From contig JABXHV010000069.1 in the NCBI GenBank assembly GCA_013373445.1, positions 18,481-82,480 on the forward strand: a stretch of 64,000 nt of DNA, read 5' to 3'. The translations under genes and the position numbers were made by a program. The DNA comes from Paracoccaceae bacterium. GTDB taxonomy: Bacteria; Pseudomonadota; Alphaproteobacteria; Rhizobiales; Stappiaceae. The stretch's first letter is position 1; each line of letters begins with the position of its first letter. The notes under the pieces were generated by a model, which saw only the letters and a program-made list of their open reading frames with translations, had not been told where the DNA came from and made no database searches. This document shows positions 1 to 64,000 of the stretch, in pieces.

Positions 1-549
1 GCCGCTCAGACAGCACCGACAGCCGAACAACTATGTCAGGCGCTCGCCGCTCCCGCCTTCCGGCCCTATGCATCGACAGATGTTGTTGGTGCACAGATTG
101 GTGGCGCGCTGAAAAATGTTCTGGCGATAGCCTGTGGCGCCGTTGTGGGCCGCAAGCTTGGCGCAAGTGCTCAAGCTGCCCTGACGACGCGCGGATTTGC
201 AGAACTCAGCCGCCTCGGCTCCGCTCTTGGCGCAGCACAGGAAACCCTGACCGGGCTGTCTTGCCTAGGTGATCTGGTTCTGACCTGTTCATCGACGCAA
301 TCACGCAATTTCTCATTCGGGCTCGAGCTCGGCAAAGGACGTGTAGCTTCTGACCTTGCCAAAGAAGGCGGAAAGCTCGCCGAGGGCGCTTACACAGCCC
401 GTGTCGCGGTTAAACTCGCGCAAAACCACAACATCGACCTGCCAATCTGTCAGGTCGTCTCACAAATGGTCGAGGACGACCTGTCAATCGAAAAGGCCAT
501 CATTGCCTTGATGTCCCGTCCCCTTCGGCCTGAAACAACCACGCTATAA
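1..549 (+). CDS. gpsA: NAD(P)H-dependent glycerol-3-phosphate dehydrogenase, C-terminal part (5' truncated by window)
   Basis: Frame 1 reads AAQTAPTAEQL...STDVVGAQIGGALKNVLAIACG...GLSCLGDLVLTCSSTQSRNFSFG, typical GpsA C-terminal domain; open at the window edge. Confidence 0.93.
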   Translation, partial: AAQTAPTAEQLCQALAAPAFRPYASTDVVGAQIGGALKNVLAIACGAVVGRKLGASAQAALTTRGFAELSRLGSALGAAQETLTGLSCLGDLVLTCSSTQSRNFSFGLELGKGRVASDLAKEGGKLAEGAYTARVAVKLAQNHNIDLPICQVVSQMVEDDLSIEKAIIALMSRPLRPETTTL

Positions 550-580
550 AAACGCAAGAACGCGACTTGAAAGGAAGCCC

Positions 581-871
581 ATGCTTTACGCAATCATCTG
601 CACGGACAAACCAGGAGCACTTCAGATTCGCATGGACAACCGTCCAGAGCATCTCGAGTTTCTGAAAAGTCTTGGCGACAATCTCAAGGCCGCGGGTCCA
701 TTCCTTGATGACGATGGCAACATGACAGGCTCCCTCGTCGTCATAGAAGCATCAAACCGCGATGAAGCTCTGGCGATTTCCCAGGAAGATCCATACGCCA
801 AGGCAGATCTCTTTGAGCACTCCGAAATCCGCCCGTGGAAATGGGCGTTGAAAAATCCGGAGGCAGTGTAA
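581..871 (+). CDS. YciI family protein
   Basis: MLYAIICTDKPGALQIRMDNRPEHLEFL...GSLVVIEASNRDEALAISQEDPYAKADLFEHSEIRPWKW, typical YciI pattern. Confidence 0.9.
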   Translation: MLYAIICTDKPGALQIRMDNRPEHLEFLKSLGDNLKAAGPFLDDDGNMTGSLVVIEASNRDEALAISQEDPYAKADLFEHSEIRPWKWALKNPEAV

Positions 872-1297
872 GTGCAATATTGGCTGATCAAATCAGAACC
901 GGACAAATGGTCCTGGGAGCAGCAAAAGGCGAAAGGTGAAGAAGGCGAGCCATGGGATGGTATTCGCAATTACCAGGCGCGCAACAACATGCGAGCGATG
1001 GAAATTGGCGACAAGGCTTTCTTCTATCATTCCAACATCGGCAAGGAAGTCGTTGGCATTGTGGAAGTGTGCAGCAACATTCACCCCGATCCAAAGACCG
1101 ATGACGAACGCTGGGAATGCGTGGATTTCAAGGCCGTCTGTGACCTGCCAAAGCCGGTAACCCTGGCGCAAGTCAAGGCTGAGCCAAGCCTGGCGGACAT
1201 GTCTTTGGTAACCTCCATGCGACTTTCGGTTCAGCCCGTGAAAGAAGAAGAATGGCAAATCGTCTGCAAAATGGGTGGTCTGGATACACCGGCTTGA
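872..1297 (+). CDS. EVE domain-containing protein
   Basis: QYWLIKSEPDKWSWEQQ...WDGIRNYQARNNMRAMEIGDKAFFYHSNIGKEVVGIVEV; GTG start directly after the yciI stop. Confidence 0.92.
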   Translation: MQYWLIKSEPDKWSWEQQKAKGEEGEPWDGIRNYQARNNMRAMEIGDKAFFYHSNIGKEVVGIVEVCSNIHPDPKTDDERWECVDFKAVCDLPKPVTLAQVKAEPSLADMSLVTSMRLSVQPVKEEEWQIVCKMGGLDTPA

Positions 1298-1307
1298 TCC
1301 AGTGCCA

Positions 1308-1964
1308 ATGATCGACGATCCCAAGGCCTTCATTCGCAAGGAAACCTGCATAAAGCCGGTTCCCCACGCAGAGGAAATCCGACTCTACGTTGCTGATGAA
1401 GCAATGGATCTTTGGCAAAAGACGGAAGACGAACTGGGTGAACTTGGCCTAGACCCGCCATTCTGGGCATTTGCCTGGGCTGGCGGTCAGGCCCTCGCCC
1501 GCCATATTCTGGACCTACCGGAATTGGTGAAAGACAAGCGCGTCCTCGACCTGGCCAGCGGGTCCGGCTTGGTCGGCATAGCAACCATGATGGCAGGTGC
1601 TCAATCTTGCCATGCAGTTGATATCGATCCATTCGCCATATCAGCTGGCGAATTGAACGCCGAGCTCAATGACGTTGTCATCAATTTCGAGGCAAGAGAC
1701 GTCACAGGTGATCCGCCCCCGCAAGTCGACGTGCTCTTTTGCGGTGATGTCTTTTATGATGACCACATGGCAAAGAAAATTCTCGACTATCTCGATCGCT
1801 GTTTGCTCGCCGGAATTACAATCTTTGTTGGTGATCCGGGCAGATCCTACCTTCCCAAAACCCGGCTAGAGCACCTGGCGACATATGAAGTGCCTGTAGT
1901 CGGCGCACTGGAAGATGCCGAAATTAAGAAGTCGAGCGTCTACAGGCTTTTGGTACCAAGCTAG
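1308..1964 (+). CDS. class I SAM-dependent methyltransferase (ETFB lysine methyltransferase/Nnt1-like)
   Basis: DPPFWAFAWAGGQALARHILD...VLDLASGSGLVGIATMMAGAQSCHAVDIDPFA; ORF 1275-1964, start set at internal ATG 1308. Confidence 0.8.
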   Translation: MIDDPKAFIRKETCIKPVPHAEEIRLYVADEAMDLWQKTEDELGELGLDPPFWAFAWAGGQALARHILDLPELVKDKRVLDLASGSGLVGIATMMAGAQSCHAVDIDPFAISAGELNAELNDVVINFEARDVTGDPPPQVDVLFCGDVFYDDHMAKKILDYLDRCLLAGITIFVGDPGRSYLPKTRLEHLATYEVPVVGALEDAEIKKSSVYRLLVPS

Positions 1965-2095
1965 GTTTTGACGACAAGAGCTTACAAAACCATCCAAGAC
2001 CTCTTTCTCTTTTCCTGAAATCAGATAATCTGGAAGCTCGGCTTTCCTGCCATCTATCCCTTCTTACCACCAAATCTGCGCTCAAGGAGCCCACA

Positions 2096-3268
2096 ATGCC
2101 CATCGTCAATCGTCTGGCTGAACTTCATGAAGAGATCACTGCTTGGCGTCGCGACTTTCATGAGAACCCGGAAATTCTCTACGAAACCGTTCGCACCGCT
2201 GAGAAAGTTGCAGAGCTTCTGGAAAGTTTCGGAGTAGACGAAGTCACAACCGGTATCGGCAAAACCGGCGTTGTGGGCGTTATCAAGGGACGCAATGGAG
2301 GCAAAGGCAAAACCCTTGGTCTGCGCGCCGACATGGACGCCTTGCCTATCGAGGAAGTAACCGGCAAGGAATATGCTTCCAAGACCCCTGGCAAGATGCA
2401 TGCTTGTGGTCACGATGGTCACACGGCAATGCTGCTTGGTGCCGCCAAATACCTTGCCGAAACCCGCAATTTTGATGGCACGGTTGTCCTCATCTTCCAG
2501 CCTGCAGAGGAAGGCGGGGCTGGTGCAAAAGCGATGATTGACGACGGCCTGATGACCAAATGGCCAATTGACGAAGTCTATGGCATGCACAATCTGCCAG
2601 GCACGGACGTTGGCACTTTTTCGATGCGCGTTGGTCCGATCATGGCGGCGACGGACGAATTCACGGTCACGATCAAGGGCCGCGGCGGTCATGCAGCACG
2701 CCCCTATGAAACCATTGACCCGATCGTTACAGGTTCGCAGATTGTTTCAGCTCTGCAGTCCATTGCCAGCCGCACAGTCGATCCCCTGAAGTCTGTTGTG
2801 GTATCAGTGACATCGTTCAAAGCGGGCAACGCCTATAACGTCATTCCCCAAGACGCCACATTATGGGGCACGATCCGTACCCTCGATAATGAAGTGCGCA
2901 AGATTGCCGAAGAACGCTTTATGACAATCGTCGAAAGCGTTGCCACCGCCTACGGAGCAGTCGCCGAAATCGACTTCAAGCGAGGCTACCCGGTGGTCGT
3001 GAACCACGAAGAGCAAACCCACTTCGCTGCAGAAGTGGCCGAAGCTGTCGGTGGAGCAGGGTCGGTTGATTCCAATATCCTGCCAATGATGGGTGGTGAG
3101 GATTTTGCCTATATGCTGGAAGAACGCCCAGGTGCATTCATCTACACCGGCAATGGTGACAGCGCGGGTCTCCACCACCCACTATATGACTTCAATGATG
3201 ATGCGATTTTGTATGGCAGCTCCTACTGGATCAAGCTCGTGGAAACCGCACTGCCGCACGCTTCGTGA
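2096..3268 (+). CDS. M20 family amidohydrolase/aminoacylase (hippurate hydrolase-like)
   Basis: WRRDFHENPE...GLRADMDALPIEE...MHACGHDGHTAMLLGAAKYL...FQPAEEGGAGAKAMI...GGEDFAYMLEERPGAF. Confidence 0.92.
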   Translation: MPIVNRLAELHEEITAWRRDFHENPEILYETVRTAEKVAELLESFGVDEVTTGIGKTGVVGVIKGRNGGKGKTLGLRADMDALPIEEVTGKEYASKTPGKMHACGHDGHTAMLLGAAKYLAETRNFDGTVVLIFQPAEEGGAGAKAMIDDGLMTKWPIDEVYGMHNLPGTDVGTFSMRVGPIMAATDEFTVTIKGRGGHAARPYETIDPIVTGSQIVSALQSIASRTVDPLKSVVVSVTSFKAGNAYNVIPQDATLWGTIRTLDNEVRKIAEERFMTIVESVATAYGAVAEIDFKRGYPVVVNHEEQTHFAAEVAEAVGGAGSVDSNILPMMGGEDFAYMLEERPGAFIYTGNGDSAGLHHPLYDFNDDAILYGSSYWIKLVETALPHAS

Positions 3269-3289
3269 GGTAAACGGATGCATCAGGCT

Positions 3290-3314
3290 GATGCCGCGCA
3301 AACGCGGCATCTTT
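3290..3314 (+). terminator. Rho-independent terminator-like hairpin after the M20 gene
   Basis: GATGCCGCG-CAAA-CGCGGCATC followed by TTT: 9-bp perfect stem, short T run. Confidence 0.7.
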
Positions 3315-3468
3315 GCCTATACTAACCTAACGTAAATTTGAATTTATTAACATTTTCATGGAGTTATCTGGCTCCACGATAATAACTCTTTGCTAACCCT
3401 AACCCCATTAGACACACAATTGTCACATGAATACGCGGGTTCGGTGATAGCCTCTCACCACACAACCA

Positions 3469-5310
3469 TTGGTGAGAAAACGCGTGTATCAGCCCAAAAG
3501 AAACAACAGTTCGCCGATAACATTCAACTTCAGCAGTGCGATCTTTCTATCCAACGCAGCCTCGATACTCGACCACGCCCTGCAGCCATTGATTGACATG
3601 CAAACGGGGGAACTCGCCGGCGTCGAAGCTTTGCTCCGCAACGTTGACCAATTGGGTTTAGATCACCCGCGCCAGGTGTTCGATACGGCCCACGAGTTAA
3701 AATGTCTGTCGAATCTTGAATCAATTCTCAGACGCAAGGCGATCGAAAAGTTCGCGAGCAGCGACATGATCAAGCGCAGCAAGTTGTTCTTGAACATCGA
3801 CGCACGCCTGTCCAATGAGGAAGACTATCTACTCGACGAGACAGTTGAGTTGCTTGAACAGTTCGGCCTGCACCCGAGTTGCGTCATGCTCGAACTTTCC
3901 GAAACGCAGGACATTTCCAACTTCAAAAATTTCGATGCTTTCGTCGAAAAAGCACGCCGTCTCGACTTTGGCCTTGCGGTCGACGATTTCGGCCAGGGCT
4001 TCGCTCAGATGAAGAGCCTTTACGACTTTGAGCCAAACATCTTGAAGATCGACCGCTTTTTCATCACAGCCATCCAGGCAGACTCCCGCAAACGGCTGCT
4101 TGTGTCTTCGCTTGTCAATATGGCTCATACACTTGGCATGCGTGTTGTCGCAGAAGGTGTCGAAACCAAGGCGGAATTTGCAATCTGCAAACAGGTCGGT
4201 TGTGATCTGGCGCAGGGTTTTTTGGTGGCCCGGCCGACCACCCACGTACCCGCAATACTTCAAAACTACAGCCACCGGTTCCAGAGCGCACGTCCGGAAA
4301 ATCACGCTGGCAGTGAACGCGAATCCATAATCTCCAAGGAAATCCGTCCAATTGTTGCCTTGCCCGATGACGCAGCGATGGAAGATGTCCTCGACCGCTT
4401 TCGTGGCAATCGATCAACGTCCCTAATACCGATCGTAAATGCATTCAACGAGCCGCGCGGTGTCATCAAGGAAGCGGACATCAAACAGCTGGTCTACATG
4501 CCATACGGTCAGGACCTGCTGTGCAATAAGACCGTCAACCGTCACATAATGAGCTTTGTCCATCGATGCCCGACAGCAGACATCAACTCTGCAGTGGATC
4601 AGCTCGTTGGATTGGTTGCCAGCGAGGACGACGAGTCCGAAGGAATCCTGATCACCCGTAACGGGAAATATTTTGGCTTTCTGACCACCAGCGCCCTCTT
4701 GAAGATCTCCAACGAGATGCGCATGCGTGAGGCGGAAGACCTCAATCCACTCACAAAATTGCCCGGCAACAATTCGGTCAAGGCCTTCGTTCTGGCCGCA
4801 GCGCTCGAGGCAGAGACCGATCGCAGCTTCTGTTACATCGACTTTGATTTTTTCAAACCATTCAACGACATCTACGGATTCCAGACCGGCGACCGGGCAA
4901 TCCTCTTGTTTTCCGAACTTGCGAAGAAGTTTGGTGCGGAGACCAGTGACTTTCTGGGCCATATCGGTGGCGACGATTTCTTCATGGGCTTCCGCGGCAA
5001 GGACCGCGAAAATGTCCAGCAGACAATGGTCGCTGTCTGGCAAGAATTTCGCCATCAAGCCGAAAGCTTCTACGATCCGGAACACCGTGAGGCGGGCTTC
5101 ATCCGCTCCAAAGGCCGTTCAGGCGAAATGACCGACTTCCCCCTCTTGAGCAGCTCGATAGCCATTCTCCATCTGCCCAAAGGTGTTTCGGTCGAAAACC
5201 AGGACATTCTGTGGCGTCAGATTGCCAACCTCAAGCAAAGCGTCAAAGCTGAAACATGTGGTATACTCGCTACAACCTTTGGCGAAAACGCCCCCCAAAA
5301 GGCCGCATAG
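3469..5310 (+). CDS. EAL - CBS pair - GGDEF domain protein (c-di-GMP turnover/sensing)
   Basis: VEALLR, LFLNIDARLS, VMLELSET, LAVDDFGQG, ILKIDRFF, VAEGVET (EAL); central CBS-like region; LPGNNSVKAF...IDFDFFKPFNDIYGFQTGD...HIGGDDFF (GGDEF-like). Start uncertain: TTG 3469, GTG 3472 or GTG 3484. Confidence 0.88.
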   Translation: MVRKRVYQPKRNNSSPITFNFSSAIFLSNAASILDHALQPLIDMQTGELAGVEALLRNVDQLGLDHPRQVFDTAHELKCLSNLESILRRKAIEKFASSDMIKRSKLFLNIDARLSNEEDYLLDETVELLEQFGLHPSCVMLELSETQDISNFKNFDAFVEKARRLDFGLAVDDFGQGFAQMKSLYDFEPNILKIDRFFITAIQADSRKRLLVSSLVNMAHTLGMRVVAEGVETKAEFAICKQVGCDLAQGFLVARPTTHVPAILQNYSHRFQSARPENHAGSERESIISKEIRPIVALPDDAAMEDVLDRFRGNRSTSLIPIVNAFNEPRGVIKEADIKQLVYMPYGQDLLCNKTVNRHIMSFVHRCPTADINSAVDQLVGLVASEDDESEGILITRNGKYFGFLTTSALLKISNEMRMREAEDLNPLTKLPGNNSVKAFVLAAALEAETDRSFCYIDFDFFKPFNDIYGFQTGDRAILLFSELAKKFGAETSDFLGHIGGDDFFMGFRGKDRENVQQTMVAVWQEFRHQAESFYDPEHREAGFIRSKGRSGEMTDFPLLSSSIAILHLPKGVSVENQDILWRQIANLKQSVKAETCGILATTFGENAPQKAA

Positions 5311-5366
5311 ACCAAATACCCGCTATTTGAGGCTTGCAACCGGTCATCCGTGAGTGGACAAGAAAG

Positions 5367-6161
5367 ATGTTTTCGTCCTTTCATGGGTGCACCTGCTTGG
5401 ATCTTTCCTTTTTCTTCCCGGCCGACTTTCCCCTCAGCTACAGCATGCTGCTGATAGGTATGAGCTTCATCACCTCCGGTATGACTGCCGCCGTAGGTCT
5501 TGGAGGTGGCGTTACCTTGATTGCGATCATGGCCAGCGTCATGCCCGCAGCCGCGTTGGTCCCAGTCCATGGAGTGGTTCAGCTCGGCTCAAACGCCGGA
5601 CGAGCACTTGTGCATTTCAGGCATATCGATTGGGGCATTCTGGCATGGTACTGCCTTGGGGCTCTGCTAGGCGCAGCCCTCGGCGGCTCAATCGCCGTCA
5701 ATGTGCCAGCGCCCTACTTGCGCCTTGGCATCGCCGCGTTCGTTCTTTGGGTCGTCTGGGGGAGAAAGCCGAAGGTCGATGCCCGACATAAGTTCGCAAT
5801 GGGTATTGGCGGGTTTATCGCCACCTTGCTGTCGATGTTCTTTGGAGCCAGCGGCCCCGTCGGCGCGGCCTTTTTGTCGACCTTTAATATGTCGCGTCAC
5901 GGATTCGTTGCCAACCAGGCCGTCACGACGCTTTTCATGCACATCTTCAAGATCGCCGCTTTTGGATTACTCGGCTTTGCCTTTGCTCCCTGGCTCGGAC
6001 TCATCTTGCTAATGACCGTCAGTGGCTTCCTGGGAACCCTGGTTGGAAGCCAGCTTCTGGGCAAAATGAATGAAGCCACTTTCAAGAAGGGCTTCAAGAT
6101 CGTCATGACCCTTCTTGCTCTGAACCTCCTATGGCAGGCATTGAGCGATATCCTGGCTTAA
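5367..6161 (+). CDS. TSUP family transporter (sulfite exporter TauE/SafE)
   Basis: MSFITSGMTAAVGLGGGVTLIAIMASVMPAAALVPVHGVVQLGSNAGRALVHFRHIDW; multi-TM. Start uncertain (5334, 5367 or 5445). Confidence 0.88.
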   Translation: MFSSFHGCTCLDLSFFFPADFPLSYSMLLIGMSFITSGMTAAVGLGGGVTLIAIMASVMPAAALVPVHGVVQLGSNAGRALVHFRHIDWGILAWYCLGALLGAALGGSIAVNVPAPYLRLGIAAFVLWVVWGRKPKVDARHKFAMGIGGFIATLLSMFFGASGPVGAAFLSTFNMSRHGFVANQAVTTLFMHIFKIAAFGLLGFAFAPWLGLILLMTVSGFLGTLVGSQLLGKMNEATFKKGFKIVMTLLALNLLWQALSDILA

Positions 6162-6275
6162 TTGACTTTTTCAATTGCTCCACTTGAGGTCTTCACAAGG
6201 CGATATGCCTTGCCAGAAATGGCAGAAGGCTTTAACCCACACGTCACAGATTACCAACAATAGGGACGGAGACCC

Positions 6276-7388
6276 ATGGCTGCACATAAATTGCTGCTTC
6301 TACCAGGCGACGGCATTGGCCCGGAAATCATGGAAGAAGTGAAAAAGGTCATTTCCTGGTTCAATGCACAGGGCAAGGAAAGCTTTGAAACCGACGAAGG
6401 TCTTGTCGGCGGAGCGGCCTATGATGCCCATGGCGTTGCAATTTCCGAAGAAGACATGGCAAAGGCCATGGCATCTGACGCAGTCATCTTTGGCGCTGTC
6501 GGCGGCCCAAAGTGGGACGATGTGCCTTATGAGCACCGTCCGGAAGCCGGTCTCTTGCGTCTGCGCAAGGACATGGAACTCTTTGCCAACCTGCGTCCGG
6601 CAATCTGTTACCCTGCGCTGACGGATGCATCTTCCTTGCGCAAGGACGTCGTTGAAGGTCTCGACATCCTTATCGTTCGCGAGCTCACCGGCGGTGTCTA
6701 CTTCGGCGAACCAAAGGAAATCCGTGATCTTGGCAATGGCCAAAAGCGCGGCATCGATACGCAGGTCTATGACACCTACGAAATCGAACGCATTTCCAAG
6801 GTCGCCTTCGAGCTTGCCCGGACCCGTAACAACAAAGTTACGTCGATGGAAAAGCGCAATGTCATGAAGTCCGGCGTTTTGTGGAACGAGGTTGTGACCG
6901 AGACCCACAAGAACGGCTTCGAGGACATCACCCTCGACCACATGTTGGCGGATGCTGGTGGCATGCAGCTCGTCCGCTGGCCAAAACAGTTCGACGTTAT
7001 CGTAACTGACAACCTGTTTGGTGACATGCTGTCCGACGTTGCAGCAATGCTCACCGGCTCTCTTGGCATGCTGCCATCGGCTTCACTTGGTGCCCCTGAT
7101 CCCAAGACAGGTCGCCGCAAGGCGATGTATGAGCCAGTACACGGTTCTGCGCCTGACATCGCGGGCACCGGTTCGGCCAACCCGATTGCGATGCTTGCTT
7201 CCTTCGGCATGGCACTGCGCTATTCCTTTGAGCTTGTCGAAGAAGCAGATCTTCTGGACAAGGCAATCGCCAACACGTTGGACAAAGGCCTGCGCACCAA
7301 GGACATCTCGGCTGCGGGCGACAAGATCATCACTACGGCAGAGATGGGCGATGCAATCGTCGCAGAACTGACTGCGTTGACTGCCTGA
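6276..7388 (+). CDS. leuB: 3-isopropylmalate dehydrogenase
   Basis: [16 protein letters not shown]...[17 protein letters not shown]...[28 protein letters not shown]...[13 protein letters not shown]. Confidence 0.97.
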
Positions 7389-7407
7389 AACTCACAAATT
7401 TGAAAAC

Positions 7408-7441
7408 GGCCGCTGGTGGGCTACCCGCCGGCGGCCATTTT
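7408..7441 (+). terminator. terminator-like hairpin after leuB
   Basis: GGCCGCTGGTGGG-CTA-CCCGCCGGCGGCC followed by ATTTTC; 13-bp stem with two non-Watson-Crick positions. Confidence 0.65.
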
Positions 7442-7497
7442 CGTTATAAGCCCGGCAAGAATTCAATTGCCCAGGCAGCAAGATCGGATACCGCGAC

Positions 7498-7914
7498 ATG
7501 AGTGACAAGCTTGCCCCATTCCTTGGAACGTGGATCCTCGACACCGAGGAAAGCGATTTCGAGCAAGGCGAACCGCCCAAAAGCGCAACGCTGAAGATCG
7601 AAGACAACTTCGGAATGGCCATTTTCACGATGAACCAGGTAACTGCCGAAGGTGAGGTCACCAACGACACATTCGAGGCAATGCCCGACGGCCCGGAAGT
7701 GAAGCTTGGAAAAAGCGGCTTGGTCGATGCCATGCGCTTGGTCTTTGAAAACGATAACAAGCTTGTATCGGAAGCGCGACGCGGCGGTCTGACCATCATG
7801 AAGGCCGAACGTGTGCTCTCAGACAACGGCCAAACCCTGACCATCACCCAGGTGGTTCATCTGATCGATGTCGACACCTTCAAAAACATTTCCGTTTACC
7901 GGCGGGCGCAATAG
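7498..7914 (+). CDS. conserved hypothetical protein (lipocalin-like small protein?)
   Basis: MSDKLAPFLGTWILDTEESDFEQGEPPKSATLKIEDNFGMAIFTM; complete ORF with start and stop; family guess only. Confidence 0.6.
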   Translation: MSDKLAPFLGTWILDTEESDFEQGEPPKSATLKIEDNFGMAIFTMNQVTAEGEVTNDTFEAMPDGPEVKLGKSGLVDAMRLVFENDNKLVSEARRGGLTIMKAERVLSDNGQTLTITQVVHLIDVDTFKNISVYRRAQ

Positions 7915-7992
7915 AGCCAATCAGGCGTTTTTCGCCTAAGATGACTTCCTAAAGGACCACTTGCAAAGATTCGCAAAAACCTTGGGGAAGTC

Positions 7993-9132
7993 ATGCGCAA
8001 CCTTATCTGCACCTGCCTCGCACTGTTTTTCGCCACCACCAGCCTGTTCCCAGTTCAGGGTGCTCTAGCCGCGGGTGATCAGGCCAATCAGGACATTCTC
8101 CAGAACATCCGCCTCCAAAAAGGCTTCCGCATTTCAGTCTTTGCAGAAGTTCCACTGGCACGTTCTATGGTTCGGGACCACCAAACCGGCATTATCTATG
8201 TCGGTTCCAGAGGCGGCATCATCCACGCGGTGATTGATCGAGACCTGGATGGAGTTGCCGATGGGGTTCGACAGATTTCCAGCGCACTTCACGTCCCGAA
8301 CGGTATCGCGATCAAGGGTCGCTATCTGTATATTGCTCTGCAAGACCGAGTGGCCAAGTGGGAACTGCCGGACAGTTTCGAGACGCTCAAACCAATCCAG
8401 AAGCTTGAAACCATCACAACCGGATTTCATGACGATCCGCATCACGGCTGGCGCTATGCCGGATTTGGCCCTGATGGGTTGCTCTATGTGTCATTGGGAG
8501 CGCCATGCAACATCTGCGCGCTCAAGTACAACACCGGCAAGATTATTCGCATCAACACAGAAACCGAAGGCTGGGAAATCGTAGCCAACGGTGTACGGAA
8601 TTCGGTTGGCTTTGATTGGCATCCGCGCACCGGTGAGCTCTGGTTTACAGACAATGGCGCCGATCTGATGGGCGACGACACGCCGCCGGACGAGTTAAAC
8701 CGGATGGCAGAACCTGGCGATCACTTTGGTTTCCCGTTCATGGGCGGTTTCAACACCCCCCTTGCCGGCTACGAGGGCGCCAAGTCACCCGTTCCGCTTG
8801 TTCTGGCCGCCATGGAGATGCAGGCGCATAGCGCCAATCTGGGCATCGACTTTTACTCAGGCAGACAGTTCCCGCCACATTATCAAAACAACGCCTTCAT
8901 CGCTCAACACGGGTCCTGGAACAGGACTGAGCCTGTTGGCTATCGCATTATGCGCATCAGGTTCAACGATGCAGGGTTCCCCGTCGGCAAGGAAGTGTTT
9001 GCGGAAGGTTGGCTGCAACCTGATGGCGTTTATGGTCGCCCCGTGGATCTGGAAGAACTGCCCGATGGTTCCTTGCTGGTCTCCGATGACCACGCTGGAC
9101 TGATTTACCGGATCAGTTACGACCTTAACTAA
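7993..9132 (+). CDS. PQQ-dependent sugar dehydrogenase (glucose/sorbosone dehydrogenase-like), exported
   Basis: N-terminal signal peptide; RISVFAEVPLARSM...GIIYVGSRGG...VPNGIAIKGRYLYIA...HHGWRYAGFGPDGLLYVSLGAPCN...HGSWNRTEPVGYR. Confidence 0.88.
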   Translation: MRNLICTCLALFFATTSLFPVQGALAAGDQANQDILQNIRLQKGFRISVFAEVPLARSMVRDHQTGIIYVGSRGGIIHAVIDRDLDGVADGVRQISSALHVPNGIAIKGRYLYIALQDRVAKWELPDSFETLKPIQKLETITTGFHDDPHHGWRYAGFGPDGLLYVSLGAPCNICALKYNTGKIIRINTETEGWEIVANGVRNSVGFDWHPRTGELWFTDNGADLMGDDTPPDELNRMAEPGDHFGFPFMGGFNTPLAGYEGAKSPVPLVLAAMEMQAHSANLGIDFYSGRQFPPHYQNNAFIAQHGSWNRTEPVGYRIMRIRFNDAGFPVGKEVFAEGWLQPDGVYGRPVDLEELPDGSLLVSDDHAGLIYRISYDLN

Positions 9133-9253
9133 AGAAAATTAGGTAATTTTCAGTAATATCAATAATGCCATCTTTATACGTATTAATAATTAGGAGATAA
9201 TTTAAGTCTAAGCATCAAAGACCTTGGGGGACTATTCGGGAGGGGATACACTG

Positions 9254-11416
9254 ATGCTTAAAACTCTAAAATTGAAAATTAAAATTCCGCTAGCTATTGC
9301 CGGCCTCGCAACAATAGTGGGATTGGGCATCGGCACTTCGAGCTACCTGTCAGCAGCCTCCGAAACAGAATCAGTGATTTCCGAAAAGCTGCGTGCTGTC
9401 GGCGAGAACCGAGTATCACAGCTCGCCTTCTACCTGGATTCAATCAAATCCAGCTTGAACACCGTCGCGCACCTGCCCTTCACAGCCCAAGCGATCAAAG
9501 ACTTCAAACAGGCTTGGAACGAACTTGACGGCGACCCTACGGCGCTTCTGAAGGACGCCTACATAGAGAACAATCCAAATGCCTTGGGTGAGAAACACTT
9601 TCTCGACAAGGCAGATACCAACACCACCTATGATGCCTTCCACGCCAAGTACCATCCGTGGTTTCGCGAGCTTCTGGAATCCAACGGCTACTACGATATT
9701 TTCCTGTTCGACGATATGGGGAACCTGATCTACACCGTCTTCAAGGAACAGGACTACGCCACAAATTTTTCCACTAAGGGTGGGGAATGGAGCGAGACCG
9801 ATCTCGGCAACGCTTTCCGCGCAGGTTGGAACGGAGATTATGGCGAAGATCATTTCTTTGACTTCCAGCCCTATGGCCCGAGCTACGATGCGCCTGCGAG
9901 CTTTATCTCGACTGGCATCTATGACAATGGCGAGAAAGTCGGCGTTCTGGCTTTCCAGATGCCAGTTGATGTCATCAACACCCTTATGAGCCAGAACGCT
10001 GGCCTTGGCGAAACCGGTGAATCCATCATTGTCGGCGCAGACTATCTGTTGCGGAACGATTCACGCTTCAGCCAGGACAACGACATCCTGAAAGCGTCTT
10101 TGAAAAACGAGATTGTTGACGCTGCGCTATCCGGCAAGGAAGGCACCATCACATCAGCAAATTACCGCAATACGGAAATGCTGAAAGTTGCTACTCCGTT
10201 CGAATTCCTTGGCACCAGATGGGCAGTTGTCGTTGCCCAAGAAACAAGCGAAGCCTTTGCTCCACTTGTGAATCAAGGAATGATGATGCTGACAATCGGA
10301 CTAGCCCTTTTTGCGGTGTGTCTGCTGCTCGGTTATTTCATATCCCGTTCCTTCACGAAGCCAATCACCAATATTGTTGGCATCATGACCGAACTGTCTT
10401 CGGGCAAGCTTGATGTTGACCTTCAAGAATCTGCGCGTGGCGATGAAATCGGCGACATGTACAAGGCAGTTGAAGTCTTCCGTGAGAACGCTGAACAGCG
10501 CCAAAACGCTGCCGCCATCGAAAAAGAGCGTCTGGACCGCGAACATCAGGTGCAGGAGAAAATGAGCGCACTTATTTCCGGTTTCCGGGAATCAGTTGGC
10601 CAGATCCAGGAAAACCTGCGGCTGCAGACCGATGGCATGACCGCCACGGCCTCCTCATTGGTACAACTTGCTGACAGCGCCGCAAGTACAGCATCGACAG
10701 CACAATCCGCATCTGCTCAGGCAAGTGACAACGTTCAGGGCGCTGCTGGAGCCGCTGAAGAACTCAACAGTTCAATAAACGAGATCAACACATACGCAGC
10801 ACGCGCAAGTTCGATAACCAGCGAAGCGGCTAAAGTTGCGAAAACAACCGATGAGGACGTCACTACACTTTCGCATGCGGCGGAAAAAATCGGTGAAGTC
10901 ATAGCGATCATTCGCGACATTGCCGAACAGACCAATCTGCTGGCACTCAACGCGACCATCGAAGCGGCGCGAGCCGGAGAAGCAGGCAAAGGCTTTGCGG
11001 TCGTTGCAGCGGAGGTGAAGGAGCTGTCCAACCAAACAGCTCGCGCGACCGATGACATTGCAGCACAGATCTCTGGCGTTCAGTCCTCGACCGAAAGGGC
11101 GGTTGACCAGATAAAGGCAATCGTTGGACAGATTGAAAACATTGAAGAAGTCACAACAGCCATTGCCGCAGCTGTCGAGCAACAAGGCGCGGCCTCCGGG
11201 GAGATTTCTCGCAATATCACAATGGCCGCCAATGGCAGCTCCGCAGCTTCTGACAATGTTGCGGGTGTCACTGAAACCATTTCCCAAACCCGTCAACAAT
11301 CTCAGACTGTTGAGGTCACCGCTGTCTCTTTGGCGGACGCAGGCCGACAGCTTTCAGAGACGGTGGACAACTTCCTGTCAGGCGTCGGTGAACTGCAAAA
11401 CCAGAAAGCGGCCTAA
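9254..11416 (+). CDS. methyl-accepting chemotaxis protein (cache-type sensor, HAMP, MA signalling domain)
   Basis: TM - periplasmic - TM - HAMP; signalling hairpin [54 protein letters not shown] upstream of ATG 9254. Confidence 0.95.
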
Positions 11417-11712
11417 GGACGACACCCGCACTCGCAAGCAGTTTTGTGCTTCAAATTAATTGGCCCGGCGCTCTCGTGCCGGGCTGCCTGCTACCGCACA
11501 CATCAGGAACCGCACAAGATTCACCGTCCAGACCGGACTGCTTGCATAGAAATTCGATAAAACTCCAAGGCGTTTGTCAGCAAGGAAAGAACCGTTTACG
11601 CGACATCCGCCGTCACGGGGCCGACATTGTCACGCAACACACTTGCAAAAGAGGCTGACCCCTGTTCACCTAAGATCACCTGCCCAATTGCCCCGTAAGA
11701 CATTCGAGCGAA

Positions 11713-12867
11713 ATGACGGTATCGACCTTCACCCCGGATTTCAGTAACGACGAATATGAAACGCGGACGTCGAATGCCCAAAAGGCAATGCAGGACGAAG
11801 GCCTGGATGCTCTCTTCTTCACCACCGAAGCCGAAGTGCGTTACTTCACTGGTTTCAGAACTCTGTTCTGGCAAAGTCCAACCCGGCCCTGGTTTCTGAT
11901 CGTCCCGCGCAAAGGCAAGCCCATTGCCGTCATCCCGCTAATCGGCGCGCATTTGATGCAAACAACCTGGCTGGATGATATCCGGACCTTTTCAGCGCCC
12001 CATCCAACTGATGACGGCGTGGCACTGCTCAAAGACGCACTCGCCTCCTACAACAACATTGGCATGCTGATGGGCCGCGAAAGCTGTCTACGCATGCCGC
12101 TTCGTGATTTTGAGCGCCTGCGTGATGCCCTGCCCGGATCGCAGTTCACCGATGCGACGGCGCTGGTCCAACGCCTGCGAATGATCAAATCAGAAGCCGA
12201 AATTGCACACCTCAGGGAGATTTGCGCAATCGGATCACGCGCCTTCGACAAAGCACCGGCACTCTTTTACGAAGGTCAGACCCTGGAAGATGTCTTCCGC
12301 GCGTTTCGGATCGAACTCTTACAACAGGGCGCCGAGGACGTGCCTTATCTCGTTGGCGGCGCTGGCCCGGAAGGCTATCTGGATGTCATTTCGCCCCCAA
12401 CCAGCCAGCGACTGCAAAGAGGCGATGTCCTGATGCTCGACACCGGAGCATCCAAGCGTGGCTATTTTTGCGACTTTGATCGTAATTTTTCAGTCGGCGC
12501 ACCAAACGAGACGGTGCAAAGAAGCCATCAAAAGCTTGTTGAGGCAATTTCCGAGGCGACAAAAGTGGCGCGCCCGGGAAAAACATGTGCCGATATTTAC
12601 TCTGCCATGGCAAGATACTTGAACCAAAGCAACAGCGATGTGGGACGCTCCGGCCACGGGCTGGGCATGCAGCTGACAGAAGCACCATCGCTGACCGACT
12701 TTGACCACACCTTGCTCGAGGAAGGAATGGTTCTGACACTGGAACCAAGCCTGGATCTGGGAGACGGAAAAATGATGGTTCACGAGGAAAACATTGTGAT
12801 CCGACAGGGCACTCCTGAATTCTTGAGCAAACCCGCATCTCCAGACATCTATGTCATCGAACGCTAA
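11713..12867 (+). CDS. M24 family (Xaa-Pro) metallopeptidase/creatinase-fold hydrolase
   Basis: VRYFTGFRTLFWQ; metal-ligand pattern LMLDTGASKRGYFCDFDRNFSVG...SGHGLGMQLTEAPSL...GMVLTLEPSL...VHEENIVI. Confidence 0.88.
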   Translation: MTVSTFTPDFSNDEYETRTSNAQKAMQDEGLDALFFTTEAEVRYFTGFRTLFWQSPTRPWFLIVPRKGKPIAVIPLIGAHLMQTTWLDDIRTFSAPHPTDDGVALLKDALASYNNIGMLMGRESCLRMPLRDFERLRDALPGSQFTDATALVQRLRMIKSEAEIAHLREICAIGSRAFDKAPALFYEGQTLEDVFRAFRIELLQQGAEDVPYLVGGAGPEGYLDVISPPTSQRLQRGDVLMLDTGASKRGYFCDFDRNFSVGAPNETVQRSHQKLVEAISEATKVARPGKTCADIYSAMARYLNQSNSDVGRSGHGLGMQLTEAPSLTDFDHTLLEEGMVLTLEPSLDLGDGKMMVHEENIVIRQGTPEFLSKPASPDIYVIER

Positions 12868-12882
12868 AATGGAGACTTTCAG

Positions 12883-13623
12883 ATGGATCTAGCATTTTCC
12901 CGTGATGAGGGCTGGGGCGCCAGGGCAAATCTCGGACTGATCGTTCTCCAAACAGATGAAACCCTTGAAAACGAACTGCGCAGCCTGACACTTCCTCAAG
13001 GTACGGCACTCCATCATACAAGGATCGAAAGCGACCTTCAGGTGACTGCCGAAACGCTGATGCAGATGAAGGAAAATCTGACCAAATCTGCATCCATGCT
13101 GCCAAGCTCCAAAGCATATGATGTGATCGGCTTCGGCTGTACGTCCGGCTCCACGGTGATCGGAACGACGGAAGTCGCAAAAGCCGTTCAAAAGGCCCAC
13201 CCGCGGGCTAAGGTCACCAACCCGGCCGAAGCCGTCCTTGCGGCACTTCGTTCATTGAATATCAAGAAGGTTGGCCTGGTATCGCCCTATATCGCGGAAG
13301 TGTCTGATGCGCTGTGCGACCTTTTGAGAAAAAATCAGATCGAACCGGTCGCCGTCGGCTCCTTCGGTCAGTCAGAAGAAGCCATCGTTACCCAGATCAG
13401 CGACCAGTCTGTCGAAGACGCCATTTGCAAGATTGGTCAGAACCCGGAAGTCGAAGCTGTCTTTGCATCCTGCACAAACTTGCGGACGTTCAAGGTGATC
13501 GAGGCCTGTGAGAAGAAGATTGGCAAGCCGGTCATCAGCTCCAATCAGGCCCTTGTCTGGCATATGCTCAAGCAGGCGGGCCTGGAGACCAGTGGCCAAG
13601 GGCCCGGCCAATTGTTTACCTAA
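12883..13623 (+). CDS. Asp/Glu racemase superfamily protein (maleate isomerase/arylmalonate decarboxylase/EutA-like)
   Basis: DVIGFGCTSGSTVIG...ALRSLNIKKVGLVSPYIAEVSDAL...VFASCTNLRTFKVIEACEKKIGKPVISSNQALVWHML; both catalytic Cys contexts present. Confidence 0.83.
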   Translation: MDLAFSRDEGWGARANLGLIVLQTDETLENELRSLTLPQGTALHHTRIESDLQVTAETLMQMKENLTKSASMLPSSKAYDVIGFGCTSGSTVIGTTEVAKAVQKAHPRAKVTNPAEAVLAALRSLNIKKVGLVSPYIAEVSDALCDLLRKNQIEPVAVGSFGQSEEAIVTQISDQSVEDAICKIGQNPEVEAVFASCTNLRTFKVIEACEKKIGKPVISSNQALVWHMLKQAGLETSGQGPGQLFT

Positions 13624-13712
13624 TCAGAAAGAGAGAGAATTTTTTCTCGACATACGATGAAAATCGGTGTTTTTGGCACGCTTTCGATCCATCCTTGTAA
13701 ACTGGACATCCG

Positions 13713-14924
13713 ATGAACGTTGGCTTCTTGCGCACAGCACTCGTGCTGGGCATTCTTTCCTGTATTGGCCCCTTTGCCATTGATCTCTATCTGCCTGCCA
13801 TGCCGCAGATCGCATCAGATCTGGGAACAGATATCGCAGGTGCACAACTCACATTCACAGCCTATTTTGTCGCCTTCGGAGTTGCACAACTGATCTATGG
13901 CCCACTAGCTGACTGGATCGGCCGCAAGCCTCCAATCTATATCGGGCTCGGCGTCTTCATTGCCGGATCGCTGGTTTGTATGGTCTCACCAAACATCGGC
14001 TGGCTCACTGTCGGACGTTTCACCCAGGCTCTGGGTGCCGCAGCGGTCATGGTTATACCGCGCGCCATCGTGCGAGATTTGCACACGGGCGTTGAAGCCA
14101 CCCGTCTCATGTCCCTTGTCATGCTGGTGATCAGCATCTCACCAATGCTGGCCCCACTCACAGGCAGCGCGATCCTCATGGTAGGTGAATGGCATTCCAT
14201 TTTCCTCGCATTGATCGCTCTTGCAGGAGTGGCCTTGCTGCTCACGAAAACACAACTGCCAGAAACCCTGCATCACCATCATCGGGAAAAAATCAATGTG
14301 CGTCGGCTTCTCTCCGGCTGCGGCAATCTTCTTGGCAATCGCCGTTTTGTTGGCTTGACCCTGATTGGTGGATTTGGGCTGGCCAGTTTCTTCGTCTTCA
14401 TCGCCTCCGCGTCCTTTGTCTACATGGAGCACTACGGTCTGACGACAACCGGCTTCAGCCTTGTGTTTGCACTCAATGCCATCGGTTTCTTCGGCGCATC
14501 CCAATTTGCACCCGGATTTGGCGCACGCTTCGGCCTGACCAAAACTGCTCTTTTCGGCGTTTGCGGCTTTGCAACGGCAATGCTGATCCTATTGGCGTTG
14601 GTGGCAAGCGGCTTTGATGATCTTGAAGTTCTGATGGTGATGTTTTTCATCGGCAACGCTTGCCTTGGCTTCGTCATCGCACCAACTATGGTGATGGCGC
14701 TGGACGACCATGGCGACAACGCCGGTCTGGCCTCGTCACTTGGCGGAACCCTTCAGATGGTTTCCGGTGGTGTGATGATCTTCATCTCGGGCCCGTTCTT
14801 TGACGGGACAGCCCTGCCAATGGTTGCCGCGATTGCGCTTTGTGCCACGCTGTCACTTATCTTCGCGCTTATCACGCTGGTGCCAAGAGGCGTCACTCCA
14901 TTGCCACTGGACGGGAACGAATAA
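13713..14924 (+). CDS. multidrug effflux MFS transporter, Bcr/CflA family
   Basis: SCIGPFAIDLYLPAMPQIASDLGTDIAGAQLTFTAYFVAFGVAQLIYGPLADWIGRKPPIYIGLGVF. Confidence 0.92.
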   Translation: MNVGFLRTALVLGILSCIGPFAIDLYLPAMPQIASDLGTDIAGAQLTFTAYFVAFGVAQLIYGPLADWIGRKPPIYIGLGVFIAGSLVCMVSPNIGWLTVGRFTQALGAAAVMVIPRAIVRDLHTGVEATRLMSLVMLVISISPMLAPLTGSAILMVGEWHSIFLALIALAGVALLLTKTQLPETLHHHHREKINVRRLLSGCGNLLGNRRFVGLTLIGGFGLASFFVFIASASFVYMEHYGLTTTGFSLVFALNAIGFFGASQFAPGFGARFGLTKTALFGVCGFATAMLILLALVASGFDDLEVLMVMFFIGNACLGFVIAPTMVMALDDHGDNAGLASSLGGTLQMVSGGVMIFISGPFFDGTALPMVAAIALCATLSLIFALITLVPRGVTPLPLDGNE

Positions 14925-15024
14925 GGCTGACAGCGACAAACCAGACCAACCGGGGTCATTCCCGGTTGACTCACGCCAAAAATAGCGCATAAACAACAGC
15001 GTTTTGCACGTTTGGAGCTCAGGC

Positions 15025-15147
15025 ATGATCCGGCACTTTGCCGATAAAGCGAACACGCGGACGACGGTCACTACCGGCGTTGCTTTCGCCTGCGCTACTC
15101 CAGCCTCAACGAAAACCGTCAAACCGACAACGAAAACCACCGCTTAA
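15025..15147 (+). CDS. candidate 40-aa Thr/Lys-rich leader peptide upstream of asd
   Basis: MIRHFADKANTRTTVTTGVAFACATPASTKTVKPTTKTTA*; 12 Thr and 4 Lys in 40 codons; GGAG upstream of ATG; 101 nt before asd. Confidence 0.35.
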   Translation: MIRHFADKANTRTTVTTGVAFACATPASTKTVKPTTKTTA

Positions 15148-15248
15148 AGGTGCCATTCATCCCACGCTCCCCGGGGATGGGGGGCGCTGAAAGACCGGCA
15201 CGGCCATAGGCAAGCTGGTTTTGCGGGGAGACGGACAAGGATATTCAA

Positions 15249-16283
15249 ATGGGTTACAAGATCGCAATCGCAGGCGCCACCGGCAACGTTGGCCGTGAAA
15301 TGCTCGACATTCTCGAAGAGCGTGGCTTCCCCGCTGACGAAGTCGTGCCATTGGCATCACGCCGCTCGCAGGGCACTGAAATCTCCTTCGGCGACAAGAC
15401 GCTAAAGGTTCAGGCGATGGAGAACTATGATTTCTCCGACACTGATATCTGCCTGATGTCTGCTGGCGGCGACATTTCCAAGGAGTGGGCTCCGAAGATC
15501 GGCGCGCAGGGTTGTGTTGTGATCGACAACTCATCAGCATGGCGCTATGACGCCGACGTTCCCTTGATCGTTCCCGAGGTCAATGCTGACGCGATCACTG
15601 GCTTCACCAAAAAGAACATCATCGCCAACCCGAACTGCTCGACAGCTCAGTTGGTGGTTGCCCTGAAGCCGCTTCACGACGTTGCCCGCATCAAGCGCAT
15701 TGTTGTGTCCACCTATCAGTCCGTATCAGGTGGCGGCAAGGACGCGATGGAAGAGCTGTTCAACCAGACTCGCGCAATCTTCGTCAACGACCCGATCGAG
15801 CCAAAGCTCTTCACCAAACGCATTGCGTTCAACGTTATTCCGCACATCGACAGTTTCATGGAAGATGGTTACACCAAGGAAGAATGGAAAGTCCTTGCTG
15901 AAACCAAGAAGATGCTGGACCCGAAGATCAAGGTGACATGCACCGCGGTTCGCGTTCCGGTTTTCATCGGCCATTCGGAAAGCGTCAACATCGAGTTTGA
16001 AAGCGAAATGACCGCTGATCAGGCTCGTGAGATCCTGCGTCAGGCCCCTGGCTGCCTGGTCATCGACAAGCAGGAAGACGGAGGCTACATCACGCCTTAC
16101 GAAAGCGCTGGCGAAGATGCGACCTACATCTCTCGTATCCGTGAAGATGCAACCATCGAAAACGGCATCAATCTTTGGGTTGTTTCCGACAACTTGCGCA
16201 AGGGTGCCGCATTGAACACCGTCCAGATCGCAGAAGTGCTGATCAACCGCGGCTTGATCTCGCCTAAAAAGGCTGCTGCCTGA
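15249..16283 (+). CDS. asd: aspartate-semialdehyde dehydrogenase
   Basis: YKIAIAGATGNVGREMLDILEERGFPADEVVPLASRRSQG...NPNCSTAQLVVALKPLHD...YQSVSGGGKDAMEEL. Confidence 0.97.
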   Translation: MGYKIAIAGATGNVGREMLDILEERGFPADEVVPLASRRSQGTEISFGDKTLKVQAMENYDFSDTDICLMSAGGDISKEWAPKIGAQGCVVIDNSSAWRYDADVPLIVPEVNADAITGFTKKNIIANPNCSTAQLVVALKPLHDVARIKRIVVSTYQSVSGGGKDAMEELFNQTRAIFVNDPIEPKLFTKRIAFNVIPHIDSFMEDGYTKEEWKVLAETKKMLDPKIKVTCTAVRVPVFIGHSESVNIEFESEMTADQAREILRQAPGCLVIDKQEDGGYITPYESAGEDATYISRIREDATIENGINLWVVSDNLRKGAALNTVQIAEVLINRGLISPKKAAA

Positions 16284-16305
16284 TCAACGGCTCACAGTTT
16301 CAACG

Positions 16306-16338
16306 AAAAAGGCGGAGCACATGGCTCCGCCTTTTTTT
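16306..16338 (+). terminator. Rho-independent terminator after asd
   Basis: AAAAAGGCGGAGC-ACATG-GCTCCGCCTTTTTTT. Confidence 0.92.
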
Positions 16339-16366
16339 ATTTCAGCACATCAACGCAATCGGCGCG

Positions 16367-17029
16367 TCAGATTTCCATGAACGCGGCGCTTGGAGCCGTT
16401 TCAAAGACTTCGCTCTCTGGTTCCATGACGCGCAGTTCCCCTGAACCGATGTCGAACCACGCTCCATGAAGACTGAGCTCTTCACCGACGATTGCTTCTT
16501 CAACGAATGGGAATGTCCTCAGGTTCTTCAAGGATTGACGCACACCGGCATATTCCATGGCCAATTGCGGATCGTCGATCTTGTCGACGGGCATACACGC
16601 CATCGCAATGGCAGCCGGTTCAAGCAGTTTGATCCAACGACCGATGAAGTCACCATCAATGGTCCGCGCATTGGCATTTTCACGAAACGCCTGCACGCCA
16701 CCGCATTTGGCGTGTCCCATGACGACGATATGTTTGACCTTCAGCGCCCGCACCGCATACTCGATTGCGGCGCTGGTTCCATGTTGTCCCTCGGTGCTTT
16801 CGTAAGGCGGCACAAGATTGGCCACATTTCTCATCACGAACAGTTCGCCAGGGCCGGCCGCAAAAACACCCTCAGGTGTGACGCGGCTGTCGCAGCACGA
16901 GATCACCATCACGTCGGGTTTCTGGCCGTAAACCGCAAGGTGTTCCTGAGTTTCCTTATACCGAACATAACCCTTCTTGAGATACTTGATGTATCCATCA
17001 ATCAGGTTTCTCGGAAACGAGTTTGACAT
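16367..17029 (-). CDS. beta-class carbonic anhydrase
   Basis: VMVISCCDSRVTPEGVF...FVMRNVANLVPPYE...GTSAAIEYAVRALKVKHIVVMGHAKCGGVQAF. Confidence 0.95.
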   Translation of the reverse strand: MSNSFPRNLIDGYIKYLKKGYVRYKETQEHLAVYGQKPDVMVISCCDSRVTPEGVFAAGPGELFVMRNVANLVPPYESTEGQHGTSAAIEYAVRALKVKHIVVMGHAKCGGVQAFRENANARTIDGDFIGRWIKLLEPAAIAMACMPVDKIDDPQLAMEYAGVRQSLKNLRTFPFVEEAIVGEELSLHGAWFDIGSGELRVMEPESEVFETAPSAAFMEI

Positions 17030-17128
17030 GTGGCGCGCCTCGATAAAATAAACTGTCTACAGTAGAAAAGTTCTACCATGACTTCGAAGTACCGCGCAAA
17101 GTCAAACCGTGGGTGAAATCGCCTTCAT

Positions 17129-17509
17129 TCAGGTCGCCACATTCACCTTGTGGCGTTCTTCCTCATCACTATGGTCTTCATAGGCATGTTTCACTTCACC
17201 TGCTGAAAACTCATCATATTGCAAAGAGATACCACTTGGCTTGCTCAAGGATCTGGGCGCAGTCGATTGTGCGCCAAGAGACGTATAGGCGTTGACGCCA
17301 TCCAGACAATGGTCTGAGGAGCTGTGTGAAATAATATAAGCACCGGGAACTTCATTTGGCGTTCCAGGTGGGTCGTCATGGCGCTGCGTATCTGACTCAC
17401 TACCATGTTCTTTTCCCTGACCCTGATTCCGGTCTCGCCGGTCAGGCGGGTATTCCGTCGCATGCGCCACGACGTTGGGCGGTACAGACCGTTCAATCGT
17501 CGATGGCAT
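17129..17509 (-). CDS. hypothetical protein, 126 aa
   Basis: Complete ORF with perfect SD AGGAGG 7 nt upstream of the ATG (minus strand CCAGGAGGCTGAAATG); contains YIISHSSSDHCLDGVNAYTSLGAQ; no family recognised. Confidence 0.6.
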   Translation of the reverse strand: MPSTIERSVPPNVVAHATEYPPDRRDRNQGQGKEHGSESDTQRHDDPPGTPNEVPGAYIISHSSSDHCLDGVNAYTSLGAQSTAPRSLSKPSGISLQYDEFSAGEVKHAYEDHSDEEERHKVNVAT

Positions 17510-17626
17510 TTCAGCCTCCTGGACAGTTATGCAAGGTGGAACCCTTCTGGATTCACAACTCAGTGTTTACACCAAATCTTAACAAATCTTTACGATTGGT
17601 AAACGCATGAGGGAACAGCCACTTAT

Positions 17627-17652
17627 AAAAAAAGCGGGCCGAAGCCCGCTTT
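17627..17652 (-). terminator. Rho-independent terminator after typA
   Basis: Minus strand AGCGGGC-TTCG-GCCCGCT followed by TTTTTT. Confidence 0.9.
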
Positions 17653-17681
17653 CAATTCCTGACAACTCGTCAATTCTGCGA

Positions 17682-19502
17682 TTAGCTCGCCTTGTTGGAA
17701 GCGCGTTCCATGCGCTTGCGCTCATGCGGATCAAGGAACAGCTTGCGCAGGCGGATCGAGTCCGGCGTCACTTCAACCAGCTCATCGTCCGAGATATAGG
17801 ACAGAGCCGCTTCCAGCGACAACTTGATCGGCGTTGTCAGCTTCACCGCATCATCCTTACCCGAAGAACGGATGTTGGTAAGCTGCTTGCCCTTCAGGAC
17901 GTTAACTTCCAGATCGTTGCCGCGGGTGTGCTCACCAACGATCATGCCTGGATAAACCTTCGTGCCTGGTTCAACCATCATCGGGCCGCGATCTTCCAGG
18001 TTGAACAGCGCGTAGGCAACTGCTTCGCCAGTGCCATTGGACAGAAGAACACCTGTGTGGCGTCCCTGGATATGGCCCTTGTGCGGCTGGTAGCTGTGGA
18101 ACAAACGGTTGAAGATAGCCGAACCACGGGTGTCGGACATCAACTCAGCCTGATAACCGATCAAACCACGTGTCGGTGCATGGAACACAAGACGTGTGCG
18201 ACCACCACCAGATGGCTTCATCTCCAGAAGGTCCGCCTTGCGTTCCTGAAGTTTCTGCACCACCGCACCGGAGAATTCTTCATCCACATCGATGATTACT
18301 TCTTCGATTGGCTCGAGGCGCTTGCCGTTTTCGTCTTCCTGAAGCACAACGCGTGGGCGACCGACGCCCAGCTCGAAGCCTTCACGGCGCATGTTTTCGA
18401 TCAGGATCGACAGCAGAAGTTCGCCGCGGCCTGAAACGATGAATGCATCCGGCTCTTCCGTGTCTTCCACCTTCAGAGCAACGTTGCCCTCGGCTTCTTT
18501 CATCAGACGCTCACGGATAACGCGAGACTGAACCTTGGAGCCTTCTGTACCGGCCAATGGGCTGTCGTTAACGCGGAATGTCATGGACAGCGTTGGCGGA
18601 TCGATAGGCTGTGCCTGCATAGGCTCGCTGATGGATGGCGCACAAAGCGTGTCAGCAACGGTTGCCTTGGCAAGGCCGGCAATCGCGATGATGTCGCCTG
18701 CTTCGCCCTTTTCAATCGGCTGACGCTCAAGACCACGAAACGCAAGGATCTTGGACACACGGCCTGTCTCGATGACGCTGCCGTCACGCGAAAGGGCCTT
18801 GATCGGCGCATTTGGGACAATCGAACCGGAGACCACACGACCAGTCAAAATACGGCCCAGGAACGGGTCGGCTTCGATTGTCGTGGCCAGCATCTTGAAC
18901 TCGCCTGGCTCGGCAGTCGGAGCGTCGACGTTTTCCAGAACCATGTTGAAGAGAGCATCCATGTTCTCTTGCGGCCCGTCTGGCTCTGTTGCCATCCACT
19001 CCTGCTTTGCAGAACCGTAAAGAACCGGGAAGTCGAGCTGATCTTCATTTGCATCAAGGGAAGCAAAGAGATCGAAGACTTCATCAAGAACTTCGTCGGC
19101 GCGCTGTTCAGGCTTGTCGATCTTGTTGATCGCGACGATTGGCTTGAGACCAAGCTTGAGGGCTTTGCCAAGCACGAATTTCGTCTGAGGCATCGGACCT
19201 TCAGCAGCGTCAACGAGCAGGATAACACCGTCAACCATGTGCAGGATACGCTCAACCTCGCCACCAAAATCGGCGTGGCCAGGTGTGTCAACGATGTTGA
19301 TGCGTGTGTCTTTCCACTCCAACGACGTGACCTTCGCAAGAATCGTAATTCCGCGCTCACGCTCGATGTCGTTGGAATCCATCATGCGGTCTTCAGTGCG
19401 CTGGTTGTCACGAAACGCACCGGATTGTTTTAGAAGCACGTCGATAAGCGTAGTTTTGCCGTGGTCAACGTGGGCGATAATTGCGATATTGCGCAGGTTC
19501 AT
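17682..19502 (-). CDS. typA: translational GTPase TypA/BipA
   Basis: [34 protein letters not shown]...ERGITILAK...[19 protein letters not shown]; start at ATG 19502 within ORF 17682-19673. Confidence 0.97.
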
Positions 19503-19681
19503 GCTATTTGGGCTCCAAAAGACATGCGCGGGCCCGTTGGACCCGCGCGACATGTCTTGGCTCTCGGTGTCAGGATAAGGCCTTACAGGCCAATTCTCGC
19601 GCTCTATATAGTCTGAATGCGACAAGTGTGCAACGCGAAGAGCAAAGAGCGCATTGACATGGTTACGGCCCACCCCTTATC

Positions 19682-19696
19682 GTAAGGTTACCTTAC
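19682..19696. promoter_or_regulatory. candidate MarR operator
   Basis: GTAAGGT-T-ACCTTAC perfect 7-bp dyad, 13 bp upstream of the marR ATG. Confidence 0.6.
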
Positions 19697-19709
19697 AAAG
19701 AGATCCCGC

Positions 19710-20171
19710 ATGAAAACAGAAAATACGCACGATAGTGTCGCAATCACGGTTGTCGACATATCACGTCTCCTGCGTAAAAGATTCGAAGCACATCTGGCAG
19801 AAATCGACACCGGCGTTACCGTCGCAGAAGCCAGAACAATTGCATTTATCTTGCGATTTTCGGGACTTAGGCAATCAAGCTTGGCAGAGCGCATGAGCGT
19901 CGAGCCTATGACGCTGGTTGGATATCTGGATTCTCTCGAAAAGGCCGGGCTCATTCAGCGCGTTACAGATCCCTCTGATCGCCGGGCAAAACTTGTCACA
20001 CTGACTGAAGCGGCAGCACCCGTTGCAGACAAGATTAGACAAGCATCGAAGTTGTTGCAGGACGAAATCCTGATGAACATTTCGGAAGATCGCCGAAATG
20101 AACTCACAAATCTTCTATTTCAGATAAAAGATAATCTGCTTGGCACAGTGAACTGCGAAGGTCAGAAGTGA
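19710..20171 (+). CDS. MarR family transcriptional regulator
   Basis: RLLRKRFEAHL...RQSSLAERMSVEPMTLVGYLDSLEKAGLIQRVTDPSDRRAKLVTLTEAA. Confidence 0.93.
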   Translation: MKTENTHDSVAITVVDISRLLRKRFEAHLAEIDTGVTVAEARTIAFILRFSGLRQSSLAERMSVEPMTLVGYLDSLEKAGLIQRVTDPSDRRAKLVTLTEAAAPVADKIRQASKLLQDEILMNISEDRRNELTNLLFQIKDNLLGTVNCEGQK

Positions 20172-21394
20172 CAACTCCCCCCAGTGCTTTGATGAGCGCA
20201 TCGCGAACAAAGGTGCTCGGCGCCGCATTGATCGCGATCGGACCAGTGACCATGGCGCTTTACACGCCTGCAATGCCAGAACTGGCGCTTGATTTGGGCA
20301 CCAGCGAATCACTCGTCAAACTGACTCTCACCACCTATTTTCTCGGTTTCGCATTGGCACAGCTTCTGTGTGGACCGTTAACCGATGCCTTCGGTCGCCG
20401 GCCAGTCACCTTGGCCTTCCTTGGGCTTTATCTCGTCTCCACAATAGCCGCGACCCTGGCAACCGACGTTCACTTGATGATGGTTGCCCGCGCCATTCAG
20501 GGTATCGGGGCTGCTGTCGGGATCACGGTGTCACGTGCCATTGTTCGCGACCAATACGTCGGTCACCAGGCAGCAACCATCATGAATGCCATCAGCACCA
20601 TGCTTGCGGTCGGGCCTGCGGTCTCGCCTACCCTCGGCGGTTTCATCCTTGAACTCTTTGGCTGGCGGGAAATCTTCTACGCCATGCTGATCTACGGCAT
20701 TGTGCTGTTTGCCGCCGTTTGGTTGTTCCAGCCGGAAACCAACGCCTATCGGTCACGAGACAACATCAATTTCTCGCGTCTGGTCTTCAACTATACCCGT
20801 CTGTTGAAATCCGTGCGTTTTCTGCGCCCCAGTCTTTTGTTGATGTTCAGTCTCGGAACAATCTACGCCAGCACCACGATCCTGCCATTTGTCCTCATCC
20901 ATAATGCAGGCTTGACGGCCTCGCAATTCGGCCTCGGCATGCTTATGCAGACCGGAGGTTTCTTCACGGGGACCCTGGTGACCGGACACCTATTGAAAAA
21001 ACTTGATGCCGAAGCAGCCATTCCAATTGGCCTTACGGGCATCACTCTCAGCGCCATGCTCATGGCAGTGATACTGCGCATCCATGAACCCACCTATCTG
21101 GCAGTCATGGTCCCAATGGGGATCTTTGCGTTTTCCGTAGCCTTCGTTATTCCATCCACGTTCACAACGGCACTTCGCGATTTTCCCGAAATTGCAGGCG
21201 CGGCTTCCGCAATGCTCGGATTTCTGCAATTCGGCGGCGGCATTCTGGGATCGGCAGCCAGTGCTGCGCTGGGTAATCCGCTCCTGGCCCTCACGACAGT
21301 TATTCCAATCATGAACATCACAGGTGTCATCGCCTACGTCGGAATCGGCCTTTATCTGCGCAATAAACCTCTCGTACCTGAAGAGATTTCCTGA
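20168..21394 (+). CDS. multidrug effflux MFS transporter, Bcr/CflA family
   Basis: AIGPVTMALYTPAMPELALDLGTSESLVKLTLTTYFLGFALAQLLCGPLTDAFGRRPVTL; GTG start overlaps marR stop (translational coupling). Confidence 0.92.
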   Translation: MTTPPSALMSASRTKVLGAALIAIGPVTMALYTPAMPELALDLGTSESLVKLTLTTYFLGFALAQLLCGPLTDAFGRRPVTLAFLGLYLVSTIAATLATDVHLMMVARAIQGIGAAVGITVSRAIVRDQYVGHQAATIMNAISTMLAVGPAVSPTLGGFILELFGWREIFYAMLIYGIVLFAAVWLFQPETNAYRSRDNINFSRLVFNYTRLLKSVRFLRPSLLLMFSLGTIYASTTILPFVLIHNAGLTASQFGLGMLMQTGGFFTGTLVTGHLLKKLDAEAAIPIGLTGITLSAMLMAVILRIHEPTYLAVMVPMGIFAFSVAFVIPSTFTTALRDFPEIAGAASAMLGFLQFGGGILGSAASAALGNPLLALTTVIPIMNITGVIAYVGIGLYLRNKPLVPEEIS

Positions 21395-21482
21395 CCGAGC
21401 ACAGCATGCTGCAGGGACCGGGTTGACCGAGGGTGAGAAACCCTGCATCAGGCTGAAACGAAATTTTCTAGGTGAACCACGT

Positions 21483-22298
21483 ATGCAGCCAACCACCCCC
21501 TATTGTCTTCCGGAAATAGGCGCGCATGTCATGGGCGTCTTGAACATAACGCCGGACAGTTTTTCAGACGGTGGAAAGTTCAACAGCCGGAGTCTCGCCC
21601 TGGAGCGTGCAAGGGAAATGATTGCCGAAGGTGCGGACATCATCGATGTTGGCGCAGAATCAACCAGGCCTGGCTCAACGCCCCTCTCATTGGAAGATGA
21701 ATGGGCACGCCTAGACCCGGTACTGGAGGAAATTTGCACACTTGGCGTTCCGGTTTCGGTCGACACCTATAAACCAGAGATCGCGAAACGGGCTTGTGCA
21801 AAGGGCGCAGCCATCATCAACGATGTATGGGGGCTGCAAAAAGACCCGGCCATGGCTGATGTCGTCGCGGAGGCAGGTGTCCACATCGTCATGATGCACA
21901 ACCGAATGGGTGCAGAGCCGGTTAGCAACATCATGGCCGATATTGACGAATGGTTTGAAAGATCGATGGAGCTGGCGCGAAAGGCCGGCATACCGTCAGA
22001 CAAACAAATACTCGATCCCGGATTAGGCTTTGGCAAGACAATGGACCAGAACTACCAGATCCTGAACCGGTTTGAGGAACTCAAGAAACACGGCCTTCCG
22101 GTTCTCTCGGGGGCCTCCCGTAAACGCATGATTGCAGCAGCACTAAAGTCAGACTCACAAGATCGCCTGTTTGGCACTCTTGCTGCGCACCTGATCTCCA
22201 TGCAAAAGGGAGCCAAAATCGTTCGCGTTCACGACGTTCTGCCGCATGTACATGCCAGACTGATCTTGAATGCCACCTTGAAAGAAAGCGCTCAATGA
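21483..22298 (+). CDS. folP: dihydropteroate synthase
   Basis: VMGVLNITPDSFSDGGKFNSRSLALERAREMIAEGADIIDVGAESTRPGS...DPGLGFGKTMDQN; start at ATG 21483. Confidence 0.96.
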   Translation: MQPTTPYCLPEIGAHVMGVLNITPDSFSDGGKFNSRSLALERAREMIAEGADIIDVGAESTRPGSTPLSLEDEWARLDPVLEEICTLGVPVSVDTYKPEIAKRACAKGAAIINDVWGLQKDPAMADVVAEAGVHIVMMHNRMGAEPVSNIMADIDEWFERSMELARKAGIPSDKQILDPGLGFGKTMDQNYQILNRFEELKKHGLPVLSGASRKRMIAAALKSDSQDRLFGTLAAHLISMQKGAKIVRVHDVLPHVHARLILNATLKESAQ

Positions 22299-22804
22299 CT
22301 AACCTGATCAAAGCCGCACTTGGCCTGGGCTCCAACATGGGCAACACCCAAGCCAATATGACTGCGGCAATCCGGCTTTTGAAAGAGGTAGACAACCTCA
22401 AACTCATTGATCGTTCATCTGACTACAGAACGCCGCCATGGGGCCCGATCCCTCAGGATGACTACCGCAATATCTGCGTCACTATCGAAACGTCACTCTC
22501 GGCACGCGACTTGCTGACACATTGCCTGGAAATCGAACGCGCACTTGGCCGCGTGCGCGATATCCGCTGGGGTCCAAGGTTGATCGACATCGATGTCCTC
22601 ATCTACGGATTTGAACAGATCGATGAAAAGCTACTCACCGTTCCGCACCCGCGCATGGCCGAGCGTGCGTTCGTATTGGTGCCGTTGGCTGAGATCTGGC
22701 CAACAGCACCCATCGGCAACGGTATGACCGCACAGGAGGCCCTGGCGACATGTCAAGGTCTAGAAGACATCGTGAAGATCGACGACACAAAACCCAATCA
22801 ATAA
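22295..22804 (+). CDS. folK: 2-amino-4-hydroxy-6-hydroxymethyldihydropteridine diphosphokinase
   Basis: AALGLGSNMGNTQANM...YRTPPWGPIPQDDYRNICVTIETSLSARDLL...GRVRDIRWGPRLIDIDVLIYG; ATGA overlap with folP. Confidence 0.96.
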   Translation: MTNLIKAALGLGSNMGNTQANMTAAIRLLKEVDNLKLIDRSSDYRTPPWGPIPQDDYRNICVTIETSLSARDLLTHCLEIERALGRVRDIRWGPRLIDIDVLIYGFEQIDEKLLTVPHPRMAERAFVLVPLAEIWPTAPIGNGMTAQEALATCQGLEDIVKIDDTKPNQ

Positions 22805-22832
22805 GTGACTACCCGCCAACGGTAATAGACAC

Positions 22833-23285
22833 TCAATTCAGAACCAGAAGCCCTGCATTCAAGTAGGTTGCGAACGCGACCCAGGCGGCATAGGGCACGA
22901 AGCACAGCGCAGCAATCCTGTCGGCTGAACAGCTCTTGCCGATAAACAGCAGGATGCAGACCAGCGTCCCAATAATGACGGCCAGTCCAAGCGCCAGATT
23001 GTGGATACCGAACACCACTGGGCTCCAGAGAAAGTTCAAACCCATCTGCAACAACCAGATCGCAAAGAGCATCCCCATGCCAAAGCGCGTCCAGACACGC
23101 CATCCGGCGACTGCGATCAGAACATAAAGTGTTGTCCACGCTGGAGCGAACAACCAGTTCGGAGGGGTAAAGGCAGGTTTTTCCAGACCCTGATACCAAG
23201 CGCCGGGCATGTTGGTCAGACCCATAACAAAACCAATACCAACCACACCGATAACAAATCCGAGAAGCGTCAAAACCCGTTTCAT
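22833..23285 (-). CDS. TspO/MBR family protein
   Basis: WYQGLEKPAFTPPNWLFAPAWTTLYVLIAVAGWRVW...QMGLNFLWSPVVFGIHN. Confidence 0.95.
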   Translation of the reverse strand: MKRVLTLLGFVIGVVGIGFVMGLTNMPGAWYQGLEKPAFTPPNWLFAPAWTTLYVLIAVAGWRVWTRFGMGMLFAIWLLQMGLNFLWSPVVFGIHNLALGLAVIIGTLVCILLFIGKSCSADRIAALCFVPYAAWVAFATYLNAGLLVLN

Positions 23286-23344
23286 GAAGTGCTCTTTCTG
23301 TTGCTGCGCCTGAACTGCACCAGGATCGGCGCAGTTCTTAAAGA

Positions 23345-23375
23345 AAAAAGGGCGCTAGATAGCGCCCTTTTTGAA
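23345..23375 (-). terminator. Rho-independent terminator (after argG; symmetric)
   Basis: AAAAGGGCGCTA-GA-TAGCGCCCTTTT, perfect dyad flanked by A and T runs. Confidence 0.9.
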
Positions 23376-23399
23376 TTCGCATGACAGTCTCCAGGCGCT

Positions 23400-24620
23400 T
23401 TAACCGAGACGATCCCGCTTGGCCAAAGTACGAAGACGCAAGGCATTCAGCTTGATGAAGCCTGCAGCATCCTTCTGGTCGTAAGCACCATGGTCATCTT
23501 CGAAGGTCACCAGCTCTTCCGCATAAAGCGAATACGGCGACGCACGGCCAACGACAATCACGTTGCCCTTGTAAAGCTTCAACTTGACCGTACCGGTCAC
23601 ATGCGTCTGGCTCTGATCAATCAATGCCTGCAACATCTCACGTTCAGGCGAGAACCAGAAACCGTTGTAGATGAGCTCAGCGTAACGTGGCATCAACTCG
23701 TCCTTCAGGTGCGCAGCACCCCGGTCAAGCGTGATCGATTCCATTGCACGGTGAGCGGACAACAAAATGGTTCCGCCAGGCGTTTCGTAAATGCCGCGGC
23801 TTTTCATACCGACGAAGCGGTTTTCAACCAGATCCAACCGGCCGATACCGTTGTCACGACCATAGTCGTTGAGCTTGGCAAACAATGTCGCTGGGGACAT
23901 CTTTTCGCCGTTCAAGGAGCAGGCATCGCCCTTTTCGAAACCGATCTCGATTTCGGTCACCACATCCGGTGCATCGACCGGATCAACGGTGCGTTGGAAC
24001 ACGTAAGACGGAGCTTCTTCATTCGGATCTTCCAGAACCTTACCTTCGGAAGAAGAATGCAGCATGTTGGCATCAACAGAGAATGGTGCTTCGCCAAGTT
24101 TGTCTTTCGGAACCGGGATCTGGTTCTTCTCGGCAAAATCAAGAAGATCCGTCCGCGACTTGAAGCTCCAGTCACGCCAAGGCGCGATCACTTTGATGTC
24201 CGGGTTCAAAGCATAGCAGGACAGTTCAAAACGCACCTGATCGTTGCCCTTGCCCGTCGCGCCATGCGCAACAGCATCGGCACCGGTCTCCTGAGCAATT
24301 TCAATCAAACGCTTTGAAATCAGCGGTCGCGCGATAGACGTTCCAAGCAGGTAAACGCCTTCATAAACGGCGTTGGCGCGGAACATCGGGAAAACAAAAT
24401 CGGAAATGAACTCTTCGCGCAGGTCATCAATGTAGATTTCCTTGATGCCCAGCATTTCCGCTTTTTGACGAGCGGGCTCAAGTTCTTCGCCCTGACCCAG
24501 ATCAGCAGTGAAGGTCACCACTTCGCAGCCCAGCTCGGTCTGAAGCCATTTCAGAATAATGGAAGTATCGAGTCCGCCAGAGTAGGCGAGCACGACTTTT
24601 TTGATGTCACCATGCGCCAT
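23400..24620 (-). CDS. argG: argininosuccinate synthase
   Basis: [39 protein letters not shown]...[14 protein letters not shown]. Confidence 0.98.
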
Positions 24621-24740
24621 GGAATGATTGTCCGTTTGAACGTTGTAATTTTGACCGCGAAATCGGCCTTCATTGTTGGGCGCAATGTAGCCACTATGAA
24701 ACGCGACGCAAGCAAAAAGCTGGTGATTTATTAATGAGGC

Positions 24741-25364
24741 TTAGGCAGCAGAAACCGCAGAGGCCTTGCCATCAACTACACCGTAGCGCGCTAGAAACAT
24801 CTCAACGGCATCTTCGACATAGCGCATGAGGTCTTCTCGGGTAGCCAAGGGAGAACCAAATAACTGCGGATAGAATGCGCGGCTCTTGATCATACCGCAG
24901 AACTGTTCACCAGCCTCGTACGGGTCCTCAATATTAAGCTGATTATGCTCGGCCGCTGCAGCAAAAAAAGCAGTGATGCTCTTCTCGAAGCTCATCTTGT
25001 GCGACATGACCCAGACAAAGTCCTTGTCGCGCGTAGCTTCCCCAAGAACCATCCGAGCCATGCGCATCATATCGGGATCAAGTGCCAATTCACCCTGCGC
25101 CCAACCCAACCGCAACAGTTCATCGCGTATCGACGCGTCCGGATTGTAACTGATGCTGATCTTCGACAGCACTCGTTCAGCGAGTTGGTCGCTGATCTTT
25201 GAGAACAGGATTTCTTTACTCTCAAAGTGATTATAGACAGTCCGCTTGGAAACATTCGCATGGTCCGAAATACGGTCCATGCTCGCGCCCAAAAAGCCAC
25301 GCTCGAGGAATTCAGCAATTGCTGCCTCGACAATCTGCGTACACTTTTTTTCACTCTGGTTCAT
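24741..25364 (-). CDS. TetR/AcrR family transcriptional regulator
   Basis: IVEAAIAEFLERGFLGASMDRISDHANVSKRTVYNHFESKEILFSKI; start taken at ATG 25364 (ORF extends to 25394). Confidence 0.93.
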   Translation of the reverse strand: MNQSEKKCTQIVEAAIAEFLERGFLGASMDRISDHANVSKRTVYNHFESKEILFSKISDQLAERVLSKISISYNPDASIRDELLRLGWAQGELALDPDMMRMARMVLGEATRDKDFVWVMSHKMSFEKSITAFFAAAAEHNQLNIEDPYEAGEQFCGMIKSRAFYPQLFGSPLATREDLMRYVEDAVEMFLARYGVVDGKASAVSAA

Positions 25365-25403
25365 ACAAACAATCGTTTCTGACGCGTCGTCCAAGACTTA
25401 GGG

Positions 25404-25422
25404 TTGCGACAACCTGTCGCAA
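25404..25422. promoter_or_regulatory. candidate TetR operator
   Basis: TTGCGACA-ACC-TGTCGCAA perfect 8-bp dyad about 40 bp upstream of the tetR start. Confidence 0.6.
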
Positions 25423-25563
25423 GCGCAATTTGAAGTTTAGGATTCTTTATCACTAAATAGACTGATCATGCAATTTTCATTCGGTGAAAGAACCTCACCA
25501 TCTAGAAACAGGTGCAAGATCTATCAGCGAAGGGCAAACACCTTTTGCCGCCCCGCAGAAAAT

Positions 25564-26787
25564 CTACCCAGCCAAAGCATCACGATCTTTTTTACGCATC
25601 CGCTCGGATGCTGACTTGAGCTGACCACAAGCAGCAAAGATGTCTCGGCCACGCGGAGTACGAATAGGCGACGCGTATCCGGCGCGATTCACAATGTCAG
25701 CGAATTCCTCGATCCGTTCCCAATCGGAACATCCATATTGCGAGCCCGGCCACGGATTGAAGGGTATCAAGTTGATCTTCGCCGGAATGCCTTTCAGCAG
25801 ACGCACCAGTTCAAGCGCATCCTTGTTGCTGTCGTTGATGTCCTTGAGCATCACATATTCGAAGGTGATACGTTTGGCATTCGACAGACCCGGATAATTG
25901 CGACAAGCCTCCAGAAGGTCTTTAAGTGGCCACTTCTTGTTGATCGGCACCAGGATATCGCGATCTTCATCGCGCACAGCGTGAAGCGAGATCGCCAGCA
26001 TGCAGCCGATTTCCTCACCGGTGCGGAAAATCTCTGGCACAACACCTGACGTAGAAAGCGTGATACGACGCTTTGACAGGGACAGCCCATCCCCATCCGA
26101 CGCAATGAGAAGTGCCTTTTTAACATTCTCAAAATTGTAAAGCGGCTCCCCCATCCCCATCATCACGATGTTGGTGACCAGACGGCCTTCGGAGGGAACG
26201 ATCGCGCCTTGCGGTGTTGAAGCATCCGGGAAATCACCCAGACGATCACGTGCAATCAGGATCTGGGACAAGATTTCCTCAGAGGTCAGATTGCGAACCA
26301 GCTTCTGGGTGCCAGTATGGCAGAAGGTGCATGTCAACGTGCAGCCAACCTGAGAGGAGACACACAGCGTTCCACGCCCTTCTTCGGGAATGTAAACGGT
26401 CTCGATCTCAACAGGGCGCCCGGCACCGCGCGGCGGGAAGCGGAACAACCACTTTCTCGTACCATCAACCGAGATTTGCTCATCAACAATCTCAGGACGC
26501 GCAATTGAAAAGGCTTCGGCCAACTGGGCGCGTAGGTCCTTGGCAATATTCGTCATCAAGGAGAAATCTGACACACCACGCACGTAGAGCCAGTGCCACA
26601 GCTGCGCGGCACGCATCCGGCGCTGCTTCTCAGGCACACCAATCGTGCCCATCGCCGCAGCAAGCTCTTCCCGATCCAGACCGATCAGGGTCGGCTTGTC
26701 CTCCGCAGGAGCCTTCGGTGCTGCTGAAGAAGCAGCAATCGTCTGCGCGTTTGGGTTATCGCGTCCAATTTCCAGCGTAATCGCCAT
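25564..26787 (-). CDS. rlmN: 23S rRNA (adenine(2503)-C(2))-methyltransferase
   Basis: [31 protein letters not shown]...[13 protein letters not shown]...CMLAISLHA...[10 protein letters not shown]. Confidence 0.97.
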
Positions 26788-27013
26788 GGTGGGATCCGTA
26801 ATCTGCGTCCATAAAACCGGTTAAGCTTCGTGCCTCTAGCGAGTTCGATGCATTGCCCTCTTTAAGGTCAGAGGACACGCTTCAAGAACCAATTTGTCAT
26901 TGAGGCCGGACAGCTCCCGGTCGAGTTAGGGGCCTAAACATCACAAAACGCCCCAAAAAGCAAGGTTGAGCTTCTACAGGCATACGAAGTCCAAGGCGGA
27001 TGACGAGCCAGTT

Positions 27014-27535
27014 TCACGGCTGCGATGTGTCGCCGAGGGCAATCTTTTTACGCAAGTAGGCCAGACCATTGCTCACAATGACCTTATGGGCAATGCCGAC
27101 TGGCACCATGTAGAGACGTCCAAAGGCATTATGAACCACGACACTGGATGTAATGGTCACCTCGCGCCCCTTTACCGAAACACAGGTGAGCACATCCAGA
27201 TGCACATCCCGTGCAGAGAGTGACAGGATCTCATCTGAAACATTTTCGATCACAAAGAAGTCCCAGGCGTCACCGACACGAAGCGGCTCTGACGGCACCT
27301 TTTTGGAAAACCCGCCAATCTTTTGAACCCCAAACAGGCTACTAATGCCATCACGGATCTTAAAGGCCAGATCGAACAGAACGTTCGGGCGGGTCGCAAT
27401 AGTGCCGAAAGCCTCTGCTGCCGTCACTTTGCGGTCGAGAACCACGCTTCGCGTGTCGAAATAGTCGAGTTCGTTTCTTGGGGCTACCAGATCGACCAGA
27501 ACCCCGGTACTGAGCTCTTCTACGACCAAAGACAT
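27014..27535 (-). CDS. DUF2867-like hypothetical protein
   Basis: YFDTRSV...AAEAFGTIATRPNVLFDLAFKIRDGISSLFGVQKIGGF...VGDAWDFFVIENVSDEILSLSARDVHLDV. Confidence 0.75.
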   Translation of the reverse strand: MSLVVEELSTGVLVDLVAPRNELDYFDTRSVVLDRKVTAAEAFGTIATRPNVLFDLAFKIRDGISSLFGVQKIGGFSKKVPSEPLRVGDAWDFFVIENVSDEILSLSARDVHLDVLTCVSVKGREVTITSSVVVHNAFGRLYMVPVGIAHKVIVSNGLAYLRKKIALGDTSQP

Positions 27536-27556
27536 CGCGGCATTCCTGTCTCAAAA

Positions 27557-27586
27557 GAAAAAGGGCTGGAACACCCAGCCCTTTTT
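27557..27586 (-). terminator. Rho-independent terminator after ialB-like gene
   Basis: AAAAGGGCTGG-AACA-CCAGCCCTTTTT-type hairpin (AGGGCTGG/CCAGCCCT) with A/T runs. Confidence 0.88.
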
Positions 27587-27624
27587 ACATCTCTCGCTCT
27601 AAACTGCCTGCTTCTGGAAGAAGC

Positions 27625-28131
27625 TTACTGGCAGGCAGAGATGGAATTGTTGATTGCAGCCGTCACGCCGGAAAGCGAGAACTTGTAGGTGGTCTGCGTG
27701 CCGCGCGAAGACTGGCCGCTCACGGTCATAGCCCGTCCGGCCTTCATAGCCGCAACGAGTTGTGCCTCAGTAGCTGCATTTTCCACCCAGGCTCCATCGC
27801 CCTTGGTGAACAAGGTAAACTTCGTTCCGTCCACATCGACGATAACGTTGGAGCCTTCTTTCAATGGATAGCCAACCAGCAGGCTTGGCTCAGCTGAAAC
27901 GCCTTCGCTTGGACGTGTCGAGACGAAGAAGAAGACATCACCATGGTTGCGGTCACTCGGCAGCAACTCAGTCGGTTTAGTCAGCGCGTAGCAGACTTTT
28001 CCGCTACCTCCTGAGTGCGAATAGGCTGCCCAGTCCGTATGCTGCTGAAGCAGCGTTGGGGTCTGCGCGAAAGCCGCTGCACTCGAAACAATTAGGCCAA
28101 CAAGGCCGAAGATCAGCGATTTTACTTGCAT
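27625..28131 (-). CDS. invasion-associated locus B (IalB) family protein, exported
   Basis: Signal peptide MQVKSLIFGLVGLIVSSAAAFAQ; WAAYSHSGGSGKVCYALTKPTELLPSDRNHGDVFFFVSTRP. Confidence 0.85.
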   Translation of the reverse strand: MQVKSLIFGLVGLIVSSAAAFAQTPTLLQQHTDWAAYSHSGGSGKVCYALTKPTELLPSDRNHGDVFFFVSTRPSEGVSAEPSLLVGYPLKEGSNVIVDVDGTKFTLFTKGDGAWVENAATEAQLVAAMKAGRAMTVSGQSSRGTQTTYKFSLSGVTAAINNSISACQ

Positions 28132-28204
28132 AGTCACCACACCGTAAATCTTTAGAAAAGGTTGCGCTTTTCACTCAAATGTCGAACGACATATAAACTT
28201 TGCT

Positions 28205-28219
28205 TTAAGCATACCTTAA
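28205..28219. promoter_or_regulatory. CtrA-like box TTAA-N7-TTAA upstream of ialB-like gene
   Basis: TTAAGCATACCTTAA inside perfect dyad GCTTTAAG-CATAC-CTTAAAGC (28202-28222). Confidence 0.5.
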
Positions 28220-28373
28220 AGCTGGTTACGAAAGGGTTGAGGAATCCAAGAAAGTGTCATTCCACGGTCCAGCACCCGGTAAGCCGTTATTTGCGCTACG
28301 CTATCGGCATAAATCAGGCGAGAGTATGACCCGCGAATTATGCCGTACAGGCGAATCGACCTCCACGTAGCAC

Positions 28374-28922
28374 TTACTTCGTGCCGGGGACAACCCGTCC
28401 TGACCGCATGATCGGACCACCTTGCACATGTTTGGCTGGCTCAGTTGACGGACCGCCTGCTGTAATGGAGCGATCCGCATACCGGCCCAGCGCCCTGTGG
28501 CGGTCGTAAAGCACGATTGCCCCGGCCATCGCGACGTTGATGCAGAACTTCGTCGGTATCTTCACCACATGGTCGCAACGGGCGAGCATCGCCTCAGACA
28601 AAGACCCGCGCTCAGGCCCAAGGACATAAGCTGCCTGCAAAGGATGACCGAAGCTCGGCAGATCGATTGCATCATCTGTCAATTCGATACCGACCACCTG
28701 ACAACCGCGCGGCAAGTCCATCGTCTCAACGCTATCCCAGGAGAACAACGGCAAATGTCCCGGGCTCTTTGATGTGTCTGACGCAGGCGCCTTGCGCAAC
28801 GCCTCGGACGCATCAACCGTGAAAAAGAAACTCGCACCAAATGCATGGGCTGAGCGCATGAGGTTGCCAAGGTTCAAACGCTTGGACAGTCCTTCAGCTC
28901 CCACAGCAAAATAGCCGCGCAT
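28374..28922 (-). CDS. TrmH/SpoU family RNA methyltransferase
   Basis: LGNLMRSAHAFGASFFFTV...AAYVLGPERGSLSEAMLARCDHVVKIPTKFCINVAMAGAIVLYDR. Confidence 0.9.
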   Translation of the reverse strand: MRGYFAVGAEGLSKRLNLGNLMRSAHAFGASFFFTVDASEALRKAPASDTSKSPGHLPLFSWDSVETMDLPRGCQVVGIELTDDAIDLPSFGHPLQAAYVLGPERGSLSEAMLARCDHVVKIPTKFCINVAMAGAIVLYDRHRALGRYADRSITAGGPSTEPAKHVQGGPIMRSGRVVPGTK

Positions 28923-28974
28923 CGTCAGTTCCTCATAATTCCATCAGGATAGGTCAACCGCTCAACTGCGGGGC

Positions 28975-29784
28975 TCAAGCTTCAAAGAATGCAATGACCG
29001 GAGCGTGGTCAGATGGTTTTTCCCATCCGCGCGCGTCGCCCAAAACACTCGTCGCCTGCACGGCACTGCCCAGCGGCTTCGAGACCCAGACATGATCCAG
29101 ACGGCGGCCTTTGTTCGCTGCAGCCCAGTCCTTTGCCCGGTAGCTCCACCAGGTGTAGAGTTTCTCATCCATCGGCACGAACTGGCGCATTGCGTCGATC
29201 CAGCCGCCAGTCTCTCGCACATCTTCAAACAACTCTGTCTCAACCGGTGTGTGAGAAACCACTTTCAGCAGCTTCTTGTGCGACCAGACGTCTTCTTCGT
29301 AAGGCGCGACGTTCAAATCACCAACGAGGACGGCCGGCTTGTCGGTCTCTTCGCCCTGGAGCCACGCTTTCATCTCATTCATGAAGTCCAGCTTGTGACC
29401 AAACTTCGGATTGATCTCACGGTCCGGCTCATCACCGCCAGCAGGCACATAGAAATTGTGAATGCGCAGCGGCTGACCATTGAAGGGCACGTCCACGGCC
29501 ACATGCCGACTGTCACCCATCTCACAGAACTCGCGTTTTTCAACGTTGGTGAGTGGTCGTTTGGAAAGGGTCGCCACCCCGTGATAGCCCTTCTGGCCAT
29601 TGATTTCGATATGCTCATAACCAGCCTTGCGCAGCGAATTGAAAGGAAAGTTCGCATCCGGGCATTTGGTCTCTTGCAGGCACAGGACGTCGGGTTGAAC
29701 TTCCGCGAGAAACTTCTCAACGATTGGCATGCGCAAGCGCACGGAGTTGATGTTCCAGGTCGCAATCGTCAGGCGGTCAGTCAT
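28975..29784 (-). CDS. xthA: exodeoxyribonuclease III
   Basis: LTIATWNINSVRLRMPIVEKFLAEVQPDVLCLQETKCPD...VLVGDLNVAPYEEDVW...RRLDHVWVS. Confidence 0.93.
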   Translation of the reverse strand: MTDRLTIATWNINSVRLRMPIVEKFLAEVQPDVLCLQETKCPDANFPFNSLRKAGYEHIEINGQKGYHGVATLSKRPLTNVEKREFCEMGDSRHVAVDVPFNGQPLRIHNFYVPAGGDEPDREINPKFGHKLDFMNEMKAWLQGEETDKPAVLVGDLNVAPYEEDVWSHKKLLKVVSHTPVETELFEDVRETGGWIDAMRQFVPMDEKLYTWWSYRAKDWAAANKGRRLDHVWVSKPLGSAVQATSVLGDARGWEKPSDHAPVIAFFEA

Positions 29785-30094
29785 ATGTCTCTTCACCGAT
29801 TCCATGTTTTCATCGGCTGTAGTTCTAACGCCCAGCCAATCCCGCGACTAGATATTTCTTTAGTGCAAGGCTGCAAAGACGTCCAAAGCTACCCCCTGTT
29901 GTGCAAAGGAGCGGACAAAGCAATGCAATGCACATCCGGCATACGCGAAAGCTGGCGATCACTTGCCGCCTTACAAAACGTGATCGTCGGACAGGCAGTT
30001 TTTTCCAAGGACCGCAAAATCTCCACGGTTCGTTAGGAAAGTTGCTTCAGTTGTAGCAAGCATGTTTGAACTTTCTTAACCTAGCGAGCCCGCT

Positions 30095-30844
30095 TTGCGA
30101 AAACAGATATGTCTTTCCTGGAAACGACTTGCCATTAGCTTGGGAGCTGCCTCGCTCCTTGCTGCCTGTTCACTTTACTCTCTACCTGATCCCAGACCTC
30201 AAGATTATCCGGTGCATGGTATCGACATCTCCAAATATCAGGGAGACGTGGACTGGAAAGCAGTGCGCCGCGGCGGCGTCGAGTTCGCCTGGATCAAAGC
30301 CACAGAGGGCGGCGACCATTCAGACGAACGCTTCCTTGAAAACTGGTATGGAGCAAAGGAAGCTGGCGTGCCGCGCGGCGCCTATCACTTCTACTATTTC
30401 TGCCGTCCGGTCGAAGAACAGGTCGATTGGGTCATCAAAACGGTTCCCGTTGACCCGGATGCATTGCCGCTTGTGCTCGACATGGAGTGGAATGCCCACT
30501 CAAAGAACTGCCGCATTCGCCCGCCGCGTGATCAGATTCTGCGCGACATGACATATTTCGTAGATAAGATCGAAGATCACTACGGCAAACGCCCCGTGAT
30601 TTATTCCTCGGTTGATTTCCATCGCGATCGACTGGTCAACGCATTCAGGGGCGAACAGTTCTGGCTGCGCTCGGTCGCAAGTTATCCGAACCACATTTAC
30701 ACAAACCGCAACGACTGGTTCTTCTGGCAGTATACCGCCGAAGGTCGGATACCCGGCATCAAGGGCAATGTAGACCGAAACGTCTTCTTTGGCAGCCGGA
30801 CACAGTTCAAGGAATGGCTGGCCGGAACGCTCGAGCGCCCATAG
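30095..30844 (+). CDS. GH25 family lysozyme, predicted lipoprotein
   Basis: TTG start, lipobox LLAAC; VHGIDISKYQGDVDWKAVRRGGVEFAWIKATEGGDHSDERF...GAYHFYYFC...LPLVLDMEW. Confidence 0.9.
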   Translation: MRKQICLSWKRLAISLGAASLLAACSLYSLPDPRPQDYPVHGIDISKYQGDVDWKAVRRGGVEFAWIKATEGGDHSDERFLENWYGAKEAGVPRGAYHFYYFCRPVEEQVDWVIKTVPVDPDALPLVLDMEWNAHSKNCRIRPPRDQILRDMTYFVDKIEDHYGKRPVIYSSVDFHRDRLVNAFRGEQFWLRSVASYPNHIYTNRNDWFFWQYTAEGRIPGIKGNVDRNVFFGSRTQFKEWLAGTLERP

Positions 30845-30873
30845 GGAACGAGCGTTCTGCTGGAAAATGAATT

Positions 30874-31470
30874 TTAAGAGCCGGGCTTGGGTGCAGGTCC
30901 GGCTCTTTCAGTGACATCGGAAGCTTGAGCTGCGACAGGCCCCTTCGGTCCTGCCATCACCAATGTCCAAAACACCCGGTGTTTCGCGCCTGGAGAATAG
31001 GCCGTTGCCAATCCGAAGCGCTGCGCCTTTGGATCAAGCATGACCGCTTTGTGCTTGGGCGAGTCCCGCCAGCCGGAAAACGCCTCGGCAAGCGTGCGGT
31101 AGCCGCCACTGACATTCTCGACTGCATAGGTTTCAGGCTCACCGATGGAGGCCATCCGTTTGGCAAGGCGCATGTCTTTTGCCAAAGACGCCTTGACGCT
31201 GCCGCCCCGTGCCATTGCCTCCGACTGCTGCAAGGCGATCTTGAACAAATCCCGATCCGGTCGGATCGCGCCTGCGCCTTCGTTTGCCCTGTACTGGGAA
31301 ATCATCTGCGCCGCCGTAGCCTGGTCAACAACCGCGTCGGGACGCGCCATGCTTTCATAAAACAGCGGTTGTTGCGGTTCGGGAACACAAGCGACCAAAC
31401 CAGACAACAGCCCACCGCCAACTGTCACACCCAAAACCGCAGCCCGAAGGCCCTTGCGTGAAGAGTTCAT
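30874..31470 (-). CDS. CAP (SCP/PR1) domain lipoprotein
   Basis: MNSSRKGLRAAVLGVTVGGGLLSGLVAC lipobox; AQMISQYRANEGAGAIRPDRDLFKIALQQSEAMARGG...VSGGYRTLAEAFSGWRDSPKHKAVML. Confidence 0.85.
   Translation of the reverse strand: MNSSRKGLRAAVLGVTVGGGLLSGLVACVPEPQQPLFYESMARPDAVVDQATAAQMISQYRANEGAGAIRPDRDLFKIALQQSEAMARGGSVKASLAKDMRLAKRMASIGEPETYAVENVSGGYRTLAEAFSGWRDSPKHKAVMLDPKAQRFGLATAYSPGAKHRVFWTLVMAGPKGPVAAQASDVTERAGPAPKPGS
30876..30907 (+). terminator. possible terminator hairpin between convergent GH25 and CAP genes, inside the CAP 3' end
   Basis: AAGAGCCGG...CCGGCTCTT perfect 9-bp stem, 14-nt loop, weak T run. Confidence 0.4.
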
Positions 31471-31525
31471 CAAATTTGTTGTCCCCATAAGGTCACGCAA
31501 AAAGCCGATTGCCTCGCCGGACCTG

Positions 31526-32449
31526 TCAACGTTTTGCCAGCGGATGTGCCGCTTCCACCAGTTCTTTCAAGCGCTCATCAAGCACGTGTGTGTAGATTTG
31601 TGTCGTTGAGATATCAGCATGTCCCAAAAGCTGCTGTACCACCCTCAAGTCCGCACCATTTTGTAGCAAATGTGAGGCAAAGGCATGGCGAAGCACATGC
31701 GGTGAAACGGCACCGCGGTCCAATCCGGCAAGCCCGGCAAGATCTTTGAGATCGCGCGCAAAGGCTTGGCGCGTGAAATGCCCGCTCTCACCATGGGAAG
31801 GGAACAGCCACGGGCTCTTCGCATAGGTACCGGTCGCTGTGCGCTGAGAAACATAATCCCGCATCGCCGACTGCGCCGCATGGGACAAGGGCACCAGGCG
31901 TTCCTTTCCGCCTTTACCCTTGATCTCAATCAACCGTGCATCACGCATCGCAGCACTCAAGGGCAGAGCGACCAATTCAGACACTCTCAGCCCGCTCGCA
32001 TACAGCACTTCCAGTAGGGTGTAGAGCCGCTGTGCACGCAATTGCGCTGCAGCGTTCTTGTGCTCAAGACCCGCCTGCTCTCCGGCGACTGTGATCAACC
32101 GATCCACATCGCCGACACTCAGAACCTTGGGAAGCGCTTGACGTTTTTTGGGTGCTGCCAATGTCCTGGTTGGATCATCGCTGCGCAACCCTTCGGAATA
32201 TAGAAATTTGAAATACTGCTTGAGCGCTGACAGGCGTCTGGCCTGCGACGTGGCGGCAAAACCGCGCCCGGCCATATCACTCAAGTAACTCGAGACATCA
32301 TCGCTCGTAGCCTTTGACGGCGCTGTCCGCCCCATAAAGTCTGAAAAATCTTCCAGATCGCGGCGATAACTGGAAAGCGTGTTTTCAGCCGCCCCGCGCT
32401 CCGCCGCCAGCATTTCAAGAAAACTCTCGAGAGTGAAGTCATGACTCAA
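31526..32449 (-). CDS. xerD: site-specific tyrosine recombinase XerD
   Basis: [25 protein letters not shown]...[15 protein letters not shown]...[11 protein letters not shown]...[41 protein letters not shown]. Confidence 0.96.
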
Positions 32450-32504
32450 GACAGGTCACGCCTTTCCAACCTGATTGACAAAAATCATCAAGGCCCGAAC
32501 ACCA

Positions 32505-32648
32505 TTAGCGTCCGAAACCCTCCTTTTTGATGCGCACAGTCATCTCGCGTTTTTGTGGCTCCACCAGATTGGCCAATCCGTAAACGGCTCCATAGCCCAG
32601 AGCTCCAAGGATGATCAGGACCAGAATCAATCGGGTTAAAGTTGGCAC
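32505..32648 (-). CDS. 47-aa single-TM small protein between xerD and aroK
   Basis: GTG start with SD AAGGAG; VPTLTRLILVLIILGALGYGAVYGLANLVEPQKREMTVRIKKEGFGR*; below the length cutoff of the supplied ORF track. Confidence 0.75.
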   Translation of the reverse strand: MPTLTRLILVLIILGALGYGAVYGLANLVEPQKREMTVRIKKEGFGR

Positions 32649-32806
32649 AATTCCAGCGCTCCTTACGCGAATCAGTCGGCCACATTGTTAAGTGCTGACA
32701 CTATGAGGGCAAGCCAAGCCAAAGCAAGCCGCTCCCTTGCAGATCTTCATCGTTGATTTTACATATCTGAGAATGCGTTTTCGGATGAATGTGTTACAAA
32801 GCCCCC

Positions 32807-33439
32807 ATGAAGGACACTCAGGATCAGTCTCCGGACCCAAATGCGGCTGCAAGCAACCTGTCTTTTAAAGAGCAGGAGCTGCTTTCCGCGCTTGGCAACC
32901 GAGCCATTGTTCTGGTCGGCATCATGGGCTGTGGCAAGTCAACGGTCGGTCGCCGACTGGCGAACAAACTTGGACTAAAGTTCGTCGATTCAGACAATGA
33001 AATCGAACACGCTGCAAATATGTCAGTTGCGGAAATATTTGAGTCCCATGGCGAAAGCTACTTTCGCGGTGGAGAGGAACGCGTCATTGCGCGGCTTTTG
33101 CAAGAAGGCCCGATGGTGCTCGCAACCGGCGGCGGCGCATTTATGAGCGCAGCAACTCGGGAGATTATTGCCCGCAGCGGTGTCTCGGTCTGGATGAAAG
33201 CAGACCTGGATATCGTGATGTCGCGGGTGCGGCGTAAAACGACACGCCCCTTGCTCAAGACACCAGACCCGGAAGGCACCGTCCGAAAACTGATGGATGA
33301 ACGCTATCCCGTGTATGCGGAGGCGGATGTGACCGTACATTCCGAAGACGTGCCCCACGAAGTGGTGATGGGAGAAATCATCTCGGCACTTGCCGACTAT
33401 CTTCTCAGTCAGCCCGTCGACACGTCAAACGCATCATAA
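32807..33439 (+). CDS. aroK: shikimate kinase
   Basis: IVLVGIMGCGKSTVGRRLANKLGLKFVDSDNEIEHAANMSVAEIFESHGESYFRGGEERVI. Confidence 0.97.
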   Translation: MKDTQDQSPDPNAAASNLSFKEQELLSALGNRAIVLVGIMGCGKSTVGRRLANKLGLKFVDSDNEIEHAANMSVAEIFESHGESYFRGGEERVIARLLQEGPMVLATGGGAFMSAATREIIARSGVSVWMKADLDIVMSRVRRKTTRPLLKTPDPEGTVRKLMDERYPVYAEADVTVHSEDVPHEVVMGEIISALADYLLSQPVDTSNAS

Positions 33440-33478
33440 ATCAACGGCAATTTGAACACCTGTAGCAGGCCAAGGGCA

Positions 33479-34606
33479 ATGCTAGACACATTCAACAAAG
33501 ACACCCAGACGGTTCATGTGACACTGGGCGAAAGAAGTTACGAGATTCTCATCGGTCGCCACTTGCTGGCGAGCGCTGGCGAGCAGATCGCAGCGCTTAT
33601 GCCAGGCGCGCGCCTGGCGATCATCACCGATGAAAATGTTCAAAAGCTGCATCTGGAAACCCTGCGCAAGAGTTTGAATGCCGCCGGTCTGAAACATGTC
33701 GAATTTGTTGTTCCGGCAGGCGAGAGCACCAAGTGCTTTGCCCAGTTTGAACGTCTGGTCGATGAGGTTCTCGCTGCCCGACTCGAACGGGGCGATGCAA
33801 TCGTCGCCCTGGGCGGCGGTGTTGTCGGCGACCTCGCCGGATATGTCGCCGCTTCCGTACGCCGCGGAATGAGCTTCATCCAGATCCCGACCTCACTCCT
33901 GTCACAGGTCGACAGTTCTGTAGGAGGCAAGACCGGGATCAATTCCCGCCACGGCAAAAACCTCATCGGAGCATTTCATCAGCCAAGTCTGGTGATCGCC
34001 GACACGGCCCTCCTCGACACGCTGTCCGAACGGGAGTTTCGTGCAGGCTATGCCGAAGTTGCAAAATACGGCCTTCTCGGTGACGCGGAGTTCTTCACCT
34101 GGCTGGAGGAAAACTGGCAAGGCGTCTTCAACGGCGGACCACAACGCGAAGAAGCCGTTGCACGCTCGTGTCAGGCAAAGGCCGATGTGGTTGCAGCAGA
34201 TGAGCGCGAATCTGGACAACGCGCACTGCTTAATCTTGGACATACATTTGGACACGCACTGGAATCTGCGGTTGCCTATGCCAATGAACGCCTGGTTCAC
34301 GGCGAGGGTGTTTCAATAGGCATGATGCTCGCCCATGAGTTTTCTGAACGCCTCGGTCTTTTGAGCCAGGACGATGTCAAACGGGTGGAAACCCATTTGA
34401 CCGCTGTCGGTCTCCCAACCCGGATTTCCGAGATACCGGGCCAGATGCCGCCAGCTCAGACACTGCTTGATATCATTGCCCAGGACAAAAAAGTCAGCCG
34501 CGGCCAACTCACCTTCATTCTCTCGCGAGGAATTGGTGATACCTTCGTTGAAAAGGGTGTCGATCCTGACGCTGTCCTGGAATTTCTGACGGAGAAACTT
34601 GCCTGA
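33479..34606 (+). CDS. aroB: 3-dehydroquinate synthase
   Basis: VALGGGVVGDLAGYVAASVRRGMSFIQIPTSLLSQVDSSVGGKTGINSRHGKNLIGAFHQP. Confidence 0.98.
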   Translation: MLDTFNKDTQTVHVTLGERSYEILIGRHLLASAGEQIAALMPGARLAIITDENVQKLHLETLRKSLNAAGLKHVEFVVPAGESTKCFAQFERLVDEVLAARLERGDAIVALGGGVVGDLAGYVAASVRRGMSFIQIPTSLLSQVDSSVGGKTGINSRHGKNLIGAFHQPSLVIADTALLDTLSEREFRAGYAEVAKYGLLGDAEFFTWLEENWQGVFNGGPQREEAVARSCQAKADVVAADERESGQRALLNLGHTFGHALESAVAYANERLVHGEGVSIGMMLAHEFSERLGLLSQDDVKRVETHLTAVGLPTRISEIPGQMPPAQTLLDIIAQDKKVSRGQLTFILSRGIGDTFVEKGVDPDAVLEFLTEKLA

Positions 34607-35958
34607 TGAGCGATACAAACCTCTGGCTCGCCGTTGTTGCAATTGTCGTCCTGTTGTTTCTGTCCGGTTTTTTCTCGGGCTCGGAAACAGCACTGACGGC
34701 TGCCTCACGCGCCCGCATGCACCAGATGGAAAAGGGCGGCGACAAAAGGGCCGGTCTCGTTGCGCGATTGATCTCGGCCCGAGAACGTTTGCTCGGCGCG
34801 CTGCTGCTCGGCAACAACCTGGTCAACATCCTGGCATCTTCTCTGGCAACCAGTGTGCTGTTGTCGCTCTTCGGTGATGCAGGCGTCGCCCTGGCAACAC
34901 TCGTCATGACCGCCATGGTTCTGATCTTCTCCGAGGTCTTGCCGAAAACATGGGCCATTTCCAACCCCGAACGCTTTGCCCTGGCTGTGGCGCCGATCGT
35001 CAACGTTGTCGTCGCCCTGTTTGCGCCGCTTGTCGTTGGCGTGGAAATGATCGTCCGCCTGATGCTTCGCGTTGTTGGAGTGAATGTGAATGATGATGCC
35101 TCAATCCTGTCAGCGCATGAAGAACTGCGCGGCACCGTGGATCTGCAGCACAAGGAAGGCGGTCTGGTCAAAGCCGAACGCGATCGCATCGGCGGTCTGC
35201 TGGACCTGGCTGAACTTGAAGTCTCCGATGTCATGGTCCACCGAACCAACATGGTGGCCTTGAACGCCGATGACGAGATCAGCGTGCTTCTGGATGCTGC
35301 CCTGGCCTCACCCTATACCCGCCTGCCGCTGTGGCGAGATGAGACCGACAATTTCATTGGCGTTCTGCACGCCAAGGACCTGCTGCGCGCGCTTCAAGCC
35401 GCCGGAGGCGATGGCTCGAAAATCAAGATCGACGAGATCATGAGCCCGCCGCGCTTCGTGCCCAACACAACGACACTGCAGGATCAGCTCAACGCCTTCC
35501 TGCGCCACAAGTCACATTTCGCCCTCGTCGTTGACGAATATGGGGAAGTGATGGGCCTGGTCACTCTGGAAGACATTCTGGAAGAAATCGTGGGTGAAAT
35601 CGCCGACGAACACGACGTTGAACTCGAAGGCGTGCGCCCACAGGCCGATGGCTCGATCATCATCGAGGGGTCGGTTCCGATCCGCGATCTCAATCGTGCG
35701 ACCGACTGGGACTTGCCGGATGAAGAAGCGACGACCATCGCAGGTCTTGTGATCCATGAAGCCAGCATGATCCCTGAGGAACGCCAGATCTTCACGTTCC
35801 ATGGCTATCGGTTCACGGTCCTGCGCCGCGAGAGAAACCGGATCACTCGTTTGCGTATCATGCCGCTGGACCATCAGGCCCGTCAGAACATGCAACGTCA
35901 GGCGATGAACCCGGTCCTAACACGCACGGTCGCCAAGGCTTCAACCACGACGCAATAA
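34606..35958 (+). CDS. HlyC/CorC family transporter (CNNM + CBS pair + CorC_HlyC)
   Basis: FLSGFFSGSETALTAASRARMHQME...DVMVHRTNMVALNADDEI...FALVVDEYGEVMGLVTLEDILEEIVGEIADEHD. Confidence 0.93.
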   Translation: MSDTNLWLAVVAIVVLLFLSGFFSGSETALTAASRARMHQMEKGGDKRAGLVARLISARERLLGALLLGNNLVNILASSLATSVLLSLFGDAGVALATLVMTAMVLIFSEVLPKTWAISNPERFALAVAPIVNVVVALFAPLVVGVEMIVRLMLRVVGVNVNDDASILSAHEELRGTVDLQHKEGGLVKAERDRIGGLLDLAELEVSDVMVHRTNMVALNADDEISVLLDAALASPYTRLPLWRDETDNFIGVLHAKDLLRALQAAGGDGSKIKIDEIMSPPRFVPNTTTLQDQLNAFLRHKSHFALVVDEYGEVMGLVTLEDILEEIVGEIADEHDVELEGVRPQADGSIIIEGSVPIRDLNRATDWDLPDEEATTIAGLVIHEASMIPEERQIFTFHGYRFTVLRRERNRITRLRIMPLDHQARQNMQRQAMNPVLTRTVAKASTTTQ

Positions 35959-36004
35959 GCCTCGCGGATCGACTTAAAGACCCCTAAGGACAGTTCACCT
36001 CTGA

Positions 36005-37513
36005 TCAGATGTCTTTCTGAGGCAGAAGAAGGCGCTTGATCGTGCCTTTCGGAAGCAACGCCCACGCCAGCAACAACGCGGCAGCGATCAGCAACGCCGC
36101 ACTGCCAGGACGCTCCAGGAACACCAATGGATCGCCGCGCGACAAAAGCATTGTGCGGCGGAAGAACTCTTCCATCATTGGCCCAAGGACAAATCCGATC
36201 AAAAGAGGCGCCGGCTCGAACCGGTACAAACGCATGACGTAACCCAGCATGCCAAACAGCAACGTGATCCAAATATCGAAGACGCTGTTGTCGATCGAGT
36301 AGACACCGACACAAATCAGGATCACGACAGCCGGGTAAAGATAAAGGTGCGGAATTCGCAACAATCGCACCCACAGTCCGATCAAGGGTATGTTCAGCAC
36401 CAACAAGAACAGATTGCCAAACAGGAACGACACGATCAGACCCCAGAACAATTCGGGATGCTCTGTGATCAGTCTTGGACCTGGTGTGATGCCATGGATC
36501 ATCAAGGCCCCGAGCATCAAGGCCATCGTCGTGCTGCCCGGTATGCCCAGCGTCAACGTGGGTATGAAGGCGGTTTGAGCGGCGGCATTGTTCGCCGATT
36601 CAGGAACAACGACGCCTTCGATCGCGCCCTTTCCGAAGTTCTCGCCATTCTTCGAAATCCGTTTTTCCAAGGCGTAGCCCACGAAAGATGCCACCGTCTG
36701 TCCCGTCCCGGGCAATGTACCAAAGAACGATCCGACAACGGAGCCACGAACCGCCGGTGCAATCGACCTGATCCATTCAGCCCCAGTTGGAAAAAAATCG
36801 CGCATTGAGATCTTCGTCGTCGCATAGGATTGCGTCGCTCCGCGTACCGAAACGATAACCTCGGAAATACCAAACAGACCCATGGCAACAACGACGAGAC
36901 TCACGCCGTCCCGAAGTTCCTGGATGCCACCTGTAAACCGTGTCTCACCGGAATTGACATCGACCCCGACCGTACCAAGCAGAATGCCAGCGCACACCAT
37001 GATGACACCACGCAGCACACCTGAATTGGAAACAACCGAGGCCGCGATTAGTCCCAACACCATGACCGAAAAGTACTCCGCCGGTCCAAATGAAAGGGCG
37101 AATTCCGCCAGCACGGGCGACAACAAGGCCATGACTACGACGCCAAAAACGCCGCCGAAGAACGACGCCATGGCGGTGATGAACAACGCAACGCCGGCAC
37201 GTCCCTTTTGCGCCAATGGATAGCCGTCAAGACAGGTGACAGAAGCGGACGGCGTTCCAGGTATATTCAACAGGATTGAAGCGATCGAACCGCCGTATTC
37301 AGCGCCGTAATAAACCCCCGCCAACATAACCAGAGCCGTCTCTGGCGGCAGGTAGAATGTTACCGGCAGCAACATCGCGACTGCAGCCAGGGGACCAACC
37401 CCAGGCAGCACGCCGATAAAGGTCCCAAGAAAGACACCTGCGAAACAATGGACCAAATTGTAGGGTGTCGCGGCCGTCGCGAATCCGATCCCAAGATTGG
37501 TTATGAGATCCAT
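36005..37513 (-). CDS. tripartite tricarboxylate transporter permease, TctA family
   Basis: GVFLGTFIGVLPGVGPLAAVAMLLPVTFYLPPETALVMLAGVYYGAEYGGSIASILLNIPGTPSASVTCLDGYPLAQKGRAG. Confidence 0.96.
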   Translation of the reverse strand: MDLITNLGIGFATAATPYNLVHCFAGVFLGTFIGVLPGVGPLAAVAMLLPVTFYLPPETALVMLAGVYYGAEYGGSIASILLNIPGTPSASVTCLDGYPLAQKGRAGVALFITAMASFFGGVFGVVVMALLSPVLAEFALSFGPAEYFSVMVLGLIAASVVSNSGVLRGVIMVCAGILLGTVGVDVNSGETRFTGGIQELRDGVSLVVVAMGLFGISEVIVSVRGATQSYATTKISMRDFFPTGAEWIRSIAPAVRGSVVGSFFGTLPGTGQTVASFVGYALEKRISKNGENFGKGAIEGVVVPESANNAAAQTAFIPTLTLGIPGSTTMALMLGALMIHGITPGPRLITEHPELFWGLIVSFLFGNLFLLVLNIPLIGLWVRLLRIPHLYLYPAVVILICVGVYSIDNSVFDIWITLLFGMLGYVMRLYRFEPAPLLIGFVLGPMMEEFFRRTMLLSRGDPLVFLERPGSAALLIAAALLLAWALLPKGTIKRLLLPQKDI

Positions 37514-37959
37514 TATAGCCCCCTGATCAGCTCAAAAGGCATCTGCAACGCCTCAACAAAAATGACCCATACACCGATGGCGATGCAGACGGCCATTGCG
37601 CCTCGCACTGTCCATCGCACGCCCTTGTTGGCAGAACTTGTGGCGAGCACGGAGATCGCGACGGCAGGCAACACGCCAACCAACGGTGTGAAAAACGCAA
37701 AGGCAGCAACACCAGCTGAAACCGCGAATAGGCTACGCCAGTCCGGGGACCTCCACTCAGCAGGCGCAGCATGATTTCGCAGAAGCTCGACGACCACTAG
37801 TGCAATCATAATGACGCCAACGATCATCGGAAAGGCACCCGGGCCAAGCCGGCGGGCAGTGCCAAGATCCAGCGTGATACCCGAACCCAGAACAAAAAGG
37901 ATGGCAATCAGCAGGAAAAACAGCAATCCAAGCTGAAGACCTAGGCGCTCGCTTGACAT
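37513..37959 (-). CDS. tripartite tricarboxylate transporter TctB family protein
   Basis: LDLGTARRLGPGAFPMIVGVIMIALVVVELL; TM protein directly preceding tctA. Confidence 0.85.
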   Translation of the reverse strand: MSSERLGLQLGLLFFLLIAILFVLGSGITLDLGTARRLGPGAFPMIVGVIMIALVVVELLRNHAAPAEWRSPDWRSLFAVSAGVAAFAFFTPLVGVLPAVAISVLATSSANKGVRWTVRGAMAVCIAIGVWVIFVEALQMPFELIRGL

Positions 37960-38873
37960 GATGCTGCTTCCAGTTCGAATTCGACCCCACCATAGTGGGT
38001 CGGAAGAGTCAGCGCGCCAGATCTGATTTCATCGGCCACGCCGGCGATTTCTTGTCGTAAATGATCGGCCACGTCGGGTGCAAAGGACAGGGATACATAG
38101 TCACCACTGGACAAACCGAGTTCCATCACCTCGCCTCTCCTCACACCCTGGAGCATATCAGAGATCGCGGTTTCAACACCCAGATCAATCCGCGCAATCG
38201 CGGAGGCAACAAAGACGTCCGGGTCTTCAGCGCACCAATCAAGAGCATTGCCAATCTGCCGAGTTCCGCCAGCCTTGCAGGCGTCGATCGCCCCCTGGCG
38301 CGCGCCATTCAGCATTGTAAACAGCACATCGGCACCTTTGCCTATCATGGCATCGGCCCAGCTTCCGGCAACGCCATTATCGTCCTGTGTGCCGCAAAAC
38401 CCTGTCAAAACAGTCACGCTAGGATCAGCATAAAGTGCACCGGCGACATAGGCCGCGCGGCCTTTCAGACCAGGCAAAACCCTATGCCCTGAAAGATGAG
38501 CAACGACACCGGTTCGTGTCATGCGGGCCGCAAGATATCCGGCAAGGAAAGCAGATTCTTCTTGCCGCACGTCATAGCTGGACAGATTGGGACCAACGCG
38601 CTCGCCCTGCACAATTGCAAAAAGCTTCTCAGGAAACCGTTCAGCCATTTCAGGGGTAAAGGCGTTGCCCTGTCCCCCGATAAAGACCAGACCATCAACG
38701 GCAGGCAAAACCTCTTCGAGACGCTCACGAATTTCCGCCTGATCATAGCGTACGTCAGCAACAATTTTGATCTCGATGGAATTGGATGCCTCGGCTGCTC
38801 GTACCCCAGCCAGAGCGCTGGAGTTGAATCCCGCATCATCCAGTTTCCCGACGAAAAAAATCGCAATCTTCAT
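37941..38873 (-). CDS. BMP (PnrA/Med) family-like substrate-binding protein without signal peptide
   Basis: MKIAIFFVGKLDDAGFNSSALAGVRAAE...DGLVFIGGQGNAFTPEMAERFPEKLFAIVQGE...SYDVRQEESAFLAGYLAARMTRTGVVAHLSG. Confidence 0.8.
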   Translation of the reverse strand: MKIAIFFVGKLDDAGFNSSALAGVRAAEASNSIEIKIVADVRYDQAEIRERLEEVLPAVDGLVFIGGQGNAFTPEMAERFPEKLFAIVQGERVGPNLSSYDVRQEESAFLAGYLAARMTRTGVVAHLSGHRVLPGLKGRAAYVAGALYADPSVTVLTGFCGTQDDNGVAGSWADAMIGKGADVLFTMLNGARQGAIDACKAGGTRQIGNALDWCAEDPDVFVASAIARIDLGVETAISDMLQGVRRGEVMELGLSSGDYVSLSFAPDVADHLRQEIAGVADEIRSGALTLPTHYGGVEFELEAASCQASA

Positions 38874-38899
38874 TGTGGTTCTACCTGCCGCATTTTCCG

Positions 38900-39886
38900 T
38901 TATTTTTTGACGGCCGCTTTGACCAACGGCGCCCAGGATGTTGCCTGTGAAGCAACATAGTCAGAGAACTCGGCACTGGTCTTGGTTCCGCGAATAATGC
39001 CCCAGGTCTCAAATTGATCCGACACCGCAGGCATTGCCATCACCTTTTGCAGGGCTCCGTCGAGTTTCGCGGAAATCTCGGAATCCAACCCGGCAGGAGC
39101 ACTCACGCCCAACCAGTTTTCAGCCACGATCGGATATCCAAGCTCTGTAAAGGTCGGAGTGTCCGGCAATGTTGGCACGCGCTCTTTTGAACTCACCGCC
39201 AACGGAATGGTTTCACCATCGGCAACCGATGGAAGGTTCTGGGGAATGGCATCAAAGATGACGGGAATCACATCGGCCCGGAAATCCTGACGCAATGGGC
39301 CTGAGCCCTTGTAGGGGACATGCACCATTTCAGCGCCGGTCTCAGCCTGAAATTGAACACTGATGACCTGACCCCAGGAGCCAACGCCAGATGTTCCATA
39401 GTCAATGTCGCCGGGAGCGGACTTCACCAATTCCATGAAGCCGGCAAAATCGGAGACCTCAAGGGACGGACGCACGAACAAACCCAGGTTCACGGTGCCA
39501 ATGTAGGTCACATGACTGAAGTCGGCGATCGGATCATAAGGTGTGTCAGGGAAACGTGTTGGCGCGACAGAAAACGGCGTCAGGTTTGAAAGCATCAGTG
39601 TGTAACCATCGCCTTCTGCTTCCATCAACGCGGTCGCAGCGACAGTACCCGCGGCTCCCGGCTTGTTCTCGACAACGAATTGCTGGCCGAGCTCCGTGGT
39701 CAGATGCTCCGACAAAAGCCGCGCGATCAAATCTGATGAGCCACCCGGTGGGAAGGATACAATGATGCGGACTGGTTTCTCAGGCCATGCGGTTTCTGCA
39801 GTGGCAACCAAGGCGCTGCCAGCGACAGCGGTTGCTGCCATCATACCCGTCAACACCGCGCTTAGGACTTTCCGACGATTGATCAT
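38900..39886 (-). CDS. tripartite tricarboxylate transporter substrate-binding protein (TctC/Bug family)
   Basis: MINRRKVLSAVLTGMMAATAVAG signal; WPEKPVRIIVSFPPGGSSDLIARLLSEHLTTELGQQFVVENKPGAAGTVAATALMEAEGDGYTLM. Confidence 0.95.
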   Translation of the reverse strand: MINRRKVLSAVLTGMMAATAVAGSALVATAETAWPEKPVRIIVSFPPGGSSDLIARLLSEHLTTELGQQFVVENKPGAAGTVAATALMEAEGDGYTLMLSNLTPFSVAPTRFPDTPYDPIADFSHVTYIGTVNLGLFVRPSLEVSDFAGFMELVKSAPGDIDYGTSGVGSWGQVISVQFQAETGAEMVHVPYKGSGPLRQDFRADVIPVIFDAIPQNLPSVADGETIPLAVSSKERVPTLPDTPTFTELGYPIVAENWLGVSAPAGLDSEISAKLDGALQKVMAMPAVSDQFETWGIIRGTKTSAEFSDYVASQATSWAPLVKAAVKK

Positions 39887-39941
39887 GCTCGATACCCCTT
39901 TGGTTTCTGGCAGCCCAATCACACACTGCCTCTCCACAAGA

Positions 39942-39981
39942 ATGAAATCTGAGTTTCATAGTATTCACAATACGAAATTTC
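39942..39981. promoter_or_regulatory. palindrome cluster upstream of tctC-like gene (candidate RpiR operator)
   Basis: ATGAAA-TCTGAG-TTTCAT, GTATT-CAC-AATAC and GAAATTTC within 40 bp. Confidence 0.5.
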
Positions 39982-40191
39982 AGTTTGATAATAAAAACAG
40001 CAATTTCACAGTCGTTTGAACAATATGATGGCAGAATTTCCATCATGAGCTCACCGAGCGCTAAAAAATGCGCCACAGGAATTCGGTGTTTTGGCCATTT
40101 TTGGTGGGAAATTCAGAAAAATACCTTCCTGTACTATCTCAAATTCATCGCCAAGGCTTGCCTTTTAGGTTCAACAAGTCATCATTGATCC

Positions 40192-41055
40192 ATGAAACCT
40201 GAATTTCACCCAGACAAATCTGATCCGCTCTTTCTGGAGCGCGTACATCAGGTGCTGCCGAGCCTTCATCCGGCAGAACGGCGCCTGGCAGAGTTTCTGC
40301 TCGACTTCCCGGGGGAACTCGCCAGCTACGATGCTCAGGAATTGGCCAAGCTTTGTGACGTGTCCAAAGCCACTGTGTCACGGTTCATACGGCGCCTCGG
40401 TTTTGACACCTACGACAGTGCACGCAAAGCAGTGCGAGAAGAAAGCAAAACCGGATCACGGCTTTTCTTCGGACATGCAGAACCTCAGGTCAGCGCAGCT
40501 GCCCTCGATCTGGGCCTGGAAGAAGAACGCTCCAACCTCGACTGGACCTTCCAACGGATCGAGACCCAACAGCTCGACGCTCTTGCAGAAGCCTTGCTCG
40601 GTGCACGCAAGGTCTGGATCGTTGGCTACCGGATCAGCAACTCTTTTGCGACCTATCTGTATTGGCAACTGACCAAGGTGCTCAGAGACGTTGTGGTGTG
40701 CCCGCGTGATGGCGAGACAATAGGCGAATACATCGTTGGCATGGAACCGGATGATGTCGTCATTCACATTGCGCTGCGGCGGCGCATGGCCGGAACAGAG
40801 GTTCTGCTCAACACACTTCAGGAAACGGGCGCCAAACAGGCCTTTGTTACCGATGAAGGCATGCCGCCGCAGACCCAATGCGCCTGGCATTTCAGATGCC
40901 GAACCCAGACCAGCAGCCCGCAGTTCAACCACGCTGCCGTGCTCTCGCTATGCCATCAAATTGTAATTCGCGCGACCTTGCAGTCCGCCCATGAGGGGCG
41001 CGAACGGTTGCGAAAAATTGATGAAATCAACGAGCGCCTCAGTCTGTACGATTGA
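40192..41055 (+). CDS. MurR/RpiR family transcriptional regulator
   Basis: LPSLHPAERRLAEFLLDFPGELASYDAQELAKLCDVSKATVSRFIRRLGFDTYDSARKAVREE; C-terminal SIS-like region. Confidence 0.92.
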   Translation: MKPEFHPDKSDPLFLERVHQVLPSLHPAERRLAEFLLDFPGELASYDAQELAKLCDVSKATVSRFIRRLGFDTYDSARKAVREESKTGSRLFFGHAEPQVSAAALDLGLEEERSNLDWTFQRIETQQLDALAEALLGARKVWIVGYRISNSFATYLYWQLTKVLRDVVVCPRDGETIGEYIVGMEPDDVVIHIALRRRMAGTEVLLNTLQETGAKQAFVTDEGMPPQTQCAWHFRCRTQTSSPQFNHAAVLSLCHQIVIRATLQSAHEGRERLRKIDEINERLSLYD

Positions 41056-41108
41056 ACCGGACGAATGACAACTGAGGACTCTGGCAGGTAGCCGAACAGC
41101 GTCCAGCG

Positions 41109-41414
41109 TCAGGACACATTCACACACCGCGAAGCACGCGGATCCGGCTCTTCAGGCGCACGTGCTTCAATCGCAAGGGCGTGAACGCCGCCCGCAATTT
41201 CATCCGCCAACAGGTCATTCACCGTGCGATGCCGATTGACCCGGCTCATCCCAGAAAAGGCACTTGCAACAATCTGCACACGGAAGTGGGTTTCTCCCCC
41301 TTCACGCCAGCCACCATGTCCCTCGTGACGATGGGATTCATCAATCACGGAGAGTGTTTCAGGTGAAAGTCCAGCGTTCAGCTTGGCGGTGATAATATCT
41401 TTGATCGTGCTCAT
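41109..41414 (-). CDS. BolA family protein
   Basis: MSTIKDIITAKLNAGLSPETLSVIDESHRHEGHGGWREGGETHFRVQIVASAFSGMSRVNRHRTVNDLLADEIAGGVHALAIEARAPEE; start at ATG 41414. Confidence 0.93.
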   Translation of the reverse strand: MSTIKDIITAKLNAGLSPETLSVIDESHRHEGHGGWREGGETHFRVQIVASAFSGMSRVNRHRTVNDLLADEIAGGVHALAIEARAPEEPDPRASRCVNVS

Positions 41415-41604
41415 AGTGTCTGTTTTGACCATCTGCAGCTCCCCCGTCAAGCAACAAACGGTACGACCAGTGTGATGGACGGGACCACTGTCCCCAACCT
41501 TGAACAGCGCGTTTGCAGGAGATATTGAACGATCAGAAAAATCATCAAAAATTCGCCCCCTTATCGCTTGTTCTAACTCCTCACAAAGCGCATAATCTCG
41601 CCCC

Positions 41605-42195
41605 ATGAAATTGGAATCCAAAATTTTCGACAGCATTCGGGTTAAATCTGCCAAGAAAAAATCAAAGGTAGAAGAAGCCCCCTCGTGTGATCATCCCGGG
41701 TGCGAGCGCCCGGGCCTGCATAAGGCCCCCAAAGGCCGTGACCGTGAAGGTGAGTTTTTCACCTTCTGCGTGGATCACGTACGCGAGTACAACAAGTCAT
41801 ATAATTACTTCAACGGTATGGGCGACAACGATGTGCGCGAGTACCAGAAGGACAGTATGACAGGTCATCGCCCGACCTGGAAAATGGGCGGTGATAAGGA
41901 AGAAGAAAAGAGCACGGATTTCTATGATCTGCGTGCCAATATGCGTGGCCGGGCCTACAGAAGGTCGAGTGCGACAAGAAAACCGCGCGAAAGAAAGCTT
42001 TTGGCGCTTGAAAAACGCTCTCTGGATGTGCTCAATCTAGGGCCAAGTGCGAGCAGCGATGATATCAAGGCGCGTTACAAAGAGCTTGTTAAACTGAACC
42101 ATCCGGATGCCAACGGCGGTGATCGCTCCAGCGAGGACCGTTTGCGGGAAATCATTCAGGCCTATAACGTCCTGAAGAAAGCCGGTTTCTGCTAA
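41605..42195 (+). CDS. J domain-containing protein
   Basis: C-terminal [59 protein letters not shown]. Confidence 0.93.
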
Positions 42196-42234
42196 GCCTG
42201 CAAACTCCCTGCAGGCTGCTCCCCGAAACACCCC

Positions 42235-42252
42235 ACTCGGACACGTCCGAGT
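42235..42252. promoter_or_regulatory. dyad immediately upstream of cobS SD
   Basis: ACTCGGAC-AC-GTCCGAGT, 4 nt before the GGAGGA SD. Confidence 0.4.
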
Positions 42253-42265
42253 CCGCGGAGGAATA

Positions 42266-43258
42266 ATGACTGATTTGACGAAGGCTGCTCCGAGCGTGCC
42301 GGATACCGAAGTTTCTGTTCAAGAGGTTTTTGGTTTCAAGAGCGACCTGAAGGTCCCTGCCTTTTCAACCCCGTCCGACAATGTCCCGGACACCGACCCC
42401 GATTACCTGTTCGACAAGGCGACCACTCTGGCGATCCTTGCCGGTTTTGCGCACAATCGCCGCGTCATGGTCACCGGGTACCATGGTACAGGTAAGTCGA
42501 CACACATCGAGCAAGTCGCAGCACGCCTCAATTGGCCATCGGTTCGCGTCAACCTTGACAGTCATATCTCCCGTATCGACCTGGTCGGTAAGGACGCTAT
42601 CGTCTTGAAAGACGGCAAGCAGATCACGGAATTCCGTGATGGCATCCTGCCATGGGCCTATCAGAACAACGTCGCGCTGGTGTTCGATGAGTATGATGCC
42701 GGTCGTCCGGACGTGATGTTCGTGATCCAGCGCATTCTGGAATCCTCTGGTCGCCTGACCCTGCTCGATCAGTCACGCGTCTTGCGTCCACACCCGGCCT
42801 TCCGCCTGTTTGCCACCGCCAACACAGTCGGCCTCGGCGATACATCGGGGCTGTACCACGGCACCCAGCAGATCAACCAGGCACAGATGGACCGTTGGTC
42901 TATTGTCACCACGTTGAACTATCTGCCGCATGACAATGAAGTCGACATCGTCCTGTCCAAGGCAAAACACTTCAAGGATCAGGGCAATGAGGGCCGCGAG
43001 GCGGTCTCCAAGATGGTCCGTCTGGCCGACTTGACCCGGAACGCTTTCATTGGCGGCGATCTGTCGACTGTCATGAGCCCGCGTACCGTTATCACCTGGG
43101 CCGAGAATGCAGCGATCTTCAATGACATCGGCTTTGCTTTCCGCGTCACCTTCCTCAACAAGTGTGATGACATGGAACAGTCCCTGGTCGCTGAGTTCTA
43201 TCAACGCTGCTTTGGCGAAGAGCTGCCTGAATCAGCCGTCAACATTGTCATGAGCTAA
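42266..43258 (+). CDS. cobS: cobaltochelatase subunit CobS
   Basis: [93 protein letters not shown]. Confidence 0.97.
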
Positions 43259-43462
43259 TCTGGAAGGGTGTCCACCAACCCGGGCACCCGACCAAAACAT
43301 GACAATCAGCAACCGTGACAAGCAACGAGGTTCAGACCTCATCGCATATCACGGCATGTTCCAGGGCAGGTGGCCTTGGATCTGATCCCATGGCCCGGCA
43401 AGTCTGATCTTGACCGGCGACGTTGTTAAACTGACGGGATCAACGAGTAAGAGGGTACACAC

Positions 43463-45370
43463 ATGGCAGGCCTTGGGGACAACAGCCGCCCGGGACAAAA
43501 AGCAGTTTCCACGGAACCGTTCAAACAGGCGGTCACGGGAACCATGCGCGCCATCTCTGGCGAACCGGAGATGGATGTCGTGTTCTCTGCCGACAGGCCT
43601 GGCCTGTCTGGCACAACTGCTCGTCTGCCTGATGTGTCGCGTAAGCCAACAGCCAGGGAACTGGCTGTCACCCGAGGTCTGGGAGATTCTCTCGCCCTGC
43701 GTCACGCCTGCCATGATGCCAAGATCCATGCCCGCCGCGCGCCCACCGGCCCGGAAGCCCGGGCAATTTTTGAAGCTGTCGAACAGGCCCGTTGCGATGC
43801 CGTCGGATCCCGCCGCATGGCTGGTGTGTCCGACAACATTTCCGCGATGCTGGATGACCGCTATCTGAAATCCAGCTCCGGCGAAATCACCAGCCGCGAG
43901 GAAGCTCCGCTTCAAGATGCCATCGCGCTTATGGTCCGCGAACGGCTGACCGGTCAAAAACCTCCCGCGAGCGCAACCAAGCTTGTCGACATGTGGCGCG
44001 GCTGGATCGAAGAGAAAGCCGCAGGCGATCTGGACCGCATGGGCGATCAGGTGGAAGACCAGGACGGCTTTGCCCAGCTTGTCCACGAACTGCTGACATC
44101 TCTGGATATGGGCGAGGAAATCGGTGATCAGGATCAGGACAACGATCCCGACAATGCCGAAGACGACGGCCAGAACGACGACGCAGAGACCGGTGACGAG
44201 GGCGACGAACAGACCGGAGAACAGGAATCCTCTCCCCAGGAAATGGAAATGTCCGGGGAAGAACAGGAAGCCGGTGAACAGGACGCCTCCGACAGCGACC
44301 TGGAGGATATGTCTGACGAGGACATGACCGACGAAGCTGACGACAGCCTCGATCAGGACCAGCGGGAGATGCCGTTCTCCAACCGTCCCCCCGCCTCCGA
44401 CTACAAGGTTTTCACCACTGCCAATGACGAAACCATTACGGCAGAAGAACTTTGCGATTCAGCTGAATTGGACCGCCTGCGCGGTTTCCTCGACAAGCAG
44501 CTGACCAACATGCAGGGTGCTGTTGCCCGTCTTGCAAACCGTCTGCAACGCAAGCTGATGGCGCAGCAGAACCGCTCCTGGAGCTTTGATCTCGAAGAGG
44601 GCATTCTCGACACGGCGCGTCTCACCCGTGCGGTCACCGATCCGATGGCACCGCTCGCATTCAAACAGGAAAGCGATACCAACTTCCGCGACACCGTGGT
44701 GACTCTTCTGCTCGACAACTCGGGCTCCATGCGCGGGCGCCCGATCACAGTTGCCGCAACCTGTGCAGACATCCTGGCACGGACCCTGGAACGCTGCGGC
44801 GTCAAGGTCGAAATCCTCGGCTTCACCACCAAGGCCTGGAAAGGTGGGCAGTCCCGAGAGGCCTGGATGAAAGCTGAAAAACCGGCTGCACCCGGTCGCC
44901 TCAACGATTTGCGCCACATCATCTACAAGTCCGCTGATGCCCCATGGCGCCGCGCGCGCCGCAACCTTGGCCTGATGATGCGCGAAGGTCTGCTGAAAGA
45001 AAACATCGACGGCGAGGCGCTGACCTGGGCCCATGAGCGCCTGCTGGCACGTACCGAACAACGCCGAATTCTGATGATGATTTCGGATGGCGCGCCGGTC
45101 GACGACTGCACCTTGTCGGTCAATCCGGGCAACTACCTGGAGCGTCATCTGCGCTACGTCATCGAGGAAATCGAAAACCGGTCGCCGGTCGAACTGATTG
45201 CCATCGGCATCGGGCATGACGTCACCCGCTATTACAAGCGTGCCGTGACAATCGTTGATGCAGAAGAGCTCGCAGGCGCAATGACGGACCAGCTGGCGGA
45301 TCTCTTTGACGATGAGGTTCCTGATGCAGGCGCAGGCCGTGGACGCCGCCGGGCGGGCGGACGCAGATAA
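43463..45370 (+). CDS. cobT: cobaltochelatase subunit CobT
   Basis: Acidic central region then [50 protein letters not shown] (VWA/MIDAS). Confidence 0.96.
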
Positions 45371-45416
45371 TGCGCGCAAAAGGATGACGCGCGATCGCCG
45401 CCGGCATGTCTGCTTC

Positions 45417-46475
45417 ATGAGCAAAGCGCCGGTAAGGACGCTACTGTCCGCTGCCGCGCTGCTCGTCATTGGTTTTTGCATCTCTTCGCAGATCACACCT
45501 GCGGCTGCAGAATCGCCTGCGCCAAAGGCCAAACCGCTCAACGACGCGTTCTTTTATCCCGACTTTAAGACCCGGCGTATCACCCGCTTCAAAATTGGCG
45601 AAGATCGCAGACAGTTCGGTGCTCTCACCTACCTTGGCGGGTTTGAGATCCTCTCTTCAGATCGCAACATCGGCGGACTGTCCGGCGTTCTGAGCCTGGA
45701 AGGCGGCAAGCAGCTCTTGATGCTTACCGACAATGGCCGCTGGGTCTTTGCAGAACTGGACCAGACGCCAAACGGAACGCCCATTGGCCTGGAATCGGTC
45801 CGCTATGCCCAGCTTCGCAACGCCAAGGGCGAAACGCTGGACCAGAGCTGGGGTCACAATACAGAAGCGCTTGCAGTCCTGAACAATGCGATTTACGTGG
45901 CCGCAGAACGCGCCAATGCCATCTATGAGTTTCCCTGGCCGCTGAAGACAGGTCGCGACAGAATGCGCCGTCAGCTCAAGGTTTCAGACGGGATCAAGTC
46001 CCTACCCAAGAACACCGGCCTGGAAGGCCTTGCGGCAGGGCCTGAGGGCTCTTTGATGCAAGACACGCTACTGGCGGTCGCCGAACGCAGTCCGAAGGAC
46101 AGCACCCTGTTACCGGCCTATTTGTTCAAGGGCGGTGCTGAGGCCCGCTTCGACATTCAGCGTAGCGACAACTATGACGCCACCGACGCGGCCTTCCTGC
46201 CGGGTGGTGATCTGTTGTTGTTGGAGCGAAGATTTAACCTGCGCGATCTGTTGGGTATGCGAATCCGCCGCTTCGCCGCAGCCAGCCTGCTTCCGGGCGC
46301 GGAACTGGTTGGCGAGGTTCTGCTGGACGCCGACTTCACCTACCAGATCGACAATATGGAAGGACTCGCCGTCCATCAGACCAACGACGGCAAGACCATC
46401 CTCACCGTCGTATCGGACAACAATCGCTCGATCCTGCAAAGGACGCTGCTTTTAAGATTTGAGCTTCACAACTGA
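45417..46475 (+). CDS. esterase-like activity of phytase family protein, exported
   Basis: Signal MSKAPVRTLLSAAALLVIGFCISSQ; LTYLGGFEILSSDRNIGGLSGVL...LLMLTDNGRWVFAEL...NTEALAVL...DNMEGLAVH; start at ATG 45417. Confidence 0.85.
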   Translation: MSKAPVRTLLSAAALLVIGFCISSQITPAAAESPAPKAKPLNDAFFYPDFKTRRITRFKIGEDRRQFGALTYLGGFEILSSDRNIGGLSGVLSLEGGKQLLMLTDNGRWVFAELDQTPNGTPIGLESVRYAQLRNAKGETLDQSWGHNTEALAVLNNAIYVAAERANAIYEFPWPLKTGRDRMRRQLKVSDGIKSLPKNTGLEGLAAGPEGSLMQDTLLAVAERSPKDSTLLPAYLFKGGAEARFDIQRSDNYDATDAAFLPGGDLLLLERRFNLRDLLGMRIRRFAAASLLPGAELVGEVLLDADFTYQIDNMEGLAVHQTNDGKTILTVVSDNNRSILQRTLLLRFELHN

Positions 46476-46540
46476 TCCAAAAGCTTCCAAAAACAGAAAA
46501 CTCAAATCGGCATCACCTGTAATTGATAAAGATCTTCGCC

Positions 46541-46972
46541 ATGACTGAAGCCAAAACAGAACCCGCCAAGAAAACTCTTTCCGGAAGCTGTCAGTGCGGC
46601 ACAGTAACATTCGACATAAGCGGCACTTTTGATTGTTTCTTCCTGTGCCATTGTTCTCGCTGCCGGAAGGCGACAGGCTCGGCGCACGGAGCGAATTTAT
46701 TCTCTTCAACGGCAAAAGGCGTCTGGAAGAGCGGTGCAGACAATATCAAGACGTATCAAATCCCCGGAACTCGGAATCAAAAGAACTTCTGCATGACCTG
46801 CGGCAGCGCCGTGCCCATCATCGCAGACGATGGCAACGTGATTGTTGTCCCGGCCGGTTCGCTGGACAATGACGTGGATATAAAGCCAACAGCACACATC
46901 TGCTGCGAAAGCCGTGCAAACTGGGATCAAGACCTGGAAACAATTCCAAGCCTCGACGGCCTTCCCGGTTAG
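46541..46972 (+). CDS. GFA family protein (glutathione-dependent formaldehyde-activating-like)
   Basis: LSGSCQCGTVTFDISG...CHCSRCRKATGSAHGANLF...FCMTCGSAVPI. Confidence 0.93.
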   Translation: MTEAKTEPAKKTLSGSCQCGTVTFDISGTFDCFFLCHCSRCRKATGSAHGANLFSSTAKGVWKSGADNIKTYQIPGTRNQKNFCMTCGSAVPIIADDGNVIVVPAGSLDNDVDIKPTAHICCESRANWDQDLETIPSLDGLPG

Positions 46973-46984
46973 CGAAAATGAACT

Positions 46985-47953
46985 TCAGTTGGGCGCCTTA
47001 GCCGCGGGCAACCAGTTGCTGATCTGATCCTCGGTCAGGTTGCCACCGCACAGGATGGTTCCGACCCGCCGTCCCTCAAGTCTGGCACTCAGTTTTAGAA
47101 TACCAGCGAGGCCCGCCGCCCCGGCGGGTTCGACAATCCTACCCCAGCTGTCATACGCAAACCGCATCGCTTGCAGAATATCGGCATCCTCAACCAGCAC
47201 AATCTCGTCAATCGTATCGCGCAGCCAGTCCAAAGCCTCTGGCACCGGAATGCGCACAGCAATTCCATCAGCTATGGTGTCGGCCTCTTCTGTCTCGATG
47301 ACTTTCTGCTCCTGCCAGGACAAAGCCATGCAAGGCGCTCCTTTTGCGGCAACCGCAATGACTTGCGTCTGCGGCGCCATCGCTTTGATCGCGCAGCCGA
47401 CGCCAGCCGCCAGAGCCCCGTTTCCAAGCGGCACGATCACCGCATCCAACGGACCCGCCTCTTCCAGCAGTTCGACAGCAATTGTGCCTGCACCTTCTGC
47501 GATTTCCTCCAGAGCGCCATCTTCGACAAAGGGGCAGTTTTGGGTCTTGGCATAATTTCTCGCTGCCTCCTTGGCAGCATCGAAATCATCGCCTTCCAGC
47601 CGCACCTCTGCCCCGAAAGAGCGCATGGCGGCGATCTTGACCGGACTGGCATTGACGCTCGAAAAGACAATCAACGGGCAGCCGGCGCGACTGGCATTAT
47701 AAGCAAGACCTTGCCCGAAATTACCGGCAGAAGCGGTCACCAATTTCTGCCCCCCAGCAACGCCCCTGGCGAGGAAATAACTCGTTCCCCGTCCCTTGAA
47801 ACTCTTGATAGGGTTGGTTGTTTCATCCTTTGCCGCAATGGACAGGCCATGCGCCTCAGCACGCAGCAAAGGACTGTTCAAAAACACCGGATCAACTCGC
47901 GACCGGGCATCTTCTATATTCTGGAAAGAAAGCGGTTCCTGTTTCATGACCAC
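46985..47953 (-). CDS. threonine/serine dehydratase-like PLP-dependent enzyme
   Basis: IAAKDETTNPIKSFKGRGTSYFLA...TASAGNFGQGLAYNASRAGCPLIVFSSVNASPVKIAAMRSFGAEV...VPLGNGALAAGVG. Confidence 0.9.
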   Translation of the reverse strand: MVMKQEPLSFQNIEDARSRVDPVFLNSPLLRAEAHGLSIAAKDETTNPIKSFKGRGTSYFLARGVAGGQKLVTASAGNFGQGLAYNASRAGCPLIVFSSVNASPVKIAAMRSFGAEVRLEGDDFDAAKEAARNYAKTQNCPFVEDGALEEIAEGAGTIAVELLEEAGPLDAVIVPLGNGALAAGVGCAIKAMAPQTQVIAVAAKGAPCMALSWQEQKVIETEEADTIADGIAVRIPVPEALDWLRDTIDEIVLVEDADILQAMRFAYDSWGRIVEPAGAAGLAGILKLSARLEGRRVGTILCGGNLTEDQISNWLPAAKAPN

Positions 47954-48037
47954 ACATGATACGGATCATTTGAGCGGATAAACCGCGTTAGAAGATAAAT
48001 CACGCGGAAATAGATCAATTTTGGTGAGAGAAACGCC

Positions 48038-48508
48038 GTGGATCAGATCGACTGTAAAATTCTCACATTCCTGCAGGAAGATGCGGACATTCCAGGAAAA
48101 GCGATTGCGGAGGCCGTCGGCCTTTCAACATCGGCAGTCGAACGACGAATCAGCAAACTGAAGCAGTCAGGCCTGATCGAGCGCATTGTTGCCATCGTAA
48201 ACCCCAAGGCGGTCGACCGTACCCTGTCTGTCCTGGTGGAACTGGAAATAGAGAACGAATACCGCCACTCGCTGGAGCAATTTCAGCGTTGGATCAATCA
48301 GGCGCCTGAAGTGCAATCCTGCTGGTATGTGACGGGCGACATGGACTTCATCCTCCTCGTCGCAGTCCGCAATCTCGATGAGTACAACGCTTTCATCGAC
48401 CGCCTTATGACTGATCAAAAAGAGTTGGTGCGAAAATACAAAAGTCTCATCTCCTTGAAGACCGTCAAGCATGGAATGACTCTGTCAGTCACCTATGATG
48501 AAAACTAG
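48038..48508 (+). CDS. Lrp/AsnC family transcriptional regulator
   Basis: DQIDCKILTFLQEDADIPGKAIAEAVGLSTSAVERRISKLKQSGLIERIVAIVNPKAV. Confidence 0.95.
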   Translation: MDQIDCKILTFLQEDADIPGKAIAEAVGLSTSAVERRISKLKQSGLIERIVAIVNPKAVDRTLSVLVELEIENEYRHSLEQFQRWINQAPEVQSCWYVTGDMDFILLVAVRNLDEYNAFIDRLMTDQKELVRKYKSLISLKTVKHGMTLSVTYDEN

Positions 48509-48614
48509 AAGACCCGGCACCGTCAACCCAAACCATCCTCGCTCGCAAATCGGGTGTTTCCTTCAGGCAAAGAACGTTAGGTTCGCTTGAAAGACGACAA
48601 GAGGAAAACCCACA

Positions 48615-49517
48615 ATGCGGATGAATATTCAAGACTGGCTCCTGCTGGTCCTCCTATCCGTTATATGGGGCGGTGCTTTTTTCTTTGCTGCTGTGGCCGT
48701 CAAGGAACTGCCTCCATTGACAGTGGTCGGCTTGCGCACAGGCCTTGCGGCATTGTCGCTCATATTGGTCTTGAAGTGGCGCGGCGAATCCCTGCCATTT
48801 GAACGTCATTCGATACGGGCTTTTTTAACGATGGGACTGTTGAACAATATGGTCCCCTTCAGCCTGCTGTTCTGGGCGCAAACGATGATTCCCAGCGGTC
48901 TTGCATCAATCCTGAATGCGACCACACCAATCTTCTCGATCTTGCTGGCCCATATCTTTCTGACCGATGAACGTCTGGCTCCCAACAAGCTGATTGGCGT
49001 GCTGCTGGGCTTTATAGGTGTTGTGCTGCTGCTCGGTGGTGACATTGTCCGCGGTCAAACGTTGGCGCTACTGGGTATGCTCGCCTGTCTTGGTGCTGCG
49101 TTTTCCTACGGCATTGCCAGTGTTTATGGCCGCCGCTTCAAACAATTGGGCTACAAGCCGACACAAGTCGCCTTTGGCCAACTCACCGCTTCAACGCTTA
49201 TGATGATCCCCATCAACTTGCTCATAGACAAACCCTGGCATCTGGCCCCGCCAAGCAACAGCACATGGGCAGCGATTTTGGCACTGGCCATCATCTCCAC
49301 GGCTTTTGCATATATTCTATTTTTCCGTATCCTGGCCTCTGCCGGTGCCGTCAATGTGGCCCTGGTCACGCTCTTGATCCCGCTCAGCGCCATCTTGCTT
49401 GGAACACTCATCTTGGGCGAGACACTGCTTCCACGTCATTATGCCGGCATGAGCCTTATTGCCATCGGCCTTCTCGCCATCGACGGCAGAGTCTCATCAT
49501 TGTTCAAACGACGCTAG
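48615..49517 (+). CDS. DMT family transporter (EamA)
   Basis: LLVLLSVIWGGAFFFAAVAVKELPPLTVVGLRTGLAALSLILVL...PSGLASILNATTPIFSILLAHIFLTDERL. Confidence 0.93.
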   Translation: MRMNIQDWLLLVLLSVIWGGAFFFAAVAVKELPPLTVVGLRTGLAALSLILVLKWRGESLPFERHSIRAFLTMGLLNNMVPFSLLFWAQTMIPSGLASILNATTPIFSILLAHIFLTDERLAPNKLIGVLLGFIGVVLLLGGDIVRGQTLALLGMLACLGAAFSYGIASVYGRRFKQLGYKPTQVAFGQLTASTLMMIPINLLIDKPWHLAPPSNSTWAAILALAIISTAFAYILFFRILASAGAVNVALVTLLIPLSAILLGTLILGETLLPRHYAGMSLIAIGLLAIDGRVSSLFKRR

Positions 49518-49561
49518 AACGCCCTCAAAACGGACCGCAGGAACTTGACCAATCGGCAAAC

Positions 49562-49592
49562 AAAAAAGGCGCTCCGAAGAACGCCTTTCTCA
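49562..49592 (+). terminator. terminator-like hairpin between convergent DMT and queuosine-transporter genes
   Basis: AAAAAAGGCG-CTCCGAAGAA-CGCCTTTCT. Confidence 0.6.
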
Positions 49593-49620
49593 TAATTCTA
49601 CAAACAAGATCTTGTGCTTG

Positions 49621-50274
49621 TTACGCAGCCGAGTTGTTCGGCATCAGGCCTTGAACCGACAGCGCCACACGATAAGGCAGCAGCATTGCCAGTGAGACCA
49701 GAGCCTTCACTGCAAAATCACCCAACGCCCAGGAAATCCAGCGCGGCACCTCAAGTGCGAACGCACCAAAGAGGGGCGCGGCTTCAACTGCGAAATCATC
49801 GTGATAGCCGAGAGCACCAGAAGCCAATGCTGAAAATGCAAGGCCGAAAAACAGTACCGTATCCAGAACGGAGCCAAGCATTGAGGAAACAATCGGCGCT
49901 TTCCACCACTGTCCCTGACGCAACCGGTTAAACACGGTGACATCGAGCAACTGAGCCAGAAGGAACGCAGACCCTGAAGCAATCGCGATGCGCGGTGTTG
50001 CAAGCCAGACTGACAGGCCAACAGCCAGGAAGAACCCAACCAGGACCACAATACGGGCCGCCTTTGGACCAAAACGGCGGTTGGTCAAATCAGTCACCAG
50101 AAAAGCGGCCGGATAGGTAAAGGCACCCCAGGTCAGCAGATCGGCCAGATTCACACCGCCCAGCATCCCCTCGACAGGGAACTGGACAAGATAATTGGAG
50201 GCTACAACGACAGACGCCATCGCAATTACTGCGATGGCGAATGGAGCCACGGAAAACTTCCGGGAATCAGTCAT
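49621..50274 (-). CDS. queuosine precursor transporter (YhhQ/VUT family)
   Basis: VVASNYLVQFPVEGMLGGVNLADLLTWGAFTYPAAFLVTDLTNRRFGPKAARIVVLVGF. Confidence 0.93.
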   Translation of the reverse strand: MTDSRKFSVAPFAIAVIAMASVVVASNYLVQFPVEGMLGGVNLADLLTWGAFTYPAAFLVTDLTNRRFGPKAARIVVLVGFFLAVGLSVWLATPRIAIASGSAFLLAQLLDVTVFNRLRQGQWWKAPIVSSMLGSVLDTVLFFGLAFSALASGALGYHDDFAVEAAPLFGAFALEVPRWISWALGDFAVKALVSLAMLLPYRVALSVQGLMPNNSAA

Positions 50275-50301
50275 TTAATCACCCTGATGGGTTAGTGTCA
50301 G

Positions 50302-50595
50302 TTAGGCAGCTGCGGCAGCCTGCTGGCGCTTGATGCTAACCTTGATCTGACGTGCCTTGACGGACAGAGTGTCGTCAGAAGCCTTCATGAGGTAAGCGTC
50401 GAGACCGCCACGGTGCTCAACAGAACGCAGCGCATGAGCGCTGACGCGAAGCTGGAAAGTTTCGCCAAGCGCTTCGCTCATCAGAGAAACCTTACACAGG
50501 TTTGGAAGGAAACGACGACGAGAGCGGTTGTTCGCGTGAGAAACGTTGTTACCCGTCATCACGTCTTTGCCGGAAAGTTCGCAACGGCGTGCCAT
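50302..50595 (-). CDS. rpmB: 50S ribosomal protein L28
   Basis: [72 protein letters not shown]; start at ATG 50595. Confidence 0.98.
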
Positions 50596-50970
50596 GTTAT
50601 CACCTTTACATTCGGGCCAGTCCCTTATCGGACCTGGCAATTACAACCGGAATGGAGCGGACACGACAGCCACGCTACGGCATCTCCGGCTTTTGTACGG
50701 AAAAGTTGGCTTGCTATACTGATCCTACGGCGTATCGTCAAGAGTTCAAAATACAAGGAATGCGATTCAGTGCATTTCATGGCAACAAATGCGTTCTGTT
50801 AACGTATGGGTTACCATAAACGCGAACAATCGCAATTCTCTGCCGCAAGTGATTTGCGCCGCCTGATTTGGATCCTGCAGACCAAGCCAGCGTTCGTAAT
50901 AGCACCATATTCTTGTGTCAGGGAGTTTTCATTGCCTTTTACTCGAAAAAGGCAATGCGGAGGTTTTGAC

Positions 50971-51816
50971 GTGCGAGCAATGAACAAACTTGGCCATCTG
51001 ATCAAACTGCCGCTTCTGGCCGGAGCATTTCTGACGCTGCTTCCACTGGAAGCACCGGCCGAGGCAGCCAAGGCAAAGATCGGCGGTCTTTATAATATAT
51101 CGATGGCCGGGTTCACCATTGGCCGCGGCTCGCTGTCCCTCGTCTATCAGGGCAACGCCTATTCCGCCAAGGTCACCATCGCACCTGCCGGCATCGGCAC
51201 CTTGTTCACAACCGGCAAGGGCGGCGCGGAAGCGTCCGGCTGGCTGGTGGGCTCAAAGGTCGTCCCTTCTCGCTATCGCATGGCCTCCCAGGCTGCCAAC
51301 CGTGATTTCTTCGTCGCATTGAGCCAAGGCTCCGGCCACATCCGCTCCGCAGACGTTTCACCCCAATTCAAACCGAACCCGGAACGCATCAAGGTCACCA
51401 AGCGCCATCGCTCAAATGCCGTTGACCCTCTCAGTGCTGCACTCGTACCAGTTCGCTCGGCCAAAAACGCTCTGGGCCCTGAGGCCTGCAAGCGCACCTT
51501 GCCGATTTTTGACGGCTGGACGCGCTTCGATATCAAGCTCAGCTACAAGGGCCTGCAGGAAGTCACAGGCGCCGGCTATGAGGGCATGGTCGTTGTGTGC
51601 AAGGCCAAATGGGTTCCCGTTGCTGGACACCGTCCATCCAAGGAGTCGGTGAAATACATGGCCAACGCGCCAATGGAGGCCTGGTTCGCACCGATGGGAC
51701 GCGACAACGTTCTGATACCGTATCGCATGTCTATCCAGACCAAGACCGGCCGCCTTCTGATTTCCGCCACCAAGCTCAACATCAATGGCAAAAGCCAGGA
51801 CAACGCTGCCAGATAG
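50971..51816 (+). CDS. DUF3108 domain-containing exported protein
   Basis: GTG start with SD GGAGG; signal peptide; GLYNISMAGFTIGRGSLSLVYQGNAYSAKVTIAPAGIGTLFTTG...VDPLSAALVPV...PYRMSIQTKTGRLLISATKL. Confidence 0.82.
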   Translation: MRAMNKLGHLIKLPLLAGAFLTLLPLEAPAEAAKAKIGGLYNISMAGFTIGRGSLSLVYQGNAYSAKVTIAPAGIGTLFTTGKGGAEASGWLVGSKVVPSRYRMASQAANRDFFVALSQGSGHIRSADVSPQFKPNPERIKVTKRHRSNAVDPLSAALVPVRSAKNALGPEACKRTLPIFDGWTRFDIKLSYKGLQEVTGAGYEGMVVVCKAKWVPVAGHRPSKESVKYMANAPMEAWFAPMGRDNVLIPYRMSIQTKTGRLLISATKLNINGKSQDNAAR

Positions 51817-52040
51817 GCATCATCCTGTCGGTCGGAAGGCATCAATGAAGCTTCAGATAAGCACATGGGGAGAGCGGTGAAATCGCCCTCCGGTCTTGCC
51901 TCCGCCGTATTCTCTTGATAGAGCCCTTTTGAGTGAAGCACTTGCCGTCTTGATACAGACAGGCACGTCCATACCATATTCGGCTGTAGCGCTTTCCATA
52001 TTCAGCGCACACTGTCAGGTCGTCCCGGGTAATAGAGTAC

Positions 52041-52997
52041 ATGCACAGCTATTTGGAATTCGAGAAACCAGTCGCCGACATTGAAGGCAAAATTCAGGAA
52101 CTTCGCGCTCTTGCAGCCGAAGGCGAAACCGTCAATCTACAAGACGAGATCGGGCGCCTGAACGAAAAGTCTCAACAGACACTCAGCGACATCTATTCCA
52201 AGCTCACCCCTTGGCAGAAGACACTCGTCGCCCGCCACCCGGACCGTCCGCACGCCCTGGATTACATTCAGGGCCTGATCGAAGATTTCACACCGCTGGC
52301 CGGCGACCGTAATTTTGCCGAAGACCACGCGCTGATCGCAGGCATTGGACGCTTCCGCGGACAGTCTGTTGCTATCCTGGCGCAGGAAAAAGGCAATGAC
52401 ACCCAGTCCCGCCTGAAGCACAATTTCGGCATGGCGCGTCCCGAGGGATACCGCAAGGCCGTCCGCATCATGGACATGGCAGAGCGGTTCTCTATTCCTG
52501 TTGTTTCCTTTGTTGACACCGCTGGAGCTTACCCAGGTGTTGGCGCAGAAGAGCGCGGCCAGGCAGAAGCCATTGCCCGTTCCACCGACAAGGGTCTTGG
52601 CCTTGGCGTACCTTCCATTTCATTGGTGATCGGCGAAGGCGGCTCCGGCGGAGCGATTGCCATTGCGACCGCAAGCCGGGTCCTGATGCTCGAACATGCG
52701 ATCTATTCTGTGATTTCACCGGAAGGGGCTGCTTCGATTCTGTGGCGCGACAGCGCACGCGCTCAAGACGCAGCCACCAACATGAAGATCACTGCAGAAG
52801 ACCTTCTGTCCATGAACGTCATCGACGGCATCATCAAGGAGCCAGTCGGCGGCGGACATCGCGGCAAGGAAGTTGTTATTGACCGTGCGGGCAATGCAAT
52901 CGAATCCGCCTTGAACGAAATGGCAGACATGACACCGGCCGAGATCCGCAAGCAACGCCGCGACAAATTCATGGCGATCGGCCGTACGCTGTCCTGA
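52041..52997 (+). CDS. accA: acetyl-CoA carboxylase carboxyltransferase subunit alpha
   Basis: YLEFEKPVADIEGKIQELRALA...LTPWQKTLVARHPDRPHALDYI...NFGMARPEGYRKAVRIMDMAERFSIPVVSFVDTAGAYPGVGAEERGQAEAIA. Confidence 0.98.
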   Translation: MHSYLEFEKPVADIEGKIQELRALAAEGETVNLQDEIGRLNEKSQQTLSDIYSKLTPWQKTLVARHPDRPHALDYIQGLIEDFTPLAGDRNFAEDHALIAGIGRFRGQSVAILAQEKGNDTQSRLKHNFGMARPEGYRKAVRIMDMAERFSIPVVSFVDTAGAYPGVGAEERGQAEAIARSTDKGLGLGVPSISLVIGEGGSGGAIAIATASRVLMLEHAIYSVISPEGAASILWRDSARAQDAATNMKITAEDLLSMNVIDGIIKEPVGGGHRGKEVVIDRAGNAIESALNEMADMTPAEIRKQRRDKFMAIGRTLS

Positions 52998-53176
52998 TCC
53001 TGTCCATAATTTGACCTGGCCTCTCCGGCAAACCATCGAAACCGACCGTTCCCAGGTCAAGAAAAGCATGCCCAAAAGCGGGATGTGCTTCTATGGCGGC
53101 TGGCCGGTGAACGGTCAGAACGATCTGCGTGCCCAGCTCATCGGACTTCAAAAAATCGACGGAGCGAGCATTGTCA

Positions 53177-53773
53177 TCAGCCGAGAAGCTGGCAGAGCAG
53201 CTTGACGGTTCGCTCAGACCGTTCTTGGCAAAACGTTTCAGATGGCTGCGGAAGACGTCCGATAACGCGCCTGATCTGCTGATCGCCAATCAACAGATCA
53301 AGATAAAGCGCCACGGCCTCACCTGTGTGCTCGAAGGTAATTGCGCCTTCATCTCGGGCGCGCAAGAACATCTTTTCCAAAAGCGGGAATACAGCCTCAC
53401 GCCCCTCCTTTGACAAGGTTGCGCCCAATTCACCACTGATGTCCGCTGCCGCCGCCCGGTTCAGCGCAATGGCCCTGTCGCCAGTGAGCAGAGCCAGCAG
53501 TTTCGGTCCAAGCGTGCTCAAGATGGACAGCGCGTCGTGATCAGACTCCAATTCGGCTTCCAGATGTTCCCTCACCTCTTCTGCATTGCGCCTGACGAGA
53601 GCCTGAAACAAACCCAGCTTGTCGCCATACCAGTTGTAGAGCGTCTCGTTCGATGCCTGCGCCTGTTTTGCAATGCCCTGCATAGACGCACCGCCAAAGC
53701 TCTTGGCCTCCAGCACCTCATAGGCTGCGTCTTCTATCTGCTGTTGGCGCAGCAGTTTTCTTTCTTCGCGCAT
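53177..53773 (-). CDS. TetR family transcriptional regulator
   Basis: IEDAAYEVLEAKSFGGASMQGIAKQAQASNETLYNWYGDKLGLFQALV. Confidence 0.93.
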   Translation of the reverse strand: MREERKLLRQQQIEDAAYEVLEAKSFGGASMQGIAKQAQASNETLYNWYGDKLGLFQALVRRNAEEVREHLEAELESDHDALSILSTLGPKLLALLTGDRAIALNRAAAADISGELGATLSKEGREAVFPLLEKMFLRARDEGAITFEHTGEAVALYLDLLIGDQQIRRVIGRLPQPSETFCQERSERTVKLLCQLLG

Positions 53774-53799
53774 TCTTTACTCCAAGATCTTGACAGAAA

Positions 53800-53845
53800 C
53801 CGTAACAAAGATTACGGATAATCGCAACCGTAACATTGATTACGC
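53800..53845. promoter_or_regulatory. two tandem TetR-operator-like dyads
   Basis: CCGTAACAAAGATTACGG (53800-53817) and CCGTAACATTGATTACGC (53828-53845), 28-bp register, in the divergent intergenic region. Confidence 0.7.
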
Positions 53846-53860
53846 TTTTGGAGACGGAAG

Positions 53861-54268
53861 ATGACCCAAAACGAACGCCAGACTCTTGCCGCGCTGAGCA
53901 CATTAATTCTGCTGCAACTCATCATGCTGTCGTCGCTCTATGCCGGCATCAGTCCGCATCCACCCGCGGCAACACCCTTCTTTGGGATTGCACCATTTGT
54001 TGGGGGTTCAGTGGCCATCGCCGTGGCGGCGATCATTGTAAAGCCGCTCGCATCCAAATGTGGCCACAGCCTGAGCATTCTGGCCGCACTGACGACGCTG
54101 GTGTCCTTCGGACCGCAAAAGTACCTTGACGCACAGTTTGCGCTGATCTGGCCCGCTGTGATCCTCGGCCAATGCGCAGCCCTGGTGATCTTTGTGCATG
54201 TTGTTAATGCCGCACGTCAAAAGGGTGAAACAGATCAAGTCGCAAAAGCTTGTGGAGGGTTGGTCTGA
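53861..54268 (+). CDS. hypothetical membrane protein (about 4 TM)
   Basis: LSTLILLQLIMLSSLYAGISPHPP...FVGGSVAIAVAAIIVKPLA...hydrophobic segments; under the dual dyad promoter. Confidence 0.75.
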   Translation: MTQNERQTLAALSTLILLQLIMLSSLYAGISPHPPAATPFFGIAPFVGGSVAIAVAAIIVKPLASKCGHSLSILAALTTLVSFGPQKYLDAQFALIWPAVILGQCAALVIFVHVVNAARQKGETDQVAKACGGLV

Positions 54269-54771
54269 TGCCACGCTTTCTCATGCCGATGTCGATGCTC
54301 TCCCTCTTGAGCATCGGTGCTGTTTTCGGGTTTTTCTATGCTTGGGTCTGTTCGACCATGTGGGGCCTTGATGCGGCTGACCCTCGTGTTGCGATCAGTG
54401 CAATGCAAGCGATGAATGCCTCTGTCCGAAACGCTGTTTTCTTCCCGGCGTTCTTTCTCACACCGGTCTTTCTGGCCATAACCGCGTTTATAGCGAACCG
54501 ACAACGCAGGGCGAGATCAGCCGTTCTCTTCGCTGCTGCGGCGGCGGTATATTTCACCGGGGCACTAATGGTCACCGCCATTGTCAACGTGCCAATGAAT
54601 GAAGCACTTGCACTGGTGATCGTGCCGGCAGACAGCGCCGCTGCAGCCGACCTATGGCGGGATTACTCGGCGCCGTGGCAATTTTGGAATACTATCAGAA
54701 CCTTTGTTAGCGGGTGCGCACTGCTACTAACAGGCCTCGCCATCTATTTCCTGAGGCCGGAGACAACTTGA
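54268..54771 (+). CDS. DUF1772/anthrone oxygenase-like membrane protein
   Basis: FGFFYAWVCSTMWGLDAADPRVAISAMQAMNASVRNAVFFPAFFLTPVFLAITAF...VTAIVNVPMNEAL...WRDYSAPWQFWNTIRTFVSGCALLL; ATG 54268 overlaps the upstream stop. Confidence 0.82.
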   Translation: MPRFLMPMSMLSLLSIGAVFGFFYAWVCSTMWGLDAADPRVAISAMQAMNASVRNAVFFPAFFLTPVFLAITAFIANRQRRARSAVLFAAAAAVYFTGALMVTAIVNVPMNEALALVIVPADSAAAADLWRDYSAPWQFWNTIRTFVSGCALLLTGLAIYFLRPETT

Positions 54772-55009
54772 TCGAGTTTCCCTTTCCAACAATGATCCGG
54801 GTCCTCGCCGGCACGCCCGTGTAGACAACACTCAGGCGCATCGGGAGGCGCACTCTCCTGGTCACCAAGCCAAGCAAAATTTAACCAAGGGAAGGCCTTG
54901 GCCTTGCCTTCTTGCATCACCAACTTGTCATGTGACTTTGTCCTGAAAATCCGCCAAACGCTTGCCAGCACCACCAAGTCCTGACAGCTTAAAGGAAGTT
55001 GGTAACAAG

Positions 55010-55040
55010 TGGTCAACCATAACCGGTTAGGTTTTGACCA
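55010..55040. promoter_or_regulatory. hyphenated dyad upstream of L,D-transpeptidase gene
   Basis: TGGTCAA...AACCGGTT...TTGACCA centred on 55024. Confidence 0.4.
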
Positions 55041-55106
55041 TTCTGCAGCCGCATTCTTGCACTAAGATCGCCTGCACCGCGTAGATACAACGAGTACGAG
55101 GCTCCG

Positions 55107-56303
55107 ATGGCCCGCCTGTCACATGTAGAAACTTCAAAAGCCCACCAACGTGTTGCCCACTCTAGTCGGCCGTTGCGAGTGCTTTCTGCGGTGATGCTAG
55201 CAGGACTTGTTGTCGCCGGGTGCCAGGGCGATGAATACGGCTATGGCCCCAAGGCCGAGCGTCCGGTTTCCTCGCAAATCAAGCAATCAATGAAAGCGAT
55301 GGACATGTCGGCGACATCGCCGATCATGGTGCGTATCTTCAAGGAAGAAAACGAGCTCGAAGTCTGGAAGCAAAAGCGCAACGGCAAATACGCGCTGCTG
55401 GAAACTTTCGAGATCTGCAAATGGTCCGGCAAGGTTGGCCCGAAATTCAAGGAAGGCGACCGCCAGGCTCCGGAAGGCTACTACGAGATCACTCCGGGCC
55501 TGATGAACCCGCGCTCCAACTATCATCTGGCATTCAACCTCGGATACCCGAACCAATACGACCGTTCGCACGGCCGCACCGGATCGCATCTGATGGTTCA
55601 CGGCGCCTGCTCGTCACGCGGCTGCTATGCCATGACAGACCAACAGGTCCAGGACATCTATGCGCTCGCACGCGACAGCTTTAAAGGCGGTCAGCGCTCC
55701 TTCCAGGTGCAAGCCTATCCTTTCCACCTGACGCCGGAAAATCTCGCAAGGCATCGGGACAGCGAGCATATGGAATTCTGGCAGATGCTGAAGGTTGGCT
55801 ACGATCACTTCGAGCTGACGAACATGCCGCCGAAAGTAGATGTGTGCGAAAAGAAGTATGTCTTCAACGCACAGACCTTGAAGCCGAACGCCCGTTTCCG
55901 CGCATCAGCAACCTGTCCCGAGTATCAGATCACCCCGATGCTGGAAAACGCCGTCCTTGCCAAACAGACCAAGGACCAGGCGGAATTCGAGACGATTGTT
56001 GCCAAGCTCGAGGCGAAAGAAGAACGCGAGAAGCGTTGGGCTAAAACCGAAAGCTCAATCGCATCATTCGTCAAAGGCGGCCAACCAGCTGTCGATGAAC
56101 TCGCCGGCGACGACGCACAGACCAGTGAGGTTGCCCTGTCACGGGCAAAACCTGAGACCGGCAGCGAAATCGGCTATACGAAAAAGCAGTCCGCTGGAAG
56201 TTTCCTGAAAAAATGGCTGCCGTTCGGCACCAACAAGGAAGAAGCAAAAGCAGCCTCAGAGTCTGTTTCAGCCATCGACATCACACCCGCCGAAAAGCCT
56301 TAA
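55107..56303 (+). CDS. L,D-transpeptidase family (YkuD/YafK-like) lipoprotein
   Basis: Lipobox LVVAGC; catalytic motif GSHLMVHGACSSRGCYAMTDQQVQDIYALARDSF. Confidence 0.9.
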   Translation: MARLSHVETSKAHQRVAHSSRPLRVLSAVMLAGLVVAGCQGDEYGYGPKAERPVSSQIKQSMKAMDMSATSPIMVRIFKEENELEVWKQKRNGKYALLETFEICKWSGKVGPKFKEGDRQAPEGYYEITPGLMNPRSNYHLAFNLGYPNQYDRSHGRTGSHLMVHGACSSRGCYAMTDQQVQDIYALARDSFKGGQRSFQVQAYPFHLTPENLARHRDSEHMEFWQMLKVGYDHFELTNMPPKVDVCEKKYVFNAQTLKPNARFRASATCPEYQITPMLENAVLAKQTKDQAEFETIVAKLEAKEEREKRWAKTESSIASFVKGGQPAVDELAGDDAQTSEVALSRAKPETGSEIGYTKKQSAGSFLKKWLPFGTNKEEAKAASESVSAIDITPAEKP

Positions 56304-57241
56304 AGACCAACAGGACTTGGTGACACCCGGCGGCGTGCTTCCATGACACGGCGGGTTGAGACCATTGCCATCGGCTGCGCGATGGAATCCTGTTCTTGCG
56401 GCAGCAGCAGTTCATCTGCGCCTTGCTTGACACTCCGGGCCACCACTTCAAAGGTTGAAGCCGCGCTGCGCATCAGCGCATCTTCGTCCGAGCGTCCCGC
56501 CAGTATGTTCGACAACAACAACCCTGAGATCAGATCCCCGGTGCCGTTTGGAGGCTTCGGCATGCTTTGGTGCTCTGCGGCCAATGCTGCCTTTTGCGTG
56601 ACCAGCAGATTGGAAATGGAGTTCCGGCGCATGGCAGGAGATGACGTCACCAGAACGCGGTCGCTGCCCAACTGGCGCGCGGCGTTCAGCGCTTGCGTTT
56701 CCGTCTCCACCTGCTGGTCTGTCAGCCATCCAAGCTCGAAGCGGTTCGGCGTGACAATATCGGCCAGCGGAACAAGCTCATCGCGCACGGCTTCGGCAGT
56801 CGGTTCCGGAATGTAGAGCCCACCATGATCTTCACTGAAATGATCGCCCATGACAGGGTCACACAGATAAAGCGCTTCGGGTGACGCCGTTTTGACGGCC
56901 TTGACCAGTTTGGCAATCGCGGCTGCCTGTTCGGGTCCACCGAGATAACCGGTGATAACGCCGCGGATTTCACCCAGCTTTTCAGAACCCGCAAGGTCAT
57001 CGATCAGCGCAGCAAAGTCAGACACAGGCGGCACAATACGCGTCGCCTTGCCATGTCCCGGATGCCATGGCAGCAAGATCGTCGGGACAAACCAGACATT
57101 GTGGCCAAGCCGCTCCAGAGCAAACAGCAATCCCCGGCCACTGATCCCGCCTCGGACCACCTGGGAGGTCACAACCAAAATAGTTGGTGCGGAAGCAGAC
57201 GGCTTTTCAGGGACGTGTGCCATTGGCTGCGTATCAGTCAT
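56300..57241 (-). CDS. pdxY: pyridoxal kinase
   Basis: ILVVTSQVVRGGISGRGLLFALERLGHNVWFVPTILLPWHPGHG...LYLCDPVMGD...DIVTPNRFELGWLTDQ...GTGDLISGLLLSN. Confidence 0.88.
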   Translation of the reverse strand: MTDTQPMAHVPEKPSASAPTILVVTSQVVRGGISGRGLLFALERLGHNVWFVPTILLPWHPGHGKATRIVPPVSDFAALIDDLAGSEKLGEIRGVITGYLGGPEQAAAIAKLVKAVKTASPEALYLCDPVMGDHFSEDHGGLYIPEPTAEAVRDELVPLADIVTPNRFELGWLTDQQVETETQALNAARQLGSDRVLVTSSPAMRRNSISNLLVTQKAALAAEHQSMPKPPNGTGDLISGLLLSNILAGRSDEDALMRSAASTFEVVARSVKQGADELLLPQEQDSIAQPMAMVSTRRVMEARRRVSPSPVGL

Positions 57242-57254
57242 TTAAGAGGGATCC

Positions 57255-58514
57255 TCAGGCGTCTTCGCTCACCGAAGTGGAAGCAGTACCGTAGCGCTTT
57301 TCGATATAGTCGAAAACCATTTGCTTGAACTCGTCGGCGATACCTTCACCGCGCAGCGTCGTCACCTTTTCGCCGTCGACGAAGACTGGTGCAGATGGTG
57401 TCTCACCTGTACCTGGCAACGAAATGCCAATGTCGGCATGTTTGGATTCGCCCGGACCATTCACGATGCAGCCCATGACAGCAACATTCAGGCTTTCAAC
57501 GCCAGGGTATTGCTCACGCCAGCTCGGCATGGATGTGCGGATGTGATCCTGAATGTCGCTTGCCAGCTCCTGGAAGACAGTGGACGTCGTGCGACCACAT
57601 CCCGGGCATGCCGCAACAACCGGCACGAAGGCCCGGAAGCCCATGACCTGCAACAGCTCCTGCGCGACCTGCACTTCGCGGGTACGGTCACCGCCAGGCT
57701 CGGGCGTCAAAGACACGCGGATCGTATCGCCGATGCCTTGCTGCAAAAGAATGCCCATCGAAGCTGCCGAGGACACAATGCCTTTTGTGCCCATGCCCGC
57801 CTCGGTCAAGCCGAGATGCAGGGCGTAGTCACAGCGTTGTGCCAGATCAGCATAAACAGCAATCAGGTCCTGAACCTGCGAGACTTTCGCAGACAGGATG
57901 ATCTTGTCGCGGCTCATGCCAAGACCTTCAGCGCGCTCAGCCGAAAGCAGACCGGACTGGATAATCGCTTCACGCATCACAGCTTGAGCCGACACCGGCG
58001 CCTTGCTGACAGCATTTTCGTCCATCAGCTTTGTCAGGAGCTCCTGATCCAGCGATCCCCAGTTCACACCAATTCGCACAGCCTTGTCGTGCTTCATCGC
58101 GATTTCGATAATCTGGGAAAACTGCGTGTCACGCTTGGCCTTGAAGCCGACATTGCCCGGATTGATCCGGTATTTGTCCAACGCCGCCGCACAGTCAGGA
58201 TAATCATTCAAGAGCTTGTGGCCGATGTAGTGGAAGTCTCCCACCAGCGGCACATCGATGCCAATCCGGTCCAGCCGTTCCCGGATGTGCGCCACCTGGG
58301 CAGCAGCTTCCGGGCGGTCGACGGTGATCCGCACGAGTTCAGAACCCGCGCGAGCTAAAGCTGCAACCTGTGCAACCGTCGCATCGGCGTCGGCCGTATC
58401 GGTGTTGGTCATTGACTGCACAACCACCGGCGCATCACCGCCCACGACAACATTGCCGACCTTCACAGGTACGGAACGACGGCGGGGGAGTTGCTTGGCA
58501 AAGTTATCGATCAT
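57255..58514 (-). CDS. ispG: flavodoxin-dependent 4-hydroxy-3-methylbut-2-enyl-diphosphate synthase
   Basis: [64 protein letters not shown]...CPGCGRT...[10 protein letters not shown]. Confidence 0.98.
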
Positions 58515-58674
58515 CAGGACAGACCATTTCACTACGACAAGCCGCGATCATGTCGCGGGCTTCGCTGTTATGTAAGGCCTGATTAGTGCCCTGCAAGCAA
58601 AAGGGCAATGGTGGTTGTGAAATATCATTTCCAAATGCGCATCACAAACGCTTTTCACATCGACCTAAGCCAGA

Positions 58675-59670
58675 TCAAACCACGCTGATAATCGCCTTGA
58701 TGACGGTGTCCCGATCCTGCGACCACAAAGGCAAATCCTGCGCCGCCCGTTCAAGGGTCGTCTCGTGGGTCTTGATCTGATCCGTATCGATCTTGCCGCT
58801 GCGAATGGCTTCAATCACGAATTCAAAATCCGCATTCAGAGCGTTGCGCGATGAGATCAGGGTCGTCTCGCGCTTGTGGAACTCGGGATCGGCAAACACC
58901 AGATCCTCTTTCACGACACTCACAAGCGTGTAGGTCCCGCCATTGGCGACATAGGACAGACCGCCATTCATCGCCTTGATGTTTCCGGTCGCGTCAAACA
59001 CATGAGTGGCGCTCGATGTCAGGCTGTCAGGCTCCGCCGACAGGATGTTCAACGTCTCAAAGCCAAAACGATCACGCACCATCTTCAGCTTTTCATCTGA
59101 CACATCCGCAATGGTCACCGCGGCTCCGTCAATACGGGCAAACAGCGCCGTTGCAAGGCCGATTGGGCCGGCACCGACAACAAGGGTCGGAGCGTCCTTC
59201 AAGACACGTGTACGTGCGACAGCATGGCGCCCGATCGCCAGAAATTCCACCATAGCCGCCTGATCAGCGCTCAGGCCATCTGCTGCAATCAAATTGCTGG
59301 CCGGAACAGCAATACGTTCGACCATCGCCCCGTCACGGTGCACACCAAGAACCTGAATCGCCTCGCAGCAATTGGGCTTGGAGAGCTTGCAGGCGTGACA
59401 CGTTCCGCAGGCAAGGTATGGGTTCAGGATCACCAGATCGCCTTGCGACAACCGGCCATCCGAATACCCTGCACCCACACGGGCAGAAACCTCATGTCCC
59501 ATAATCCGAGGATAGGCCAGATAGGGCTGGTTGCCGGTGTAAATATGGTAGTCGGTACCGCAAATGCCCACACGCTGCACATCAAGCGGGACCCAACCCT
59601 CTGGCACAACCATTTCAGCAACATCATCAAAGCTCAGTTGCTCTGGTGCGTGACAGACCAAACCCTTCAT
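58675..59670 (-). CDS. zinc-binding alcohol dehydrogenase (sugar/polyol dehydrogenase, LgoD-like)
   Basis: VQRVGICGTDYHIYTGNQPYLAYPRIMGHEVSARV...YLACGTCHACKLSKPNCCEAIQVLGVHRDG...VVGAGPIGLATALFA. Confidence 0.9.
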   Translation of the reverse strand: MKGLVCHAPEQLSFDDVAEMVVPEGWVPLDVQRVGICGTDYHIYTGNQPYLAYPRIMGHEVSARVGAGYSDGRLSQGDLVILNPYLACGTCHACKLSKPNCCEAIQVLGVHRDGAMVERIAVPASNLIAADGLSADQAAMVEFLAIGRHAVARTRVLKDAPTLVVGAGPIGLATALFARIDGAAVTIADVSDEKLKMVRDRFGFETLNILSAEPDSLTSSATHVFDATGNIKAMNGGLSYVANGGTYTLVSVVKEDLVFADPEFHKRETTLISSRNALNADFEFVIEAIRSGKIDTDQIKTHETTLERAAQDLPLWSQDRDTVIKAIISVV

Positions 59671-59695
59671 TTCAAAGGCTCCCGTTGAGGACGGA

Positions 59696-60979
59696 TCAAT
59701 TTCCGCGATAAAGGACTTCTGGAAGATACAGCGTCAGTTCCGGCACATAAGTCAGAAGCAGCAGAACGACAACCAACGGCACCACGAATGGCAAGGTTGC
59801 TCGCACGCATTGCTCGAACGGCACCTGAGAGACCTTCGACAGGACAAACAGCACCATCCCGACCGGCGGTGTGAGAAGACCAATCATCAGGTTCAGGATA
59901 ACGATGACGCCCAGATGGACCGGATCAACACCGATCTGAGTGGCAATCGGCAACAGCACCGGCACCAGGATCGAGATCGCCGCAATCGTTTCCATGAACA
60001 AGCCGATCACCAGAACAACCAGCATGATCAAAAGCAGAATGATGTACTTGTTGTCGGTCAGGCCCAGCAGAAGATCGGCAAACTGCGCCGCCGCCTGGTT
60101 GGCCGTCAGGATCCAGGCGAAGACCGTCGCCGTTCCCACAATCATCATCACGGAGGCCGTCGTTTCGATGGTTTCCATCGACACCCGCACGAATGAACGC
60201 AGATCCAGTGTGCGGTAGACGATAACACCAAGCAGGAGGGCGTAAGCCGCGGCACAAACGGCCGCTTCGGTCGGCGTGAAGGCACCGGAGACAATACCGC
60301 CAACGATGATCGCAGGCGTCATCAATGGCAGGAAGGCGGAACCAAAGGAGCGACCAATGTTGCTGACGCTGAAGTTGGCATCACGCGGATAGTTCCGGCG
60401 CACGGAATACCACCAGACCATCAACATCAGCGAGGCTGCCATCAACAGGCCCGGGATGATCCCGGCGACAAACAATTCGCCAATCGAAACGGACGCCATC
60501 ACACCGTAAATCACCAACGGCAGGGACGGCGGAATGATCGGACCGATCGTGGAAGATGCAGCTGTCACACCGACAGAGAAATCATCATCATAACCGGCTT
60601 CGCGCATTGCCTTGATTTCGATGGCGCCAAGACCACCGGCATCAGCAACGGCTGCTCCGGACATTCCGGCAAAAATGATACTGGCGCCGACATTCACATG
60701 TCCAAGGCCACCAGGCATCCAGCCCACGAGGGAACGGGCGAAGCCGAAGATCCGGCTCGTAATGCCGGACACATTCATCAAGGCACCGGCAAGAATGAAG
60801 AACGGGATCGCCAGCAGAGGAAAGCTGTTCATGCCGTTGATCATGTTGTGCATCAACAAGACCGGAGGCATGCCTTCAATCAGGATGTAGCCAATGGATG
60901 AAAGACCGAGGGCGAAAGCAATCGGCACCCGCAAAAGCATGAGCGCAAAAAGCGAGGCAAACAATACAATAAGTGTCAT
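59696..60979 (-). CDS. TRAP transporter large permease, DctM family
   Basis: ALMLLRVPIAFALGLSSIGYILIEG...AIPFFILAGALMNVSGITSRIFGFARSLVGWMPGGLGHVNVGASIIFAGMSGAAVADAGGLGAIEIKAM. Confidence 0.97.
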   Translation of the reverse strand: MTLIVLFASLFALMLLRVPIAFALGLSSIGYILIEGMPPVLLMHNMINGMNSFPLLAIPFFILAGALMNVSGITSRIFGFARSLVGWMPGGLGHVNVGASIIFAGMSGAAVADAGGLGAIEIKAMREAGYDDDFSVGVTAASSTIGPIIPPSLPLVIYGVMASVSIGELFVAGIIPGLLMAASLMLMVWWYSVRRNYPRDANFSVSNIGRSFGSAFLPLMTPAIIVGGIVSGAFTPTEAAVCAAAYALLLGVIVYRTLDLRSFVRVSMETIETTASVMMIVGTATVFAWILTANQAAAQFADLLLGLTDNKYIILLLIMLVVLVIGLFMETIAAISILVPVLLPIATQIGVDPVHLGVIVILNLMIGLLTPPVGMVLFVLSKVSQVPFEQCVRATLPFVVPLVVVLLLLTYVPELTLYLPEVLYRGN

Positions 60980-61518
60980 CGTTTATCCGACTGAAGCGAC
61001 TTGATAGTCTGGTAGAAGGCAACCGCAACAAGAACAACAAGAGCGGCAAGCACGACAGAGTAGAGATAGTATTTGGGGAACGGCAACGAGACCATGCGCT
61101 GATAAATGGTCTTCTGCGTCAGGCCCCACAAAGACCAGGTACAAAACCCGAGAAAGAACGTTGAAGCGGCAAGCGCGAAGGTTTTCAACGCAGGCAAGAA
61201 ACGTCCAGCGAAGCCATCAACGAATTCAAGGCTGATGTGAGACTGGATCAGCTGGCACTTGATCGCGCCGACAAAGGTCAGGGCAATCAGGAGATAACGT
61301 GCGGCTTCCTCCGTCCAGGAGACCGAGTCGTTCAACACATAGCGCGTGAAGAACTGCAGGAACACGATCCCAAACAAGCCCAAAAAGATCGCCAGAACCG
61401 GAACATCATACCATTTGAATGGCACCCGGGCCATCGCAGCACGGTCCAGGGCTTCCTGCTCGGCAATAATCTCGTCAATACGGTCATGACCGGTCATCAT
61501 ATTCTCCCAAGGCAACAA
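60976..61518 (-). CDS. TRAP transporter small permease, DctQ family
   Basis: FLQFFTRYVLNDSVSWTEEAARYLLIALTFVGAIKC; 4 TM; overlaps the dctM start. Confidence 0.92.
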   Translation of the reverse strand: MLPWENMMTGHDRIDEIIAEQEALDRAAMARVPFKWYDVPVLAIFLGLFGIVFLQFFTRYVLNDSVSWTEEAARYLLIALTFVGAIKCQLIQSHISLEFVDGFAGRFLPALKTFALAASTFFLGFCTWSLWGLTQKTIYQRMVSLPFPKYYLYSVVLAALVVLVAVAFYQTIKSLQSDKR

Positions 61519-61566
61519 AGTCGCCTGGCCTTTCGGTCAGGCGACTTCGTCATTGCAAAAGTTCTA

Positions 61567-62553
61567 TCAGTCTTCGATAGCCTGCAGTCGTTCGTAGACT
61601 GAAGGTTCCCAAGGCATGTCAGAACTCGTCAGGGAGGGGGCGACCATTTCAATGAATGGTCCACGGTCAACTTCGTTGACGGCTACGCCCTGTTCACGGA
61701 ACCAGCCTGCCAACTCGTTTTCCGACTTGTTGATCGCGTCAGAAGCCGAAGCCGCTGCCTCGATCAAGACCTTGTCCAGCTTGTCAGCATCGTCACCAAG
61801 CTTGGCAACAGTTGCGGGAGAGACCAGAAGGGCAAGGGAGTTGATGATGTGACCAGTCAGGTTGATGTTTGACTGCACTTCATAAAACTTCTTGAACTGA
61901 ATGGTTGGAAGCGGGTTTTCCTGCGCGTCCACAACACCTTGCTGAAGCGCAAGATACACTTCGGAAAATGCCATAGGGGTCGGGTTCGCACCGGTCACCT
62001 TCGGGAACAGCTGGTAAGCTGGAGCGTTAGGGGTCCGGATTTTCAAACCCTTCATGTCAGAAGGCTTGAGGATCGGCTTGTTGGCGGTCACGTGACGCGC
62101 ACCGTAGTAAGTCAGCGCAGCAACATGGTTGCCAGTCACATCGGTGTAGCCCTGAGACAATTCCTTGAACAGGTCAGAAGCTGCATAGGACTTCCAATGC
62201 TCATAGCCACGTAGTGTGAACGGAAAGTCAGAGATCGCGATTGGCGGATAGCTTTGCGCCATAAACGCAGGACCGGTGTAGATAATATCCACTGTGCCCA
62301 GAACGAGAGATTCGTTCAAAGCAGTCTCGTTTCCAAGCTGAGAAGCTGGGAAAACCTGGATTTCATAACGGCCGTCGGTCATCTGTTTGAAGTCTTCAGC
62401 AGCCTTCAAAGCAGCCTGATGGTAGGGTGTCGAACTTTCATAAACGTGCCCGAACTTGAGCACTTCTTGAGCGTTCGCGAGCGTCGTCATGCCAGCGCCA
62501 GCAATCAAGGCAGCAGCGCACACAACACCCTTTGTGATCATTTTGATGGTCAT
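61567..62553 (-). CDS. TRAP transporter substrate-binding protein, DctP family
   Basis: Signal peptide; VLKFGHVYESSTPYHQAALKAAEDFKQMTDGRYEIQVFPASQLGNETALNESLVLGTVDIIYTGP; start at ATG 62553. Confidence 0.95.
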   Translation of the reverse strand: MTIKMITKGVVCAAALIAGAGMTTLANAQEVLKFGHVYESSTPYHQAALKAAEDFKQMTDGRYEIQVFPASQLGNETALNESLVLGTVDIIYTGPAFMAQSYPPIAISDFPFTLRGYEHWKSYAASDLFKELSQGYTDVTGNHVAALTYYGARHVTANKPILKPSDMKGLKIRTPNAPAYQLFPKVTGANPTPMAFSEVYLALQQGVVDAQENPLPTIQFKKFYEVQSNINLTGHIINSLALLVSPATVAKLGDDADKLDKVLIEAAASASDAINKSENELAGWFREQGVAVNEVDRGPFIEMVAPSLTSSDMPWEPSVYERLQAIED

Positions 62554-62569
62554 AAATATTCCTCCCAAG

Positions 62570-62645
62570 CGCATTTTCAAATGCGTCTTTAACCGATAAA
62601 AGTCAAAGCAAGGTACCGTCAACTGTCTTTAATCCTTTAAAAGAC
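62570..62645. promoter_or_regulatory. candidate regulator-binding region (dctP-gntR divergent intergenic)
   Basis: CGCATTT-TC-AAATGCG dyad and two GTCTTTAA...AAAAG(T/A)C repeats 40 bp apart. Confidence 0.5.
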
Positions 62646-62664
62646 GACATAAGGACACCTCGCC

Positions 62665-63546
62665 ATGGCGCGATCAGATAGATTGTTCAAAAATGCCTTC
62701 AATCAGGCGCTGGATCGTGTCGCGCTCAATGAGACGATAGAGAGCATTTCCGCGCTTGCACAGCGTCTCAACGTCAGTCGCAACACGGCAAGACGTATCC
62801 TGTTCGAGCTAGAGGACAGGTCACTCGTGAGACGAGAAGGGGCAGGATGGCGCACGCAAAAGGTGCCAAAAAGGACCGACTATTTTCCAGTCAAGGAAAC
62901 GCAGTCTGTGGAGGAAACGCTGGAAGCAGCCTTCATGGAGTGGCTTGCAAAGGAAGATGTGCATCCCGGAACCCGCATCAGTGAAGCCTCCATTGCCCGC
63001 CGGCTGGGCGCGTCCAACTCGTCCGTGCGCGAGCTTTTGATCCGGCTGTCGCGCTTCGGTTTTCTGCGCAAGGAACCCCAGCGCAGCTGGGTACTGGAGG
63101 GCTTCACCAAGGAATACGCAGCCGAAATGCATGAGGTGCGCCAACTGTTTGAGATCCGCGCCGTTGAAAAATTGACGGACCTGCCCGATGACAACCAGTT
63201 TTGGCCCCGTATCGTGCAAATGCTCAAGGAGCATGAGCTTTTTCTGGAAGGCTACGAAGACCACTACGTGGACTTTCCCAAACTGGATTCCAGCTTCCAC
63301 CGGCTGCTGAACAACTCCTCCCACAATCGCTTTATCGAGAGTTTTCAGGACGCCATCACGCTGATCTTTCACTATCACTATCGCTGGAACAAGACAGAGG
63401 AAAAGCAGCGCAACAAGATTGCCGCGCTTGAGCATATCGAGATCATCGAGGCCATTTTGGACAGGCAGCCGGAGAAAGCCAAACAGGCTTTGATCCGCCA
63501 CCTGAACACAGCCGAAATTACATTCCTGAATTCGATCGAATGGTAG
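62665..63546 (+). CDS. GntR family transcriptional regulator (FCD-like C-terminal domain)
   Basis: Winged-helix IARRLGASNSSVRELLIRLSRFGFLRKEPQRSWVLEGFTKEYAAEMHEVRQLFEIRAVEKL. Confidence 0.88.
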   Translation: MARSDRLFKNAFNQALDRVALNETIESISALAQRLNVSRNTARRILFELEDRSLVRREGAGWRTQKVPKRTDYFPVKETQSVEETLEAAFMEWLAKEDVHPGTRISEASIARRLGASNSSVRELLIRLSRFGFLRKEPQRSWVLEGFTKEYAAEMHEVRQLFEIRAVEKLTDLPDDNQFWPRIVQMLKEHELFLEGYEDHYVDFPKLDSSFHRLLNNSSHNRFIESFQDAITLIFHYHYRWNKTEEKQRNKIAALEHIEIIEAILDRQPEKAKQALIRHLNTAEITFLNSIEW

Positions 63547-63662
63547 CTCTCCCCTTCGAGCCTTCCGCAAAGGCTGATTTCTGCCGCATTGCGAAAAGTT
63601 AAGTTGCGATCTCTCCGGAAAATGTGAAAGGTGAAGACCTCTGGATTGAAGGGAGAGCCCAA

Positions 63663-64000
63663 ATGATCGCCAAGAAGACAGCCGTTATAACCGGATCCAC
63701 ATCTGGAATTGGCCTCGGTTATGCACGCGCCTTTGCCGAACAAGGTGCGAATATTGTCATCAACGGTCTCGGAGACGCCGACGAAATCGAAGCCACTCGC
63801 GCCGCCATTGAAAAAGACTTCGGCGTCCGCTGCACCTATTCCGGCGCCAACATGCTCAAGCCGGATGAAATCGCACAGATGATCGAGGAAGCCGGCGACA
63901 CCTTTGGCTCTGTCGACATCCTGATCAACAATGCCGGCATTCAATACGTCTCGCCCGTCGATGAGTTCCCGATTGAAAAGTGGGATGCGATCATCGGCAT
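63663..64000 (+). CDS. SDR family, D-3-hydroxybutyrate dehydrogenase-like (3' truncated by window)
   Basis: MIAKKTAVITGSTSGIGLGYARAFAEQGANIVINGLGDADEIEATRAAIEKDFGV...VDILINNAGIQYVSPVDEFPIEKWDAIIGI; open at window end. Confidence 0.9.
   Translation, partial: MIAKKTAVITGSTSGIGLGYARAFAEQGANIVINGLGDADEIEATRAAIEKDFGVRCTYSGANMLKPDEIAQMIEEAGDTFGSVDILINNAGIQYVSPVDEFPIEKWDAIIG

Follow-up and report, generated by a model that had tools for sequence, protein, structure and literature searches.

The window, i.e., the whole stretch of 64,000 nucleotides that was analysed, carries asd, the gene for aspartate-semialdehyde dehydrogenase, with scores of 468 bits against the NCBIfam profile TIGR01296 asd_B (cut-off 324) and of 520 bits against NF011456 (cut-off 223). 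Asd stands at the branch point to threonine, lysine, methionine and cell-wall diaminopimelate, its product being the shared precursor of the first three. In the literature searched, little is described of the control of asd in Alphaproteobacteria, which include symbionts, plant pathogens and marine bacteria. The gene lies 324 bp downstream of its neighbor, and the region contains the following features.

Ending at 14924: Bcr/CflA-type MFS gene, the upstream neighbor of asd
14966-14993, plus strand: putative promoter with -35 TTGACT (14966-14971) and -10-like CATAAA (14988-14993), proposed from the conservation of its TTGAC box
15014-15017, plus strand: GGAG, putative Shine–Dalgarno sequence of the leader ORF, 7 nt 5′ of its ATG
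15025-15147, plus strand (ATG to TAA): leader ORF of 40 codons, MIRHFADKANTRTTVTTGVAFACATPASTKTVKPTTKTTA, with frame and Thr/Lys tail conserved in Roseibium and beyond
15103-15144, plus strand: putative regulatory codon cluster, the final 14 codons with nine Thr/Lys, the sole such tail in the window
15136-15144, plus strand: element 1 (ACCACCGCT), the last Thr/Ala codons, co-varying with element 2 across 44 loci
15149-15163, plus strand: element 2 (GGTGCCATTCATCCC), beginning 1 nt 3′ of the leader stop and co-varying with element 4
15165-15173, plus strand: element 3 (CGCTCCCCG), pyrimidine-rich, with element 4 or 5 as its partner in partner-swap tests
15174-15188, plus strand: element 4 (GGGATGGGGGGCGCT), with element 2 or 3 as its partner
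15191-15222, plus strand: local hairpin separating elements 4 and 5, found in the consensus fold (A1) and in the fold of the window
15224-15230, plus strand: element 5 (CGGGGAG), 6 nt 5′ of the asd Shine–Dalgarno sequence and complementary to CTCCCCG of element 3
15237-15241, plus strand: AAGGA, putative asd Shine–Dalgarno sequence
15249-16283, plus strand: asd, aspartate-semialdehyde dehydrogenase, 344 aa

A sequence-only reading of this region had proposed that a Thr/Lys-rich leader peptide could control asd. The ORF and its GGAG are indeed located where that reading had placed them, the 40 codons do include 12 for Thr and 4 for Lys, and the core of the interpretation is supported by the comparative analysis given below.

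Comparison of the regions upstream of leader loci yielded a conserved TTGAC box. Among 151 distinct loci that bear the leader, the box starts 160-210 nt 5′ of the leader stop in 111, compared with 3-31 in adjacent bins of 50-60 nt. A scan of the window's leader region with the standard sigma-70 consensus gave no match. The presence of a conserved -35-like box 5′ of the ORF argues against asd transcription starting 3′ of position 15147. A hairpin, AACCGGGgtcattCCCGGTT, at 14945-14970 overlaps the putative -35 of the leader promoter and has a terminator-like score on the minus strand.

The Thr/Lys tail of the leader and its distribution

To score tails, Thr and Lys were counted in the last 14 residues of every reading frame that spans 14 codons or more and ends in a stop, in each of the six frames. 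Among the 2,196 tails of the whole window, that of the leader, which ends in TKTVKPTTKTTA and the stop, scores 9 and the runner-up 6, so that the concern raised earlier, namely that ACN-rich runs can arise by chance, does not apply to this tail. In 80 related loci a score of at least 8 was reached by 67 of 16,110 tails, and those inspected were all located at the asd leader. The DNA pattern ACNACNAARACNACNGCNTRA, encoding Thr-Thr-Lys-Thr-Thr-Ala-stop, occurs once in the window's own genome, at the asd leader. This genome of 3.64 Mb belongs to Roseibium, being assigned to one genus with 36 others, several of which match named Roseibium loci. The clustered residues are amino acids from the pathway that asd serves.

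The codons of 34 distinct Roseibium tails indicate what is being conserved. Thr -6 is an invariant residue encoded by all four codons (ACA, ACC, ACT and ACG), Thr -5 is encoded by ACC or ACG, and position -4 carries Lys, as AAA or AAG, apart from two cases of Thr; both Thr -3 and Thr -2 are invariant ACC. Judged by these codons, the tail is under selection for the encoded residues, as synonymous codons vary while Thr and Lys are kept, with an additional RNA constraint on the final two Thr codons.

Each of the 37 Roseibium genomes examined has the leader ORF ahead of asd, at a distance of 101-112 nt, and the commonest tail is K-T-T-K-T-T-A-stop with synonymous changes in the Thr and Lys codons. 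A lack of conserved frame or Thr codons in relatives had been named as a refutation of the proposal, and the comparison shows the opposite: frame, Thr/Lys codons, hairpins and asd spacing are all kept throughout Roseibium, in Pannonibacter, Pseudovibrio, Stappia, Rhizobium, Agrobacterium and Shinella, and in many further families. Pannonibacter, Pseudovibrio and Stappia have tails such as ..TTTKTTV-stop or similar, Rhizobium and Shinella ..AKTTTKTV-stop, and Agrobacterium ..AKTTIKTV-stop. A clear leader is present in 22 of 30 evenly drawn Rhizobiaceae genomes and in 12 of the 21 other Hyphomicrobiales families with a readable upstream region, while sampling about 105 loci across the class added seven leader loci in other orders. 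At several leaderless loci asd directly follows another gene, e.g., leuB. A strict Rhizobium-type sequence pattern matches 28 of 151 Rhizobiaceae genomes; it misses most of the family because the Thr/Lys tail has been retained through divergence of the DNA. What is shared between families is the Thr/Lys tail beside the stop alone, with the N-terminal part, the length and the start varying freely.

Some further features were observed as well. Four Rhizobiaceae loci (L328, L334, L344 and L345) have shorter, weaker tails 80-87 nt 5′ of asd (LTKKTSIS, ITPKTILTN, RSTIKTAII and RSLTKTSIS, respectively), which look like decayed or retuned leaders. In one genome (L314, G197:C10) the main asd has no leader, and a second asd copy, 47% identical, lies behind an ORF containing VTKTTTRKTTRR. 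Another genome that has no Thr/Lys leader (L117, G042:C16) carries a long inverted repeat, CCAGCCCGCTCCCCCGGCCCAACCACCC ... GGGTGGTTGGGCCGGGGGAGCGGGCTGG, just 5′ of asd. Finally, Rhizobiaceae leader ORFs (e.g., L045, L103 and L108) contain an internal hairpin, CCGGCA...TGCCGG, ahead of the Thr/Lys codons and 150-200 nt 5′ of asd. Its sequence differs between genera, and it could act as a pause hairpin for ribosome–polymerase coupling.

RNA helices between the leader and asd

Four helices, 1:2, 2:4, 3:4 and 3:5, co-vary across 44 terminator-less loci, a set that combines 22 loci from other families with 22 genomes of Rhizobiaceae, nearly all of which belong to different genera. The helices make up two states, {1:2, 3:4} and {2:4, 3:5}, that cannot coexist, so that alternative RNA structures follow the regulatory codons. 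Helix 3:5 links the post-stop element with a segment that lies 15-25 nt 5′ of the asd ATG. In the window, helix 1:2 includes the complementarity between CACC (15138-15141, element 1) and GGTG (15149-15152, element 2).

Two hairpins had been pointed out from the window's sequence, CATCCC (15158-15163) with GGGATG (15174-15179) and CGCTCCCC (15165-15172) with GGGGGGCG (15179-15186). They do cross and cannot coexist as plain hairpins; both are present, as parts of the larger set of four co-varying helices. The first pairs as described and sits within a longer helix, GGTGCC..CATCCC with GGGATG..GGCGCT, that shows compensatory changes. In an alignment of 43 Stappiaceae sequences, helix 2:4 is paired in 96.5% of cells and has four pairs with compensatory changes, and its covariation score was reached by none of 500 shuffles. 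The second hairpin co-varies across the 44 loci; within Stappiaceae it does not co-vary, 3:4 (paired in 95% of cells) and 3:5 (98.7%) showing scarcely any variation there. The interval that had been marked as of interest, ending at 15248, also contains element 5 upstream of the asd Shine–Dalgarno sequence, which went unrecognized. The local hairpin at 15191-15222 is variable in sequence, with its pairing kept in part.

In the partner-swap test the longest contiguous helix formed with the partner from the same genome was compared with that formed with a partner swapped between genomes. For 3:5 the helix strength over the 44 loci was 21.4 with the own and 18.4 with the swapped partner (z=7.2, p=0.0002), followed by 3:4 (z=5.9, p=0.0002), 2:4 (z=3.2, p=0.0008) and 1:2 (z=2.9, p=0.0014, weaker in a one-per-group set with p=0.048), these p-values being optimistic because the loci are related. 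In a stricter set of 27 loci with fewer close relatives, 3:5 reached z=6.6. Element 3 gave no signal with the region 5′ of the leader or with the body of the leader ORF, and a weak one with the asd coding start (z=1.6, p=0.055). Reversed-sequence controls gave z=2.2-3.4 for 3:5 and 3:4, with 3:5 retaining z=2.2, so that composition accounts for part of the signal of these helices, although not for all of it. Compensated 3:5 partners are CGTTTTGCTCTC:GAGAGCAAGACG (L343), CGCTTCCC:GGGAAGCG (L323) and TCTCTCCCGG:CCGGGAGAGA (L139), the Roseibium pair being CTCCCCG:CGGGGAG. When long-range pairing was tested by duplex energy, p was 0.03-0.26 overall, and in the version with bulges 3:5 was not singled out (p 0.14-0.26 for 3:5 alone); the clear signal is that of contiguous helices. 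As this measure was adopted after the weak energy version, it carries some risk of a favorable choice, for which reason the controls were added.

In most loci there are 15-20 nt between the end of element 5 and the ATG, which places the element beside the Shine–Dalgarno sequence and not over it. Only in the core Rhizobium group does it directly overlap the purine-rich site (GCTCTCT:AGAGAGC, 41 of 41), so that masking of the Shine–Dalgarno sequence itself is likely in part of the family only. A pairing of element 2 with the asd Shine–Dalgarno sequence (CTCGTCC:GGACGAG) was considered and rejected: it fits some Roseibium and Stappiaceae and is broken in most Roseibium, with 65% of cells paired in the half proximal to the Shine–Dalgarno sequence and no cross-family co-variation (p=0.16).

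In the state {2:4, 3:5}, element 3 lies inside the loop of 2:4, and the RNA could be an H-type pseudoknot; with zero nucleotides between 15173 and 15174, 3:5 would stack on 2:4. Pseudoknot-free folding showed no consistent change in the accessibility of the asd ribosome-binding site (RBS) between stalled, terminating and released leader ribosomes, so that the energies do not support a direction for the switch. Such folding cannot represent {2:4, 3:5}, which may explain the lack of a clear result.

An Rfam search of 14800-15400 at E up to 5 gave no match, including to RF00506 Thr_leader and the lysine and SAM riboswitches, and nine related loci had nothing above threshold and no lysine or SAM riboswitch. 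According to a survey from 2007, threonine or lysine riboswitches had not been predicted in Sinorhizobium meliloti or related alphaproteobacteria (PMC2245857). The asd leader region of locus L202 (157-270, minus strand) has a sub-threshold match to RF00506 of 32.8 bits (cut-off 55).

Terminators at the asd leaders of other lineages

No U-tract follows the leader in the window, as had been noted, and no Rho-independent terminator or U-tract was detected there or at Hyphomicrobiales loci, except for a weak case (L110). Three other lineages of the class are built differently. A Thr/Lys leader precedes asd in 11 of 16 genomes of one family (that of G199), 12 of 30 of one order (that of G095) and 7 of 14 of another (that of G087), and 29 of the 30 loci have a GC-rich hairpin and then a T-run after it. 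An antiterminator arm of at least 6 bp that starts 1-7 nt after the leader stop was found at 20 of the 24 loci analysed. This arm complements the 5′ arm of the terminator and changes together with it: the pairs are GCGGCC:GGCCGC in one lineage, GCGGGCC:GGCCCGC in another, and GGCCCC:GGGGCC or CCGGCCC:GGGCCGG in the third. This is a textbook layout, as a ribosome at the stop codon would cover the antiterminator segment, whereas one stalled earlier on Thr or Lys codons would not. By this layout, the same leader is predicted to control transcription by attenuation in these three lineages.

Proposed control of asd and comparison with known systems

The element in the window is best explained, with a probability of roughly 0.7, as a leader-peptide attenuator through which asd expression would follow the supply of charged tRNA-Thr and tRNA-Lys. 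Whether the leader ribosome is stalled on the Thr/Lys codons or has finished would select the RNA state; in {2:4, 3:5}, the post-stop element would pair, through 3:5, with the sequence that flanks the asd RBS. Shortage of Thr or Lys would favor the state in which the RBS is open, so that asd is produced when its end products run low. As the window's lineage has no terminator, the step under control is most likely translation initiation.

The alternative that survives best, although it is an unlikely one, is Rho-dependent attenuation. Here, the leader ribosome would shield a C-rich stretch after the stop, and once it has gone Rho would load and terminate transcription before asd; the hairpins would tune Rho access or RNA polymerase pausing and not the RBS. 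The missing U-tract fits this proposal, as do the C-rich elements 2 and 3 (CCGCTCTCTCCCCGG in Rhizobiaceae), and the terminators of sister lineages make transcription a possible control point. What Rho does not predict is a co-varying 3:5 pairing beside the asd RBS (z=7.2).

It is improbable that the ORF encodes a small protein acting in trans, with its position before asd being secondary. Such a role would be in line with the N-terminal part conserved within Roseibium (TRLKADILDMMS.ALASATF), with the soluble, translated peptide SEP5 of S. meliloti (PMC10117765) and with the precedent of peTrpL, for which a function in trans is reported in the same species (PMC7298713). Across families, however, only the Thr/Lys tail by the stop is shared, while N-terminus, length and start vary, and a trans-acting peptide leaves the post-stop RNA elements and the fixed distance to asd unexplained. 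A metabolite-binding riboswitch of the lysine, threonine or SAM class accompanied by a chance ORF is slightly less probable still: a structured 5′-UTR with a possible H-type pseudoknot ahead of an amino-acid gene would suit it, but the Rfam searches of 14800-15400 and of the nine related loci gave no lysine or SAM riboswitch, the ORF is under codon-level selection for Thr and Lys, and sister lineages have classic leader-terminator layouts. The ORF can hardly be a chance reading of an ACN-rich stretch kept for RNA structure alone, since, for all that the invariant ACC at Thr -2 and -3 overlaps element 1 in Roseibium, Thr -6 varies over all four ACN codons among 34 tails, Lys -4 is either AAA or AAG, and the Thr/Lys composition survives in loci with unrelated DNA sequence and RNA elements.

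Extended to the class, the attenuator reading would describe one asd family with a single Thr/Lys leader and two interchangeable outputs, an intrinsic terminator in several orders and, in Hyphomicrobiales, a terminator-less two-state RBS switch, probably with an H-type pseudoknot. We consider the odds of this wider proposal to be about even. If it is true, asd leaders form a natural series of conversion between transcriptional and translational attenuation, and a leader for two end products with an order-dependent output offers a testable case of how the output of attenuation evolves. Many unannotated small ORFs, including that of SEP5, would moreover gain a likely function.

No description of the wider asd leader family was found in the literature searched, a scope outside which the attenuator survey of Vitreschak et al. 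(2004) falls. A motif screen of alphaproteobacteria from 2005 cites the ilvB leader peptide and not asd (PMC1273637). The closest account is that of SEP5, a small ORF of S. meliloti that carries six Thr and three Lys codons close to the 3′ end and lies in the 5′-UTR of a gene called 'aspartate dehydrogenase'. Its translation was demonstrated by Ribo-seq and Western blot, it was suggested to be a possible leader peptide, and it was described as conserved only in Sinorhizobium (PMC10117765). As the Shinella tail KTTAKTTTKTV (L081) matches these counts exactly, with six Thr and three Lys, SEP5 and the Shinella-type asd leader are probably the same element. In contrast to that account, which is limited to Sinorhizobium and includes no RNA structure or mechanism, the asd leader described here spans Hyphomicrobiales and other orders.

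Leader-peptide attenuation as such is established in alphaproteobacteria, with the Caulobacter ilv leader (PMC4117421) and rnTrpL (PMC10117765) as examples. The trpL/rnTrpL and ilv attenuators differ from the asd leader in their amino acids, genes and sequences and in their use of Rho-independent terminators. The thrL/thrABC attenuator of gammaproteobacteria (RF00506) resembles the asd leader in its Thr-rich leader peptide, its aspartate-family gene and its mutually exclusive RNA structures, and its antiterminator/terminator logic matches the terminator-bearing alphaproteobacterial asd loci. The regulatory codons of thrL are Thr and Ile, whereas here the gene is asd, the codons are Thr and Lys, and the window's lineage has no terminator. 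A further parallel is translational attenuation of the erm and cat type, in which stalling on the leader frees the RBS downstream. It shares with that lineage the absence of a U-tract and the proposed role of a leader ribosome in determining if the RNA after the stop can pair with the RBS region. The two differ in the signal, which for asd would be the supply of aminoacyl-tRNA and for erm and cat is a nascent chain stalled by an antibiotic.
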